A stretch of 64,000 nt of DNA from Labilibaculum antarcticum (GTDB lineage Bacteria > Bacteroidota > Bacteroidia > Bacteroidales > Marinifilaceae): NCBI RefSeq assembly GCF_002356295.1, contig NZ_AP018042.1, forward strand, positions 558,001 through 622,000, in the 5' to 3' direction. Both the position numbers and the translations under genes were made by a program. The notes under the pieces were generated by a model. The model was not told the origin of the DNA, did not search any database, and saw only the letters and a list, made by a program, of their open reading frames with translations. This document shows, piece by piece, positions 1-64,000 of the stretch (its first letter is position 1; every line of letters begins with the position of its first letter).

Positions 1-828
1 AGAAACCATCGCCGCAAAAGAAGTATGTGGACGATCAGATGGATAATAAGTATCTTTCTCTGTTGGTTCCCGATTCGTACTGTTCTCTTTAAATATAGCC
101 TGATATTTAGAGTAAACAGAATCGTGAGGTAAATTTATCTCTGCATGAGGCAATGTATAAGTAAGCATGGCAAAAAATGGTTTGCCTTTGTTGTCTTTAA
201 TAAATTTAAGAGCCTGCTTATGAATCAGATCGTGAGAATATGTTTTACGACCATAATTTTCATTTTCAGGAAATTCTACTCTTTTTCCGTTATGCCATAA
301 ATGATCTGGATAATAATCATGAGCCTGGCGCTGGCAGTTATATCCATAAGATTCATCAAAACCCAATTTATTCGGAGTAGAGACAGATCCAGGTAAACCA
401 AGTCCCCATTTGCCAAAAATGCCAGTAGTAAAACCTTTAGATTTAAACATATCAGCCAAAGTAAAAGTATTGGCTTTCATTGGAGCTTGTCCTTCGGGCT
501 CAATTTCTTTATTACCACGGATTTGAGCATGTCCTGTGTGAAGCCCCGTCATTAAAGAACAACGAGAAGGAGCACAAACGGTACAGCCTGCATAATGTTG
601 GGTGAATTTCATTCCTTCTTTGGCCATCTCATCAATATTAGGTGTTTTGATGATTTCCTGACCATTGTAGCCTACATCTCCGTATCCCAAATCATCTGCA
701 AGAATGTAAATGACGTTCATAGGCTTCGTGTTTTCCACTACTTTTTTCTCAGAACTACTGCAACTGGTAATTAAAACCATAGAAGTTATGGCAATACCAG
801 AAACTAAAAGTATGTTAATTAATTTCAT
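1..828 (-). CDS. S1 family sulfatase (formylglycine type), C-terminus cut by window edge
   Basis: The reading frame opens with ATG at 828 and runs without a stop to base 1, giving the first 276 residues; the C-terminal part lies outside the window. The start gives a lipoprotein signal peptide ending in LITSC (Cys23). An ADDLGYGD metal-binding segment follows near residue 45, and the sulfatase signature C-A-P-S-R has its Cys at about residue 85, the residue converted to formylglycine. The segment GNKEIEPEGQ and the GKWGLG stretch are shared with the sulfatases at 17706-19178 and 41556-42965, so the three belong to one subgroup. Sulfatases of this family hydrolyse sulfate esters on sugars, here probably in the periplasm or on the cell surface. 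It is the last gene of the susC/susD side of region A. The exact sulfate position removed cannot be read from sequence. Confidence 0.93.
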   Translation of the reverse strand, partial: MKLINILLVSGIAITSMVLITSCSSSEKKVVENTKPMNVIYILADDLGYGDVGYNGQEIIKTPNIDEMAKEGMKFTQHYAGCTVCAPSRCSLMTGLHTGHAQIRGNKEIEPEGQAPMKANTFTLADMFKSKGFTTGIFGKWGLGLPGSVSTPNKLGFDESYGYNCQRQAHDYYPDHLWHNGKRVEFPENENYGRKTYSHDLIHKQALKFIKDNKGKPFFAMLTYTLPHAEINLPHDSVYSKYQAIFKENSTNREPTEKDTYYPSDRPHTSFAAMVS

Positions 829-889
829 CTATTTTTAATTTTTATTTACTATCAATAATTTAGGCGACAATACACTAAAAAATAATAAA

Positions 890-916
890 CACCCTCGGAG
901 CAAGCCCACGAGGTAT
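890..916 (-). terminator. Possible rho-independent terminator downstream of the 988-2565 sulfatase
   Basis: CCTCG (893-897) and CGAGG (909-913) form a short stem with an 11-nt loop. Read on the minus strand it is followed within about ten bases by an A/T-rich run ending in TTTTTT. It lies between two minus-strand sulfatase genes. The stem is short, so it may only weaken read-through. Confidence 0.35.
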
Positions 917-987
917 TTAACAAGCTTGTGAAAAGTAAAGAATTGAATGACTTTGGTATTTCAATCGTATATTGACGTGTTTCATCT

Positions 988-2565
988 TTAATCAATTGTC
1001 ATTGAACTACCCCACCAACTATTATCTGGGTCAAAGTCTTTTGAAAGCATTTTCATTCGTTGTTTTTCTAATTTAGGCCATTGATTTTTCACAACCGATT
1101 CCAAATATTGTTTCTCCAACTCTGCATTATACTCATCATCTTTTTCTGGAAATTTTGCACCAACTTCATGTAAGTAATCAAAAAGTTTTTTATTCATCTT
1201 TTTTACTAATCCAGGGTTATTCTCAGCAATATTTATAGATTCTTCTATATCATTTTTAAGATTGTACAACTCATTATGTCCATCTTCATAATAATGGATT
1301 AATTTATAATTTCCTTCTCTTATAATACTAGAAGGTTCTCCTCCCTGATTTCCATAGTGCGGATAATGCCAAATTAGTGGACGTTCAGCAATAGTTCCCC
1401 CCTTAAGAAGCGGCACCAAACTCACTCCATCAGAATGTTCTTCTGGCAAAAGATCAGCCCCTACCAATTCCAATAAAGTTGGAAAAAAGTCGGTCCCAGT
1501 TACAGGAGTGTTGTTTTTTTGACCATTTGTTAAACCTGGAACTTTTATAAAATAAGGTTCCCGAATTCCACCTTCAAATTGATACCCTTTTCCTCCACGC
1601 AATGGAAGGTTAGATGTAGAAAATGAATCTCCAGAAGCCACACCACCATTGTCTGATGTAAATATTACAATTGTATTTTCATCAAGTCCCATTTCTTTTA
1701 ACGTATTCATTACTTTCCCAATGGCATCATCCATTGTTTCAACTAGTCCGCCATAAATTGGGTTATCTTGCACCTGTCTGATTGGAAGAAAATGCCCCAT
1801 TTTAAAGCCTTGTTCTGCAATACCCAGATCTTTAGCCTTCTTTTGATATTTACCCCATTTTTCCTGAGTAGTTTGAATAGGACCATGTACAGCATAAAAT
1901 GAAAGAAAAGCGAAAAAGGTGGTATCCTTATTTTCTTTCATAAAATTTATTGTCTCATTCGCTAGGCGCATAGACAAGTTTTCACCTTTTTTTACATTTG
2001 GTAAAGATGGATTTACCCATGGAGAAAAATAACCTCCTTTAGGGCTACCACTTTCCCATCCTCCCTTATTTATATCAAATCCATGATCTCCTGGAGAAGA
2101 ACCTAAACCTCCTAAATGCCATTTGCCAGTGAAAAATGTTTTATATCCCTCTTCCTTTAAAGCCTCTGGCATAGTAACATAAGACGAGTCTAATTGGTGT
2201 TTATAGTCTGGAGGAAGTAATTTGCTATGTCTATTCTTTTTTCTCCATTTTGTTCCAACTGCTGCACCAATCCAATCAGTTATTCCATGTCGAGCAGTAT
2301 ACTTTCCTGTCATAATACTAGCTCTCGAAGGACTACAAACCGAACAATTGGCATAACCATTCGTAAAATTCATGCCTTCACTGGCAATCTTATCAATATT
2401 GGGCGTTTCGTAATATTTACTACCCATTATACCTGTATCGTAATATCCAAAATCATCCGCCAGAATAAACAAAATATTTGGTTTTACATTTTCAACTTTT
2501 TCTTTACACGACGTTAAGAATAACGTACATAAAAGAAAAAAAACCGACATATAAAAACTCTTCAT
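988..2565 (-). CDS. S1 family sulfatase, lipoprotein
   Basis: A 525-residue protein with a lipoprotein signal peptide (LFLTSC, Cys20), the metal-binding ADDFG motif at 36-40, the formylglycine motif C-S-P-S-R at 77-81 and a TSDNGG metal ligand segment in the middle. Length is normal for the family. It is a close paralogue of the sulfatase at 50221-51798 (same length, same order of motifs, long identical stretches such as GFDINKGG and WHYPHYGNQGGEPSSI), while it clearly differs from the GNKEI-type sulfatases at 1-828, 17706 and 41556. It should act on a sulfated sugar outside the cytoplasm. It follows susD after a 336-bp gap holding a hairpin, so it may be a separate or partly attenuated transcription unit. 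Confidence 0.93.
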   Translation of the reverse strand: MKSFYMSVFFLLCTLFLTSCKEKVENVKPNILFILADDFGYYDTGIMGSKYYETPNIDKIASEGMNFTNGYANCSVCSPSRASIMTGKYTARHGITDWIGAAVGTKWRKKNRHSKLLPPDYKHQLDSSYVTMPEALKEEGYKTFFTGKWHLGGLGSSPGDHGFDINKGGWESGSPKGGYFSPWVNPSLPNVKKGENLSMRLANETINFMKENKDTTFFAFLSFYAVHGPIQTTQEKWGKYQKKAKDLGIAEQGFKMGHFLPIRQVQDNPIYGGLVETMDDAIGKVMNTLKEMGLDENTIVIFTSDNGGVASGDSFSTSNLPLRGGKGYQFEGGIREPYFIKVPGLTNGQKNNTPVTGTDFFPTLLELVGADLLPEEHSDGVSLVPLLKGGTIAERPLIWHYPHYGNQGGEPSSIIREGNYKLIHYYEDGHNELYNLKNDIEESINIAENNPGLVKKMNKKLFDYLHEVGAKFPEKDDEYNAELEKQYLESVVKNQWPKLEKQRMKMLSKDFDPDNSWWGSSMTID

Positions 2566-2901
2566 TTTTAGGTTTTAATTGATTATTTAAAATTTAGAAT
2601 CACAAATAATATTTTAAAGTGTAAGTCAAGAAATCATAAAGAATAATTTAACTCCTTCAAGACACAATAGATTTGTTGACGTGATTTCTGTATGAATTTT
2701 CAGCTATTTTATTAAAATATTTATTCTAAAATATTCCTTCAAAATTAATTCTAAGCATTACAAATGACTGCGAATTAAAACTGCCTTCAGTTTTAGACCA
2801 AAGGCAGTTAAAAATAAAATATATTCAAATCACGAGTATTATATTGTATTTAAACATGATTAAAAATATCGTTTCTTGATTTTACTTTTAAAAAAAATGA
2901 A
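2566..2901. other. Gene-free gap between susD and the sulfatase
   Basis: This A/T-rich gap holds one clear hairpin, annotated separately at 2776-2812, next to the susD stop. I see no coding frame of note, and no GCAACATT regulator box of the kind found before susC. Confidence 0.5.
2776..2812 (-). terminator. Rho-independent terminator-like hairpin after susD
   Basis: Arms AACTGCCTT (2779-2787) and AAGGCAGTT (2801-2809) pair perfectly around a 13-nt loop. On the minus strand the stem is followed by TTTTAATT. It lies about 90 bp past the susD stop and would limit transcription into the sulfatase at 988-2565. Confidence 0.6.
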
Positions 2902-4494
2902 CTACCAGCCATAATTTTGAATTAGACTTGTGTTAGATGAAAGTGCATTAAAATGTATAGGTAAAATATAAAATTTATCAGTAATGGCATCTAGAGTAAT
3001 TTTTCTAACAGTTCCACCACTAACATCCCAGTTAAGCTCAATTTCATCTTTTAGCCTACCTGTTCTCTGACAATCATAAAAGTAATGTCCTTCATATACT
3101 AATTCCCATTTTCTTTCCTTCCAAATAGCTTCTCTTAACTCTTCTTTAGAAATTGGCAGCTCAATTAAAGGCTGTCCGGCTCTTTGCTTCACTTCATTAA
3201 TTCCAAAAATAGTATTGTTATCAGGAGCACCATTTGCTTCATTTAATGCTTCAGAATGCATAAGTAACACATCTGCATAGCGCATATATACAGTATTATC
3301 GCCATAATCACCAGAACCAAGAGCACTAATTGATGGATTGTCATAATCACTAGCAAATTTCCAAACCTGAGGACGTAAGAAATTACCCGAACCATAGTTT
3401 ATTGTATCCCCACTATTATCAACATAACTAGTTAAATATGTAGTACTAAACCTGTTATCAGATTCTCCATTAGTATCAACCCACTGATCAAAGAAACTTT
3501 TATTAGAAAAAGCTTGTTTCCATGCATAAGGTGTAATATCAGCTCCTCTTATACCCAATCTGGCAGCAGCTTGCGTTCCTTCTCCAGTAACACCTGCTAT
3601 ACTAGACTCTAAATATTGAATTGAAAAAATAATTTCTTCGTTATTTTCATTTTCATTTTTAAAAATATCGGCAAAATTTGGTTCTAAAGCATATGGACCG
3701 TTAGTAATTAATTCTGCACATTTTTCTGCAGCTAAAGCCCATTTAGAATCATCACCAGGATCTAAGGTTCCTGATGTATAATTATATTGCAAACCTGCTT
3801 GGGTTAAGTAAACTTTTGCTAGAAGTGCAGTAGCAGCCCCTTTTTTGGCTCTTCCGTTTTCAACACCATTTGCAAATGAAGCCTCAGGTAAATTGGCTTC
3901 TGCAAATTGCAGATCTTCAACTATAAAATCATACACTTCGCTTCTATCTACTTGTTTTAAAAATTGAGATTCAAAAACAGATTCATCTGCTCCCTCTAAA
4001 GGCGTAACAGCATCTTGAATTGAACTTGGAACAACAGTTACTAATGGTATGTGACCAAACATTCTTACTGTATTAAAGTATACCATTGCTCTAATATACT
4101 TCACCTCACCTAATAACTGATTCTTTAAGTCATCTTCTAATGAAGAATTCTCTAATACTGAAATCATCGAATTAGCTGTTCCAATAATTTTATAGCCTTG
4201 CGTCCAAAGTGCCCATAAACCCCCTGTATTATCAGTATATGTCAACGTATTGAAATTTTGATCCCAAAAATGACCTAATGAACCAGGTAAGGCTTCACTC
4301 AACATAAATTGTTGATACCAATAATTATTATTTTGCAATCCATCATAAACTCCTATAACGCCAACAATTGCATCGTTTTCAGTTTGAAAAAAGTTTTCCG
4401 GAGTAACAGCGTCATACACTTCTTCTTCTAATACATCCTCACAAGAAAAGAGTAATAATACTGTTGCTAATAATATAAATATATGTTTCATCAT
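2902..4494 (-). CDS. SusD/RagB-family outer-membrane glycan-binding lipoprotein
   Basis: A 530-residue protein that starts with a lipoprotein signal peptide (LLLFSC, Cys18) and has the SusD layout: an N-terminal part of helical repeats (residues about 40-340) and a C-terminal SusD_RagB part ending with the typical LWKERKWELxYEGHYFYD-like segment near residue 470 (here KERKWELVYEGHYFYD) and a final LIQNYGW. SusD proteins sit on the cell surface as a lid on the SusC transporter and select the oligosaccharide. The gene starts 14 bp after the stop of the SusC gene, so the two are co-transcribed and form a cognate pair. The substrate is not readable from sequence, but the sulfatases and GH2 enzymes around it point to a sulfated galactan. 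Confidence 0.96.
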   Translation of the reverse strand: MMKHIFILLATVLLLFSCEDVLEEEVYDAVTPENFFQTENDAIVGVIGVYDGLQNNNYWYQQFMLSEALPGSLGHFWDQNFNTLTYTDNTGGLWALWTQGYKIIGTANSMISVLENSSLEDDLKNQLLGEVKYIRAMVYFNTVRMFGHIPLVTVVPSSIQDAVTPLEGADESVFESQFLKQVDRSEVYDFIVEDLQFAEANLPEASFANGVENGRAKKGAATALLAKVYLTQAGLQYNYTSGTLDPGDDSKWALAAEKCAELITNGPYALEPNFADIFKNENENNEEIIFSIQYLESSIAGVTGEGTQAAARLGIRGADITPYAWKQAFSNKSFFDQWVDTNGESDNRFSTTYLTSYVDNSGDTINYGSGNFLRPQVWKFASDYDNPSISALGSGDYGDNTVYMRYADVLLMHSEALNEANGAPDNNTIFGINEVKQRAGQPLIELPISKEELREAIWKERKWELVYEGHYFYDCQRTGRLKDEIELNWDVSGGTVRKITLDAITDKFYILPIHFNALSSNTSLIQNYGW

Positions 4495-4508
4495 AAAAAA
4501 ATTTAAAA

Positions 4509-7505
4509 TTAAAAATTGACCTGAAATCCTACAGTAAATGATCGTGGATTAGGATAGGAATTTCTATCAACTCCAAATGTATTATTACCTGGTGTTGAAT
4601 TAACGTCAGGGTCAAAACCAGAATACTTAGTAATTGTGAAAACATTTTGAGCACTAAAATATAACGAGGCATTCTCAAAAACACCAAATTTTGGTAATGT
4701 ATAACCTAAACGAATATTCTGTAATCTTAAATAACTTCCATCTTCTACCCGAAGTCTCTGCTTACTAAATTCAGTTTCCCCTGTAAGTCTAGGGTATTTC
4801 GCAGTAGGATTACTTGGTGTCCAAGTATTATCAATTAATTTCGTTGATAAATTAGTTCTAATTATCTTAGTGCCCTCCAAATATGAAGAAGTTCCATTAT
4901 ATATTTCATTCCCTTGAACACCATAAAAGGAAAGATCTAATGATAGCCTTTTATAAGAAAAATTAGCGCTAACTGCATATGAAAAATCTGGATTAGGATC
5001 AAAAATAATTCCTAAATCATCACCATCTATTACACCATCTTCATTCATGTCAACTGCTCGTTCATCTCCTACAGATAAACCGTTAATTGGATTTCCATCA
5101 CTATCTGAATAAGCATCTAGCTCTTCTTGATTCTGAATGATTCCATCACTAAAATAACCTCTTTGAACGCCTAACGACTCTCCTATTTTCCATGTTTGAG
5201 TAGCATCTCCAACTAAGCTAACAATTTCATTTTTGTTTAAAAATAAATCTGTTTTTATACTAGCTTTAAAATTATCGTTGTCTACTATACTAGTATTAGC
5301 CGAAATTTCAAATCCTTTATTTTGCAACTCCCCAGTATTTAATAATGCACTACTAAAACCAGAAGTTTCAATTAAACTAACACTTAAAAGAAGATCTGTA
5401 GTTGTTTTTTCATAGTAATCAATAGTTAAATCAACTCTCTTAAATAACTTAGCATCTAGGCCTATATTGATACTTTTGGTAGTTTCCCACCTTAAATCAG
5501 AATTCGCAAGTCTAGTTGCAGACACACCTGATTCAATAGCAGTTCCTACAGGATAATTAGCTAAACCAAAAACTGCCAATGATTTCTGTAGTCCAATATT
5601 TTGATTTCCTGTTTTCCCCCAACCTACTCTCAATTTTAATCTGTTAACTACATCTTTAGTATTTTCCATGAAATCTTCATTAGAAACTACCCAAGCACCA
5701 GATGCTGCTGGGAAAAACCCCCATTTATTTCCATCACCAAATCTTGAGCTACCATCATATCTGGCAGAAACAGAAACCAAATACTTACCATCCATAGAAT
5801 AATTAACACGACCTAAATAAGATAACAATTGCCATTTATTTTTACTGGAATAAGGCGTTCCAAATTCAGATGCAGCATTAATATTATTATATTCAAATGC
5901 ATCTGTAAAAAAATTTGTTGCAGAAACAGAAACAGATTCATAAGACTGTTCTTCATATGTTGTACCCGCAACTACATCTAGCCTATGCTTATCATTAAAA
6001 ACATTGTTATAAGAAAAAATGTTTTCAGTCACGAAGTGAGAAGTGTTTCTATTCACAATAGAAGCTCTTCCATTTACCAATCCTCCGGTAATTGTTGTAG
6101 TAGGATTATAAGTACCTTGTTTATAGTTATTAAAATCTCCTCCGAAACTTGTTTTAAAACTGAAATTTTTGAAAGGCTTTACAGTTACGTTAAAATTTCC
6201 CAAGACATCCCAATTTCTTGCTCCATTTGTCAACTCATTTACCGTTGCCAGAGGATTTTCTATTCCCTGAGCACCAGGTAAGTTGTTAGCCGTATATGTC
6301 CCGTCTTCATTATAAACAGGTAATGCAGGCGACATTTTAATGGCTTGATTAATGGTTCCTCCCCCACCTTCACCAGAAGTGTTTTCTCCGGAATCGTTTG
6401 TGTTTTCATGAGTAAGATATACGTTAACTCCCGTAGTTAACCAAGGTGTTATATCCATTTGATTTGCTAAACGCACACCATATCTTTTATAATCACCACC
6501 TTTTATAATTCCCTGATGATCAAGATAGTTAAGAGAGACACTCGTACGGCTATTTTCAGTACCACCCGAAATATTAATTTGATGACTCTGCACATAACCA
6601 GTTCTGGTTATTTCATCAAACCAATCAGTTCCTTCTCCTAAAGATGATGGAGATGGTTGGGTTATAGAACTACCATTATAGAACACTTCACTTGGATCCG
6701 TACCTCCTGCAATCTCCCAATCTGTGAAGAAAGTAGCAAACTCATTCGCATTCATCAAATTAAGATCTGTACCAATATTTTCAACAGTAAATCTTGTAGA
6801 GTATGAAATTTTTGGCTTACCAACTTTTCCTTTTTTAGAAGTCATCAGAATAACCCCATTTGCCCCTCTAGAACCATAAATTGCTGTACTAGAAGCATCT
6901 TTTAACACTTCTATAGATTCAATATCTCCAACAGAAATATTATCTATATTATCTAAAGGTATACCATCAACAACATATAAAGGAGATGAACCACTATTTA
7001 CTGAATTTTGTCCACGAATAACAATTGATGTACCACCGCCAGGAGCAGCTGAATTAGTTCTTACCTGCACACCTGTTGCTTGTCCTTGTAATGCTTGCCC
7101 AACAGATTGAACGGGTCTAACTGTAAGTTCATCACTACTGACAGATGATATAGAACCAGTAAGGTCGCTTTTTCTTTGCGTACCATATCCAATAACGACT
7201 ACCTCTTCAAGTTTAGTAAAATCTTCTTGTAAGACTACTACAAGGTTTGTTTTTTCTCCTATTAAAATTTCTTGTGCAGTAAACCCTAAATAACTAAACA
7301 CTAGGGTTTCATTCTTAGCTACGTCTATTGTGTAATTTCCTCCAATATCCGTGGATGTTCCAGTAAACGTTCCTTTAACTACGATGGATACTCCAGGTAA
7401 AGGAATACTCCCTTCATCGGTTACTGTTCCAGAGACTGTGTTTTGTGCCCACAAAGGGCCAAAATTAAAACAGCATAGAATAAATGTCATTAAAATCAAT
7501 TTCAT
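4509..7505 (-). CDS. SusC/RagA-family TonB-dependent outer-membrane transporter
   Basis: A 998-residue protein with a signal peptide ending in LWAQ, a carboxypeptidase-D-like regulatory domain (about 23-100, VSGTVTDEGSIPLPGVSIVV), a TonB-box-like segment (LEEVVVIGYGTQRK, about 101-114), a plug with the hallmark SSTAIYGSRGANGVI near 205-220 and a long beta-barrel ending in aromatic FQVNF. It imports oligosaccharides across the outer membrane using TonB energy. It is the first gene of the susC-susD unit. Its promoter (7557-7617) carries the same regulator box and spacing as the sulfatase operon promoter near 19236-19291, so the hybrid regulator at 19461 very probably controls it. Confidence 0.97.
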   Translation of the reverse strand: MKLILMTFILCCFNFGPLWAQNTVSGTVTDEGSIPLPGVSIVVKGTFTGTSTDIGGNYTIDVAKNETLVFSYLGFTAQEILIGEKTNLVVVLQEDFTKLEEVVVIGYGTQRKSDLTGSISSVSSDELTVRPVQSVGQALQGQATGVQVRTNSAAPGGGTSIVIRGQNSVNSGSSPLYVVDGIPLDNIDNISVGDIESIEVLKDASSTAIYGSRGANGVILMTSKKGKVGKPKISYSTRFTVENIGTDLNLMNANEFATFFTDWEIAGGTDPSEVFYNGSSITQPSPSSLGEGTDWFDEITRTGYVQSHQINISGGTENSRTSVSLNYLDHQGIIKGGDYKRYGVRLANQMDITPWLTTGVNVYLTHENTNDSGENTSGEGGGGTINQAIKMSPALPVYNEDGTYTANNLPGAQGIENPLATVNELTNGARNWDVLGNFNVTVKPFKNFSFKTSFGGDFNNYKQGTYNPTTTITGGLVNGRASIVNRNTSHFVTENIFSYNNVFNDKHRLDVVAGTTYEEQSYESVSVSATNFFTDAFEYNNINAASEFGTPYSSKNKWQLLSYLGRVNYSMDGKYLVSVSARYDGSSRFGDGNKWGFFPAASGAWVVSNEDFMENTKDVVNRLKLRVGWGKTGNQNIGLQKSLAVFGLANYPVGTAIESGVSATRLANSDLRWETTKSINIGLDAKLFKRVDLTIDYYEKTTTDLLLSVSLIETSGFSSALLNTGELQNKGFEISANTSIVDNDNFKASIKTDLFLNKNEIVSLVGDATQTWKIGESLGVQRGYFSDGIIQNQEELDAYSDSDGNPINGLSVGDERAVDMNEDGVIDGDDLGIIFDPNPDFSYAVSANFSYKRLSLDLSFYGVQGNEIYNGTSSYLEGTKIIRTNLSTKLIDNTWTPSNPTAKYPRLTGETEFSKQRLRVEDGSYLRLQNIRLGYTLPKFGVFENASLYFSAQNVFTITKYSGFDPDVNSTPGNNTFGVDRNSYPNPRSFTVGFQVNF

Positions 7506-7556
7506 AGTTTAATTATTAAAATTTAACTTCATATAGGTTTTATGATTTCATTGCTG

Positions 7557-7617
7557 TAAATATAGTAAGTATTGAAATCTTAAAATTCTCAAATAAGGGG
7601 TCAAAATGTTGCTTTTT
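7557..7617 (-). promoter_or_regulatory. susC promoter with putative hybrid-regulator box
   Basis: Read on the minus strand: box GCAACATT (7612-7605), then TTTG starting 12 nt later, then TATATTTA (7564-7557), one base off the Bacteroidota -7 consensus TAnnTTTG. The box-to--7 distance is 40 nt, exactly as in the sulfatase operon promoter at 19236-19291. The spacer between TTTG and the -7 box is 25 nt in both, longer than the usual 19-21, so the TTTG may not be a true -33 element; activation by the regulator would then be needed. The surrounding 28 nt (7590-7617) also resemble 19320-19346. Confidence 0.65.
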
Positions 7618-7739
7618 AGCTTTATCTGTAGGTTTCCACTTTCTATTCAAGTGTATTTGAGTCATTTTGCTGCAAATATCTATTTCTAGAGATTAATTTA
7701 ACATATAATTATCATTAAGAATTTAGAATTCCAGTCCAA

Positions 7740-8318
7740 CCTTTAGTTCTAATTTCAGTACCTAACTTCGCGTAATACTTTTATATCTACTGGGTATATT
7801 TCACCCGATGCTAAAGGGCCTGTATTAATAATTGAGGTTTTATCGTATTTAATTTCTACGATATCCAGTAGAGTTGTTCTCACAATTGCATTAAAACTAT
7901 TCAATCCTAAATCATCAAGTATCAATAGGTCTGCCTTTTCAATCTTTATTAATAGCTTGATAAAAGTGCCTTCGGTTCTAGAGAGTCTAATATCATCAAT
8001 AAATCAGCTATAATACAAGGTTGTGCAGCATCATGCAAGCTCGGTGTGCTAATGTTTGGGCAATATAACTCTTACCTTTTCCTTTAATCCTGTGATGATT
8101 AGATTCTCTTTTCGTTTTAAAAAATCAAATGATGCGAGGCGTTCCAGAACATTTCGATCAAGTGATCTACTTGTTGCATAATCAATATCCTCAACAGTGG
8201 CCAGATTTCTGAATTTGGCTGATACTTTTAAATTTGCGATTTTCTTATTGTATCTATATTCCCATTCCTGATCGACCAATAATGCAATAAGTTGATCGAT
8301 TATATAATCTTTATACAT
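7740..8318 (-). pseudogene. Decayed IS21-type istB (transposase helper ATPase)
   Basis: The N-terminal piece (8318-8049) reads as the start of an IstB protein, ending with NLIITG directly before the P-loop. A frameshift there breaks the gene: in the next frame the sequence continues as KGKGKSYIAQTLAHRACM, the Walker A region, then meets stops. A third stretch around 7985-7830 reads GTFIKLLIKIEKADLLILDD, the Walker B region of IstB. At least two frameshifts and several stops make it non-functional. No istA partner is visible. It lies immediately upstream of the susC promoter and marks an old insertion inside the PUL. Confidence 0.85.
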
Positions 8319-8350
8319 TCCCGTTTGCAGGGAGTTGTAATAGGTTTCAC

Positions 8351-8390
8351 TTTATCTGTTCTAACAGCTCTAGCTGTTAGAACAGATAAA
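8351..8390. repeat. Perfect 40-bp palindrome (19-bp arms)
   Basis: The arms are TTTATCTGTTCTAACAGCT and its exact reverse complement, separated only by CT. It sits between the istB remnant and a broken sulfatase. It could be two abutting transposon ends, or a strong transcription stop. There is no poly-T directly after either arm, so a mobile-element origin is at least as likely as a terminator. Confidence 0.85.
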
Positions 8391-8414
8391 CTGAGTATAA
8401 GAATTTACATGTAT

Positions 8415-8712
8415 TCATTTACCCCTTTTAATAAAAAAGTAAAAATTTTCACCATCTATGTTTTTTGGTTTTCGTAATTGACACAAATCTGCAAATGTTG
8501 GACAAATGTCATATAAAAAAAATTGCTTCCCAAGTACCCAATGACTTCCTATCGCAAGACCATTATCTGAAGTGAAAACAATAATGATATTATCATACAA
8601 CTTTAAATATTTGAATGATATCACCAATTCGATCATCCAGATGGCTAATTAACCCATAATAATCGAAATAGATGCTCTTATAATTTCCAGCGTTCTTGGC
8701 CATGGAGCTAGA
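8415..8712 (-). pseudogene. Remnant of an S1 sulfatase gene
   Basis: On the minus strand the segment around 8700-8600 reads AGNYKSIYFDYYGLISHLDD, the conserved stretch before the metal site of S1 sulfatases. After a frameshift near 8605 it continues LYDNIIIVFTSDNG, the metal-binding signature, and then DICPTFADLC. Only the middle of the enzyme is left: the formylglycine motif and both ends are gone. It lies directly after the GH2 gene at 8733 in transcription order, so the operon may once have carried another sulfatase that was destroyed by the event that left the istB remnant. Confidence 0.8.
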
Positions 8713-8732
8713 GTTTCATAACCAAACCTCAT

Positions 8733-11700
8733 TTATTTAATCACAATCTCATCAATTAAAAGTCCTTTATCCTCAAGCGTTTCTATTTTTATAGTATTGG
8801 CTCCACGGTCTATTTGAATTGGAACTTTTACTTTATTCCAAGAACCGCCCAAATTGTCTGTATTTGGTAAGAAAAATTTATTTTCCACAACTTTACCATT
8901 TACATTAATTTTAATGAAAGTTCCACTAGCATTCTGTATTTTAGAACTATAACGAATATATAAATCTGCATTTCCTGCTCCACCATCATTTTCTTGATAC
9001 CAGGCTACAGAAGCACCAATTTTTTTATCCATACTTACATAACCAGTACCGTTAAATTTTGCTCCTTTTGATTGAACCTTACCACTAATTATATTGGCAT
9101 CCTCAGCCTGTTCACCAATTGGAGCATCATTCCTCGAGTTTTCATTCCAAGTAAATCCTTCGTTTTTTCCAAATCGCTCTACTAAAACTTGAATTGGGAG
9201 ACCGTCAATAACTAGTAATGCTTTTACAGTAGTTTCATTGTCAATTTCGAAACTGGTTTTGTAACTCTTTGAATTAGTAGTTGGTTCGTCTCCATTTATT
9301 GTATAGAAAATTTCAATTTTTGGTTGAATTTTATTTCCTCTTAAATTGATAATTTCTGTATCGATACTTACCTTGTTAGAAGTAATTAATTTTTTCTCCC
9401 CTAAAATACAACTGGCTAAAAGGTTAATTTCTCCGGAATTGTCAGTAGATTCTATATAAGCACGTGTTAGTCCATAAAATGCTTTTCTATTATTTGGCCC
9501 CACATGTTGTTCAATATCCACTGGACTTCCGTTGTCTAAAGCTTTAATTTTTCCTGCTCCTATCACATTAAAATAGGTTCTATTTTCACCATAAGGATAA
9601 AACTCGCTTGCCTTGTCTGTAGTTGTTACCCTAACTTGTACAATATCATTTGCAGTATCTTCTAAAGATTCCCCATCAATGGATAATTTAATTTTTGAAG
9701 GTTCATTAGCCGTTTTTATAATTTCTTCTGAAACGATTTTATCATTCTTATACCCAACTGCTTTTAAAGTTCCTGGTTGCCATTTTACTAGCCACTGGCA
9801 TTGCATTTTATCCCACTTTGTTCCTGGTTTTATTTTCCCTAATGATGTGTCATTATAAAACAATTCAACCTCATCACAATTAGAATATACCCAAACAGGA
9901 ATTTCTGTTCCAAGATTAACTTTAGGATGTGTCCAATGTGGTAAGATATGTACCATTGGCTTGTTTGTCCATTGGCTTTGGTATAGATAAAATAAATCTT
10001 TTTTGAAATTTGCTAAATCTATGGCCCCTCCCATAAATGCTTTAAATGGCCATCCACCATGTACATATCCCGCTTCGCCTATATAATCATAACCTGTCCA
10101 ACGAAAAGAACCAGAATATGCTGGAATATCGCGAAGTTGTGCAATATTTAAACGAGAAGATACACGTACAGTAGCATTATCATAACTTGAATTAAAAATT
10201 TGCTTTCTATTTTTTCTATCAAATTTATCAATCCAATCATTCGTAAACACTTCTTTTTCTGTTAAATCTGGCAATACATAAGGTTTTTGGTTTTTATTTG
10301 GAAAACCATCTCTAAACCATGTTTTTGTTCTGTAATAACCTCTCACCTGCCATGTATGTGTATTCTCAGTACCAATAAAAACCTTTCCTTTTTGATTAGC
10401 CTCTAAATTTTCTAAATAGCCCTTCTTTTCGCTACTGCCATTTACCCCTAAAACATTCATATATTCTGAACCTGAATGACCTGAAGTTACTGGCCGGGTT
10501 GGATCTAAAGTGTTACACGTTTCTACCAAATCTTTAGCAACCTCACCGCCTGTTTCATTACCAACACTATAAATGACTATAGAAGGATGATTTCTATCGC
10601 GTTTGATCCAATCGGTTAAATCTTGTTTCCACCAATCATTAAAATAACGTGCTCCATAATCATTTTTGGCTTTTTTCTTCCAACCATCAAAAATTTCATC
10701 CATTACGAACATCCCCAGTTCATCACAGATATCATAAAAAACAGGAGTTTGTGGATTGTGAGCTGTTCTAATGGCATTTACTCCCATATCTTTTAATTGC
10801 TGAATTCTAAAACGAAGAATTTTATTTGGCACAGCTGCTCCTAAAGCACCAGCACTTTGATGATTACAAACACCCTGTAACTTCACGTTTTCACCATTTA
10901 ACCACATACCTGTTTCGGCTTTCCATTCAATATCTCTAACACCAAATTTAGTTTCAACAACATCTACTATTTCATTATTTAGTAGTAATTCGGTTTTTAA
11001 TCTGTAGAGATACGGATTTTCTATTGCCCAACGATTAGGTTCTTTAATTACCAACTCTGTTTTAACAATTGAATCTGAATGTATTTTTATTTCATCTTTA
11101 CTAGTAGCAACTGTATTTCCATTATTATCTATAACGGATGTGATTAATAACCCACTTTTAACTTTTAGATCTACATTAGATAAATCTGTTTCAACAAAAA
11201 CCTTTTTACCCTTAGTTTTAATAAAAATTCCATTTCTAGAAATATGGGTTTTATTTTTTATATCAATCCAAGTATGTGCATAAATACCACTACCTGTATA
11301 CCAACGTGCAGATGGTTGTTTATCATTATCAACGCGCACTGCAAAAGTTATTTTATCTGATTTTTGCACAATCTCACTAATGTCATAAGCAAAAGAAGTC
11401 CAACCATACGGTCTCGTTCCTAGCTTTTGTCCATTGGCCCATACTGTACTATTCATAAACACACCATCAAAAGCAATATCAACGTATTTTCCTTTCCATG
11501 ATTCTGGAACAGAAATGGTTTTTCTATACCATCCAAAACCTGCTGGCAAATAACCACACCCGTCTCCCATGGGGTTATTTTCCTCATACTCACCTTCTAT
11601 ACTCCAATCGTGTGGTAAATTTAAAGTTCGCCAAGATGCATCATCAAACATAACCTGCTGTGCTTCAGCTACATCTTTCTGTATGAATTTCCAATCTGTA

Positions 11701-11831
11701 TCAAAACTTAACCGTAATCTAGTATTTATTTGTTCAGAATTAGTTTTGCATCCTAGTAGTACAAAACTAATTACACAAAAAAGGGCAGCATATATTCCGA
11801 TTTTTTTACAATTATTAATATGTTTAGACAT
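8733..11831 (-). CDS. GH2 family beta-galactosidase-like lipoprotein with C-terminal accessory domains
   Basis: A 1032-residue GH2 enzyme with lipoprotein signal (FVLLGC, Cys28). Domains in order: sugar-binding jelly roll (about 40-190), immunoglobulin-like domain (195-300), TIM barrel (305-600) with acid/base Glu426 in VGNETGG and probable nucleophile Glu489 in IGTEN, a DUF4982-like region (about 640-720), a chitobiase/hexosaminidase C-terminal-like segment (about 810-870, FYTINGDEPT) and a final beta-sandwich of CBM6/CBM35 type (about 895-1032). This architecture belongs to exo-acting beta-galactosidases of PULs; the exact linkage is not known. It starts 43 bp after the stop of the next GH2 gene and is probably the last intact gene of the operon begun at 19178. 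Confidence 0.9.
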   Translation of the reverse strand: MSKHINNCKKIGIYAALFCVISFVLLGCKTNSEQINTRLRLSFDTDWKFIQKDVAEAQQVMFDDASWRTLNLPHDWSIEGEYEENNPMGDGCGYLPAGFGWYRKTISVPESWKGKYVDIAFDGVFMNSTVWANGQKLGTRPYGWTSFAYDISEIVQKSDKITFAVRVDNDKQPSARWYTGSGIYAHTWIDIKNKTHISRNGIFIKTKGKKVFVETDLSNVDLKVKSGLLITSVIDNNGNTVATSKDEIKIHSDSIVKTELVIKEPNRWAIENPYLYRLKTELLLNNEIVDVVETKFGVRDIEWKAETGMWLNGENVKLQGVCNHQSAGALGAAVPNKILRFRIQQLKDMGVNAIRTAHNPQTPVFYDICDELGMFVMDEIFDGWKKKAKNDYGARYFNDWWKQDLTDWIKRDRNHPSIVIYSVGNETGGEVAKDLVETCNTLDPTRPVTSGHSGSEYMNVLGVNGSSEKKGYLENLEANQKGKVFIGTENTHTWQVRGYYRTKTWFRDGFPNKNQKPYVLPDLTEKEVFTNDWIDKFDRKNRKQIFNSSYDNATVRVSSRLNIAQLRDIPAYSGSFRWTGYDYIGEAGYVHGGWPFKAFMGGAIDLANFKKDLFYLYQSQWTNKPMVHILPHWTHPKVNLGTEIPVWVYSNCDEVELFYNDTSLGKIKPGTKWDKMQCQWLVKWQPGTLKAVGYKNDKIVSEEIIKTANEPSKIKLSIDGESLEDTANDIVQVRVTTTDKASEFYPYGENRTYFNVIGAGKIKALDNGSPVDIEQHVGPNNRKAFYGLTRAYIESTDNSGEINLLASCILGEKKLITSNKVSIDTEIINLRGNKIQPKIEIFYTINGDEPTTNSKSYKTSFEIDNETTVKALLVIDGLPIQVLVERFGKNEGFTWNENSRNDAPIGEQAEDANIISGKVQSKGAKFNGTGYVSMDKKIGASVAWYQENDGGAGNADLYIRYSSKIQNASGTFIKINVNGKVVENKFFLPNTDNLGGSWNKVKVPIQIDRGANTIKIETLEDKGLLIDEIVIK

Positions 11832-11874
11832 AGAGTTCTATTATTACAAAAGGATTTTCACTTTAACAATTTAT

Positions 11875-17629
<5,755 letters not shown>

Positions 17630-17645
17630 GAAGAACTTAAATTGC

Positions 17646-17691
17646 AAAAATCCATTAGATCTAGTTTTTTATAAAAACTACACCCAATGGA
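17646..17691 (-). terminator. Intra-operon hairpin with T-run (possible attenuator)
   Basis: Outer arms TCCATT and AATGGA enclose an inner perfect stem TAGTTTTT/AAAAACTA (17662-17669 with 17673-17680). On the minus strand the outer stem is followed by TTTTTG. It lies between the first gene of the operon (sulfatase) and the GH-A hydrolase, so it could lower expression of the downstream enzymes. Confidence 0.5.
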
Positions 17692-17705
17692 CTTTTTATT
17701 TTCAC

Positions 17706-19178
17706 TTAAAACGAAACCTGATCGAAAGTAAATATCTCAGATGGAGTTCTGGCTTCTTTTAAGATACGCTCCATATCTTTTACTACTTTAGGATATTTTT
17801 CGGCTACATTATTTTCTTCTCCTAAATCTGTAGAAAGATCATACAATTCAATCGGTGCATCAGGATGCTTTAAAACATTATACTTTACAGCTTTCCATTT
17901 CCCTTTTCTAATCGCTTGCCTTCCTCCATTTTCATGGAACTCCCAGTACAAATATTCGTGTTGTTTTTGTTCTTCTGATTTGTTTAATAATGTTGGTAAA
18001 AAAGAAATACCATCTAAATTATCAGGAACATTTACTCCAGCTATTTCTGAAAATGTTGGAAAAACATCCCAAAATGCAGAAATCAAATCTGTTTTACTAC
18101 CAGCCTGTATTTTACCTGGCCATCTTACCATCATAGGAATACGAATACCACCTTCGTATAAATCTCTTTTAAATCCTTTAAGAAGTCCATTACTATCAAA
18201 ATATCTAGGATCTGCACCACCTTCTGTATGCGGGCCATTATCTGAAGTAAACACTATAATAGTATTATCTTCTATTCCCAAGGCTTTCACTTTATCCATG
18301 ATTTCCCCCACTTGTTTATCCATAATTTCTATCATAGCAACAAAAGCAGCGTGTCCTTCCTTTTGAGACTCATAATATCCCAATCTATAATTAGGCCCAT
18401 CATCCGTACCTTTAAATTGCTTTTCAGGCAAATATTTACCTCTGTATTTAGCCATAATGGAATCTGGCGCAATTAATTCGGCATGTGGGATAATAGTTGG
18501 CACATACATAAAGAAAGTTGTGTCTTTATTTTTTTCTAAAAACTCAAGAGCTTTTTCTTGAATTAAATTTGGTGCATATTCTTCTCTTTTGTGTCCCGAA
18601 TTACCCTTTAAAACTATAGAATCTCTATTTGACCACAAATGGTACGGATAATAATTATGACCTAAACGCTGACAGTTATACCCGTAAAAAACATCAAACC
18701 CTTGCTTAACTGGATCTCCTTCGGAACCTGGATAACCTAAACCCCATTTACCAAATGCACCCGTTACATAACCTCCTTTTTTAAGGGTTTCGGCTAAAGT
18801 ATAAGTATCATCAGGTATTGGATATTGACCTTCTGGTTGAATTTCTTTATTCCCCCTAACAGGTGTATGCCCCGTATGCATACCTGTCAGCAAAGCAGAC
18901 CTCGATGGTGCGCATACTGTACTACCTGCATAATGTTGTGTGAAAACCAGTCCTTGTGAAGCAAGTTTGTCAATATTCGGAGTGCTAAATTGTTTTTGGC
19001 CGTAACTACTCAAATCTCCATAACCAAGATCATCAGCAAGAATATAGATGATATTTGGCTTTTTCTCGTTTTCATCAGCTAAAGCCAATTCTCCACCTGC
19101 TTTATTGTATTTAATCGCACATGAGAACATACACATGACAGCAATAGCTGATAATAAAATTTGAATACCTTTTTTCAT
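17706..19178 (-). CDS. S1 family sulfatase, lipoprotein, first gene of the regulated operon
   Basis: A 490-residue protein with a lipoprotein signal (CMFSC, Cys20), ADDLGYGD at 48-55, the formylglycine motif C-A-P-S-R with Cys89, GNKEIQPEGQ near 108 and the metal-binding TSDNGPH segment near 313. It belongs to the same subgroup as the partial gene at 1-828 and the gene at 41556-42965. It is transcribed away from the hybrid regulator gene, from a promoter with the GCAACATT box, and opens the operon that continues with the GH-A hydrolase and the two GH2 enzymes. Its role would be early desulfation of the polymer or of released oligosaccharides. Confidence 0.94.
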   Translation of the reverse strand: MKKGIQILLSAIAVMCMFSCAIKYNKAGGELALADENEKKPNIIYILADDLGYGDLSSYGQKQFSTPNIDKLASQGLVFTQHYAGSTVCAPSRSALLTGMHTGHTPVRGNKEIQPEGQYPIPDDTYTLAETLKKGGYVTGAFGKWGLGYPGSEGDPVKQGFDVFYGYNCQRLGHNYYPYHLWSNRDSIVLKGNSGHKREEYAPNLIQEKALEFLEKNKDTTFFMYVPTIIPHAELIAPDSIMAKYRGKYLPEKQFKGTDDGPNYRLGYYESQKEGHAAFVAMIEIMDKQVGEIMDKVKALGIEDNTIIVFTSDNGPHTEGGADPRYFDSNGLLKGFKRDLYEGGIRIPMMVRWPGKIQAGSKTDLISAFWDVFPTFSEIAGVNVPDNLDGISFLPTLLNKSEEQKQHEYLYWEFHENGGRQAIRKGKWKAVKYNVLKHPDAPIELYDLSTDLGEENNVAEKYPKVVKDMERILKEARTPSEIFTFDQVSF

Positions 19179-19185
19179 ATATAGT

Positions 19186-19243
19186 TATATTTGAATTTCA
19201 CTAATGTGCTATAAAGTTTAACACATCAGTAAATTCAAATATA
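19186..19243. repeat. Imperfect inverted repeat with a -7 box at each end
   Basis: TATATTTGAATTT at 19186-19198 (plus strand) is repeated in inverse at 19231-19243; the similarity runs on for about nine more bases inside each arm (ACTAATGTG against ACTGATGTG). Both outer ends are perfect TAnnTTTG -7 boxes, facing each other. The right-hand one is the predicted -7 of the sulfatase operon. It lies just upstream of the sulfatase ATG and may be an operator or a leader structure. Confidence 0.75.
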
Positions 19244-19291
19244 CAGTTGAAATGAAAAATAAAAATACCAAAAGCGACCTATAAATGTTGC
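19236..19291 (-). promoter_or_regulatory. Promoter of the sulfatase/GH operon with hybrid-regulator box
   Basis: On the minus strand: GCAACATT (19291-19284), TTTG beginning 12 nt after it, a 25-nt spacer, and a perfect TAnnTTTG -7 box TATATTTG (19243-19236). Box-to--7 distance is 40 nt, the same as before susC. It would start an mRNA with a leader of roughly 50 nt before the sulfatase ATG at 19178. Confidence 0.68.
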
Positions 19292-19319
19292 ACTACAGAC
19301 CAATCCCTCTAAAACATTG

Positions 19320-19346
19320 AAAATGCAACATTACACCCCCTATTTG
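19320..19346 (+). promoter_or_regulatory. Second GCAACATT box in the divergent intergenic region
   Basis: GCAACATT at 19325-19332 on the plus strand is followed by a C-rich tract and TATTTG. These 27 nt match the susC promoter region (7590-7617 on the opposite strand) at most positions. With the box at 19284-19291 it forms an inverted pair 33 nt apart. It faces the regulator gene; I see no good -7 box 40 nt after it. Confidence 0.5.
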
Positions 19347-19436
19347 TCAGCATAATTACCCCTAAAAATAATCAGCAAGGCTAAAACATTCAGTAAACTT
19401 ATGTACTTTGCTTAAAATCTCACATCAGTCTATTAT

Positions 19437-19444
19437 GCAACATT
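19437..19444 (+). promoter_or_regulatory. Third GCAACATT box, just before the regulator start
   Basis: The same 8-mer ends 16 nt before the ATG of the regulator gene at 19461. At this place a bound activator would block rather than help transcription, so self-repression is a possibility. A single 8-mer could also occur by chance. Confidence 0.4.
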
Positions 19445-19460
19445 CTTAGTTAGAATATTT

Positions 19461-22400
19461 ATGGAAACTTTTAAAATCATAAAACTGTTTAGAAATCTCT
19501 TTGTCTTAACAACCTTACTATTAACTTCATTAACCATATTTTCACAATCTAAAACAATTAATTTTCGTAAATTAGATATTCATGGTGTATTATTTAATGC
19601 AAACGTTAGCACCTTGTTTGAAGATAGTTTTGGGTATTTATGGATAGGTAGTAATTCTGGCTTATACAAATATGATGGTCACAACATTACCGAATATCAA
19701 AATGATGTGTTTAATCCTTATTCTCTTCCAAATAATAATATAAATTCAATTTTTGAAGATGATTTTCATAATTTATGGATAGGTAGTGAAAGCTATCTAA
19801 TTACCTATAATAGAAAAAAGAACAAGTTTAAAGGCTTCTTAAAAAACAAAACTTCTATTGTTAAGAATATAACTAAAACTGGAAATATATGGGTTAGATT
19901 AGAAAATTATGGCTTGCTAAAAATTCAAACTAATGAGGATTTTAACAAAATAAATTTAGTATCTGAATTTACTCCTAAAATAAGTAAGGATATTTACAAA
20001 ATAGAGAAAACTGTAATTGCATTAATTGAAGATCGCTTGGGAAGAAATTGGATTGGAACAAATGAGGGTATTTTCATTCTAAATGCGAACGGCAAATTCA
20101 CTCCTACAAATTTTAAAGAAAAAATTGTAGGCATGAAACTTTTTGGTAATAATCAAATTATAACCATTACCCATAATGGCATGTATATTTTCGGGTATAA
20201 TAAATCGGATAGTAAATTAGAAATTCTTGAACATTATCCAAATATTTTAAATAATTTCAACTCAAATGCCACCTTAAGTACAATAGCAATTAACAAGAAA
20301 AACAATGCCCTTTGGATTGGTACAACAGATGGATTAATAAAAGCCAATAGAAAAAATAATAAATATCATTTTTCCTATTATTCAAACCATGCTAATAACA
20401 TTAACTTATTAAATAATAATATTACATCTTCAATCTTTGATACATATGGAAATCTTTGGGTTGGATCATCAAAAGGGGTAAATAAATATTTGGAAAGAAC
20501 ATCACTTTTTGAATATAATCAAATCACTACCGATAACAAATTAGCTAGCAATTTATATAGTGAAAATTACAGACATCTTTTAGTAGGGATGACCAATGGT
20601 CTATATAATTATGACAACAAAACTAAAACCAACTTAAAAATTGAAAATGATATTGGAGATGTAAGTATTATTAACAAGAGCTATGAAAAAAAAGAATTTT
20701 TTATAGCCGATAAATTAAGCATCTATAAGACTCAAAATTACAAACCTGATAAAACTAAGTTTGATTTAATGAAAATTAAAACTTACTCAAACAGAATTAA
20801 AGACATAGTCCCTATTAACAAAAACGAAGTATGGGTAGCAATTTGGGAACAAGGCATAGACATTATTAACAATGAAAATCCCTTGTCTGAATTTAAAAAA
20901 CAAATCCGAGACAAACTAAAAAACAATCATACTTCAACACTTTTATTAACTGGAGAAAATAAATTATGGATAGGCACTAGAGGTGAAGGATTATACATCG
21001 TAGATTTAGTTAATGAAAATTACAAACACTATCTACCAACATTAGAAAACGGTTTAACCTCTAATGCTATTTTAACTCTTCATGAAGATAAAAGTGGGAA
21101 TATTTGGATAGGAACCAGAGGTGGTGGTTTAAATATGTATGAAAAAAAACTAAAAATCTTTAAAAACTTCAATGATACCAATACTGCTAGTCCTAAAATT
21201 ATTTCTGCAATAGAAGAAGATATTAATGGTAATATTTGGATGAGTACTAGAGATGGTATTACGATGCTAAATTTAACAACAAAAAGATTTATGCCTTTTG
21301 GTGTTGAAGATGGAATAAATGAAAATCAATTTGTATTTAACTCTAGTAGTTCTAATGCACAAAAAACTATTTTATACTTTGGTTGTTCGGATGGTTTTTA
21401 TAGTGTATTCCCACAAAAACTAAGCACTCAAAATATTTTACCTTCTACAGTTATAACAAGTTTTTCTACACTTGGTAAAACCTTTAATAACAATTTAAAT
21501 AATACTGCAAATACGTCAAACGAAATAAATATATTTTCTGACAACCCAATTATTTTACCTTATGACCAAAATAACATTGCAGTTAACTTCTCCTCTTTAG
21601 ACCTAACTGCACCAAATAAAAACGAATATGCTTATAAATTGAAGGGACTTAATAATTATTGGGTATACACCAGTGCGTTTAATAGAAATGCCAATTATAA
21701 CGATCTTGCCCCAGGAACTTATACCTTTATGGTTAAAAGCTCTAATAGTGATGGGGTCTGGAACGAAGAACCATCAAAAGTAACCTTCACCATAGCCCCC
21801 CCCATTTGGAAAAGCACTTGGGCCATTTTAATCTATATTTTAATAGTATTATTAATAATATATATAAATGCCCTATTAATTAGAAGATGGTATTTATTGA
21901 AGAAAAATTTGGTGAGAGAAACCATAAGTAGAGAAAAAGATAATGAGCATAACAAAATGAAAATGGCTTTCTTTACAGATATTTCTCATGAGTTAAGAAC
22001 GCCATTATCCCTTATACTTGGAACCATTGAAAAAGTAGTCAAAGACAAAGAGTTTACTTTAAATCCCTTAAGTTCTCAGCGTATTTACAACAACGTACTA
22101 AGGATGCATCGCCTTATCAATCAAATTATGGATATAAGAAAATTTGATGAAGGAAAACTTCAATTAAATATCTCAAGAAATGATATTATAAGCGACATTA
22201 AAACCATCAAAAACGCCTTTAATGATTTCGCCAACAATTCGAATATAAAATATGATTTTATATCAAAAGAGAAAATACTTACAGGCTGGTATGATGTGGA
22301 TATTTTAGAAAAAATACTTTTTAATCTTCTATCAAACGCCTTTAAGTATACTAAGGAAAAAGGAGAAATAACCGTGACATTAAGCCTTATAAAACCAAAA

Positions 22401-23576
22401 GAGCCCTCAACTGATGAGCATAGTTTAAATGGTAATAAAATAAAATGTAGTGTTAGGGATAACGGTATTGGTATTCCAAAAAAGGATTTAAATTATATTT
22501 TTGACCGCTACTACCAAGCAACAAAATCACAAAGAAAACAAATTCCAGGAACTGGTATTGGCATGGAGCTTGTTCATAAACTAATTGAAAGGCACCATGG
22601 CAACATCATGGTTGAAAGTGAAGAACATGTTTATACAGAATTCACCTTTTATCTTCCAATTTATAAAAACAGATACCAGAAAAATGAGCTTATGGATAAA
22701 GGTATGCCGTTAAAGAGAAATTTCATTAAAGCTTCAGAATTTCAAGTTATCGACAAACCATCTAATGATTTTATTAACATTGAACAAAAAAAACAACATA
22801 AAAAATCAAAAATTCTTATTGTAGAAGACAATGATGATTTAAGACAAATGATTAAAGAAGAATTAAGTACAGAATTTAACATCATAGAAGCATCAGATGG
22901 AAAAGAAGGTTATGAAGTTGCATTAGAAGAAAAACCAGATCTTATTATAAGTGATATTTTGATGCCCATACAGGATGGTATTTCGATGCTTAAACAAATT
23001 AAGAAAAATCCTGAGTTTAATAACATTCCAATATTTATGTTAACGGCTAAAAACTCTAGCGAATCGAAAATTGAATGTTTGAGTCTTGGAGCTAATGATT
23101 ATATAGAAAAACCTTTTAGTTTAGATTTTTTAAAATGGAAATTAAAAAACACTTTTAAAACAAGACAAGACCTTAAAGTTAAATATAGCAAACTAATAAC
23201 TACGGCTCCTATAGATATTCAAGTAGATTCAAATGATGAGAAATTTATAAAAAAAATCATTAAAATTATTGAAGACAACATGAATAATAACATTTTGAAT
23301 GTTGAATTTCTAGCATCAGAAATAGGTATGAGTAGAGCAAATCTTTACAGAAAAGTGCAAACAATTTTAAATGATACACCTATAAATTTCATTAAAACCA
23401 TTAAACTAAAAAGAGCCGCACAATTATTAGAGCAAAACAAAATGTACATTTCTGAAGTTGCTTACATGACCGGTTTTAATAATCAAAAGTATTTCAGTAA
23501 ATGTTTTAATAAAGAATATGGGATAAGTCCAACCGAATACATTAAACAAAGCGAAGTAACCAATAAAGAAAGCTAA
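19461..23576 (+). CDS. Hybrid two-component system protein (HTCS): sensor kinase, receiver and AraC regulator in one chain
   Basis: A 1371-residue protein. After a signal peptide (TIFSQ) come many propeller repeats (about 30-690, repeated LWIGT/IWIGT motifs), a Y_Y_Y domain (about 700-780), one membrane helix (about 785-810), a HisKA domain with phospho-accepting His843 in DISHELRTP, an HATPase domain (NLLSNAFKYT, GTGIGMELV), a receiver domain (about 1115-1230) with Asp1165 in IISDILMP and an AraC-type DNA-binding domain (about 1270-1365). HTCS proteins bind a specific oligosaccharide in the periplasm and switch on the neighbouring PUL. It is divergent from the sulfatase operon; GCAACATT boxes before that operon, before susC and before this gene are its likely binding sites. 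Confidence 0.97.
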   Translation: METFKIIKLFRNLFVLTTLLLTSLTIFSQSKTINFRKLDIHGVLFNANVSTLFEDSFGYLWIGSNSGLYKYDGHNITEYQNDVFNPYSLPNNNINSIFEDDFHNLWIGSESYLITYNRKKNKFKGFLKNKTSIVKNITKTGNIWVRLENYGLLKIQTNEDFNKINLVSEFTPKISKDIYKIEKTVIALIEDRLGRNWIGTNEGIFILNANGKFTPTNFKEKIVGMKLFGNNQIITITHNGMYIFGYNKSDSKLEILEHYPNILNNFNSNATLSTIAINKKNNALWIGTTDGLIKANRKNNKYHFSYYSNHANNINLLNNNITSSIFDTYGNLWVGSSKGVNKYLERTSLFEYNQITTDNKLASNLYSENYRHLLVGMTNGLYNYDNKTKTNLKIENDIGDVSIINKSYEKKEFFIADKLSIYKTQNYKPDKTKFDLMKIKTYSNRIKDIVPINKNEVWVAIWEQGIDIINNENPLSEFKKQIRDKLKNNHTSTLLLTGENKLWIGTRGEGLYIVDLVNENYKHYLPTLENGLTSNAILTLHEDKSGNIWIGTRGGGLNMYEKKLKIFKNFNDTNTASPKIISAIEEDINGNIWMSTRDGITMLNLTTKRFMPFGVEDGINENQFVFNSSSSNAQKTILYFGCSDGFYSVFPQKLSTQNILPSTVITSFSTLGKTFNNNLNNTANTSNEINIFSDNPIILPYDQNNIAVNFSSLDLTAPNKNEYAYKLKGLNNYWVYTSAFNRNANYNDLAPGTYTFMVKSSNSDGVWNEEPSKVTFTIAPPIWKSTWAILIYILIVLLIIYINALLIRRWYLLKKNLVRETISREKDNEHNKMKMAFFTDISHELRTPLSLILGTIEKVVKDKEFTLNPLSSQRIYNNVLRMHRLINQIMDIRKFDEGKLQLNISRNDIISDIKTIKNAFNDFANNSNIKYDFISKEKILTGWYDVDILEKILFNLLSNAFKYTKEKGEITVTLSLIKPKEPSTDEHSLNGNKIKCSVRDNGIGIPKKDLNYIFDRYYQATKSQRKQIPGTGIGMELVHKLIERHHGNIMVESEEHVYTEFTFYLPIYKNRYQKNELMDKGMPLKRNFIKASEFQVIDKPSNDFINIEQKKQHKKSKILIVEDNDDLRQMIKEELSTEFNIIEASDGKEGYEVALEEKPDLIISDILMPIQDGISMLKQIKKNPEFNNIPIFMLTAKNSSESKIECLSLGANDYIEKPFSLDFLKWKLKNTFKTRQDLKVKYSKLITTAPIDIQVDSNDEKFIKKIIKIIEDNMNNNILNVEFLASEIGMSRANLYRKVQTILNDTPINFIKTIKLKRAAQLLEQNKMYISEVAYMTGFNNQKYFSKCFNKEYGISPTEYIKQSEVTNKES

Positions 23577-23731
23577 ATCAACATTGATTAATATTATGAT
23601 CGAAACAACTCTATTTTTTATTTTATATAGATCATTACTAAATACCAAAAGACATCTTTATTAAGTACGAAAAAAAGGCCCCCAAATATTAAAATTGCAG
23701 AACATCTAAATAGATACATTAAAACCGTAGA

Positions 23732-23754
23732 ATAGCAGCTTAATAAGCTGCTAT
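23732..23754. repeat. Perfect hairpin downstream of the regulator gene
   Basis: Arms ATAGCAGCTTA and TAAGCTGCTAT pair fully around one A. It lies 156 nt after the regulator stop. No T-run follows on the plus strand, so a terminator role is uncertain. Confidence 0.6.
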
Positions 23755-23914
23755 GGCTTATTACGAATAACAAAAACTCCTATTTAGATTAGAGCTAAAT
23801 CATAATTGAAAATGTTTCTATTCTTTTTTTTCCATTTACTACCTATCAGTCAAAATAGTAATCTTTAATCACTAAGCAAAATTGGTATTTTTTTTAGAGC
23901 TATCTTAACCTAAG

Positions 23915-24125
23915 ATACTAATATGAGGTTCATTCCTTTTTGTTAATGAAGAAATCGTATTAAATCCAATAATTGGTAAAACAAGCAATGTGATGACTAA
24001 AGAGTCTAAAGATATACCCGATTTTTTACAAGGCCAAAACGTTTCTTGATCTTACTATATCCTTAAATTTCAAGATGAGAAATAAGGAAGTCTGGTCTGA
24101 TCCAATTTTCTCTAAATTTGATTTT
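23915..24125 (-). pseudogene. Possible decayed transposase N-terminal region
   Basis: On the minus strand two short frames read LKFKDIVRSRNVLAL and, after a stop and a shift, SLDSLVITLLVLPIIGFN then TISSLTKRNEPHI. This pattern (FKDI, a hydrophobic LLVLP stretch, then a basic end) resembles the start of DDE transposases of Bacteroidota. The match is from memory and short, so the identity is tentative; that it is not an intact gene is clear. Confidence 0.35.
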
Positions 24126-24346
24126 TATTTCTTTAGTTTTAGAGATATCTTCGCGTAGTAACATGTTTTGTGTTTTTTGTCTAGTAATCTAGTAGTTACA
24201 ATAAAACCATGGCTTGCCTTGGCTACATGCTACTTTTATTATGCCTATAATATTCTAATTATCTGGGTGTGAAACTTGAGTTAAATAATTTCTATTTTCT
24301 GAAATTATATCCGAATAAAATGCAACAAGTTAGAGAAAGAAAAAAC

Positions 24347-24375
24347 GATAGCTTTTTAAAAGATAAAAAGCTATC
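24347..24375. repeat. Hairpin with 12-bp arms
   Basis: GATAGCTTTTTA (24347-24358) pairs perfectly with TAAAAAGCTATC (24364-24375) around a 5-nt loop. It stands alone in gene-free sequence upstream of the ABC ATPase gene. Function unknown. Confidence 0.6.
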
Positions 24376-24776
24376 AAGAGAAATTCATTTAATTATTACT
24401 ATAGAACCATTTATTTATAAAGATACATCCTATTACTGCCCCTTTCTTAAAACATTGCTGTACTCTCAAGGGAACATAAATAATCACACCACTATAAACG
24501 ACTGTAAATCAAGCTCTTTTATTTAATAAACTCACTCTCTCCGCCATGCAGAAATGCAATAGAAGAAAAAGGTGTGGCATTCGCTATAGATTAGAAAGGT
24601 TGCAAACGGATCAATTCAAATTCCATATAGAGTAATTTTATGTGCCCCTGAAAGCTACAATTCTCTGCCATCAACATAGTATACTCAATTTAATAGCTGA
24701 CTTTTTCGTCACTCCAACACAATAAAATCCAAGACAAAAATTATCTTTACTTCTCTAAAAATTTAAAGCACTATTA

Positions 24777-26321
24777 ATGAGCAATAAAACCGTAATTTCC
24801 TTTACAAACGCATATGTGCAATATCTTAATCAGATTCTACTTGAAAACATTAGTCTTACTGTTAAATCGGGTGAACAATGGGCCGTAATCGGAGAAAGCG
24901 GCTCGGGGAAAAGTGCTCTTTTAAAAACAATTGCAGGCAAATTCCATATCTCAAAAGGAGAATTCACACATCCATTTCTGGATGAAAAAGCTAAAAAAAA
25001 GAAACAAGTTCTCTTTACCTGGAAAAATTTAATCAGTCAGGTTTCGCCAAAGCATAACTTCACAAATCTATCCAACACCACCATTTTTTACTACCAACAA
25101 CGCTTTAACTCTTCCGACTCGGAGGACACTTTAACCGTTGAGCAGTTTCTTTCACAAATAGAATCATCAACTTCGGCCATAACATGGACGTTAAATAAAG
25201 TAATGAATCGCCTGCATCTTCAAGAATTGAAAGACAAACATCTGATTAAACTTTCCAATGGAGAAACAAAAAGACTACTTATCGCCAAAGCATTACTAAA
25301 AAATCCCTCTCTGATCCTATTAGACAATCCACTCACCGGACTCGATATAGATACACGAAAGGATATCAATAATCTGATCACTGAAATATCAGAATCTGGT
25401 ATTAGTATCATTATGGCGACCTCACCAAACGAAATACCAGAGGCAATTACTCACATTGCTGTTCTTGAGGATGGAAAAATCGCAAAAATCCTTCCCCGAT
25501 ATGAATTCAAACCGGAAAATTTACATTTCTCAGCCATATCGGAAATTGATAGCCAAGAACTAAAAAAACTACTGGCGTCAAGCAGGCAAGAAAATTTTGA
25601 AAACATCGTTAAAATGAAAAATGTAGTGATTAAATATGGTGAAAACACCATTCTTGATCATGTAAACTGGACTATAAAGCAAGGTGAACGTTGGGCATTA
25701 CTTGGCCACAATGGCGCGGGAAAATCAACTTTACTAAGCTTAGTCAACGGAGATAATCCGCAGGCATATGCCAACAACATATCTCTTTTTGATGTAAAAA
25801 GGGGAAGCGGTGAAAGCATATGGGATATTAAAAAGAAAATCGGTTTTGTCTCTCCTGAATTCTTTCAATACTTTCCTAATGGAAATTCTTGCCTGCAGGT
25901 AATTGAATCAGGTTTTTACGACACATTAGGTCTCTTTCGGAAATCAAATCCTGGAAAAGTTGAAATTGCAAAACGATGGATGGAACTCCTAGAAATTGAG
26001 AACTCTGCCACCAAACTATTCAAAAATGTATCGGCAAGTACTCAACGATTGTGCTTGCTTGCCCGTGCGCTGGTAAAAAATCCGCCATTGCTGATTTTCG
26101 ATGAACCAACTCAAGGCTTGGACAGCCATCAACAAAATAATTTCAAATACATTATTGAAAAAATATGTGAACACAGCAATGTAAGTTTAATATATGTGAG
26201 CCATTACTATCACGACATACCGAAAAGTGTTCAAAACATTTTAAAGTTAGAAAAGGGAAAACAAATTGAATATTTAGAAAAGGACATTTTACAAATTGAA
26301 AAAACGGGGTTCAATCAGTAA
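24777..26321 (+). CDS. Tandem ABC ATPase, ModF/PhrA-like
   Basis: A 514-residue protein with two ABC ATPase domains and no membrane segments. Domain 1 has Walker A GESGSGKS (39-46), signature LSNGETKR and Walker B LILLDNP, with Asn where the catalytic Glu is usual. Domain 2 has Walker A GHNGAGKS (about 310-317), a degenerate signature (VSASTQR) and Walker B LLIFDEP. The length and layout match ModF-like proteins, sometimes annotated as molybdate ABC ATPases, whose partner and substrate are poorly known. It stands alone on the plus strand beside the tRNA gene and looks like core genome rather than part of the PUL. No permease is next to it. Confidence 0.8.
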   Translation: MSNKTVISFTNAYVQYLNQILLENISLTVKSGEQWAVIGESGSGKSALLKTIAGKFHISKGEFTHPFLDEKAKKKKQVLFTWKNLISQVSPKHNFTNLSNTTIFYYQQRFNSSDSEDTLTVEQFLSQIESSTSAITWTLNKVMNRLHLQELKDKHLIKLSNGETKRLLIAKALLKNPSLILLDNPLTGLDIDTRKDINNLITEISESGISIIMATSPNEIPEAITHIAVLEDGKIAKILPRYEFKPENLHFSAISEIDSQELKKLLASSRQENFENIVKMKNVVIKYGENTILDHVNWTIKQGERWALLGHNGAGKSTLLSLVNGDNPQAYANNISLFDVKRGSGESIWDIKKKIGFVSPEFFQYFPNGNSCLQVIESGFYDTLGLFRKSNPGKVEIAKRWMELLEIENSATKLFKNVSASTQRLCLLARALVKNPPLLIFDEPTQGLDSHQQNNFKYIIEKICEHSNVSLIYVSHYYHDIPKSVQNILKLEKGKQIEYLEKDILQIEKTGFNQ

Positions 26322-26611
26322 GATTTGACCAATAATACCGATTGGATAAATTCGTAGCCTACATCTCGCCATGCTAAACATAGCTTTCTACATTTATTCC
26401 ATAGGTATTAGACCACGTTTTTTCTCGCTCTCCATGGCTCACAAATTATTTAAAATGGTCTAAAAAGCACATCTATAGTTATTTCCAAAAAACAATGGAT
26501 AACCTAAAAAAATCGTTTGACGGTTCTCAATCATTTTTCTCATAATATCTTTTGTAATCAACTATTTTGTTCTATTTTTGTCCCGCACAATTATCCTATT
26601 GGATATCATCT

Positions 26612-26696
26612 GGAGGGATGACAGAGTGGCCGATTGTGCATGCTTGGAAAGCATGTGTACCGCAAGGTACCGGGGGTTCGAATCCCTCTCTCTCCG
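26612..26696 (+). tRNA. tRNA-Ser (anticodon GGA)
   Basis: The 85-nt sequence folds as a class II tRNA: acceptor stem GGAGGGA with TCTCTCC, an anticodon stem CATGC/GCATG with loop TTGGAAA (anticodon GGA at 26646-26648), a long variable arm (GTACC-GCAA-GGTAC) typical of serine tRNAs, and a T-arm with TTCGAAT. Discriminator base is G. CCA is not encoded. A terminator follows 24 nt later, and a tyrosine integrase gene lies 310 bp downstream, the usual arrangement for an island inserted at a tRNA gene. Confidence 0.96.
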
Positions 26697-26719
26697 CAAC
26701 TTAGGAATCATCCTAAACC

Positions 26720-26756
26720 AAAAGACTGTAAATCTACTGATTTACAGTCTTTTTTG
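26720..26756 (+). terminator. Rho-independent terminator after tRNA-Ser
   Basis: AAGACTGTAAATC (26722-26734) pairs perfectly with GATTTACAGTCTT (26739-26751) around TACT, and a T-run follows. It ends the tRNA transcript. Confidence 0.9.
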
Positions 26757-27005
26757 TTTTTCCCCTATTCATTCTACTACAAATAATATCAATAGGAGTA
26801 AGAACTCTCCGGTGAACAGATTTCAAAATCCACTTTGTTCACCAAAACCAATATAACAAACTGTATCAAAACAGGTTAAACCGCACAAACTTCAAAAATA
26901 AAATTTTAATTGTACTTGATTTTTAGTAAATTTATTAAACATCATTCAATAATTAATCAAAATTCTGAAAAATTCACATTTAGTATGAATTGATTTTATT
27001 AAAGC

Positions 27006-28220
27006 ATGAACACCTTTTCAGCACTTAATATCAGTTTCTTAATTAGAAAGAATCGCTCTAATAAACAGGGTGAGGCTCCAATCTATATGCGTATCTCTGT
27101 AGATGTGGGACGTGTGGAAATTGCAACTGGCAGATACATTAATTTCCAAAATTGGAATAGCAAATTGAATAAAGCTTTTCCTAAAAAGAAAGGTGGTATT
27201 CAAATCAATCAATTTTTAGATGCTCTTAAAAATGCAATCTATGAGCATCATACTGAAATGGTAAAAAATGGTGAATTTATTTCTGCTAAAAAATTGAAAG
27301 CTCGGTTTCTTGGCCTTGATGAAGACAAAAAAACTCTGATACAGGTATTTGAATACCATAACAAGCAAATTTCAGAGTTAATCGGCATTTCATATGCTCC
27401 TGCTACTATTCAAAGGTATATTACGACATTAGATCATATTAAGAGTTTTCTGAAACATCAATACAAGCTAACGGATATTGCTTTATTCCGGATTAAGTAT
27501 TCATTTATAGTCGATTTGGATCACTATTTTAAAACAGTTCGGAAATGCAATAACAACACCACTTATAAGTATATCAAAAATTTAAAAAAAGTAATTAATA
27601 TTGCGATCAAAAATGATTGGCTAAACAAAGATCCTTTTGCAAAATACAAATCAACTTTAGTTGACGTAAAAAGAGAATATCTAAACAAGGTAGAATTACT
27701 AAAACTTCAAGACTTAAAACTATCGACACCTCGATTAGATATTGTTCGGGATATATTTATATTCTCCTGCTATTCAGGATTAGCATATATTGATGTTACA
27801 AATCTTACAACGAATAACATTAGAAATGGTATAGATGGTAATCTTTGGATTATTACACAACGAAAGAAAACCAAAGTACCTTCTAACATTCCTCTGCTTC
27901 CAAAAGCAATACAGCTAATTGATAAATACAAATTGTTCCCTGCAAAAAAAACAGAGGAGCATATTCTCCCACATTTGAGTAACCAAAAATTAAATGCTTA
28001 TTTAAAAGAACTGGCAGACTTGGCTTCTATAGACAAGAACTTAACCTTCCATATAGCCAGACATACTTTTGCAACTACAGTAACCTTAGCCAATGGTGTG
28101 CCTATTGAGTCTATTAGTTCTATGCTTGGTCATAAAAATATTAGAACTACTCAAATCTATTCGAAGGTGGTCAATGAAAAAGTCAGCAAAGACATGAACA
28201 AACTCAGAAAAATATTATAA
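27006..28220 (+). CDS. Tyrosine recombinase/integrase (Bacteroidota type)
   Basis: A 404-residue site-specific recombinase: an Arm-type N-terminal domain (about 1-85, with the common start LNISFLIRKNR), a SAM-like core-binding domain (about 105-205) and a C-terminal catalytic domain. Visible catalytic residues are His349 and Arg352 in HIARH, His376 in LGHKN and the nucleophile Tyr385 in IYSKV. The first catalytic Arg, normally in a TGLR-type motif, is replaced by Ala in SGLAYID, as known for the IntDOT-like group of Bacteroides. The gene sits 310 bp past tRNA-Ser, which suggests that it catalysed insertion of a genomic island there. No excisionase or relaxase is next to it. Confidence 0.94.
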   Translation: MNTFSALNISFLIRKNRSNKQGEAPIYMRISVDVGRVEIATGRYINFQNWNSKLNKAFPKKKGGIQINQFLDALKNAIYEHHTEMVKNGEFISAKKLKARFLGLDEDKKTLIQVFEYHNKQISELIGISYAPATIQRYITTLDHIKSFLKHQYKLTDIALFRIKYSFIVDLDHYFKTVRKCNNNTTYKYIKNLKKVINIAIKNDWLNKDPFAKYKSTLVDVKREYLNKVELLKLQDLKLSTPRLDIVRDIFIFSCYSGLAYIDVTNLTTNNIRNGIDGNLWIITQRKKTKVPSNIPLLPKAIQLIDKYKLFPAKKTEEHILPHLSNQKLNAYLKELADLASIDKNLTFHIARHTFATTVTLANGVPIESISSMLGHKNIRTTQIYSKVVNEKVSKDMNKLRKIL

Positions 28221-28338
28221 TTTACTTGACCCATTCCACTACCATAGAATAAGATTGTTCTCCCATTTTAACTCCTCCCCTTTTTAATATTCTTTTACTA
28301 TACAATTTCTAAATAGAGACCACCGGGATGTTATTAAG

Positions 28339-28357
28339 GTTTTGGTCGCACCAAAAC
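28339..28357. repeat. Short perfect hairpin
   Basis: GTTTTGGT pairs with ACCAAAAC around CGC. The bases after it (ATAAACTTGC) resemble those after the hairpin at 29125-29143 (ACATCTTGC), hinting at one repeated module. Confidence 0.5.
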
Positions 28358-28536
28358 ATAAACTTGCTTAGTACATCTTCAAAGTGATAACTTAACCTGT
28401 AAATGAATCAACCATTTTATTTTCATCTTATTTTCATACAAGGAGGCCTTCATACTTGCGTAAGCATCCCTTTTTAATTTCAGGTCATGAATTGCCAAAA
28501 GGAAACGGAATAAATGGCCTGTGCGCCGGCTGTGAA

Positions 28537-28656
28537 AATCATTTCAATGTGTTTTAAGCAGGCTTGGCAATGGGCTTTGTATTTTGCAGAATGCAATCAA
28601 TACAAAGCTCTTTGCTGCCTGGCCTGTGCGTAAGAAAAAAACGCTTTGAAATGATT
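28537..28656. ncRNA. Compound stem-loop of about 120 nt, possible structured RNA or recombination site
   Basis: Outer arms AATCATTTCAA (28537-28547) and TTGAAATGATT (28646-28656) pair perfectly. Inside, CAGGC (28559-28563) pairs with GCCTG (28617-28621), and GCTTTGTATT (28574-28583) with AATACAAAGC (28599-28608). The core TTGCA-GAA-TGCAA stacks on this stem with a 2-nt bulge. The direct repeat GGCCTGTGCG occurs at 28516-28525 and 28621-28630. A long bulged stem of this kind can be an RNA or a folded single-strand recombination site. I do not recognise the family, and no promoter is obvious. Confidence 0.45.
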
Positions 28657-28877
28657 GAGCGCGTTTATGCCGAACGCTTTTGTCAATCCACGGCCGATTC
28701 CAACTTTGCTAACGCATGTATTAAGGTCTGTATCTTACAATTTACTACAATCTTACGCCATTATTCTAATTGGTTTCAAAATGGAAATAACTTTATCTCT
28801 CAGAAAGAAGTAATTAACGGATGCAAACCATTAATGCTACCTTAAATCTTTTGGGAATATAAAAACCTCAAAAAACA

Positions 28878-28913
28878 CCATCTGATCTGAAGTGATTAAC
28901 GAAGATCAGATGG
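28878..28913. repeat. Hairpin with 11-bp perfect arms
   Basis: CCATCTGATCT pairs with AGATCAGATGG around a 14-nt loop. It lies 16 bp before another inverted repeat (28929-28965). No T-run follows directly. Confidence 0.6.
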
Positions 28914-28928
28914 CTTTAATAGGCTTTG

Positions 28929-28965
28929 GAAACCTGAATGCGAATTAAAATATCACTCAGGTTTC
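28929..28965. repeat. Inverted repeat with 9-bp arms
   Basis: GAAACCTGA and TCAGGTTTC are separated by 19 nt. With 28878-28913 it forms a pair of neighbouring stem-loops. Function unknown. Confidence 0.5.
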
Positions 28966-29061
28966 GACAGCCATCCATCTTCTGTAAAAATAAATTATCT
29001 ATTACACAGGTATTTTTATTATCAAGTAAATATATAAATCACCAACTCTTATCCCCTTACT

Positions 29062-29143
29062 TTGTCCTTTGGACAATCAAGCTTTTCATCCTGGGATGAA
29101 AAGTCCCTGCCGGAAGGCACAAGAGTTTTTGTGGAACAAAAAC
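29062..29143. repeat. Array of four consecutive small hairpins
   Basis: In 82 nt there are TTGTCC-ttt-GGACAA (29062-29076), CTTTTCATC-ctgg-GATGAAAAG (29082-29103), TGCC-ggaa-GGCA and GTTTTTGT-gga-ACAAAAAC (29125-29143), all perfect, with gaps of only a few bases. Such regular packing is not expected by chance. It may be a structured RNA or part of a mobile element. Confidence 0.65.
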
Positions 29144-29480
29144 ACATCTTGCATGCCCCTCTTAAGATTGTAGTTATCATTTTTAACCAGACCATTATCC
29201 TTTCTTTAAAACCTTCAAGTGTTAATGATTTTCAGTACTAATGATTCTGATTTTTTACAAAATCATTAAAGGCATTATACTTCGCTGAGCTTCCTCTGTT
29301 CTTGCATCTGTATCTGCTGTGCAATCCAGTTTTTTCCCCATTCCTTGTATTGGAGTTATTTTAAGACCAAACAATTTAAATCAAGTAATTCACCAAAGAA
29401 TCTTGTCAATATAGAATATCAGCAATAAAAATCACAGTAAAATTTCCCCGACTACTATCTTAATTATTTTATTCAACAAT

Positions 29481-30500
29481 TTACATTATGTGTTTTTGCC
29501 ATTTCCATGCCGAAAGAAGCGTTTCATCAAGAGTGCTTTCTGCTTTCCATCCTAATTCTTCATTTGCCAGGCTCGTATCTGCATATATTTTTTCGATATC
29601 GCCTGCACGGCGGACTACAATCTTGTGAGGAACTTTCTCTCCCGTTGCTCTTTCGAATGATTTAATGATCTCGAGAACAGAAACTCCATTCCCCGTACCC
29701 ACGTTAAAATACTCGTAATTCTTTTTGTTTTTATTAGTCAGCAACCTTTCAATGGCCACAACGTGAGCCTTTGCCAAATCTACTACGTGAATGTAATCAC
29801 GAATTGCCGATCCGTCGGGCGTATCGTAATCATTGCCAAACACACTTAATTCGGGGCGAATTCCTGCCACGGTTTGTGTTAGGAAAGGAATTAAATTGTT
29901 GGGCACTCCCAGTGGCAGCTCACCAATTTTAGCCGTAGCATGTGCTCCAATCGGGTTAAAATATCGTAATGCGATCCCTTTTAAACCCGAATAGGCAGCA
30001 ATCGTATCGCGAATAATATCTTCACAAATGGTTTTGGTGTTTCCGTAAGGAGATTCGGCCTCTTTGCGGGGAGTTTGTTCGGTTACCGGCAATCTATCGG
30101 GTTGTCCGTACACCGTGCACGATGATGAAAACACAAGATTTGGCACCTTGTACTCAATCATGCACTCCATGATATTCATCAAAGAGTTCAGGTTGTTGTT
30201 GTAATACATCAATGGTTTTTCGACCGATTCGCCAACCGCTTTCGAGGCAGCAAAATGAATGATGGCGTCCAAATCAGGATATCTCTGAAAGAAATCCTTT
30301 ACTTTTTGTTTGTCCGTTAAGTCAAACTGTTCAAATTTCGGAAGAATGCCAGATATTTCCTGAATCTGTTTCAACACTTCAACTTTCGAATTCGAAAGGT
30401 TATCGACTATGACTACCTCGAAGCCACTGTTTTGCAATTCAACAACGGTATGTGAACCTATAAAACCGGTGCCTCCGGTAACAAGGATTTGTTTGCTCAT
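29481..30500 (-). CDS. galE: UDP-glucose/UDP-galactose 4-epimerase
   Basis: A 339-residue extended short-chain dehydrogenase. It has the NAD-binding GGTGFIGSH near residues 9-17, the SSSCTVYG segment with the active-site Ser/Thr region (about 125-132) and the catalytic pair Tyr152/Lys156 in YGNTK. The length and the ALRYFNPIGAH segment are those of GalE. It interconverts UDP-glucose and UDP-galactose in the cytoplasm, the last step of galactose entry; many such enzymes also use UDP-GalNAc. It is the last gene of the minus-strand region C and lies 422 bp from the GH31 gene, beyond a terminator, so it probably has its own promoter. Its presence supports galactose as a product of the pathway. 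Confidence 0.96.
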   Translation of the reverse strand: MSKQILVTGGTGFIGSHTVVELQNSGFEVVIVDNLSNSKVEVLKQIQEISGILPKFEQFDLTDKQKVKDFFQRYPDLDAIIHFAASKAVGESVEKPLMYYNNNLNSLMNIMECMIEYKVPNLVFSSSCTVYGQPDRLPVTEQTPRKEAESPYGNTKTICEDIIRDTIAAYSGLKGIALRYFNPIGAHATAKIGELPLGVPNNLIPFLTQTVAGIRPELSVFGNDYDTPDGSAIRDYIHVVDLAKAHVVAIERLLTNKNKKNYEYFNVGTGNGVSVLEIIKSFERATGEKVPHKIVVRRAGDIEKIYADTSLANEELGWKAESTLDETLLSAWKWQKHIM

Positions 30501-30602
30501 TTAATATAATTTAGTATCGATAATCAAAAACAATAATAGTGTAGTCTAATAATCAATAAAGACAAATACTTCACTATTGCTTAAACTAAGCCTATAATTT
30601 TC

Positions 30603-30755
30603 TTAATGAAAATGGAATTGTCCTTTATAATTTGCTTTAATTAAGTTTTTCACCTCTGTTATGCCTGCTCCTTTTAGCGTTAAATCAATTGGAGTATTGG
30701 TTTCCCATGCCCCGCGAGTAAAAGCAAGGTCTTCGATTGATTTGGTTTTGTTAGC
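30603..30755 (-). pseudogene. Duplicated 3' end of the GH109-type oxidoreductase gene
   Basis: About 50 codons on the minus strand, ending with the stop at 30603-30605, read FTRGAWETNTPIDLTLKGAG and ITEVKNLIKANYKGQ. They match the last 50 residues of the intact gene at 35248-36732 with only scattered changes. Nothing of the rest of the gene is present upstream. So a second copy of this gene once lay here, and the GH31 gene is flanked by two copies of its 3' end. Confidence 0.88.
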
Positions 30756-30864
30756 GGAAAAGAAACTTAAAACTTTCAGTAAAATTGAAGATTCCAGGAC
30801 TTGGGTGAACTCTACGCCTCAAATTTCCACAACCACCTACTAAAAGTAATGTAAGCATTCGAAC

Positions 30865-30899
30865 ATAAAATAGGTTGTCCACATTTGGACAGCCTATTT
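30865..30899 (-). terminator. Terminator after the modular GH31 gene
   Basis: AATAGGTTGTCC (30869-30880) and GGACAGCCTATT (30887-30898) pair with one G-T wobble around a 6-nt loop. On the minus strand TTTTAT follows. It lies 24 bp past the GH31 stop. Its TGTCC/GGACA core recurs in the hairpins at 39796-39834 and 40303-40330. Confidence 0.8.
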
Positions 30900-30922
30900 C
30901 GTTATTTGGCAATTGCTTTAAT

Positions 30923-33900
30923 TTAGAACTTTACCGTATTCAGGTATTTATCAACAGCCAGCCCATTTTGTAACTTTAAGTTGAATTCAAAAAAACGTTT
31001 AGCTTTAAACTGAAGAATCAGGATTGTTCCGTCGCCTTCTAAGGTTGGCTGATCGCCCACGTTTACAAAAGTTGGGTACAAAACTCTATCGCCGTTGGAA
31101 TGCAATCGGTTGTAAGTCATGTTGTCCATTTCTTTTGTATCAACCGATTTCAAGCCAACATACTCAAGAACGCTGCTGTTATATGGAATAGCAAAACTAA
31201 AGGCATTTACTGACTTAAGCATACTGCCATCCACATTAATTTCAACCATTTCCCCGGCTTGGTATTTACTTTTCGAAGCGGACAAAATTAGTTTCCCTTT
31301 CACTTTTTCTATTGGTGTGTTACTAATTCCACCATCAAGTTGAGTGCTTACATTTGAAATATCGTAAGCGTCGATCAATCCATTCTTATTTACATCCCCA
31401 CGACTTACATACCCGAAATCACTATCTCCTTCACGCAAGCCTGTATAATTCATGTACGATGTCTGGTCGTTGCTGTCGATCACGCCATCGTTGTTGATAT
31501 CACCCGGCAGGAAGCTTTCTGTTCCCGGAACTTTGAAGATATAAAGTTGTCGGCCCGAACCAAAGTGGTTATTCGTTTTATCAACCACCATTTTGATATA
31601 ACGAGCTACCGCTTGGTCCTTCAATATGAATGTTTTCACTTCATTATCGGCTTTCCACTCAAAACTACCAGCATCTGTCCAGTTTTCTTTGTCGTCGCTG
31701 TACAAGAATTTACCACTTTGAATGATCCCATTTCTTCCGCTTAGGCGTGGTAAATAAACAATTTTCTCTAATTGGTTGATAGATTTCAAGTCGATTATGC
31801 TTTCAAAGTGATCGACTTTCTCTGAGTATTTGGTGTGCATCATTGAATTTTCATCGAAGTCGAACAATCGATTAAAGCCATGTCCACCCTGCATCATAGT
31901 CGCACTTTCAGCCGTGATTCCCTTAATGGCAAATTGCAGCGGATCACCTTGTGTTTTAGCAGTGAAGTTAGCCCATTCTGAATTTCCACTTTTATTAACG
32001 GCTCTGGCCTTGAATGTGTATTCTGTTTCCGGAGTTAAATTTCCGAACAGCAATTCGTTATCTTTGATGTTAGAATACAACATTCCGTCAAACTGAAGTT
32101 CGTAGCAATCAGCATTGGCTATTTTATCCCAGATTGGTTTCAAAGTATATGCCGTAGCATTACTGTCAAGAACAGTCGGATTTTTCACTGTCGACAACTC
32201 CCCGGTATTTTTAAGTATCTGGTTTACCGAATTAAATTCATAACCGGTAAGCTTAAGGCTAATGTTGTTTTGGCTAATATCTGTTTTTCCAACCTTCACT
32301 AACAATTGCGCATTTTTGGTGATGTTTACTTTTTCAAATTCACTTCCTTTTGTGGCAAACTGGTTCATGTTTGTCTCCGGATTGTAATAGTAAACATTCG
32401 TGCGAGCGTTGAAGTCTTGTATTGATTTCACGTTCTTCATGCGCACTTTTTTGCCATTTATTTTAGCTGTAATTTTTTGTGGCTGACTGCTTACGTTGAT
32501 CCGGAATTCAGTTTCTTTTTCTTTTACAAAACCATTAAAAAACCCTTTTGTAGGTTCTACAAGGATATTCACCACATCGCCATCGACCACCGACTCAATC
32601 TGTGTTGTAATGTATTGCTCACGAATGTAATCGGTGGTTAAACCATCATCATCGTATTCAACAAAGGATGAATTTCCGTAGGGATAAATTTCGTAAATTC
32701 TCCGTTGCCGGTTTATTTCACTTACATTATTGTTCGGATTCGCCATTGGAATGATGGCTCCTCTTTTTACGAATACCGGTAATTTCCAAATTGGTGCATC
32801 GAAATTATTGATGATTCGTCCCCCCTCGTAAACCTGACCTGAAAAATAGTCCACCCAACTTCCCTGGGGTAAATAAATATGGTTTCGAATATCGTTGCCC
32901 AATGTGTCGGATTTTGTGTCTTGATAGATGGGAGCAACAAGGAAATTGGGGCCCAACATAAATTGATATTCGGTATTTTCTCCTAAAGTATAAGGATTTT
33001 CTTCTTCCAGGAACATTGCTCTCATGACTGGCATTCCGTCAACCGCTTCATGAGCTACACTGTAAACGTAAGGCAATAATTCCGATTTAAGCTTCAAATA
33101 GTTGCGGTTGATTGACGTTGTAGGTTCGCACAAAGCGTGCGGATATTTTTCGTTTGCACCCCAGCCATCCATATTCAACTGCATAAGCGTAAATGCTTTC
33201 CATTGAAAATCGCGCGTATTAACGATCTGATTACCACCTCCGAATATACCATCCATATCATTTGAGATGTTTGGTTGTCCCGATAAGCCCGATCCAATAA
33301 ATGTTGGAATGTGGAATCGAATGTACTCCCAAGTACCGCCGGTTTGATCGCCCGACCAGATCGTGGCATATCGTTGCGTTCCTGCCCAGCCATCGAGTGA
33401 AATAATGAATGGTCTGGCCTTATTTCCATGCTCCTGCATGATTTCAGCGGCATCCTGTACTCCGTTCAATCCAAAAGAATATCCAGCACCTACCCAAGCC
33501 ACATCGGTTTTAAGTACACGAACACCTGCTTCCCCAACTTCTTTCACAATATCACGTTGTAAAAGTGCTTCAATGGTATCAATGGGGTGCAGGTCCGATT
33601 GAGTCCACAAACCAATTTCAACACCAGTATTACGGGCGTAATCGCCAAACTCTTTCAGGTTTGCAATATTGCCATCCAAACTTGAAGTCTGTCCGTATCC
33701 GGCACCATAACCATCGTTAGGTAAAATCCAGCCCAATGGCATGTCGTGATTTTTATAGCGATCTATAACGGCTCTGGCCGAGAATTGATAGTTATCTTTC
33801 TCACCGTTTAGCGATTCTTTGGTGCCACTATTGTCTTTTTGCGATTCTTTGTAACGTTTCCCATCCTCGAAAAGAATTCCTTTAGGATTCTCTTTCCAGT

Positions 33901-34768
33901 AATCGCGGTTGTATGCATTTAGGTGACCTTCGTAGAATCCAAACTTAGGGATCAATATTGGGTTTCCGGTCAATTGATAGAAATCGTTCAGTAAAGCCAC
34001 CGGGCCATCGTTTACCATGAAGAATACATCCAAATAATCGGTGTCGTGCGATAAGCTTACTTTATTTTCGTTTTTAGCATCGAAATTGTACATTCCTTTT
34101 TTGAAAGTGTACCACATAAAACCATATCCATTGGTTGACCAGTAAAATGGTGTTGGAGAAGCAACACCTCCGTCGGTCCAACTGTTTTGATTTTCGATGG
34201 CAATGATTTTTCCTTTGTGCGAAAAACGTCCGTTTTGCACACCACCACCATAAAAGTATTCATCCTGATCTTCGCTCAATTCAATTTTCACTTTGTTTTT
34301 ATTGAATACAATCGGAGCCATCGACTTGACAACTATTTTATCCGTTTTCAGGTTTTTAAGTTCGAAAGTTGTCTCGTTTTTGTAAAACGTTAACTGAATA
34401 GCAGGCGTTTTGATGGTAATCTTGTTTCCCTTGTCTTCCACATCAAGTTCCGAAACCGATTTTCGGGGCTCCTTCACTAATATTTCTGCCGCTGGTTCTG
34501 CCAGAGGGGCTCTCAATCCTTTACCACTGTTATCCTGAAACATTCTGAAAACATTGTTTCCATAAAAATCAATCAACATTTTCTGGTAATTGGAAAATTC
34601 GATTTCGACTGTTGTGGGATTTGTTTTTCGGGCGGCAACCAGTTTTAGTTGTTCCTGCTGAGTGCCTGTTTCCGTTTTTACGTCGTTTTGAGCCACAATA
34701 AAAGTTGGCGTCAAAATAAAAAACATGAACGCTAAGAATGCACTACCTTTTAACACTAATTTCTTCAT
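30923..34768 (-). CDS. Modular GH31 enzyme with FN3, CBM32-like, dockerin and cohesin-like domains
   Basis: A 1281-residue secreted enzyme with signal peptide (FIVAQ). The GH31 part (about 40-800) has the nucleophile Asp422 in LKTDVAW and the acid/base Asp474 in WSGDQTGG. After it come an FN3 module (about 870-945), a discoidin/CBM32-like domain (about 950-1080), a dockerin with two calcium loops (DINNDGVIDSND near 1090 and DVNKNGLIDAYD near 1125) and a cohesin-like C-terminal domain (about 1145-1281). This arrangement is known from GH31 alpha-GalNAc- or alpha-galactosidases that act on host-type glycans. With a GH109-type gene just upstream, alpha-GalNAc or alpha-Gal release is the likeliest role. 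Dockerin plus cohesin in one chain could allow self-assembly with other enzymes. Confidence 0.9.
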   Translation of the reverse strand: MKKLVLKGSAFLAFMFFILTPTFIVAQNDVKTETGTQQEQLKLVAARKTNPTTVEIEFSNYQKMLIDFYGNNVFRMFQDNSGKGLRAPLAEPAAEILVKEPRKSVSELDVEDKGNKITIKTPAIQLTFYKNETTFELKNLKTDKIVVKSMAPIVFNKNKVKIELSEDQDEYFYGGGVQNGRFSHKGKIIAIENQNSWTDGGVASPTPFYWSTNGYGFMWYTFKKGMYNFDAKNENKVSLSHDTDYLDVFFMVNDGPVALLNDFYQLTGNPILIPKFGFYEGHLNAYNRDYWKENPKGILFEDGKRYKESQKDNSGTKESLNGEKDNYQFSARAVIDRYKNHDMPLGWILPNDGYGAGYGQTSSLDGNIANLKEFGDYARNTGVEIGLWTQSDLHPIDTIEALLQRDIVKEVGEAGVRVLKTDVAWVGAGYSFGLNGVQDAAEIMQEHGNKARPFIISLDGWAGTQRYATIWSGDQTGGTWEYIRFHIPTFIGSGLSGQPNISNDMDGIFGGGNQIVNTRDFQWKAFTLMQLNMDGWGANEKYPHALCEPTTSINRNYLKLKSELLPYVYSVAHEAVDGMPVMRAMFLEEENPYTLGENTEYQFMLGPNFLVAPIYQDTKSDTLGNDIRNHIYLPQGSWVDYFSGQVYEGGRIINNFDAPIWKLPVFVKRGAIIPMANPNNNVSEINRQRRIYEIYPYGNSSFVEYDDDGLTTDYIREQYITTQIESVVDGDVVNILVEPTKGFFNGFVKEKETEFRINVSSQPQKITAKINGKKVRMKNVKSIQDFNARTNVYYYNPETNMNQFATKGSEFEKVNITKNAQLLVKVGKTDISQNNISLKLTGYEFNSVNQILKNTGELSTVKNPTVLDSNATAYTLKPIWDKIANADCYELQFDGMLYSNIKDNELLFGNLTPETEYTFKARAVNKSGNSEWANFTAKTQGDPLQFAIKGITAESATMMQGGHGFNRLFDFDENSMMHTKYSEKVDHFESIIDLKSINQLEKIVYLPRLSGRNGIIQSGKFLYSDDKENWTDAGSFEWKADNEVKTFILKDQAVARYIKMVVDKTNNHFGSGRQLYIFKVPGTESFLPGDINNDGVIDSNDQTSYMNYTGLREGDSDFGYVSRGDVNKNGLIDAYDISNVSTQLDGGISNTPIEKVKGKLILSASKSKYQAGEMVEINVDGSMLKSVNAFSFAIPYNSSVLEYVGLKSVDTKEMDNMTYNRLHSNGDRVLYPTFVNVGDQPTLEGDGTILILQFKAKRFFEFNLKLQNGLAVDKYLNTVKF

Positions 34769-35247
34769 CTTAATTGAATAATTTATCTGTCTGTTTAATC
34801 AATTTACGAAACTAAGCCGCCATTGAATATCCTTTTATTGCTTCTATCATTGGGATCTACATTGAAGAGATAGTAGTTCACAAACCTCATAAGGTTTCAT
34901 CCATTTCCTGGATAATTGTCCGTAATGTTCTTTCAGGATTGATTTTAGTTCGTCGAATAATTCAATTTTAAATTCCCGAAAATCATCCGTAGTTACAATT
35001 TCTGTTAGTAGAAGATTTTAGTTTAAATGAAACCAAATGACTTAACCCACAAATTCCAACATTTCTCAAAATCTCTTTCTTCAGTGATGTCCCAACTGAG
35101 AAACTATTTTTTTAAATCACTTTATTATTCTCTCTACAGTCCGAAAAATACAATCCATACAGCATCCTCTCTGCCCACCATTTGGAAAGGTGAAAGGGAA
35201 ACCTAATACTGATATTCCCCCACCATTCTATAAAATTAGTTGCCTAA
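34769..35247. other. Gap between the GH31 and GH109 genes
   Basis: The gap contains the HTH remnant annotated at 34847-35017. The remaining part, 35018-35247, is A/T-rich and shows no gene or clear promoter box to me. Confidence 0.5.
34847..35017 (-). pseudogene. Remnant of an excisionase-like helix-turn-helix gene
   Basis: On the minus strand the frame reads TEIVTTDDFREFKIELFDEL followed by KSILKEHYGQLSRKWMKPYE and VCELLSL, then runs into stops. Small Bacteroidota HTH proteins of mobile elements (about 95 residues) share this layout: an acidic helical start, the KKWLKSYEV-like turn, then the recognition helix. The ATG and the recognition-helix half are missing. It shows that a mobile element once lay between GH31 and GH109. 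Confidence 0.6.
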
Positions 35248-36732
35248 TTAATGTACGTTTAATTGTCCTTTAGAATTCGCTTTTATTAAATTTCGAACCT
35301 CAGTTGTTCCTGCACCGGTTAAAGTTAGGTCAATTGGAGCATTGGTTTCCCATGCACCTCTTGTAAAATCTGGTACTTCAATTGAATTGGATTTGTTCGC
35401 AATAGACCATTCACTTAATGGGGTTATACAACTCCATGATGCGGCATCATATACATCCATATCTACAGGCAAACCATTTCGCAAGCAATCGATTAATCTC
35501 CAATCCATTACAAAATCCATACCACCGTGACCACCAACTTGTTTGGCCATCTCACCTACTTTACGGATCAATTCTGGAGTATACTTTTCTTCCAATTCTT
35601 TCATCTGAACATCGTCAACTACATTATGTCCAAAGGCAATGTGCTGCAACGGCCACTTTTGAGCAAAACACTTCGTTCCACTTAGCATGTGAATACGAGA
35701 ATAAGGACGAGGTGAGCTAATGTCGTGCTGAATCATGATGGTACGACCTTTATTGGTACGAATCATTTGCATATCCATATTACCACGCATATCCCATCCT
35801 ACAAACTGCTCAAAAAATGGATCTTCTTTTGCCTTTTCCGCGATACGATTTTTCAAGGTAAAATCATCAGACATCATTGCGGTAAGATAATCCATTTTAT
35901 CACCACGGTTGATATTCATTGACTGACAAATTGGACCTAAACCGTGGGTAGGATACACGTTGGCTTTTCGCTTGTTCTCGTGCATCCGCCACATTTTGGT
36001 GTAAGCACCATCAGTCATTTGATTGTCTTTAGGCTTGTTAAATTGCCAATAGTCCAAATCATGAATATACGCACCCTCACCATGAACTAAATCTCCAAAC
36101 ACACCTTGTCGAGCCATATTCAATGTCAACATCTCAAAGAAATCATAACAGCAATTTTCCAGAATAACGCAGTGCTTGCGGGTACGCTCCGATGTTTCTA
36201 CCATTTGCCAACACTCATCCAGTGTTTTAGCCGTTGAAACTTCTACTGCTGCATGTTTATCTCCTTCCATAGCTGCAATAGCAACAGGTACGTGCCATTC
36301 CCATGGTGTTGCAATATAAACCAAGTCAACCAATCCGCTTTCGCATAATTCCTTAAACCCAAGATCTCCGCCCACAAACTCTTTTGCTTTAGGAAGGCCT
36401 GCTTCAGAAAGTATTTTTTGTCCACCGTCAACCGCTGCTCGTCGAATATCACATAAAGCAGTAACTTCAACACCTTCGATAAATGTCATACGTTTTACTG
36501 CTCCCGAGCCACGATCGCCAATACCAACAAAGCCAACACGAACGGTCTCTAATTTGGGTGCAGCGTAACCACACATATTAAAGTTCATTTTAGGATTTTT
36601 CCCTACTGAATCTTTAATATATGATAATTTACTTTCTTCTTTTGGTCCGCTGCAAGCCGCCAATGGGGCTGCTGCAAGAATCCCCGCGCCTAAGGCCAGG
36701 TTCCCAAGGAATGATCTTCTGTCTGTTGCCAT
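35248..36732 (-). CDS. GH109-type NAD-dependent glycosidase (Gfo/Idh/MocA fold), Tat lipoprotein
   Basis: A 494-residue protein with a twin-arginine signal (RRSFLG, 5-10) and a lipobox LAAC (Cys27). The NAD-binding motif VGIGDRG lies near residue 70, and the signature NVYPTHGLGP near 270 is the hallmark of GH109 enzymes, first described as alpha-N-acetylgalactosaminidases that use NAD in an oxidation-elimination mechanism. The Tat route fits export of a folded protein with bound cofactor. It overlaps in function with the GH31 gene downstream. The gap to the sulfatase upstream is 9 bp, so both are in one operon. GH109 relatives with other sugar specificities exist, so GalNAc is an inference. 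Confidence 0.88.
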   Translation of the reverse strand: MATDRRSFLGNLALGAGILAAAPLAACSGPKEESKLSYIKDSVGKNPKMNFNMCGYAAPKLETVRVGFVGIGDRGSGAVKRMTFIEGVEVTALCDIRRAAVDGGQKILSEAGLPKAKEFVGGDLGFKELCESGLVDLVYIATPWEWHVPVAIAAMEGDKHAAVEVSTAKTLDECWQMVETSERTRKHCVILENCCYDFFEMLTLNMARQGVFGDLVHGEGAYIHDLDYWQFNKPKDNQMTDGAYTKMWRMHENKRKANVYPTHGLGPICQSMNINRGDKMDYLTAMMSDDFTLKNRIAEKAKEDPFFEQFVGWDMRGNMDMQMIRTNKGRTIMIQHDISSPRPYSRIHMLSGTKCFAQKWPLQHIAFGHNVVDDVQMKELEEKYTPELIRKVGEMAKQVGGHGGMDFVMDWRLIDCLRNGLPVDMDVYDAASWSCITPLSEWSIANKSNSIEVPDFTRGAWETNAPIDLTLTGAGTTEVRNLIKANSKGQLNVH

Positions 36733-36741
36733 AATATATTT

Positions 36742-38181
36742 TTATTCGATTGATTTATTTTCTTCAACTGCTTTTTCGGCCTCTTCTGCCATTTTCAATA
36801 TCTCTTTCACCACTTTTGAGTGTTTTTCTGCCACATTATTCTTCTCGCCAATGTCCTGAGTTAAATCATATAGTTGTGCCCTTTCAAAAGTTCCTGTCCA
36901 ATGCTTGCCCGGAAGTACCAATTTCCAATTTTTATAACGAACACTCATTAAACCTCCTTTAGCCTTAAATCCATAAATGGCTTTGTGAGGTGAAACGGCT
37001 CCATCTTCACCTTTCATCAAGGGGAGAATATTTTTACCATCGATAATACGATCTGTTGGAATATCAGCACCAGCAATATTGGCAAAGGTGGTAAACAGAT
37101 CAAAGGCTCCTACAATTTCATCGCATTCTATGCCTTCAGGAATCACTCCAGGCCATTTCATAATACAAGATACTCTAATACCGCCATCGTAACGTTCCTG
37201 GTATTTTCCTTCTCGCAAAACATGTTCCCGATCCGGATCGGTTGCACCAAATCGTCCGTAGCAATTCTCCAGCTCCTCATCCTTATGAATCAAGGGTCCA
37301 TTATCCGAAGAGAAAACAATGATCGTATTATCTTCGATTTTTAATCTCTTTAAGGCATTCATGATTATCCCTACTGATCTGTCCAGATATTCAACAGCAT
37401 CACCATAAGCCCCAGCCTTACTTACTCCTTCGAAACCTTTGGGAACAAACCAAGGTGTGTGTGTTTCGATGTTGGCATACTGCAAATAGAATGGTTTATT
37501 ATCCTGAACAGCCCGATACATAAATTTACAGGCTTCCCTTGTAAACAAAGCCGGCAATTCTGCCAAATCATTGTTATTACATCTCTTAATCACCTGCGCT
37601 TGCTGAATTAAAGGAATTTTCGGATCACTGATTCCATTGGATCTAAAGCCGGTATTTCCAATTCGCTCAGGTCCATGATCGTTGGGATAGGGTATACCCA
37701 GAAATTCATCGAAACCATGAACACAAGGCAAATACTGGGGTAAATGGCCAAGATGCCACTTACCATACAATCCTGTAATGTAACCTTGCTCCTTCAATAG
37801 TTCGGTTATGGTAACTTCCTTTTCGTCTTCTAATCCCTCTTTAGAATGGGGAAACAAAACAAACAACCCTTTTCCGTCGTTAATACGCGGAGCATAACGC
37901 CCAGTCAAAAGGGCTGCCCTAGAGGGGGTACATGTTCCATGAGGAGCGTAAAAACTGGTAAACTTAACACCTTGTCCTGCTAATGAATCCAGATTTGGGG
38001 TGTTGATATCCTTGGAGCCGAAACAACTCAAATCATCAAAAGCTACATCATCGGCAAGAATATGAATAATATTAGGTCTTTGTTGAGATTGCGAATAAAC
38101 CTCCTTTGAAAAAGGAAGAGTTGCGGTCAAAAACAATATTGATCCAAGAAACAAATTCATTCGGCTGTGAAAATCCATCAT
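36742..38181 (-). CDS. S1 family sulfatase (arylsulfatase A/GALNS-like)
   Basis: A 479-residue enzyme with a signal peptide (about 1-31), ADDVAFDD at 43-50, the formylglycine motif C-T-P-S-R with Cys84 and the metal-binding SSDNGP segment near 289. It belongs to neither of the other two sulfatase groups in this window: it lacks both the GNKEI and the INKGG segments, so it may remove a sulfate at a different position. Genes follow at 9 bp (GH109-type). A GalNAc or galactose sulfate ester is a plausible target given the neighbours, but this cannot be read from the sequence. Confidence 0.93.
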   Translation of the reverse strand: MMDFHSRMNLFLGSILFLTATLPFSKEVYSQSQQRPNIIHILADDVAFDDLSCFGSKDINTPNLDSLAGQGVKFTSFYAPHGTCTPSRAALLTGRYAPRINDGKGLFVLFPHSKEGLEDEKEVTITELLKEQGYITGLYGKWHLGHLPQYLPCVHGFDEFLGIPYPNDHGPERIGNTGFRSNGISDPKIPLIQQAQVIKRCNNNDLAELPALFTREACKFMYRAVQDNKPFYLQYANIETHTPWFVPKGFEGVSKAGAYGDAVEYLDRSVGIIMNALKRLKIEDNTIIVFSSDNGPLIHKDEELENCYGRFGATDPDREHVLREGKYQERYDGGIRVSCIMKWPGVIPEGIECDEIVGAFDLFTTFANIAGADIPTDRIIDGKNILPLMKGEDGAVSPHKAIYGFKAKGGLMSVRYKNWKLVLPGKHWTGTFERAQLYDLTQDIGEKNNVAEKHSKVVKEILKMAEEAEKAVEENKSIE

Positions 38182-38337
38182 AATTTATTTAAATAACTTT
38201 TAAAATAGTCTAATATGTCATCAGGTTTTGGATAGAAAAACGCTCAAAAAAGAGAGCCGAATATAACCAAGCCTACTCTCTGGTTTCATTACCATAATTT
38301 ACCTTAATTAAATGCGTATATAATAATTTCAATGCGT

Positions 38338-39660
38338 TCAGGGTAATTTTTCAAAATAAATCATAGGTTCTATGCCCAATTCCGTTCTATTAAAAAATGT
38401 ATCGAAGCTTGTTTTTTCACTAAAAAAGCCACAATTCTTCAAATAAAAACACTCTCCTTCAACACCACCTGCGTAGTCTAAACGAGCATCTTTTCTCGCT
38501 GTAGCATCGGCAGTGAATTTTGCTTTGGTCATTTCGAACCAAGTGCCTTCAGTATTTCTCACCCACTGATTTAAATAAGTTCCCTTACGGGTAAATTGCC
38601 CCATTTCGGTCATGAAATTCTCAAGAAAAGAATGTGGACGAGTTAAATATGTTGAGGTTTTTGGTCTTCTAAAACTTGCAATCAGCTCCCACTGCCCAAT
38701 TTCAGGAGCAAAGAAGTAGGCCGTATAATCAGTTGAATTATCATTAGTCGGTTTAGCTCCCAACAGAAAACGGTATTTGTTTCCGGCTTTCCAATCGTAT
38801 ATTCTGTAACTCTGTCCGCCAGACCCTTCATTACCGAACTCACCTGTTTTAACTCCATCCCCCTTTTTTAAAAGCTTAATTTTCTCATCTTCCGGGATAT
38901 CATTAGGATTATCTGTTTTAAAGGAACTCCATACCGAAAATAAGATTCTGCGTTCTGTTTCGGAATTTACTTGAATACCGAAATAACCTTCGCCAAAACC
39001 ATTTGCCATATAATACGAACCAACAAGATCATTTCCCTCAGGCACCTCAATTTCATTATAAAACCATTCAATATCGCCAGCTTCGGCAGGTATTTCGTAG
39101 CCCAAATGAACAGAAGGACCGCGTCGTCCCCAATAAAAATCATCTTTCACAAAATAGGTTCCCTTAGCAGTTGCTTCTCCTCCTACTACAAAATGAGACA
39201 CCTCCCCAAAAAAAACATCTGTTTTAGAAATGCCCTGTAAATCGATTTGAACATATCCCTCTTCTGAAATATCAAATTCTCCTACAGGAATAAGTGTTGA
39301 TTGAATATCTTTAATCACTATTTCTTTAGATTCATCCCCAATGGTTACTTTCACTTTTGAAGATCCCTTAAGCAATTTGGCTTTTATTCCCAAATTCAAT
39401 TTACCCGGACTATTTACTCTGACATAAGTTCGGATGAGATTTGATTTTTCCGACCAATTGGAGAGACCAGCTTCAATGATCATGCTCTCATTTAAAGAAA
39501 CATCATCAACGATCCAGGCATTTCCGCTAAGCGGCACTTCTATTACTAAATCTTCAATTGACAGATCTGTGGCTCTCTTCGAGCTTGTATTTGAAGAACA
39601 TGCTGATAGAATACAAACCATCAGAAAAGAACCTAGTATTAAATATCTGCTTATTTTCAT
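38338..39660 (-). CDS. DUF5077/DUF3472-type secreted lipoprotein
   Basis: A 440-residue lipoprotein (ILSAC, Cys21). The first half (about 40-160) looks like a DUF5077 beta-sandwich (IPLSGNAWI-like start, here VPLSGNAWI), and the second half (about 170-435) like DUF3472, with GRRGPSVHLGYE, FSVWSSF and the ending CFYLKNCGFF. Proteins of this kind are common in Bacteroidota glycan loci, but no enzymatic activity is established to my knowledge; a glycan-binding or lyase-like role is possible. It is followed by the sulfatase at 36742-38181 after 156 bp. The upstream side carries the 68-bp element repeated before the GH2 gene at 45643-49677. Confidence 0.75.
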   Translation of the reverse strand: MKISRYLILGSFLMVCILSACSSNTSSKRATDLSIEDLVIEVPLSGNAWIVDDVSLNESMIIEAGLSNWSEKSNLIRTYVRVNSPGKLNLGIKAKLLKGSSKVKVTIGDESKEIVIKDIQSTLIPVGEFDISEEGYVQIDLQGISKTDVFFGEVSHFVVGGEATAKGTYFVKDDFYWGRRGPSVHLGYEIPAEAGDIEWFYNEIEVPEGNDLVGSYYMANGFGEGYFGIQVNSETERRILFSVWSSFKTDNPNDIPEDEKIKLLKKGDGVKTGEFGNEGSGGQSYRIYDWKAGNKYRFLLGAKPTNDNSTDYTAYFFAPEIGQWELIASFRRPKTSTYLTRPHSFLENFMTEMGQFTRKGTYLNQWVRNTEGTWFEMTKAKFTADATARKDARLDYAGGVEGECFYLKNCGFFSEKTSFDTFFNRTELGIEPMIYFEKLP

Positions 39661-39678
39661 TTGTCTTATTTTTACAAT

Positions 39679-39746
39679 CTCAAAAATGATAAATGTTCGT
39701 TACAAAAAAGTAGACATATTAGGCTACAAGGTCGACTTTTTCGCAA
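39679..39746. repeat. 68-bp intergenic element, copy 1
   Basis: The sequence starting CTCAAAAATGA and ending CGCAA recurs at 50020-50087 with the same length and about three quarters identical positions; the best kept core is AAAAAAGTNGACATATT. It lies 18 bp upstream of the DUF3472 gene start. Inside, AAAAAGTAGAC and GTCGACTTTTT nearly pair. A shared operator or promoter of region C genes is possible. Confidence 0.65.
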
Positions 39747-39795
39747 ACTGCTACTAAAAAAACTCTTTCTGCATACTCTTTCTCATTTTTCACTA

Positions 39796-39834
39796 AAAAA
39801 AGAGGGTGTCCAAAATCAAGGACATCCTCTTTTT
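39796..39834. terminator. Strong bidirectional terminator-like hairpin
   Basis: AAAAAGAGGGTGTCC and GGACATCCTCTTTTT pair with one wobble around an 8-nt loop, with A- and T-runs forming the ends. It lies between the DUF3472 gene and the IS1182-type remnant. Confidence 0.75.
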
Positions 39835-39837
39835 AAT

Positions 39838-40227
39838 CTAAATGATCCAAAAATAGCTTTAACAAGATCATGACCACGTCTGTAAAAACTTATTGATTTG
39901 TGATTTGAGTCTTTTGCTCCTAAAGTCGTTAATACAACTATGTTTGGGAAACTGTTTACCTTAGAGCCACATATAATTGATATTTTCTCTCAAAGTTTTC
40001 TCCATCTTACGGCATGAAAAATCATTGTTCAAATAGCTAAAAACAACTACTTTCAATAGCATACGTGGTTGATATCCCTTACAACCTCCTACTTTGTAAC
40101 CAAACATTATTTTATAAATATCTAATTGGTCAACAATAGAGCTGACAAATCTAACAGGAAAATTCTCTGGAATGTAGAAATCAAGTCATTCAGGAAACAT
40201 ACTTATTTGACCTTGATTATACTCTTT
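39838..40227 (-). pseudogene. Decayed IS1182-type transposase, N-terminal part
   Basis: On the minus strand one frame reads KEYNQGQISMFPE, stop, LDFYIPENFPVRFVSSIVDQ, then GYQPRMLLKVVVFSYLNNDF, SCRKMEKTLRENINYMWL, stop, GKQFP and FRSKRLKSQINKFL. This is the N-terminal third of an IS1182-family transposase with in-frame stops; the DDE domain is absent. It is bracketed by terminator-like hairpins at 39796-39834 and 40303-40330. Confidence 0.85.
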
Positions 40228-40302
40228 AAAATTAGACCTTTTAATACCTTAACACACTAAAAATGATGTTGTTCATGTGATTATCAAGTGATTGTGTAAA
40301 AA

Positions 40303-40330
40303 AAAGGGCGTCCATTTTTGGACACCCTTT
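40303..40330. terminator. Terminator after the metallophosphoesterase gene
   Basis: AAAGGGCGTCC (40303-40313) and GGACACCCTTT (40320-40330) pair with one mismatch around a short T-rich loop. On the minus strand the A-run before the first arm becomes TTTTTTTT after the stem. It lies 48 bp past the stop of the gene at 40378. Confidence 0.78.
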
Positions 40331-40377
40331 CGGTTTAAAACAATCTGTTTTTTCATTGCAAGCTCTTCTGGATAAAC

Positions 40378-41538
40378 CTATTTTTTTGGAATAAACTTCT
40401 GATCAATAATATTACCCTTCGTTCCCGTTACGACAAATTTTAATCCCTTAGGTGTAATTTCTACCTTTACAATACTTTCATCATCATTAATCAAAATTGG
40501 GAACTGATTATTGTCTTCTCCAACTTTAAGAAAAGAATACTCATGAGTATGAGCAGCCACCAATAAATCAATATCTTTCAAGTGTGGAGCCCACTTCTTC
40601 TGAGAATCCTGAATTCCATGGGATGGCGTAACATATTCACCATCATAAAATTCCTGACTAATAAAAGGCATATGAAGAAGAACAATTCGATATTTCGCAT
40701 TTACATACTCTGACGTTTTCACATAGGCTTGAAGCCACTTCTCCTGTTCTGATCTATAACTGTCAAAATCGGCTAAGCCATAATAATATTTATTTGAATC
40801 CTCCTTGTCTTCGCCAGAATCAAGTATGATAAAATTAACTCCCTTATGAGTAAATGCACGATAGTATTTACCGTCATCAAAATGCAAAAAAGCACCCAGG
40901 TTTCGAGATTCGCTCCCTCTTGTTTCATGATTACCACGAACATAAACAAATGGTTTTTCTGATGCGAAACGCTTCACACTTACATCCAAAAAGCCATTAA
41001 ATAGTTGGTTTTCATCTGTAAAATCGTTAATCATGTCTCCATTAAAGAAATAAAAATCAGGATTGGTTTTCACTCCAACTTTAAGCAATGAATCCAATAC
41101 ATCAGAACGTCCATGAATATCGTTCACGGTACAAAAGGAAAACGTCTCGAAAACCTTATTTTGAGTGGTGAAAGAAAAAATTTCGCTTTTAATGGTGTCA
41201 CCATATATTACCCGATAAGGAGCCATTTTTAAAATATCTACCGTAAGCACCCTATACTGATATTTCGTGTCTGGCTTTAAGTCTGTTAAAATAATTTTAT
41301 GAAATGAATTATTTGCATCAAACTGACCATGGATAGATGCTTTCGAAATCAAATCCAATTTATTTTCACCATACTCGATATATGAAAACCCTTTTTTATT
41401 AGTATGCCATAAAATTGCCAGATCATTAGTTCCTGCCTTTTGTAAATAGGGTCCATGCGTAATTTCAATCGCTTTGGCATTAAAAAAGGAAAGAAAGATC
41501 AAACAGAGCAATATCATTTTTTTCAAACTTAATATCAT
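40378..41538 (-). CDS. Secreted metallophosphoesterase with N-terminal FN3-like domain
   Basis: A 386-residue protein with a signal peptide (FFNAKA), an N-terminal purple-acid-phosphatase-type beta domain (about 24-130, ITHGPYLQ) and a calcineurin-like metallophosphoesterase domain. All metal-binding blocks are present: VNDIHGR, FNGDMIND, VRGNHETRG, LLHMPF and AAHTHEYS. It should hydrolyse a phosphate ester in the periplasm. Its place, 17 bp after the stop of a sulfatase gene, ties it to the glycan cluster, so a phosphorylated sugar or a phosphate-scavenging role can be considered. The true substrate is unknown. Confidence 0.87.
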   Translation of the reverse strand: MILSLKKMILLCLIFLSFFNAKAIEITHGPYLQKAGTNDLAILWHTNKKGFSYIEYGENKLDLISKASIHGQFDANNSFHKIILTDLKPDTKYQYRVLTVDILKMAPYRVIYGDTIKSEIFSFTTQNKVFETFSFCTVNDIHGRSDVLDSLLKVGVKTNPDFYFFNGDMINDFTDENQLFNGFLDVSVKRFASEKPFVYVRGNHETRGSESRNLGAFLHFDDGKYYRAFTHKGVNFIILDSGEDKEDSNKYYYGLADFDSYRSEQEKWLQAYVKTSEYVNAKYRIVLLHMPFISQEFYDGEYVTPSHGIQDSQKKWAPHLKDIDLLVAAHTHEYSFLKVGEDNNQFPILINDDESIVKVEITPKGLKFVVTGTKGNIIDQKFIPKK

Positions 41539-41555
41539 TTAGTTCTTTGTTAATT

Positions 41556-42965
41556 TTACAATTCATATTCAAATGGGAATTCCTCTGATTGAACATGGGT
41601 TTTATCGAACAAGCTTCTCATGTCATTAATAATTTCAGGGAATTGCTCTGATACATCGTTTTGTTCAAAAGGATCTAACTCTAAGTCGTAAAGTTCAATT
41701 TGCGAATTTACCTCAATAATCTTATTCCGAACAGCTTTCCATTTTCCTTTTCGGATAGCTTGCTTATCGCCAGTATAACCATGAAACTCCCAGTAAAGCA
41801 ATTCATGATTTTTCTGTTTTTCGCCCATTAATTCAGGATAAAATGAAATACCATCCAAATCGCCAGGTGCTTTTACTCCTGCAATATCGCATAGTGTTGG
41901 AAACACGTCCCAAAAAGCAGAAACATGCTCCGAAACCACTCCTGATTTTATTTTCCCAGACCACTTCACGATAAAAGGAGTTCGAATTCCACCTTCGTAT
42001 AAGGATCTCTTTTCCCCACGTAAACCACCGGAACTCTTAAAAAAGAGTGGATCATTTCCTCCTTCAACATGAGGTCCGTTATCCGAAGCAAACATCACGA
42101 TTGTATTCTCGTCTAAACCATATTTCTTTAATAATGAATTTAATTTTCCGACATCAGAATCCAAATGTGAAATCATTGCAGCATAAGCCGCCCTTGGATA
42201 ATTCTGTTTCCCATAATGACCGCCTGCAAAAGGAGTTTCGGCAAATTCGCCTTTGTATTTAGCCAGATACTCTTCAGGAATAACCAATTCGGCATGAGGT
42301 ATTGCATAAGCCAGATACAAGAAAAATGGTTTCTCCTTATTCTCTTTGATGAAAGAAATTGCTTTTCTTGTTGTCTCATCATGACTGTACATTTTCTGCT
42401 GCCCTTTGCTATTTTCGGGATAGAATATTTTTTGATCATTTTCCCACAAATATTCAGGGAAATAATGATGGGCTTTCATTTGACAATTGTATCCAAAGAA
42501 ATAGTCAAATCCCATATTTAGAGGATCACTTTCCGATCCGGGATAGCCTAAACCCCATTTTCCCACACATCCGGTACTATAGCCTGCTTCCTGAAGAAGA
42601 TGAGCTACCGTTCTTGTGCCAGCAGGCATAGCCATCTGCCCTTCTGGCTGTATCTCCTTGTTTCCCCGCACAACAGAGTGACCTGTATGTTTACCTGTAA
42701 GTAATGCACAACGTGAAGGCGCGCAAACCGTACTACCTGTGTAATGATTTGTGAATCGAACACCTTCACTGGCCATTAAATCCAGATTGGGTGTTTCGAT
42801 GATCTTTTGTCCATAACAACCCAAATCTCCATAGCCCATATCATCAGCAAGAATATAGATAATATTGGGACTGGCTTGCTCGAGTTTACTTTTATGCGAA
42901 CTTACACATGAGGTACTCAAAAAAAGACTAGTTACGAGCAATAGTAAACTTTGATTCATTTTCAT
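41556..42965 (-). CDS. S1 family sulfatase, lipoprotein
   Basis: The longest frame begins at 43025, but the ATG at 42965 gives a proper lipoprotein signal (MKMNQSLLLL then LSTSC) and is preceded by AGAGAGG, a fair ribosome binding site; I take it as the start (469 residues). Motifs: ADDMGYGD near 40, formylglycine motif C-A-P-S-R with Cys81, GNKEIQPEGQ near 100 and ASDNGPH near 300. It is of the same subgroup as the genes at 1-828 and 17706-19178 in region A, so both clusters seem to handle a similar sulfate group. The metallophosphoesterase gene follows after 17 bp. Confidence 0.92.
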   Translation of the reverse strand: MKMNQSLLLLVTSLFLSTSCVSSHKSKLEQASPNIIYILADDMGYGDLGCYGQKIIETPNLDLMASEGVRFTNHYTGSTVCAPSRCALLTGKHTGHSVVRGNKEIQPEGQMAMPAGTRTVAHLLQEAGYSTGCVGKWGLGYPGSESDPLNMGFDYFFGYNCQMKAHHYFPEYLWENDQKIFYPENSKGQQKMYSHDETTRKAISFIKENKEKPFFLYLAYAIPHAELVIPEEYLAKYKGEFAETPFAGGHYGKQNYPRAAYAAMISHLDSDVGKLNSLLKKYGLDENTIVMFASDNGPHVEGGNDPLFFKSSGGLRGEKRSLYEGGIRTPFIVKWSGKIKSGVVSEHVSAFWDVFPTLCDIAGVKAPGDLDGISFYPELMGEKQKNHELLYWEFHGYTGDKQAIRKGKWKAVRNKIIEVNSQIELYDLELDPFEQNDVSEQFPEIINDMRSLFDKTHVQSEEFPFEYEL

Positions 42966-43244
42966 ATAACCTCTCTTTATTAAACTGTTTATTCCAGTCA
43001 ATTGTCTTAAGTAAAATTTCTTCATTGAAAACTCTCAATATTATCAAATAAAACATTGTCCATACTCCAATTTATTATCGCAAAAAGTACATTTTTCAAG
43101 TTCGCCCTAACAAGACCACGATCTTAATTATAAAGACGAATTATTCCATCACCAATAATGAAACACTTTAAAAATTATTTCAATTGATATCACAACAGTT
43201 AAGCCTTTAACGCACTAACACCTAAACACTTTCACCTAATTTCC

Positions 43245-45494
43245 TCAAGGTAGGGTGATTACAACAACAGTACGTGATCTAATATTCTTATCGGATATAG
43301 CAATTTCATTTATCCTATTTTCTGAATTGTATGTAAACTTTGCCTTTTGCCCATTAACAAGAACTTTACTTGCTTTTTGTGTTGCTGCTAACTGTATCTC
43401 ATACGATCTTTTGCTTAGCTGACCTTCGTACATTCCCTGAGTAGGATCGATTGTAATAGTATGAACATTTTTCTTACGGGAATAGTTCAACTTAGTAAGT
43501 GCTTTTTTATTTTCCTTATAATCAAGGCTTACACCATCGTCTTCGTATAATTCAAATGTCGATGACTGTCCATCTACACCTGGAAAACACCTAATCACTA
43601 ATTTGTCTAGAGACTTACTTGTCATCCTATCGGTGTATTTTTGCATGGGTATTGGTATACCACCTTTAGCAAATAACGGAAATTCATAAATATCTGCACT
43701 AGCAGTAATTGTTTGATTCCCTTCATATTTTTTATTGTCGAAGAAGTTATACCAAATGCCATCAGGAAGCCACACCTCTTTTTTTGCAATTTTATTGGCT
43801 CCTGTGCCTGCTGCAGTTATCGGTGCAGATAAAAATGCATCGCCCCAAAAATACTGACCTTCTTGTTTGTACGCTTTCTCATTCTCTGGAAACTCAAAAT
43901 ACATTCCCCTTAACACTGGCAAAGTTTCTTTGTGTGCTTGCCAAACTGTTGAGTACAAATAAGGCATTAGTTCTGAACGCATGTGGTAAATAATACGCAT
44001 ACTTTTTTCTGCAGTTTCGCCCCATAGCCATGGTCTTCTGTCCAAGTTAGCATCATATACTGAATGTATCCGTAAAGATGTATTTGTTAAACCAAACTGA
44101 GTCCAACGTGTATAAAGCTCCCAAGCCTTTTCTTTTGAATCGCCATAGAAACCACCTATATCATGCGCCCAAAAGAAACATGCAGAATTACCACTCGTTA
44201 CTGTGAACGGAATCTGGTATTCCAAGGACTCCCAACTCCCCACATAATCTCCCGAAAATTGTATTGGATAGCGATGACTCCCAAATCCAGACCAACGGCT
44301 GTAATTCATCCCTCGTTTATTGTCTTTCTGAGAATGTTTAAAATACAAATGATTCAACCATTCTAAGTGAGTTAAACCATATATACCACGAACATATGGG
44401 TACAAATAATCCTGTTGCCAATCCAACCACCAAAAGTCAACCCCTATCTTTTCATGAGGTTCCAATGCATATTTAAAAAAGGAATTCATATAAACAGAGT
44501 CGCCCGCATCGAATAGTGGTGTGCGGTCAATTGCCGATTTTCCCAAACTATTCATAAACTCTTTGTAAGTAGTTTCATGGGTTCGAATGCCATCATGTGG
44601 ATGATCATTTAAAGCAACCTGAATGTTATCATCATTAAACTCTTTTATCAATTTATCAGGGTTTGGAAAAAGATCTTTATTCCATGAATAACCAGTCCAA
44701 CCTCTATTACCAGCATGTCCTGTTCCTTCTGTTGCATCTTTTTGAGTATGCCACCCCATATCAAAAACCATAATATCCAAAGGAAAATCATGCTCTTTAT
44801 ATTCCTTCACAATTTGGCGATATTCATCTTCCGAATAATCCCACCATCTGCAATACCACGCGCCTAAAGCAGATTTACGAGGCAATGGAACTTCTCCACT
44901 AATCGCAGTTAAGGACTTTAAAGCTGCATTATAATCTTTATCGTAAGCAAAGAAATAACGATCCATAATACTCGCTTTGGGGCGATTTTCAATCCATCCA
45001 TTTTTTAGAATGGGTTTGTAATCATCATTAATAACAAACCATCCATCACGGCTCAAAATTCCATTATCAACCTCAATGCGTCCGTTTTCACCATCAAGAG
45101 TTTGAACTGTTCCTCCTAGATTGCTCTCTTTACTATTTTCCTGATAAATCATGAACCTTTTCTCTTCCTTGCCTTTTTTGTAGAAGATTCTGAAATTGCA
45201 TTGTCCAAAAGGAAATCCATCATTAAGATACTCTATCCTCATTCGAGAAGTAGATATCTGAGTCCAGCCTTTGCTTGATGTCGACAACTTGAAATCATCG
45301 CATGTAGCATCACGATTAATCGCAAAAAGTGTTGGTTCATTAATAAACTCAGCATCCTCAGCATATTCCATACGAACAAGTTCTGGCGTGATGACTGTAA
45401 AGCGTGCATTGCCTAATACAATTGGATTATTCTGACCGAAACTAGCATTAAAGCATGCAGTGAATAATAGAAGTAGAAGTGTCTGTTTTTTCAT
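43245..45494 (-). CDS. GH31 family alpha-glycosidase, secreted
   Basis: A 749-residue enzyme with a signal peptide (NASFGQ), the N-terminal galactose-mutarotase-like domain, a TIM barrel (about 205-550) with nucleophile Asp358 in WWLDWQQD and acid/base Asp416 in FSGDYVGSW, and a C-terminal DUF5110-type beta domain. It is quite different from the larger GH31 at 30923-34768, without accessory modules. The family includes alpha-glucosidases, alpha-xylosidases, alpha-galactosidases and others; in this galactan-like setting an alpha-galactosidase is a reasonable guess but unproven. It lies 148 bp downstream of the GH2 gene, beyond a terminator, so it may have its own promoter. Confidence 0.93.
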   Translation of the reverse strand: MKKQTLLLLLFTACFNASFGQNNPIVLGNARFTVITPELVRMEYAEDAEFINEPTLFAINRDATCDDFKLSTSSKGWTQISTSRMRIEYLNDGFPFGQCNFRIFYKKGKEEKRFMIYQENSKESNLGGTVQTLDGENGRIEVDNGILSRDGWFVINDDYKPILKNGWIENRPKASIMDRYFFAYDKDYNAALKSLTAISGEVPLPRKSALGAWYCRWWDYSEDEYRQIVKEYKEHDFPLDIMVFDMGWHTQKDATEGTGHAGNRGWTGYSWNKDLFPNPDKLIKEFNDDNIQVALNDHPHDGIRTHETTYKEFMNSLGKSAIDRTPLFDAGDSVYMNSFFKYALEPHEKIGVDFWWLDWQQDYLYPYVRGIYGLTHLEWLNHLYFKHSQKDNKRGMNYSRWSGFGSHRYPIQFSGDYVGSWESLEYQIPFTVTSGNSACFFWAHDIGGFYGDSKEKAWELYTRWTQFGLTNTSLRIHSVYDANLDRRPWLWGETAEKSMRIIYHMRSELMPYLYSTVWQAHKETLPVLRGMYFEFPENEKAYKQEGQYFWGDAFLSAPITAAGTGANKIAKKEVWLPDGIWYNFFDNKKYEGNQTITASADIYEFPLFAKGGIPIPMQKYTDRMTSKSLDKLVIRCFPGVDGQSSTFELYEDDGVSLDYKENKKALTKLNYSRKKNVHTITIDPTQGMYEGQLSKRSYEIQLAATQKASKVLVNGQKAKFTYNSENRINEIAISDKNIRSRTVVVITLP

Positions 45495-45555
45495 ATTGAA
45501 TACTGAATTTATAAAAAAGAACCTTCAGGAAGGAGAAAAGATTCATACTTGTTAA

Positions 45556-45588
45556 CAAAAGGTGCTTCCTCGAAGGAAGCACCTTTGC
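45556..45588 (-). terminator. Strong terminator after the GH2 gene
   Basis: AAAGGTGCTTCCT (45558-45570) and AGGAAGCACCTTT (45574-45586) pair perfectly around CGA; T-richness follows on the minus strand (TTTTGTTAAC). It lies 56 bp past the stop of the gene at 45643. Confidence 0.88.
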
Positions 45589-45642
45589 AAATATTTTAAC
45601 TTCGGACGTTCAACTTCGAACATCCAATGTTAAAATGCTGTA

Positions 45643-48600
45643 TTAGTCGGCAAGAACACTGAATTCTGCACCACCAGCAAAATCCTGTCCGTTCTGTGAA
45701 CTTTTGCCAGTAAAGCGAATGAAACGCGCTTTTACAGGTTTATCGAACAATACGCGCTTCTCTTTTTTATCATTAGAGAAACTACCTTCGTATATTGGTT
45801 TATCCCAGTTCTTGCCATCAAGACTTACGTGAATAGAATAGTTATTGATGTCACCGTTGGTTCCACTGTCCTGACGAGGCAAGTATGAGAAACCTTTGAT
45901 GCTTTTGGCTTCGCTACAGTCAAAATCGACCCAGTGTGGATACTGCGCCACAGTTACTGAGTACATCGTGTGCCAGATTGTAGAAGGGTTACCATCAACA
46001 AGATTTTTAGCAGTGTTATCGCTGCCCGGCTCTTCACTACTTGTGAATACTACAATTGTATCAACTTTTTCGATTTTGCTGAACTTCATTGTAACTTCTG
46101 AGTCTTCGTTGCCTTTGTACCAAGCTTTAATTGTTCCCCCAGCACGTAAAGGTACAGTCTCGCTATAATACTTAGTAGCACCACCGTTTACAGAGTAACA
46201 TAGTTCTGCATTAGCTTTGCTTGAAGAAATTTTTACTTCGCCGTTATAAGAACGTGTGATAGCAATTGGCACTTCGCCCGAAGGAGATACATTGGCAATT
46301 TTGTCCAATTCATGACTGGCAGGACGAATGATGAAACCAAAGTCGTTCTGACCAGCATAAGCACGATCATGACTTAGAGGTCCACCTTGTCCGCAACTTG
46401 CACCACCAAGGCCAGAAACCTTCACGTCAAGATGAAGTGTTGTGGCTCCTGCTTCTGGTAGTTCATAAATATGAGCGGCAGTTCCCATATCCTGTGCAGT
46501 ATAAGAAAGTGCGCTTACTGCCATGTTACCAGTAGCAATAAATACAGCTCCTTTTGTATCGACCTGACTACCCTTGGTCAAAGCACACCAGCGAGTTTCT
46601 TCGTGATTTGCCATGTCCTGAGGTTTTGGGAAGTTTACAAATTCTTCTTTTACAGTAGTTGTGTATTTCTGTATAAACTGACCTGTCATACGGTCGTTGT
46701 AGTTACCGATAGGGCCACGTCCGTAATAAGTGAAGTAATTATATGCTCTTGGAATTGTCATTGAGTAACCAAGTCGTGGAAGTACGAAATTTGGTTCATT
46801 TGAAGTAATACTTGACTGTAACTCAATTGATCCGTCCTGATAAACTGTCCAGATCTGGTTCGTTACAAAACGGAAATCATCTTCCCCAAATTTATGATTC
46901 GTAAGCTCTTCAACTGTAATTACGTTGCCACTTGTACCACCATGCTGGCGTGCCGCATTTGGAGCTTGAGAAACAACTGTGAAAGCCAATGTAGCAGTTC
47001 CGTCGGCATTGGTGCGAATTTTAGAACTAGTCGCTTTGTGTTTCAGGTTATGAAGACCTTTTTCATACCAGCTGCGGTATCCCCATGTATCATTATTTAC
47101 AAATGCTCGAAATGCGTCAAGTTTTGGACCATTACCATCGGCAATGATTGTCTCACCATTGTAAGTAAGTCCGTAAAGTGAACCATCAGCAAGATTAAAT
47201 TTAGCTAAAAAGTCTTCCCCACTAAGGATCTTGATGTTGTTGCCAGCATCTAAGATTTCAACCTTATCGCTGCCATTTGCTTTAGCTACATCAGCAATTG
47301 CTGGAATTTCGCTTTTCGCTTTGATCAAGAACTGAGCTTCAGCCTGAACAAAGTCGTTGTCTGCCCAAGGCTGATCTTCTTTCAGTGTAAACTGAAGTTT
47401 TACGAAGTACTCAGAATCAAGTTTTAGATCGGCAAATTTATAAGGAATTGAAACAGTTGTTTTAGTCCTTGCATCGATTGGAGAAAGAGTAAGTTTACCA
47501 TCTTCAACTTCAGAACCATTTTCCCAAATCGACCATTTCAGATCATAATCGGCAAGAGATTTAAAATAGTACTTATTGAAGATCTCGAAAGATCCTTTTT
47601 TGATATCAAGAGTCTTGACACCAATATTCTGGTATACTTTTTTCACTTCATAGTACTGAGGCTTTGGATCGCGCTCAGCAAAAATGATACCGTTCATTAC
47701 AAACTGTCCACTATTGGGTTTGTCACCAAAGTCACCACCGTACGCTAAGTAACGAGTACCATCTTTTCTATAGTTGTAAATGGATTGGTCAACCCAGTCC
47801 CAAATTGCGCCACCACAGAAAAAATTGGTAGACTCAATCGCATCCCAATAATCAATTAGGTTACCACAGGCATTACCCATAGAGTGGGCATATTCAGAGA
47901 TATGAAATGGATATTTAATATCCATTTTACCAGTTACCGCATCTTTCATCCAACCAATAGATGGATACTGATTTGAACCCATATCAACAATACTGTTGTT
48001 ACGTTCGTACTGAACTGGACGTGATGCATCAATTTTTTTCAGTGCATCGTAAGCATGAACAAAATTTTTACCTGGACCTGCTTCGTTACCAAGAGACCAA
48101 ATAACAATAGATGCGTGATTTTTATTCTGGTGAGTCATTTCTACAACACGACCAACGTGAGCATTTTTCCACTCTGGCGGGTGAGAAAGAGACGCCTCAC
48201 CGTAGTAGTACTCATGTGATTCTATGTTGGCTTCGTCTTCCAGATAGATACCGTATTTGTCACAAAGGTAGTACCAGTGTGGTGCTGGTGGGTAATGAGA
48301 GTTACGAACATGGTTGATGTTAGCACGTTTCATTAGCATCACTTCTTCTTTCATATTCTCACGAGTCAAAGTATGACCTGTTTCTGGATGTGTTTCGTGA
48401 CGGTTTACACCTTTAAGTTTTACTGTTTTACCATTTACATAGTAGTAACGACCAGCTAGACCGAATTCATCGTCTTTAGCCAAAGTATTTTTGATGACCA
48501 CTTCACGGAAACCAGTGTAAATAGAAATCGTTTCAACAACTTTGCCAGTCTTATCTTTCAGTTCTGCAACAAGTGTATAACGATAAGGAAATTCCGCAGA

Positions 48601-49677
48601 CCACTGGTTTGGAGCAGTCACGTTCATGACAGTTGTAGTCGCTTTCTCAGCACCAGCATTTACAACTGGAACAGATGCCGTTGCAATAGCACCAGCAACA
48701 ACTTCATTGTTATCAGAATAAAGTTTGTTAGCAAAAAGTGAGTAGTCTACTTTATAGCCTTTAGCCACTTTTGCAGTGAAGTTACGGATATCGGCAGTAA
48801 TTTTCAGTGAGCCGTTCTCGTAGTTATCATCAAGTTCAGGAATTGCGAAAAGGTCACGAATCTGTACTTTTGGAGTAGAATAAAGTTGAACGGTACGGAA
48901 AATACCTGGAAGGCGGAACATATCCTGTGCTTCAAGGAAAGAACCGTCTGAGTTACGGTAAACTTCAGCAGCAATTACGTTATTGCCTTTTTTTACATAT
49001 TTGCTAATATCAAAAGTAGCCGCATTACGTGAGTTTTTTGAGAAACCAATGTATTTCCCATTGATCCATAGGTAGAAGAAAGAATCTACACCATTGAATT
49101 GAACAAATATTTCGCGTCCATCCCAGTTTTTTGGAATTTCAAAATCGCGACGGTAAGACCCTACTTCATTACGTGCTTCGTAAGTTACCCAATCTTTCGC
49201 AGGCTCACGCATCACGCCGCCTTTCCAGTCATCAACTTTTACACTGTGTTGAAAGATAACAGGCTGGTTACAATAGATTGGCGTACCATATTTCTGACCG
49301 CCCTCTTTACCAAGACCATAAATATTCCAATTAGAAGGAACAGGAATTTCACTCCAGTTACTTACATCAAAGCTAGGTTTGAAAAAATCTACAGGACGCA
49401 GTTCCGGACGTTTTACCCAGTTAAACTTCCAGTCACCATCAAGTGACTTCCAGTACTCCGCATTTTCTGGCAGTACTTTACGAGCACTTTCGACATCTTT
49501 AAAAGAATAAAAAGTAGCACGAGGCTGTTCTTTATTATGAGCGATGTGAGATGGTAATTCCCACTCTTCACCAGTCGGAGCATTTTTATCACCATAGGTG
49601 AAGCCCTCAAGCTGTGCCGAGGCTTCATAACAATGTGTAGCAAAACACACAAGCAATCCGATTACAGTTTTTTTCAT
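45643..49677 (-). CDS. Large GH2 beta-galactosidase (LacZ-type) with C-terminal discoidin domain
   Basis: A 1344-residue secreted enzyme. After a signal peptide (EASAQ) come the LacZ sugar-binding domain, Ig-like domains, the TIM barrel with acid/base Glu532 (SLGNEAGPG) and nucleophile Glu595 (ISEYAHSMGN), the small-chain domain (GRGPIGNYNDR near 1000), a chitobiase C-terminal-like segment (about 1145-1200, CYSVNGGATKYYSE) and a final F5/8-type C (CBM32-like) domain from about 1205 that should bind a sugar. The base composition is visibly richer in G and C than in the GH2 genes of region A. Paralogues lie at 51845-55018 and 11875-15027. Confidence 0.93.
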   Translation of the reverse strand: MKKTVIGLLVCFATHCYEASAQLEGFTYGDKNAPTGEEWELPSHIAHNKEQPRATFYSFKDVESARKVLPENAEYWKSLDGDWKFNWVKRPELRPVDFFKPSFDVSNWSEIPVPSNWNIYGLGKEGGQKYGTPIYCNQPVIFQHSVKVDDWKGGVMREPAKDWVTYEARNEVGSYRRDFEIPKNWDGREIFVQFNGVDSFFYLWINGKYIGFSKNSRNAATFDISKYVKKGNNVIAAEVYRNSDGSFLEAQDMFRLPGIFRTVQLYSTPKVQIRDLFAIPELDDNYENGSLKITADIRNFTAKVAKGYKVDYSLFANKLYSDNNEVVAGAIATASVPVVNAGAEKATTTVMNVTAPNQWSAEFPYRYTLVAELKDKTGKVVETISIYTGFREVVIKNTLAKDDEFGLAGRYYYVNGKTVKLKGVNRHETHPETGHTLTRENMKEEVMLMKRANINHVRNSHYPPAPHWYYLCDKYGIYLEDEANIESHEYYYGEASLSHPPEWKNAHVGRVVEMTHQNKNHASIVIWSLGNEAGPGKNFVHAYDALKKIDASRPVQYERNNSIVDMGSNQYPSIGWMKDAVTGKMDIKYPFHISEYAHSMGNACGNLIDYWDAIESTNFFCGGAIWDWVDQSIYNYRKDGTRYLAYGGDFGDKPNSGQFVMNGIIFAERDPKPQYYEVKKVYQNIGVKTLDIKKGSFEIFNKYYFKSLADYDLKWSIWENGSEVEDGKLTLSPIDARTKTTVSIPYKFADLKLDSEYFVKLQFTLKEDQPWADNDFVQAEAQFLIKAKSEIPAIADVAKANGSDKVEILDAGNNIKILSGEDFLAKFNLADGSLYGLTYNGETIIADGNGPKLDAFRAFVNNDTWGYRSWYEKGLHNLKHKATSSKIRTNADGTATLAFTVVSQAPNAARQHGGTSGNVITVEELTNHKFGEDDFRFVTNQIWTVYQDGSIELQSSITSNEPNFVLPRLGYSMTIPRAYNYFTYYGRGPIGNYNDRMTGQFIQKYTTTVKEEFVNFPKPQDMANHEETRWCALTKGSQVDTKGAVFIATGNMAVSALSYTAQDMGTAAHIYELPEAGATTLHLDVKVSGLGGASCGQGGPLSHDRAYAGQNDFGFIIRPASHELDKIANVSPSGEVPIAITRSYNGEVKISSSKANAELCYSVNGGATKYYSETVPLRAGGTIKAWYKGNEDSEVTMKFSKIEKVDTIVVFTSSEEPGSDNTAKNLVDGNPSTIWHTMYSVTVAQYPHWVDFDCSEAKSIKGFSYLPRQDSGTNGDINNYSIHVSLDGKNWDKPIYEGSFSNDKKEKRVLFDKPVKARFIRFTGKSSQNGQDFAGGAEFSVLAD

Positions 49678-50019
49678 AGAGTCTCTTTTATTTACTTTGT
49701 ATTTTTCAAAAGCTTAGATACGACAGGCTTAAAAATTTCACGAGTCAACTGATATTAGCAGACTTAAACGATAATTAAATGGTTTACTTTAGAAAAAAAT
49801 TGACCTTTACTTTAAATATCCAATAACTCATATCAAAAACAGTTTAATTATTTTATTCAATTTCGTTGATAAAAGGAACCATCCAGTATTTCCTCAGGAG
49901 AAAACTAAACAATAGGCTTATTAGGAAAATGGTACAAGTATATTTTTTTTCATTTTAATATATTTTACAAATTTAGAATAGGCTTATAAAACCAGTAGTA
50001 AGCTTAGTTTCTCTTACAC

Positions 50020-50087
50020 CTCAAAAATGAAAAATCTCCATTATAAAAAAGTGGACATATTTAGTAATAAGGTAGATTTTTCCGCAA
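50020..50087. repeat. 68-bp intergenic element, copy 2
   Basis: Counterpart of 39679-39746, same length and order of conserved blocks (CTCAAAAATGA, AAAAAAGTGGACATATT, AAGGT, CGCAA). It lies 343 bp upstream of the GH2 start and about 130 bp after the sulfatase stop. Both copies are in gaps before minus-strand genes of region C. Confidence 0.65.
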
Positions 50088-50162
50088 TCCATTCAACTTA
50101 GCAATTTACAATCACTTATTTTACTGAAAATACCGGTACAGAGCTACTTTTAGTTACATACC

Positions 50163-50191
50163 AATGTTAAGATGAGAATCCTCTTAACATT
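50163..50191. terminator. Stem-loop after the sulfatase gene
   Basis: AATGTTAAGA and TCTTAACATT pair perfectly around a 9-nt loop, 30 bp past the sulfatase stop at 50221. The T-run is on the plus-strand side, so it would work best for plus-strand transcripts; for the sulfatase mRNA it may act as a 3' stabilising hairpin. Confidence 0.55.
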
Positions 50192-50220
50192 CATTTTTTT
50201 GCAAAAAAAAAATAAAACAG

Positions 50221-51798
50221 TTAGTCATGTGTAACGATACTACCCCACCAGTTGTTTCCCGGATTAAAATCTTTTGAAAGATATTCCAAGCGTTTTTTTT
50301 CCAAACGAGGCAGTAAATTATTTTTCACATTTTCTAAATATTTTTGTTCCAAAAACTCACTGTATTCCGGATCCTTTCTCGGATAAATTGCTCCCACATT
50401 ATCCAGATACTCAAATAATTTATCACTTAATTCACCAACTAACTCCGGATACTCCTCTGCCAAATCATTCATTTCTTCCGAGTCATCTACTAAGTTGAAA
50501 AGTTCTTTATGTCCATCTTCATAATAATGAATAAGCTTCCACGTTCCGATACGAATGATTGATGAAGGCTCACCACCTTGATTTCCATAATGTGGATAAT
50601 GCCAGACTAATGGTCTCTTTTCAATTGATTTTCCTTGAAGTAAAGGAACTAAGCTAAGTCCGTCGCTATGCTCTTCAGGCCTTAAATCCAATCCTGCAAG
50701 TTCTAATATTGTAGGGTAGAAATCTGAACCCATAACGGGAGTATCAGAAACCTGACCTGCATTTAACCCAGGTACTTTAATAAAAAAAGGTTCGCGAGTA
50801 CCTCCTTCAAATTGAGATCCTTTCCCTCCCTTTAAGGGTAAATTCGATGTAGAAAAAGCATCTCCAGAAGATACGCCACCATTATCAGAAGTGAAAATTA
50901 TGATGGTATTATCATCCAATCCTAAGTTTTCCAATGCACTCACTACTTTTCCAATGGCATCATCCATTGATTCCACCAAACCCGCATATACCGGATTATC
51001 CTGAACCTGACGAGTTGGTAAAAAATGTCCCATCTCGAACCCCTTATTTTTGAGCCCATTTTTTTCTGCCTTCAAACGATACTTATTCCATTTATTCTGA
51101 GTTGTTTGAATTGGTCCGTGAACTGCATAAAAAGAAAGAAATGCAAATACCGGCTGTCCTGTTTCATTAGAATTATTCTCTTTCAAGAAACTTATCGTTT
51201 CATCAGCTAAGCGTATCGAAAGATTCTCTCCGTCTTGTCCATCTTTAAGATTAGGATTTTTATATGGAGAAAAATATCCATTGGCAGGATGTCCTGCATG
51301 ATAACCTCCTTTATTAATATCAAAACCATGATCTTCGGGCCAAGAACCTTTACCTCCAAGATGCCATTTACCAGCAAAAAAAGTTTTATATCCACCTTCT
51401 TTTAAAGCCTCAGGAAGCGTAACAAATTGAGATGGTAAATCGTGCACATAAGAAGCAGGTAATAATTTATTGTGCCTTTTCATATTCCTCCAGGCTTCTC
51501 CGGATGGTGCACCAATCCAATCAGTAACTCCATGTCTTGCAGTAAATTTTCCTGTCATAATACTCGCACGGGAAGGACTGCAAACAGCACAGGCTGCATA
51601 ACCATTGGTGAATATCATTCCCTGATTAGCAATACCATCAATATTAGGTGTTTCGTAAAACTTACTCCCCATACAGCTCATGTCATAATACCCAAAGTCA
51701 TCAGCTAATATGAAAAGAACATTTGGCTTTTTTACTTGTTGAGAAAACAATCCACAGGAAAGTATACCTGCTGCCACTAATAATAATGCCTTTTTCAT
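50221..51798 (-). CDS. S1 family sulfatase, paralogue of the region A enzyme
   Basis: A 525-residue enzyme with a signal peptide (CGLFSQ), ADDFGYYD at 32-39, the formylglycine motif C-S-P-S-R with Cys73 and the metal-binding TSDNGG segment near 305. It has the same length and nearly the same sequence blocks as the gene at 988-2565, so the two clusters share this activity. It starts 46 bp after the stop of the GH2 gene at 51845 and forms an operon with it: the GH2 presumably acts once the sulfate is removed, or the reverse. Substrate position not readable. Confidence 0.94.
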   Translation of the reverse strand: MKKALLLVAAGILSCGLFSQQVKKPNVLFILADDFGYYDMSCMGSKFYETPNIDGIANQGMIFTNGYAACAVCSPSRASIMTGKFTARHGVTDWIGAPSGEAWRNMKRHNKLLPASYVHDLPSQFVTLPEALKEGGYKTFFAGKWHLGGKGSWPEDHGFDINKGGYHAGHPANGYFSPYKNPNLKDGQDGENLSIRLADETISFLKENNSNETGQPVFAFLSFYAVHGPIQTTQNKWNKYRLKAEKNGLKNKGFEMGHFLPTRQVQDNPVYAGLVESMDDAIGKVVSALENLGLDDNTIIIFTSDNGGVSSGDAFSTSNLPLKGGKGSQFEGGTREPFFIKVPGLNAGQVSDTPVMGSDFYPTILELAGLDLRPEEHSDGLSLVPLLQGKSIEKRPLVWHYPHYGNQGGEPSSIIRIGTWKLIHYYEDGHKELFNLVDDSEEMNDLAEEYPELVGELSDKLFEYLDNVGAIYPRKDPEYSEFLEQKYLENVKNNLLPRLEKKRLEYLSKDFNPGNNWWGSIVTHD

Positions 51799-51844
51799 TA
51801 TCTATATTTTAAACTTCAATAATTATTCAGAAGGATAGTTGAAA

Positions 51845-55326
<3,482 letters not shown>

Positions 55327-57396
55327 TTATTTTAGATCGATATCTTTTACTGGAATAGCTTCAAATAATAATATTGATGATGCAGGAATAGTGAAGATTC
55401 TTGTAACGCCAATTTCAAAAGATAATCTTTGGGCACTAAAGTCAAAAGGGTCTACTAGTATAAAATCAGTATAATCGCTTTTTGGAATATTAAAAGCAGT
55501 TAAAGGATCTAATGAAATAGTATCTGCCTTTGCGGATGGATTCCTTAACATTAAAATAGCTTTGTCTTTACTCCATGATGCAACTCCATACAACTCACTA
55601 TGTCCTGGATTACCACCAATAAAATGTGCATCTAACAAAACATCATGATTGGCATGTCCCCATTTGGCTGCTTCAGCTAGCACATCCCAGCATTCTTCAG
55701 TCATTAAGCTAGGCGTGATATATAGCTCCTGAAGGTTTAATCCTTGAGCAAAATAATTTTTTACTTCATCTCGGAAATCTTGTAGATTAGCAAATTTAGT
55801 CATATCAAGCGGATTACCGTCTGCATCATGACTATATGATTTTCCCTGATAACTTACACCCTGGCCAATTCCATGTATCATAAGTGAATTAAGGGGAACC
55901 AACGGATTGTGATAAGTTAACTTATACGATTCTGAATCTCTATAGGTGACTTGCTGATCTCTTGTCACATCAACAGCTCCTCTTGCATCATATCCCTGTC
56001 TCCAAAATGAATCAAAAAACCACAAAAAGTAAGGTGATCCCCAAGTTCCAACCGTTGCATTAATAAATACCTGGTTGTTTTTCTTCCTCATCTCCTGCGA
56101 CAACTTAGCTACTGCATATACATCTTCAGAACCAGAAATTCTATCGAATTTAAAACTCTGCACATCACTATCCATCTTTTTAAAAACAGCAGTCTTGAAA
56201 ATAGAATAATAATTTGATCCGCTTATTTTAAATGTACCATCAGTATGAGTTTCGGTATTTGAATTAACCTTCCTGGCAATTGCAACTCTTTCGGCCACAC
56301 CGCCATAACCACCTGCAGGAGACATCCAAAATCCCATATTGGCTCCATATTTAGCAGCAGCTTCTTTTAATGGGGAAATACCATTTGGGAACTGACTTTT
56401 ATTTAATTCCCAGATCGTACTGGCAGTATTATTATTAAGATCGTCATAACCATCATCAACAATAAAACCTTTTAAGTTTACGCCTCGCTCAACAACCAAT
56501 TCCTGACCAAATGCATTGATTCTATCTATTATATTGGTTTCATTAACAGCAGAATCATTAATATCCCACCAAGTGTTGTAGTGAAGAAATGCATAATGCT
56601 CACGAATTCTTTCACGCTCTAGATAGTATTGAAAACCACGGCGTGCCTGATTGCTAGAAAAGACACCAATGGCTGAGGTTTGCGTAAAACTCTCACCTTC
56701 ATGGGTTAAATACTGTCGAGGAAAATAAGCCGTTGCCTGATCGTTAGTAACAAAACATTGAGCGACAGGCGTTTCCTGTCCAAAGAAAAATTGTCCTGCC
56801 AAAAAGGGAGAACCAGCATCTCTATCTACTTTTATTGCACCTGCTCCTGTGATATCAATCATATAAATGCGGTCGATATCCCAATCTCCGGCTGTTGCTG
56901 TAAAACTTATTTCCTGGTTGATATAATTGGATTCATCTCTTAAAATTGCACTCCATGTTAACGATAGTTCTTTATCTCCAGAACTATAAATAAATGGAAT
57001 AACAACTTTCCATCCATTAAATCGCTCCCTAACTCTTAAAGATTGTGAATTACCAATCAATTTTTCTATCGACGCCGTTCCTGCAGTCATCTTTGAATCA
57101 ATAATTGTACTTTCATCATTTAATACTAATTTAAAAAGCTCACCCACCTGCAGATAGTTTTTAGAGTTGTTTTCTAAATCTGAAATAGTGGTAATTGAAA
57201 GATTATTAAAATCTAACTGAAATGTGAATGACAATACATTGTTTGAAAAGGTATATTGACTACCTGTATTTATTAAATTAGCAGAACCAGGATTTTTACC
57301 TGAATAGTTGGTTGCATTGCCAAAACTGCATATCATTATCAACATTGCTGCTATTGCAATAAATCTTTTAAATTTATAATCTTGTTTTCCTATCAT
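55327..57396 (-). CDS. GH36-like (clan GH-D) alpha-galactosidase
   Basis: A 689-residue protein with a signal peptide (about 1-28). A beta-sandwich N-terminal half (about 30-260) is followed by a TIM barrel with the GH36-type blocks LHYNTWWDI, FIVDDGYDD (the usual DDGW with Tyr), GFWMSPAGGYGG and FKFDR, whose Asp418 should be the nucleophile. A small beta domain ends the chain. Proteins of this form are often labelled enterotoxin or melibiase in Bacteroidota genomes. It would remove alpha-linked galactose (or a related sugar), complementing the beta-acting GH2 enzymes beside it. It is the third gene in the transcription order from the window end. Confidence 0.78.
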   Translation of the reverse strand: MIGKQDYKFKRFIAIAAMLIMICSFGNATNYSGKNPGSANLINTGSQYTFSNNVLSFTFQLDFNNLSITTISDLENNSKNYLQVGELFKLVLNDESTIIDSKMTAGTASIEKLIGNSQSLRVRERFNGWKVVIPFIYSSGDKELSLTWSAILRDESNYINQEISFTATAGDWDIDRIYMIDITGAGAIKVDRDAGSPFLAGQFFFGQETPVAQCFVTNDQATAYFPRQYLTHEGESFTQTSAIGVFSSNQARRGFQYYLERERIREHYAFLHYNTWWDINDSAVNETNIIDRINAFGQELVVERGVNLKGFIVDDGYDDLNNNTASTIWELNKSQFPNGISPLKEAAAKYGANMGFWMSPAGGYGGVAERVAIARKVNSNTETHTDGTFKISGSNYYSIFKTAVFKKMDSDVQSFKFDRISGSEDVYAVAKLSQEMRKKNNQVFINATVGTWGSPYFLWFFDSFWRQGYDARGAVDVTRDQQVTYRDSESYKLTYHNPLVPLNSLMIHGIGQGVSYQGKSYSHDADGNPLDMTKFANLQDFRDEVKNYFAQGLNLQELYITPSLMTEECWDVLAEAAKWGHANHDVLLDAHFIGGNPGHSELYGVASWSKDKAILMLRNPSAKADTISLDPLTAFNIPKSDYTDFILVDPFDFSAQRLSFEIGVTRIFTIPASSILLFEAIPVKDIDLK

Positions 57397-57706
57397 GTTA
57401 TTTGTTTATACATTAAATTTTGGTGAAAATTATACAGAACACTATTCGATTATTCTGCAAAAACTATTCAATTCTGGTCAAATTAGCATCTCCCAGATCA
57501 TAAGTACCTAGCATCCCTAGAAGGAAAGATATCCCTATTCATTTTTGATTTCTCATCTAAATAAACGTAACTCTTCTGTACAGCTTAATCATTTTATTTA
57601 TTTCATTCCTTTCTTTAATTCTTATGTCGTTTCGACGAGCCTTCCAACCCCTCTCTAATCGGCTCAATAAAAGCAAGTTACGCTCAATAACGAGTTTTTA
57701 AAATCA
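57397..57706. other. Gap between the DUF5107/TPR gene and the GH36-like gene
   Basis: 310 bp without a visible gene. It includes a C/T-rich tract and a tiny GTCG-TTT-CGAC hairpin near 57626. It should contain the promoter of the GH36-like gene, but no consensus box is clear. Confidence 0.4.
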
Positions 57707-60700
57707 TTAAATAAACTTTCTATGAATAATTGAACCTATATGCCAGTTATCCTCTGCTAAAACAGCATTGAATGCATCTTTAGCTTTAGTTATATTTCCT
57801 AAACCAAGCTGTCCTAATCCAATTAAATAAATACAAAATAATTTATGTCGTTTTTGCAAGTCTTCTTCAAAAATTAACAAATCAGGTAAAGAGACTGCAA
57901 AATAATCCATTTTAAAAGGTATCTCCTTATTCTTCAATCCATATTCCAATAAATTTTGGAATCGGCTTGTGGCTTCTTCTTCACGATTTAACTTGCGTAA
58001 AGCCATTCCCTGATAAAAGATTTTATCGGGCGACTGATCGTTATAATACATAACTGCTGCGGGAACAGCATCTCCTTCACTGGCTTTTTCCCAATATTTA
58101 TTGGCCAGTTTCAGATCTCCTAATCCCTCATAAGCATTAGCCATCCAATAATGAATATCATTTTCCAAAGCTCCAATTAATTTCCCTTCACCTAAATTAT
58201 GAGGATAGCTTTCGGTAGCCTTCAAATACTTAATAGCATCAATATATTGCTTCTCTTCGATAAGTTTCTTAGCAATTTCAATATGACTGTATAGATATTG
58301 ACCTGTTACTTTTCCTTCTCCTCCTTCCCAAGGATGGAATTTTCGTCTCATGATCAATTCCAAAGCTTTCTCTTCTTCTCCCTTCAAATTATAAAGATTG
58401 AGTTTCTCCAAATATAAATCATCTCTAAAATCAACTTGTTCTGGGTAATTTTCTAATAAATATAAACGATCCTCTAATGAAACATTCATTTTCTTATATA
58501 GCTGATCTAGCTCCATCAAAACTCTGGCGTCAGTTTTATCCAATTCAAAAGCTTTTTCCATAGCTTCTCTCGCAGATTCAGGTTTGTTCTGTTTATTGTA
58601 ATAAGCCAAAGCCAAATTGCGAAAAACTGTCGGGAAGGTTTGGTCTAGCTGACAACTCTTTTCCCAGCAAAATAAAGCTTCATTATACTGACGTGCTGCA
58701 TACCATAAATTCCCTAAATAATAGTATGCACGAGCATCGGAGGGGTTTGCTTCAACTGCTTGCTGTAAAATAAGTAATTCCTCCAACTTGTTTGGAAAGC
58801 AATAATCTGCCGGCATTTGAGATGCAATCTTATAATTTTCAATAGATTCCTTAACACAACCGGCTTTTTGTAAATACCAGGCTTTGCTATACAAAGCCAT
58901 TGGGTAAATTTCGGTTTTGCCTTGGGTATAAAGTGTTATAAAATCGCTTGCATTGGTATAGAGGCCACTCATGGCGTAATCGAGAGAAAATTCGATGTAG
59001 TTGTGTACATTATCACGCATTAATTCCTTTAGTTCGAACAAGATTGCAGTATCATTCAGAAGAAGGTATTTTTCGTAAAGTGCTCCAAAATTAAAGCGAT
59101 CCATTTGTAGTGAATCTTCGATTAAATGCAGCGCCTCCTCTTTTTGTCCTACAATTCGCAGCAAACTTACTTTTAAGTGTCTTGCTTTTTGATTCACCCA
59201 GTTTTTCCACAAAGAGCGATCGATAAGTTCCAATGCCTTATGGTATTCTCCTTTTTCAGCAGCTATTTGAGCCAAATTAAAAAATGAACTGTCCTGAAAA
59301 GCGGCATTCCACGTGGCTTTGTAAAATTTGTCGTAAGCTTCGTTTGGTTTTCCTAACATTCGCAGACAGCAAGCCAAATTGTACAATGGTTCTCCATCAT
59401 ATGGATTGGGGTTTCGCTCGGTAAGTGTTTCGATGGCTTTTCTGAAATGTATTTCGGCTTTAGAAAACTGACCGCGACGCAAAAGCCATAAACCCATGGC
59501 GTTGTTGTTGCGTGCATCGCTTGGTGCCCGGCACAAGGCCTCCAAATAATAATCGGTTGGATCATAAGTTGCATGTCTGTATTGTTCCAGATGCAAGCCT
59601 CTTAAATAAAGTTGTTCGATTGATTCTATTTCCTTTGGTAATTTGGCGGGTTTTGCTGCTTCGGGCTTGTTTTCTTCGGCTTCTTCTACTTGCCAATCAA
59701 CCAATAAATTCCCTTGATGATCTCGAACAGTCAGGGAACAATCTTCTCTGTTCACGCGTGCATCAAAGGATTGATCGAAGCTCATTTCCGGATATAAATC
59801 CAAGACTTGTTCCATAATCAATTTCCCTTTTTCCTCTAAGCGAATAATTGCCTGAGGATATAAAGCGGTTGTGTACACTCGAACACGTACTTTCCCGTCT
59901 TGTATCTCCAAATTAAGCATGGCCTCTTTCGTTGCATTTTTTAGCACGCCCAAATCGCGATAAGGCATAAAATATTGTTTAAAGCTTTTTTCTTCGTAGG
60001 CTTGCAACCAGGTAAAGTCGGGCTGATTGTCGGTATATACACCGCACATGAGTTCAATGTATGGGCCGTCTTCATCGGTTAGGTTTCTATCCCATGCTTG
60101 TCCAAAGTCACCATTTCCCCAGGTCCATTGCTTTTTACCAGGTGACACATGATGATCGGCCACATGTAGTAAGCCTCCCTTACTGTCATTTTCGTAACCT
60201 CCTACAAAGTTATATTTCGAGTTAATTGCCATATAACTGGTTGGAACGGGAATGTTCTTGTATTTAGAAATGTCTACACCTGCCGAGTAATCGACTTTAT
60301 AGTAGGTGCCTTTTGCAATTGGAAAATCAGATACATCACGTTTTCCATGATCGAAAACTGCATTCACATCGGGAGGAAAGACGGATTGGTAATCGTCGTT
60401 TACCTTAACGGCAGGGTTTGCCCACCATAAGAAAGTTTGAGGGAAAGGCGTTCTATTAAACAGTTTCACCTTAATTTCCATGTAAGCCTTATCGGGATAT
60501 AGGGTAAAACCAGCCATTCCCTTGGTGCGAAACATACGTTCCAATTCGCTGCACCAAACACTTACGCTTCCATCGACATTTTGCTCAATTAAAGAGTCTA
60601 AAGGATCGTAAGTGGAGGGTCGGTGGTGTTGTGGCCAGTTGAACTCAATCCCTCCTGATATCCAAGGACCAGTAAGACCAACCAAAGCCGGCTTAATTAC

Positions 60701-60994
60701 TTGATTGTAATAAACAAAATGACGTTGCTTGATTTTATCGTATGCCATTTGTACACGTCCTCCTAACTCAGGAAGAATCATGATTTTCAAATATTTATTT
60801 TCCAGATAAATGGCATCCCATTCTTTATCTTCTTTTAGGTCTTCTATTTTTTCGATAACGGGGTAAGGATAAACTGATCCGCTACTTCCCTGATAAACCC
60901 GTTTCTCCAAAAATATTGGATTCTTCTCTGGTTTTCCAATCCCATAGGTAGGAATCACTACTTTTTCTTTCCAGGCTTTTACTGTATTTTCCAT
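57707..60994 (-). CDS. DUF5107 domain protein with TPR repeats, cytoplasmic
   Basis: A 1095-residue protein with no signal peptide. Residues about 45-330 form a DUF5107 domain, a galactose-mutarotase-like beta-sandwich (YLENKYLKIMILPELGGRV, ISGGIEFNWPQHH). From about 470 to the end there are many TPR-like helix pairs (for example NNAMGLWLLRRGQFSKAEIHFRK-like units). Such proteins turn up in carbohydrate-degradation loci and the first domain is suspected of acting on sugars; I know of no settled activity to assign here. Being cytoplasmic, it may process imported oligosaccharides. It lies 142 bp after the stop of the GH2 gene at 61137, beyond a terminator. Confidence 0.82.
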   Translation of the reverse strand: MENTVKAWKEKVVIPTYGIGKPEKNPIFLEKRVYQGSSGSVYPYPVIEKIEDLKEDKEWDAIYLENKYLKIMILPELGGRVQMAYDKIKQRHFVYYNQVIKPALVGLTGPWISGGIEFNWPQHHRPSTYDPLDSLIEQNVDGSVSVWCSELERMFRTKGMAGFTLYPDKAYMEIKVKLFNRTPFPQTFLWWANPAVKVNDDYQSVFPPDVNAVFDHGKRDVSDFPIAKGTYYKVDYSAGVDISKYKNIPVPTSYMAINSKYNFVGGYENDSKGGLLHVADHHVSPGKKQWTWGNGDFGQAWDRNLTDEDGPYIELMCGVYTDNQPDFTWLQAYEEKSFKQYFMPYRDLGVLKNATKEAMLNLEIQDGKVRVRVYTTALYPQAIIRLEEKGKLIMEQVLDLYPEMSFDQSFDARVNREDCSLTVRDHQGNLLVDWQVEEAEENKPEAAKPAKLPKEIESIEQLYLRGLHLEQYRHATYDPTDYYLEALCRAPSDARNNNAMGLWLLRRGQFSKAEIHFRKAIETLTERNPNPYDGEPLYNLACCLRMLGKPNEAYDKFYKATWNAAFQDSSFFNLAQIAAEKGEYHKALELIDRSLWKNWVNQKARHLKVSLLRIVGQKEEALHLIEDSLQMDRFNFGALYEKYLLLNDTAILFELKELMRDNVHNYIEFSLDYAMSGLYTNASDFITLYTQGKTEIYPMALYSKAWYLQKAGCVKESIENYKIASQMPADYCFPNKLEELLILQQAVEANPSDARAYYYLGNLWYAARQYNEALFCWEKSCQLDQTFPTVFRNLALAYYNKQNKPESAREAMEKAFELDKTDARVLMELDQLYKKMNVSLEDRLYLLENYPEQVDFRDDLYLEKLNLYNLKGEEEKALELIMRRKFHPWEGGEGKVTGQYLYSHIEIAKKLIEEKQYIDAIKYLKATESYPHNLGEGKLIGALENDIHYWMANAYEGLGDLKLANKYWEKASEGDAVPAAVMYYNDQSPDKIFYQGMALRKLNREEEATSRFQNLLEYGLKNKEIPFKMDYFAVSLPDLLIFEEDLQKRHKLFCIYLIGLGQLGLGNITKAKDAFNAVLAEDNWHIGSIIHRKFI

Positions 60995-61075
60995 ACATCT
61001 TTATTTTATCAGCAAGAAATTTCTCTTGCCAATTTTCACTCTTTTTTATTTACATTCAAACGCAACAATCCTTAC

Positions 61076-61115
61076 CATTCACCAACAGATGCATTCAAAC
61101 TACTGTTGGTGAATT
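61076..61115 (-). terminator. Terminator after the GH2 gene at the window end
   Basis: TTCACCAACAG (61078-61088) and CTGTTGGTGAA (61103-61113) pair perfectly around a 14-nt loop, 23 bp past the GH2 stop. No strong T-run follows on the minus strand, so it may stabilise the mRNA end instead. Confidence 0.6.
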
Positions 61116-61136
61116 TTAATTTTTCTTCTACACAAT

Positions 61137-64000
61137 CTAATTCTTAGTAATATAAGCAATGGCACTAATCATGAGATTGCCACCTCTTGTGCATTTTGCT
61201 TTTAGTATCAGTTTTCCGTCGTTGGAGTCTTCCCGCATTACATTCAGCTTCACCCATTCTCCCTCTTTACTATGAGCTCCTAAAATATAATCACGTCCTT
61301 CAAAATTGAGAACACCTTTTCTTCCCTGGTTGTTCCAATCATGAAAAAACACATAAAATTCTCCTTTAATTCCTTCCGGCGTCTTTATCAAAATCTCCAG
61401 CTCGCTACCTACCCAACAAGAGCTTTGTTCATCTTTATACGAGTTTCCTTTTTCAATTTTATAATCTACTTTATTCGCAATTACTACCTGATCGGTTTCT
61501 TTTGCCCATGATGAATTACCATTTTTTTTCATCTTGGCTGCTGATTTCACGTAGAGTATCGCCTCTTCGAATCCTTTGGGTGCTAACGAAGTTGCGAGCT
61601 CGAACTTTTTAAATTTCTCAGTTAAAAAAGGTCTGTCAAGCTCTAAATTTGGATGAAACAGATCACTCTTCATGTAATTTAGCAAGCTATACTTTAATTG
61701 GCGTACCTCTGGAAATTGAGTTCTGCTTTCAGAAAGATCGTAACCGCAAACCAATAATTTCCCTTTGCCATATTTTAATTCAAATATAGATCCCAATTTA
61801 TGGTTGTAATGAAAATCGCCTACAGGCTGAGCAATTGACTTATAGTCTTCTGGGAAAGAATCCAGAGCAAAGCCATGAGCTCCTTTGCAAATGTTCCACC
61901 ATTGCCAATCATTGTAATTTTCTGTTGGAAAATCGGCAAAAGCCGGATGTTTATCCTGTACAATTAAACCTAAAGTTTCGATGCTTTGACCCGGGAAGAA
62001 AGATGCTGACCAATATAAAGGTTTCCATGCTGCAAACTTTGTATTAGCAGGATCTCCGCATTGATGAGCCAACAGCAGAACTTTTCCTCCTTGTTCCAAC
62101 TTATTAAAAGCTTCGGAATTTAAACTTTCGGTAATTAAAATGTCATCCTGCTTCAAGTCCAATTGTTTTGGATAAATCCAGATGTGCCAGGCATTCACAA
62201 ATTCGGTACCTTGAACACTTAGTTGCAATGTGTATTGGGAAGCTTTCTTTACGTCGGGTAATTTTACTTCCAGAACGCCAACTTTTAATAATGTTCCCTT
62301 CTGATAATCAGCAGCAGAAAAGACACCTTCAAGTAATTCTTCTTCAATATCCGAAACCAAACTCCATCTAATGCTTTGATTATTTAAATCGGCTTCACCA
62401 AAATGATGTAGTAAAACTTCTGATTTTAATGAGTCTCCTCCCCAAAAAGTATAGGACGGTAATTTTACCAAAGGAACAATGGTATTGCTAAATTGGCGAA
62501 ACTCTTCGGGGGTAACAATTCCTTTCGAATCGTAAAAACAATCCAACCACCCAATTAAAGCTTCTCCTTGTCCCTGATAATCCTGCATACTCAACAACTG
62601 AATTCCCGCACAAGAAGGGGTGCGCATAAAGGATTCTATTTCATCTTTGTACAACAAAACAGAAAGTTTACCCGAAGCTTGATGCAGCTCCTTGTCCTGA
62701 GAAAAAACACCATTCTTTTTAGCCTGTTCTCTAAAACCTTCTAAATTTCGGGCACGAAGCACACCAGTATATTTGTCAATTTCTTTCCATTCAGGATAAA
62801 CCGGCCACTGACCAATTTCATGGGCAATTACAGGAACAGGTGTTTGTCCGTAGTTTTTCTCATAATCCCAATTGTTGTTGTTGGTCATGTGCTGACGTAC
62901 TCCTCCAATGCCAGGGTAACTATGGGTTGCTGAGTATTCACAATTTGGGGTTACCGTTCGGGCTGTAGAGGCTGCATACAAACGACGTGAGTCTTTTTCT
63001 TTTGCCTGACGCATCCATTCACCCATTACATCAAAATCGGAGTTTCCTAACTCATTTCCAATGCAAAACAGAATGAAAGACGGGTGATTCCCATAGGTGT
63101 CGAGAACACGATTAATTTCCGCTTTTACAAATTCTGATGCGTCGGGGTTATCTGGTCCTAACCCTTTAGGTTCACCTTGTGTGTACATTTCGGGTCTGTC
63201 TTTCGACTCTTCTTTACTTAAAGCCATCCACCAATCGATCCATGTTGAAGCTTCTGCCTGAATATATATTCCTAACTCATCGGCTGCTGTAAAAGCCGCT
63301 TCGGGCGGACACCATGAATGAAAACGAACGTGATTTAATCCATACTCTTTATAAATTCGGAAAATACGCTTCCATCCTTCTACATCCATGCTTGGATAAC
63401 CTGTTAATGGAAAATGAACACAATCCAGATTTCCTCGTAAAAAAACAGATTCGCCGTTTATTAAAACATGACTTTTGGATGCTGAAACCTTACTAAAACC
63501 AAAATTTGTTTCGTAAGTATCAACAGATTCTCCATCTTTCAAAGTTGCCTCCAATCGATAAATAGCCGGGTTGAATTCGTTCCACAGTTTGATCTTGTTA
63601 GTAATGGGAATAACAACTTGTTGCTGCATATCTGTTACTGACACCAAGCTTTCAACAAGCAGCTTATTATTTGATGTATCGAACACTTTTACTTCAAGAG
63701 AAGTAGTTAATCCTCCCGTTTTTGAAAGCTTCACATCAAGTTCAAGTTGATTGTTTTCTGCATAGGGAAAAGTACGAATACTCTCAATATTAAGATCGTT
63801 GCGGGCTTGTAACTCTATTTTACCTACAACTCCATTCCATATGGATTGAGTGTACTCTCCGTAAGCATGTCCCTTATCGCCCATATTGCGAATGAGGCTA
63901 TTGTCAATTCGCAATGTTAAACGGTGTTTTCCTTCTTTAAGAACTCCTAAATGATGCACGTGAGGCGTTGCTAAAGCATCTTTTGTGCTTAACTCTTTGC
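61137..64000 (-). CDS. GH2 family glycoside hydrolase, N-terminus cut by window edge
   Basis: The frame stays open to base 64000, so the true start lies beyond the window; about 954 residues are visible. They include the end of the sugar-binding domain (KEGKHRLTLRIDNS), an Ig-like domain, the TIM barrel with acid/base Glu in CIGNELGN and probable nucleophile Glu in AHEIGQW, and a long C-terminal part with a glutamine-amidotransferase-like region (KVLLLAHQCG, GKGKLLVCGYDLS) and a final beta domain. It is not LacZ-like: the motifs resemble GH2 enzymes of exo-type with other sugar preferences. Function is glycosidase; substrate unknown. It is the first gene seen of region C in transcription order. 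Confidence 0.88.
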   Translation of the reverse strand, partial: KELSTKDALATPHVHHLGVLKEGKHRLTLRIDNSLIRNMGDKGHAYGEYTQSIWNGVVGKIELQARNDLNIESIRTFPYAENNQLELDVKLSKTGGLTTSLEVKVFDTSNNKLLVESLVSVTDMQQQVVIPITNKIKLWNEFNPAIYRLEATLKDGESVDTYETNFGFSKVSASKSHVLINGESVFLRGNLDCVHFPLTGYPSMDVEGWKRIFRIYKEYGLNHVRFHSWCPPEAAFTAADELGIYIQAEASTWIDWWMALSKEESKDRPEMYTQGEPKGLGPDNPDASEFVKAEINRVLDTYGNHPSFILFCIGNELGNSDFDVMGEWMRQAKEKDSRRLYAASTARTVTPNCEYSATHSYPGIGGVRQHMTNNNNWDYEKNYGQTPVPVIAHEIGQWPVYPEWKEIDKYTGVLRARNLEGFREQAKKNGVFSQDKELHQASGKLSVLLYKDEIESFMRTPSCAGIQLLSMQDYQGQGEALIGWLDCFYDSKGIVTPEEFRQFSNTIVPLVKLPSYTFWGGDSLKSEVLLHHFGEADLNNQSIRWSLVSDIEEELLEGVFSAADYQKGTLLKVGVLEVKLPDVKKASQYTLQLSVQGTEFVNAWHIWIYPKQLDLKQDDILITESLNSEAFNKLEQGGKVLLLAHQCGDPANTKFAAWKPLYWSASFFPGQSIETLGLIVQDKHPAFADFPTENYNDWQWWNICKGAHGFALDSFPEDYKSIAQPVGDFHYNHKLGSIFELKYGKGKLLVCGYDLSESRTQFPEVRQLKYSLLNYMKSDLFHPNLELDRPFLTEKFKKFELATSLAPKGFEEAILYVKSAAKMKKNGNSSWAKETDQVVIANKVDYKIEKGNSYKDEQSSCWVGSELEILIKTPEGIKGEFYVFFHDWNNQGRKGVLNFEGRDYILGAHSKEGEWVKLNVMREDSNDGKLILKAKCTRGGNLMISAIAYITKN

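Follow-up and report, generated by a model that had tools for sequence, protein, structure and literature searches.

Hybrid two-component system (HTCS) proteins control many Bacteroidetes polysaccharide loci. In a 64,000-nucleotide stretch of the Labilibaculum antarcticum genome, referred to here as the window, two promoters near an HTCS gene carry the same 8-mer, GCAACATT, at the same distance from their -7 boxes. This arrangement raises the question of whether the 8-mer is a regulatory site, which regulator would use it, and how that regulator would be positioned relative to the promoter.

A shared box at the susC and sulfatase promoters

The regulator gene (19461..23576, plus strand) encodes, according to domain matches, a single chain that combines a propeller sensor, a histidine kinase, a receiver and an AraC-type HTH (Reg_prop, Y_Y_Y, HisKA, HATPase_c, Response_reg and HTH_18), with the receiver and AraC parts at about residues 1110-1371. 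This architecture, together with its location near susC/susD and carbohydrate-active enzymes, identifies it as a hybrid two-component system. The first of the two promoters precedes a susC-like gene with a TonB-dependent receptor plug (4509..7505, minus strand), which is followed by susD (2902-4494). The second precedes a sulfatase gene (17706..19178, minus strand), the first gene of a presumed sulfatase/FN3/GH2 operon. Decayed remnants occupy the interval from susC to the GH2 gene (7758-8717, minus strand), including a sulfatase C-terminal piece at 8418-8717 with 38% identity to a relative's sulfatase-like protein; the neighboring susC promoter is intact. Other stretches within these remnants resemble what we take to be an IS21-type IstB ATPase.

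The susC promoter reads GCAACATT-N40-TATATTTA (7612..7557, minus strand), with the 8-mer, hereafter the box, at 7605..7612 and the -7 box at 7557..7564. The sulfatase promoter reads GCAACATT-N40-TATATTTG (19291..19236, minus strand), with the box at 19284..19291 and the -7 box at 19236..19243. An earlier note, made from the letters of the window, had reported the same 8-mer exactly 40 nt before the -7 box at both promoters, and pattern searches of the window and the genome confirm this. The pattern GCAACATT-N38..42-TATATTTR matches twice in the window, compared with no match in 100 shuffles. The complete 5.72 Mb genome holds the same two exact matches and no others at spacings of 38-42, while the reversed-pattern control gave one. 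Both promoters also carry, as described, TTTG at nucleotides 12-15 after the box, followed by 25 nt.

We considered whether the shared arrangement could reflect coincidence within 64 kb, or the shared descent of two recently duplicated promoters. Taken alone, the box is no more frequent in the window than chance predicts (4 copies against 4.04 expected), and the pattern itself was selected with the data already in view. All four copies are nevertheless located within the two promoter regions (susC and sulfatase/HTCS). Against shared descent, the 40-nt spacers agree at 16 positions, a level that shuffles also reach (mean 12.9, with at least 16 in 799 of 5000), consistent with the earlier note's remark that the sequence between the box and -7 is otherwise different; identity averages 0.34 over the 171 promoter pairs compared across related loci. 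Against chance, a profile trained on other genomes and described below (R1) ranks these two promoters first and second among the scored candidates of the genome. With the shuffles, the genome search, the spacing counts in related loci and this held-out profile all opposing it, we rejected the explanation by chance or duplication, whose probability we regard as negligible.

A box at fixed distance from the -7 box accompanies one HTCS clade

At E <= 1e-200, the regulator has no match in 55 other genomes of the window genome's own family. Its first 480 residues match at E <= 1e-60 in 16 of 397 Flavobacteriaceae genomes, a sample taken evenly across the family to which Algibacter lectus belongs, with the A. 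lectus genome included. Whole-protein BLASTP identity between these homologs and the window's HTCS ranges from 45 to 71%. Conservation is concentrated in the AraC domain, which averages 77% identity to the window's compared with 47% for the sensor; the AraC domains of 97 other HTCSs average 41%. To the right of the HTCS gene, the window encodes a two-domain ABC ATPase and a tyrosine recombinase with an Arm-DNA-bind_5 domain (24777-28220, plus strand). This recombinase neighbor, and the combination of no match in the genome's own family at E <= 1e-200 with close homologs in another, suggest that the locus may have arrived laterally. Since regulator and operator are both found outside the family of the window genome, their wiring may travel with the locus.

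We compared about 40 kb around each of the 16 homologous HTCS genes (37 and 31 kb in two cases) with the first 30 kb of the window, calling genes in the related loci by a simple ORF rule. The sulfatase is 67-80% identical to the window's in 15 of the 16 related loci, and the susC genes, where found, are 27-35% identical. Across all 17 loci, we counted 57 copies of GCAACATW in the 119 kb that are noncoding, compared with 35 in 539 kb of coding sequence, a 7-fold difference in density (0.478 versus 0.065 per kb). A same-strand gene begins within 200 nt downstream of 51 of the noncoding copies; the remaining six were excluded from later counts. An exact TAnnTTT[AG] follows at N40 after 14 of these 51 boxes (12 without the window) and at N39 after five, where 0.20 would be expected per spacing. 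Because the 17 loci are related by descent, these counts are not independent events, and the five N39 promoters may belong to one clade and represent a single event. At N51, one helical turn further along than N40, an exact TAnnTTT[AG] follows five of the 51 boxes (0.20 expected), and two of these five face the HTCS gene.

In every locus with this HTCS (17/17), at least one gene has a box in the 200 nt upstream of it, and 15 of the 17 contain one or more promoters with an exact -7 box at N39/N40, the exceptions being G056 and G293. The same box as at the window's susC promoter thus recurs in related loci, including at orthologous sulfatase promoters: the arrangement box-N40-TAnnTTTG is present in all five other loci in which an orthologous sulfatase diverges from the HTCS gene. 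The refuting condition named in the earlier note, absence of the pattern from orthologous loci, thus did not apply at the sulfatase promoter. We classified 32 boxes as promoter-type, of which 20 have an exact -7 box at N39-41 and 12 do not. In 19 of the 32, the -7 box of Bacteroidetes primary promoters, TAnnTTT[AG], is found at N39/40. Across these loci, the sequence pattern, its spacing and its conservation go together with this HTCS clade, and the 16 related loci lend support to the earlier suggestion of selection on the spacing.

A probable second half-site at the place of a -33 element

For a closer view of the DNA between box and -7, we aligned on -7 the 19 promoters that had been chosen by box and -7 alone, which leaves columns -27 to -23 unselected. 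These columns read T-27 in 18 promoters, G-26 in 15, A-25 in 17, G-24 in 15 and A-23 in 18. The resulting word, TGAGA, is the start of a degenerate second copy of the box located 21-22 bp after the first, with its G 26 nt before the -7 box, so that the box itself would be half of a tandem operator. In agreement with this, self-similarity of the box over offsets 9-44 peaks solely at offset 22 (mean 3.55 of 7, compared with 1.3-2.7 elsewhere), and tandem GCAACAT copies exactly 22 bp apart precede the HTCS gene in five loci. A direct repeat about 21 bp apart is thus found upstream of PUL operons and is conserved at loci with the same regulator, as in a tandem operator.

At the window's susC promoter, half-site 2 (GAGAATTT) lies at 7583..7590 (minus strand), at offset 22 and 26 nt before the -7 box. 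At the sulfatase promoter it is degenerate (GGTATTTT, 19262..19269, minus strand, offset 22) and scores 5 of 7; the G057 copy (AATAAAAC) is poor with the same score. Degeneracy of half-site 2 is general at target promoters (TGAGAATTT), with a mean of 3.16 of 7 over the 32 promoter-type boxes. Its best match is 26 nt from -7 in 20 of these 32, and in 18 of the 23 boxes where both elements score well. In all five N39 promoters, half-site 2 is also one base nearer the box, and its distance to -7 therefore stays at 26 nt.

The earlier note had read the TTTG 12 nt after the box as a promoter element shared by both promoters. This TTTG would then be a -33 element, and the promoters would be ordinary two-element promoters with a 25-nt spacer; the word does occupy the same place in both window promoters, and a -33 TTTG with variable spacing has been described for Bacteroides (PMC7366714). 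Scored at that place in the 19 promoters with -7 at N39/40, the -33 TTTG of Bacteroidetes primary promoters is present in three, two of which are the window's own, and in 6 of the 32 promoter-type boxes, whereas TGAGA is nearly invariant. The TTTG consists of the three bases preceding the GAGA part of TGAGA together with the G of half-site 2. By our own arithmetic from the published centers, a canonical TTTG would moreover start about 24 nt before -7 rather than 29, and a Flavobacterium promoter that has no -33 element has been described (PMC2483708). We therefore rejected TTTG as a conserved -33 element, with TGAGA as the conserved word, and consider an ordinary -33 promoter quite improbable here.

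The regulator gene is preceded by a different type of site. In the window, a box facing the HTCS gene (19325..19332, plus strand) lies head-to-head with the box at 19284-19291 across a 33-bp gap, and has a second half-site (TCAGCATA) at 19347..19354 (plus strand, offset 22). A further copy of GCAACATT (19437..19444, plus strand) lies 16 nt before the HTCS start and has no exact counterpart at that place in related loci. A head-to-head pair in the divergent region, with a gap of 33-36 bp, is found in all 12 loci that have both exact boxes, and the gap sequences are unlike each other when compared by eye. Of 19 HTCS-facing boxes, we kept 13 as primary, leaving out five second tandem copies and the 19437 copy. 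No exact -7 box is found at N39-41 after any of the 13, or after any of the full set of 19. Their half-site 2 is good, averaging 5.38 of 7 for the primary boxes with five perfect copies. The upstream region of the HTCS gene itself carries the site in 13 of the 17 loci, with no exact HTCS-facing box in the other four. The extra copies that the earlier note had placed before the regulator gene (19325 and 19437) are thus present, but the 19325-type box belongs to another type of site that lacks a -7 box at N39-41.

Taken as a tandem, direct-repeat operator with two half-sites, of which GCAACATT is half-site 1, this arrangement very probably serves the adjacent HTCS, as judged from the sequence comparisons above. 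The earlier proposal that the box marks the regulator's likely site and activation geometry gains from the clade association, the noncoding enrichment and the sharp N40 (N39) spacing; its TTTG element does not stand.

A candidate regulon and the specificity of the box

For the sequence-only profile R1, we used 17 promoters from 14 other genomes, with the window genome excluded; its training promoters were chosen for an exact box and -7, and those columns are invariant by choice. A scan of the L. antarcticum genome, in which 150 of 9790 first-look candidates were scored, placed the susC promoter first among the scored candidates (39.6 bits), the sulfatase promoter second (26.8 bits) and a new site third (25.8 bits); the fourth match reached 15.9 bits (E 0.088). 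Over the window with filters off, the susC (39.7 bits) and sulfatase (26.8 bits) promoters again lead, followed by a match at 10.1 bits. The HTCS-facing boxes at 19325 (6.7 bits, E 0.77) and 19437 (7.6 bits, E 0.4) are at noise level.

The third promoter lies at genome positions 556765-556824 (minus strand; L138:16765-16824), 1.2 kb to the left of window position 1. It reads GCAACATT-N40-TAGTTTTA with GAGA at N14, and precedes a sulfatase gene, the first in a run on one strand that includes sulfatase, GH43, GH97 and GH2 genes. The profile proposes a candidate regulon for this HTCS, and adds a third operon beyond the window. A second carbohydrate-active run inside the window (30923-55018, minus strand; GH31, GH109, GH2, sulfatase and metallophosphoesterase) contains no exact GCAACATT and no strong R1 match. 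In six relatives scanned with R1, we obtained 25 matches at E <= 0.02, including eight training promoters; 11 of the 17 non-training matches read box-N40-TAnnTTTG (with at most one mismatch in the box), a fixed spacing that is partly imposed by the profile itself.

The box could also be a real, conserved operator of some other regulator, for example a Crp-like or stand-alone AraC activator, rather than of the adjacent HTCS. The link between box and HTCS is drawn from sequence, and some R1 matches are far from the HTCS gene, at about 50-87 kb (G061), 175 kb (G441) and 1.4 Mb (G180). To examine specificity, we used a same-genus control of 57 regions around other HTCS genes in six genomes, many of whose loci are mutual orthologs. 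The box is found in none of 36 susC promoters (those of 44 susC genes with enough upstream DNA) and none of 58 HTCS promoters, 94 in total, and it occurs once in 109 kb of intergenic DNA at these loci. This single copy seems fewer than expected by chance, which a rough estimate puts at about seven for the intergenic DNA of these regions (L139-L195). A set of 40 other HTCS loci from Flavobacteriaceae contains the box six times in 51 kb, and the word is therefore not exclusive to this HTCS clade. One occurrence, at a different HTCS locus in G078 (L222), is a perfect direct repeat of TACAAATGTTGC (the box read from the opposite strand) with a 21-bp period, some 236 nt upstream of 11641 (plus strand); this suggests that another regulator there uses the same word. 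Against a regulator other than the adjacent HTCS stand the company of box and HTCS in 17 of 17 loci and its absence from the 94 paralog promoters, the tandem 22-bp design, which fits a dimer of an AraC-type HTCS, and the site upstream of the HTCS gene itself in 13 of 17 loci. We regard assignment to another regulator as unlikely and retain the adjacent HTCS as the probable user of the box.

Blind tests of how general this geometry is gave weak results. In the 57 same-genus loci of paralogs, the highest of the 480 cells for TAnnTTTG is that of period 22 (59 sites in 51 promoters); the preset statistic was reached by 37 of 1000 random-anchor sets, and by 47, 85 and 88 of 1000 in three other variants. 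In these variants, the leading cell for TAnnTTT[AG] has period 21 and a different distance. In the 40 Flavobacteriaceae HTCS loci, the top cells are also at other distances, and the preset statistic was reached by 89, 83, 262, 253 and 358 of 500 in five variants. When repeats were searched by period, the known spacing of 21 bp stood out (34 of 438 promoters, compared with 6-18 for other periods); these repeats include too few -7 pairs to fix a distance.

A proposed operator and its relation to known systems

Based on these observations, we propose a model in which the periplasmic sensor would bind a glycan, perhaps a sulfated galactan to judge from the sulfatases and GH2 enzymes, leading to phosphorylation of the receiver. 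Two C-terminal AraC domains would then bind the two half-sites side by side. The G of half-site 2 lies 26 nt before the first T of TAnnTTT(A/G), approximately where the phylum's weak -33 element would lie, and half-site 2 as a whole (26 to 19 nt before -7) covers the place of the canonical TTTG. The downstream AraC domain may therefore replace the -33 contact by touching RNA polymerase, making up for the missing element, with transcription predicted to begin a few nt beyond the -7 box. Predicted targets switched on in this way are susCD, the sulfatase/GH2 operon and the third, sulfatase-led operon. The second, head-to-head site, which has no -7 box, could serve autoregulation or cooperative loading. 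A stricter rule can be formulated, which we put forward tentatively and consider somewhat doubtful: at HTCS-controlled promoters in general, half-site 2 would replace the -33 element at a fixed 26 nt from -7, and the head-to-head tandem pair would act as a paired operator for the cooperative assembly of two HTCS dimers tethered to the membrane, which would drive the divergent operon and regulate their own gene.

Activation by membrane-bound HTCSs at the unusual promoters of this phylum is little defined in the literature that we surveyed. The distance of both half-sites to -7 is nearly fixed across related loci, which offers a precise and inexpensive mutational test. In class II activation by AraC-family proteins, a tandem site abuts the polymerase site, as it would in our model. 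Unlike those systems, the present one involves a hybrid kinase anchored in the membrane and a polymerase acting at a non-classical promoter.

In the literature surveyed, we found neither this box nor a fixed distance from an HTCS site to -7; a letter search for GCAACATT(T) returned one oncology paper. Bacteroidetes primary promoters combine a -7 TAnnTTTG with a -33 TTTG (PMC7366714, Ryan et al. 2020). The promoters described here share the -7 box, as TAnnTTT(A/G), but differ in that TTTG is not conserved and half-site 2 covers the -33 place. Response-regulator fragments of the HTCSs BT4124 and BT4663 were tested on susC promoters by EMSA (mBio 2024, PMC11253607). These proteins have the same regulator architecture and act on target promoters of their own PULs; they are different HTCSs with different targets, and the part of that report considered here gives no distance to -7.

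The closest parallel comes from Bacteroides, where HTCS operators were predicted as a direct repeat of two conserved sites averaging 21 bp apart and interpreted as binding a dimer on one face of the DNA (PMC3878776, Ravcheev et al. 2013). In both cases, the regulator is an AraC-type HTCS and the direct repeat lies upstream of PUL operons near the regulator gene. Compared with the part of that report considered here, the sites described here differ in the word itself (GCAACATT), in a period of 22 (21 in one group), in the degenerate half-site 2 at promoters, in the fixed 26 nt to -7 and in the head-to-head second site. They also differ in their hosts, which are Flavobacteriaceae and the window's genome rather than Bacteroides. 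Judging from these shared features, the operator proposed here would be of a kind already predicted for Bacteroides HTCSs.
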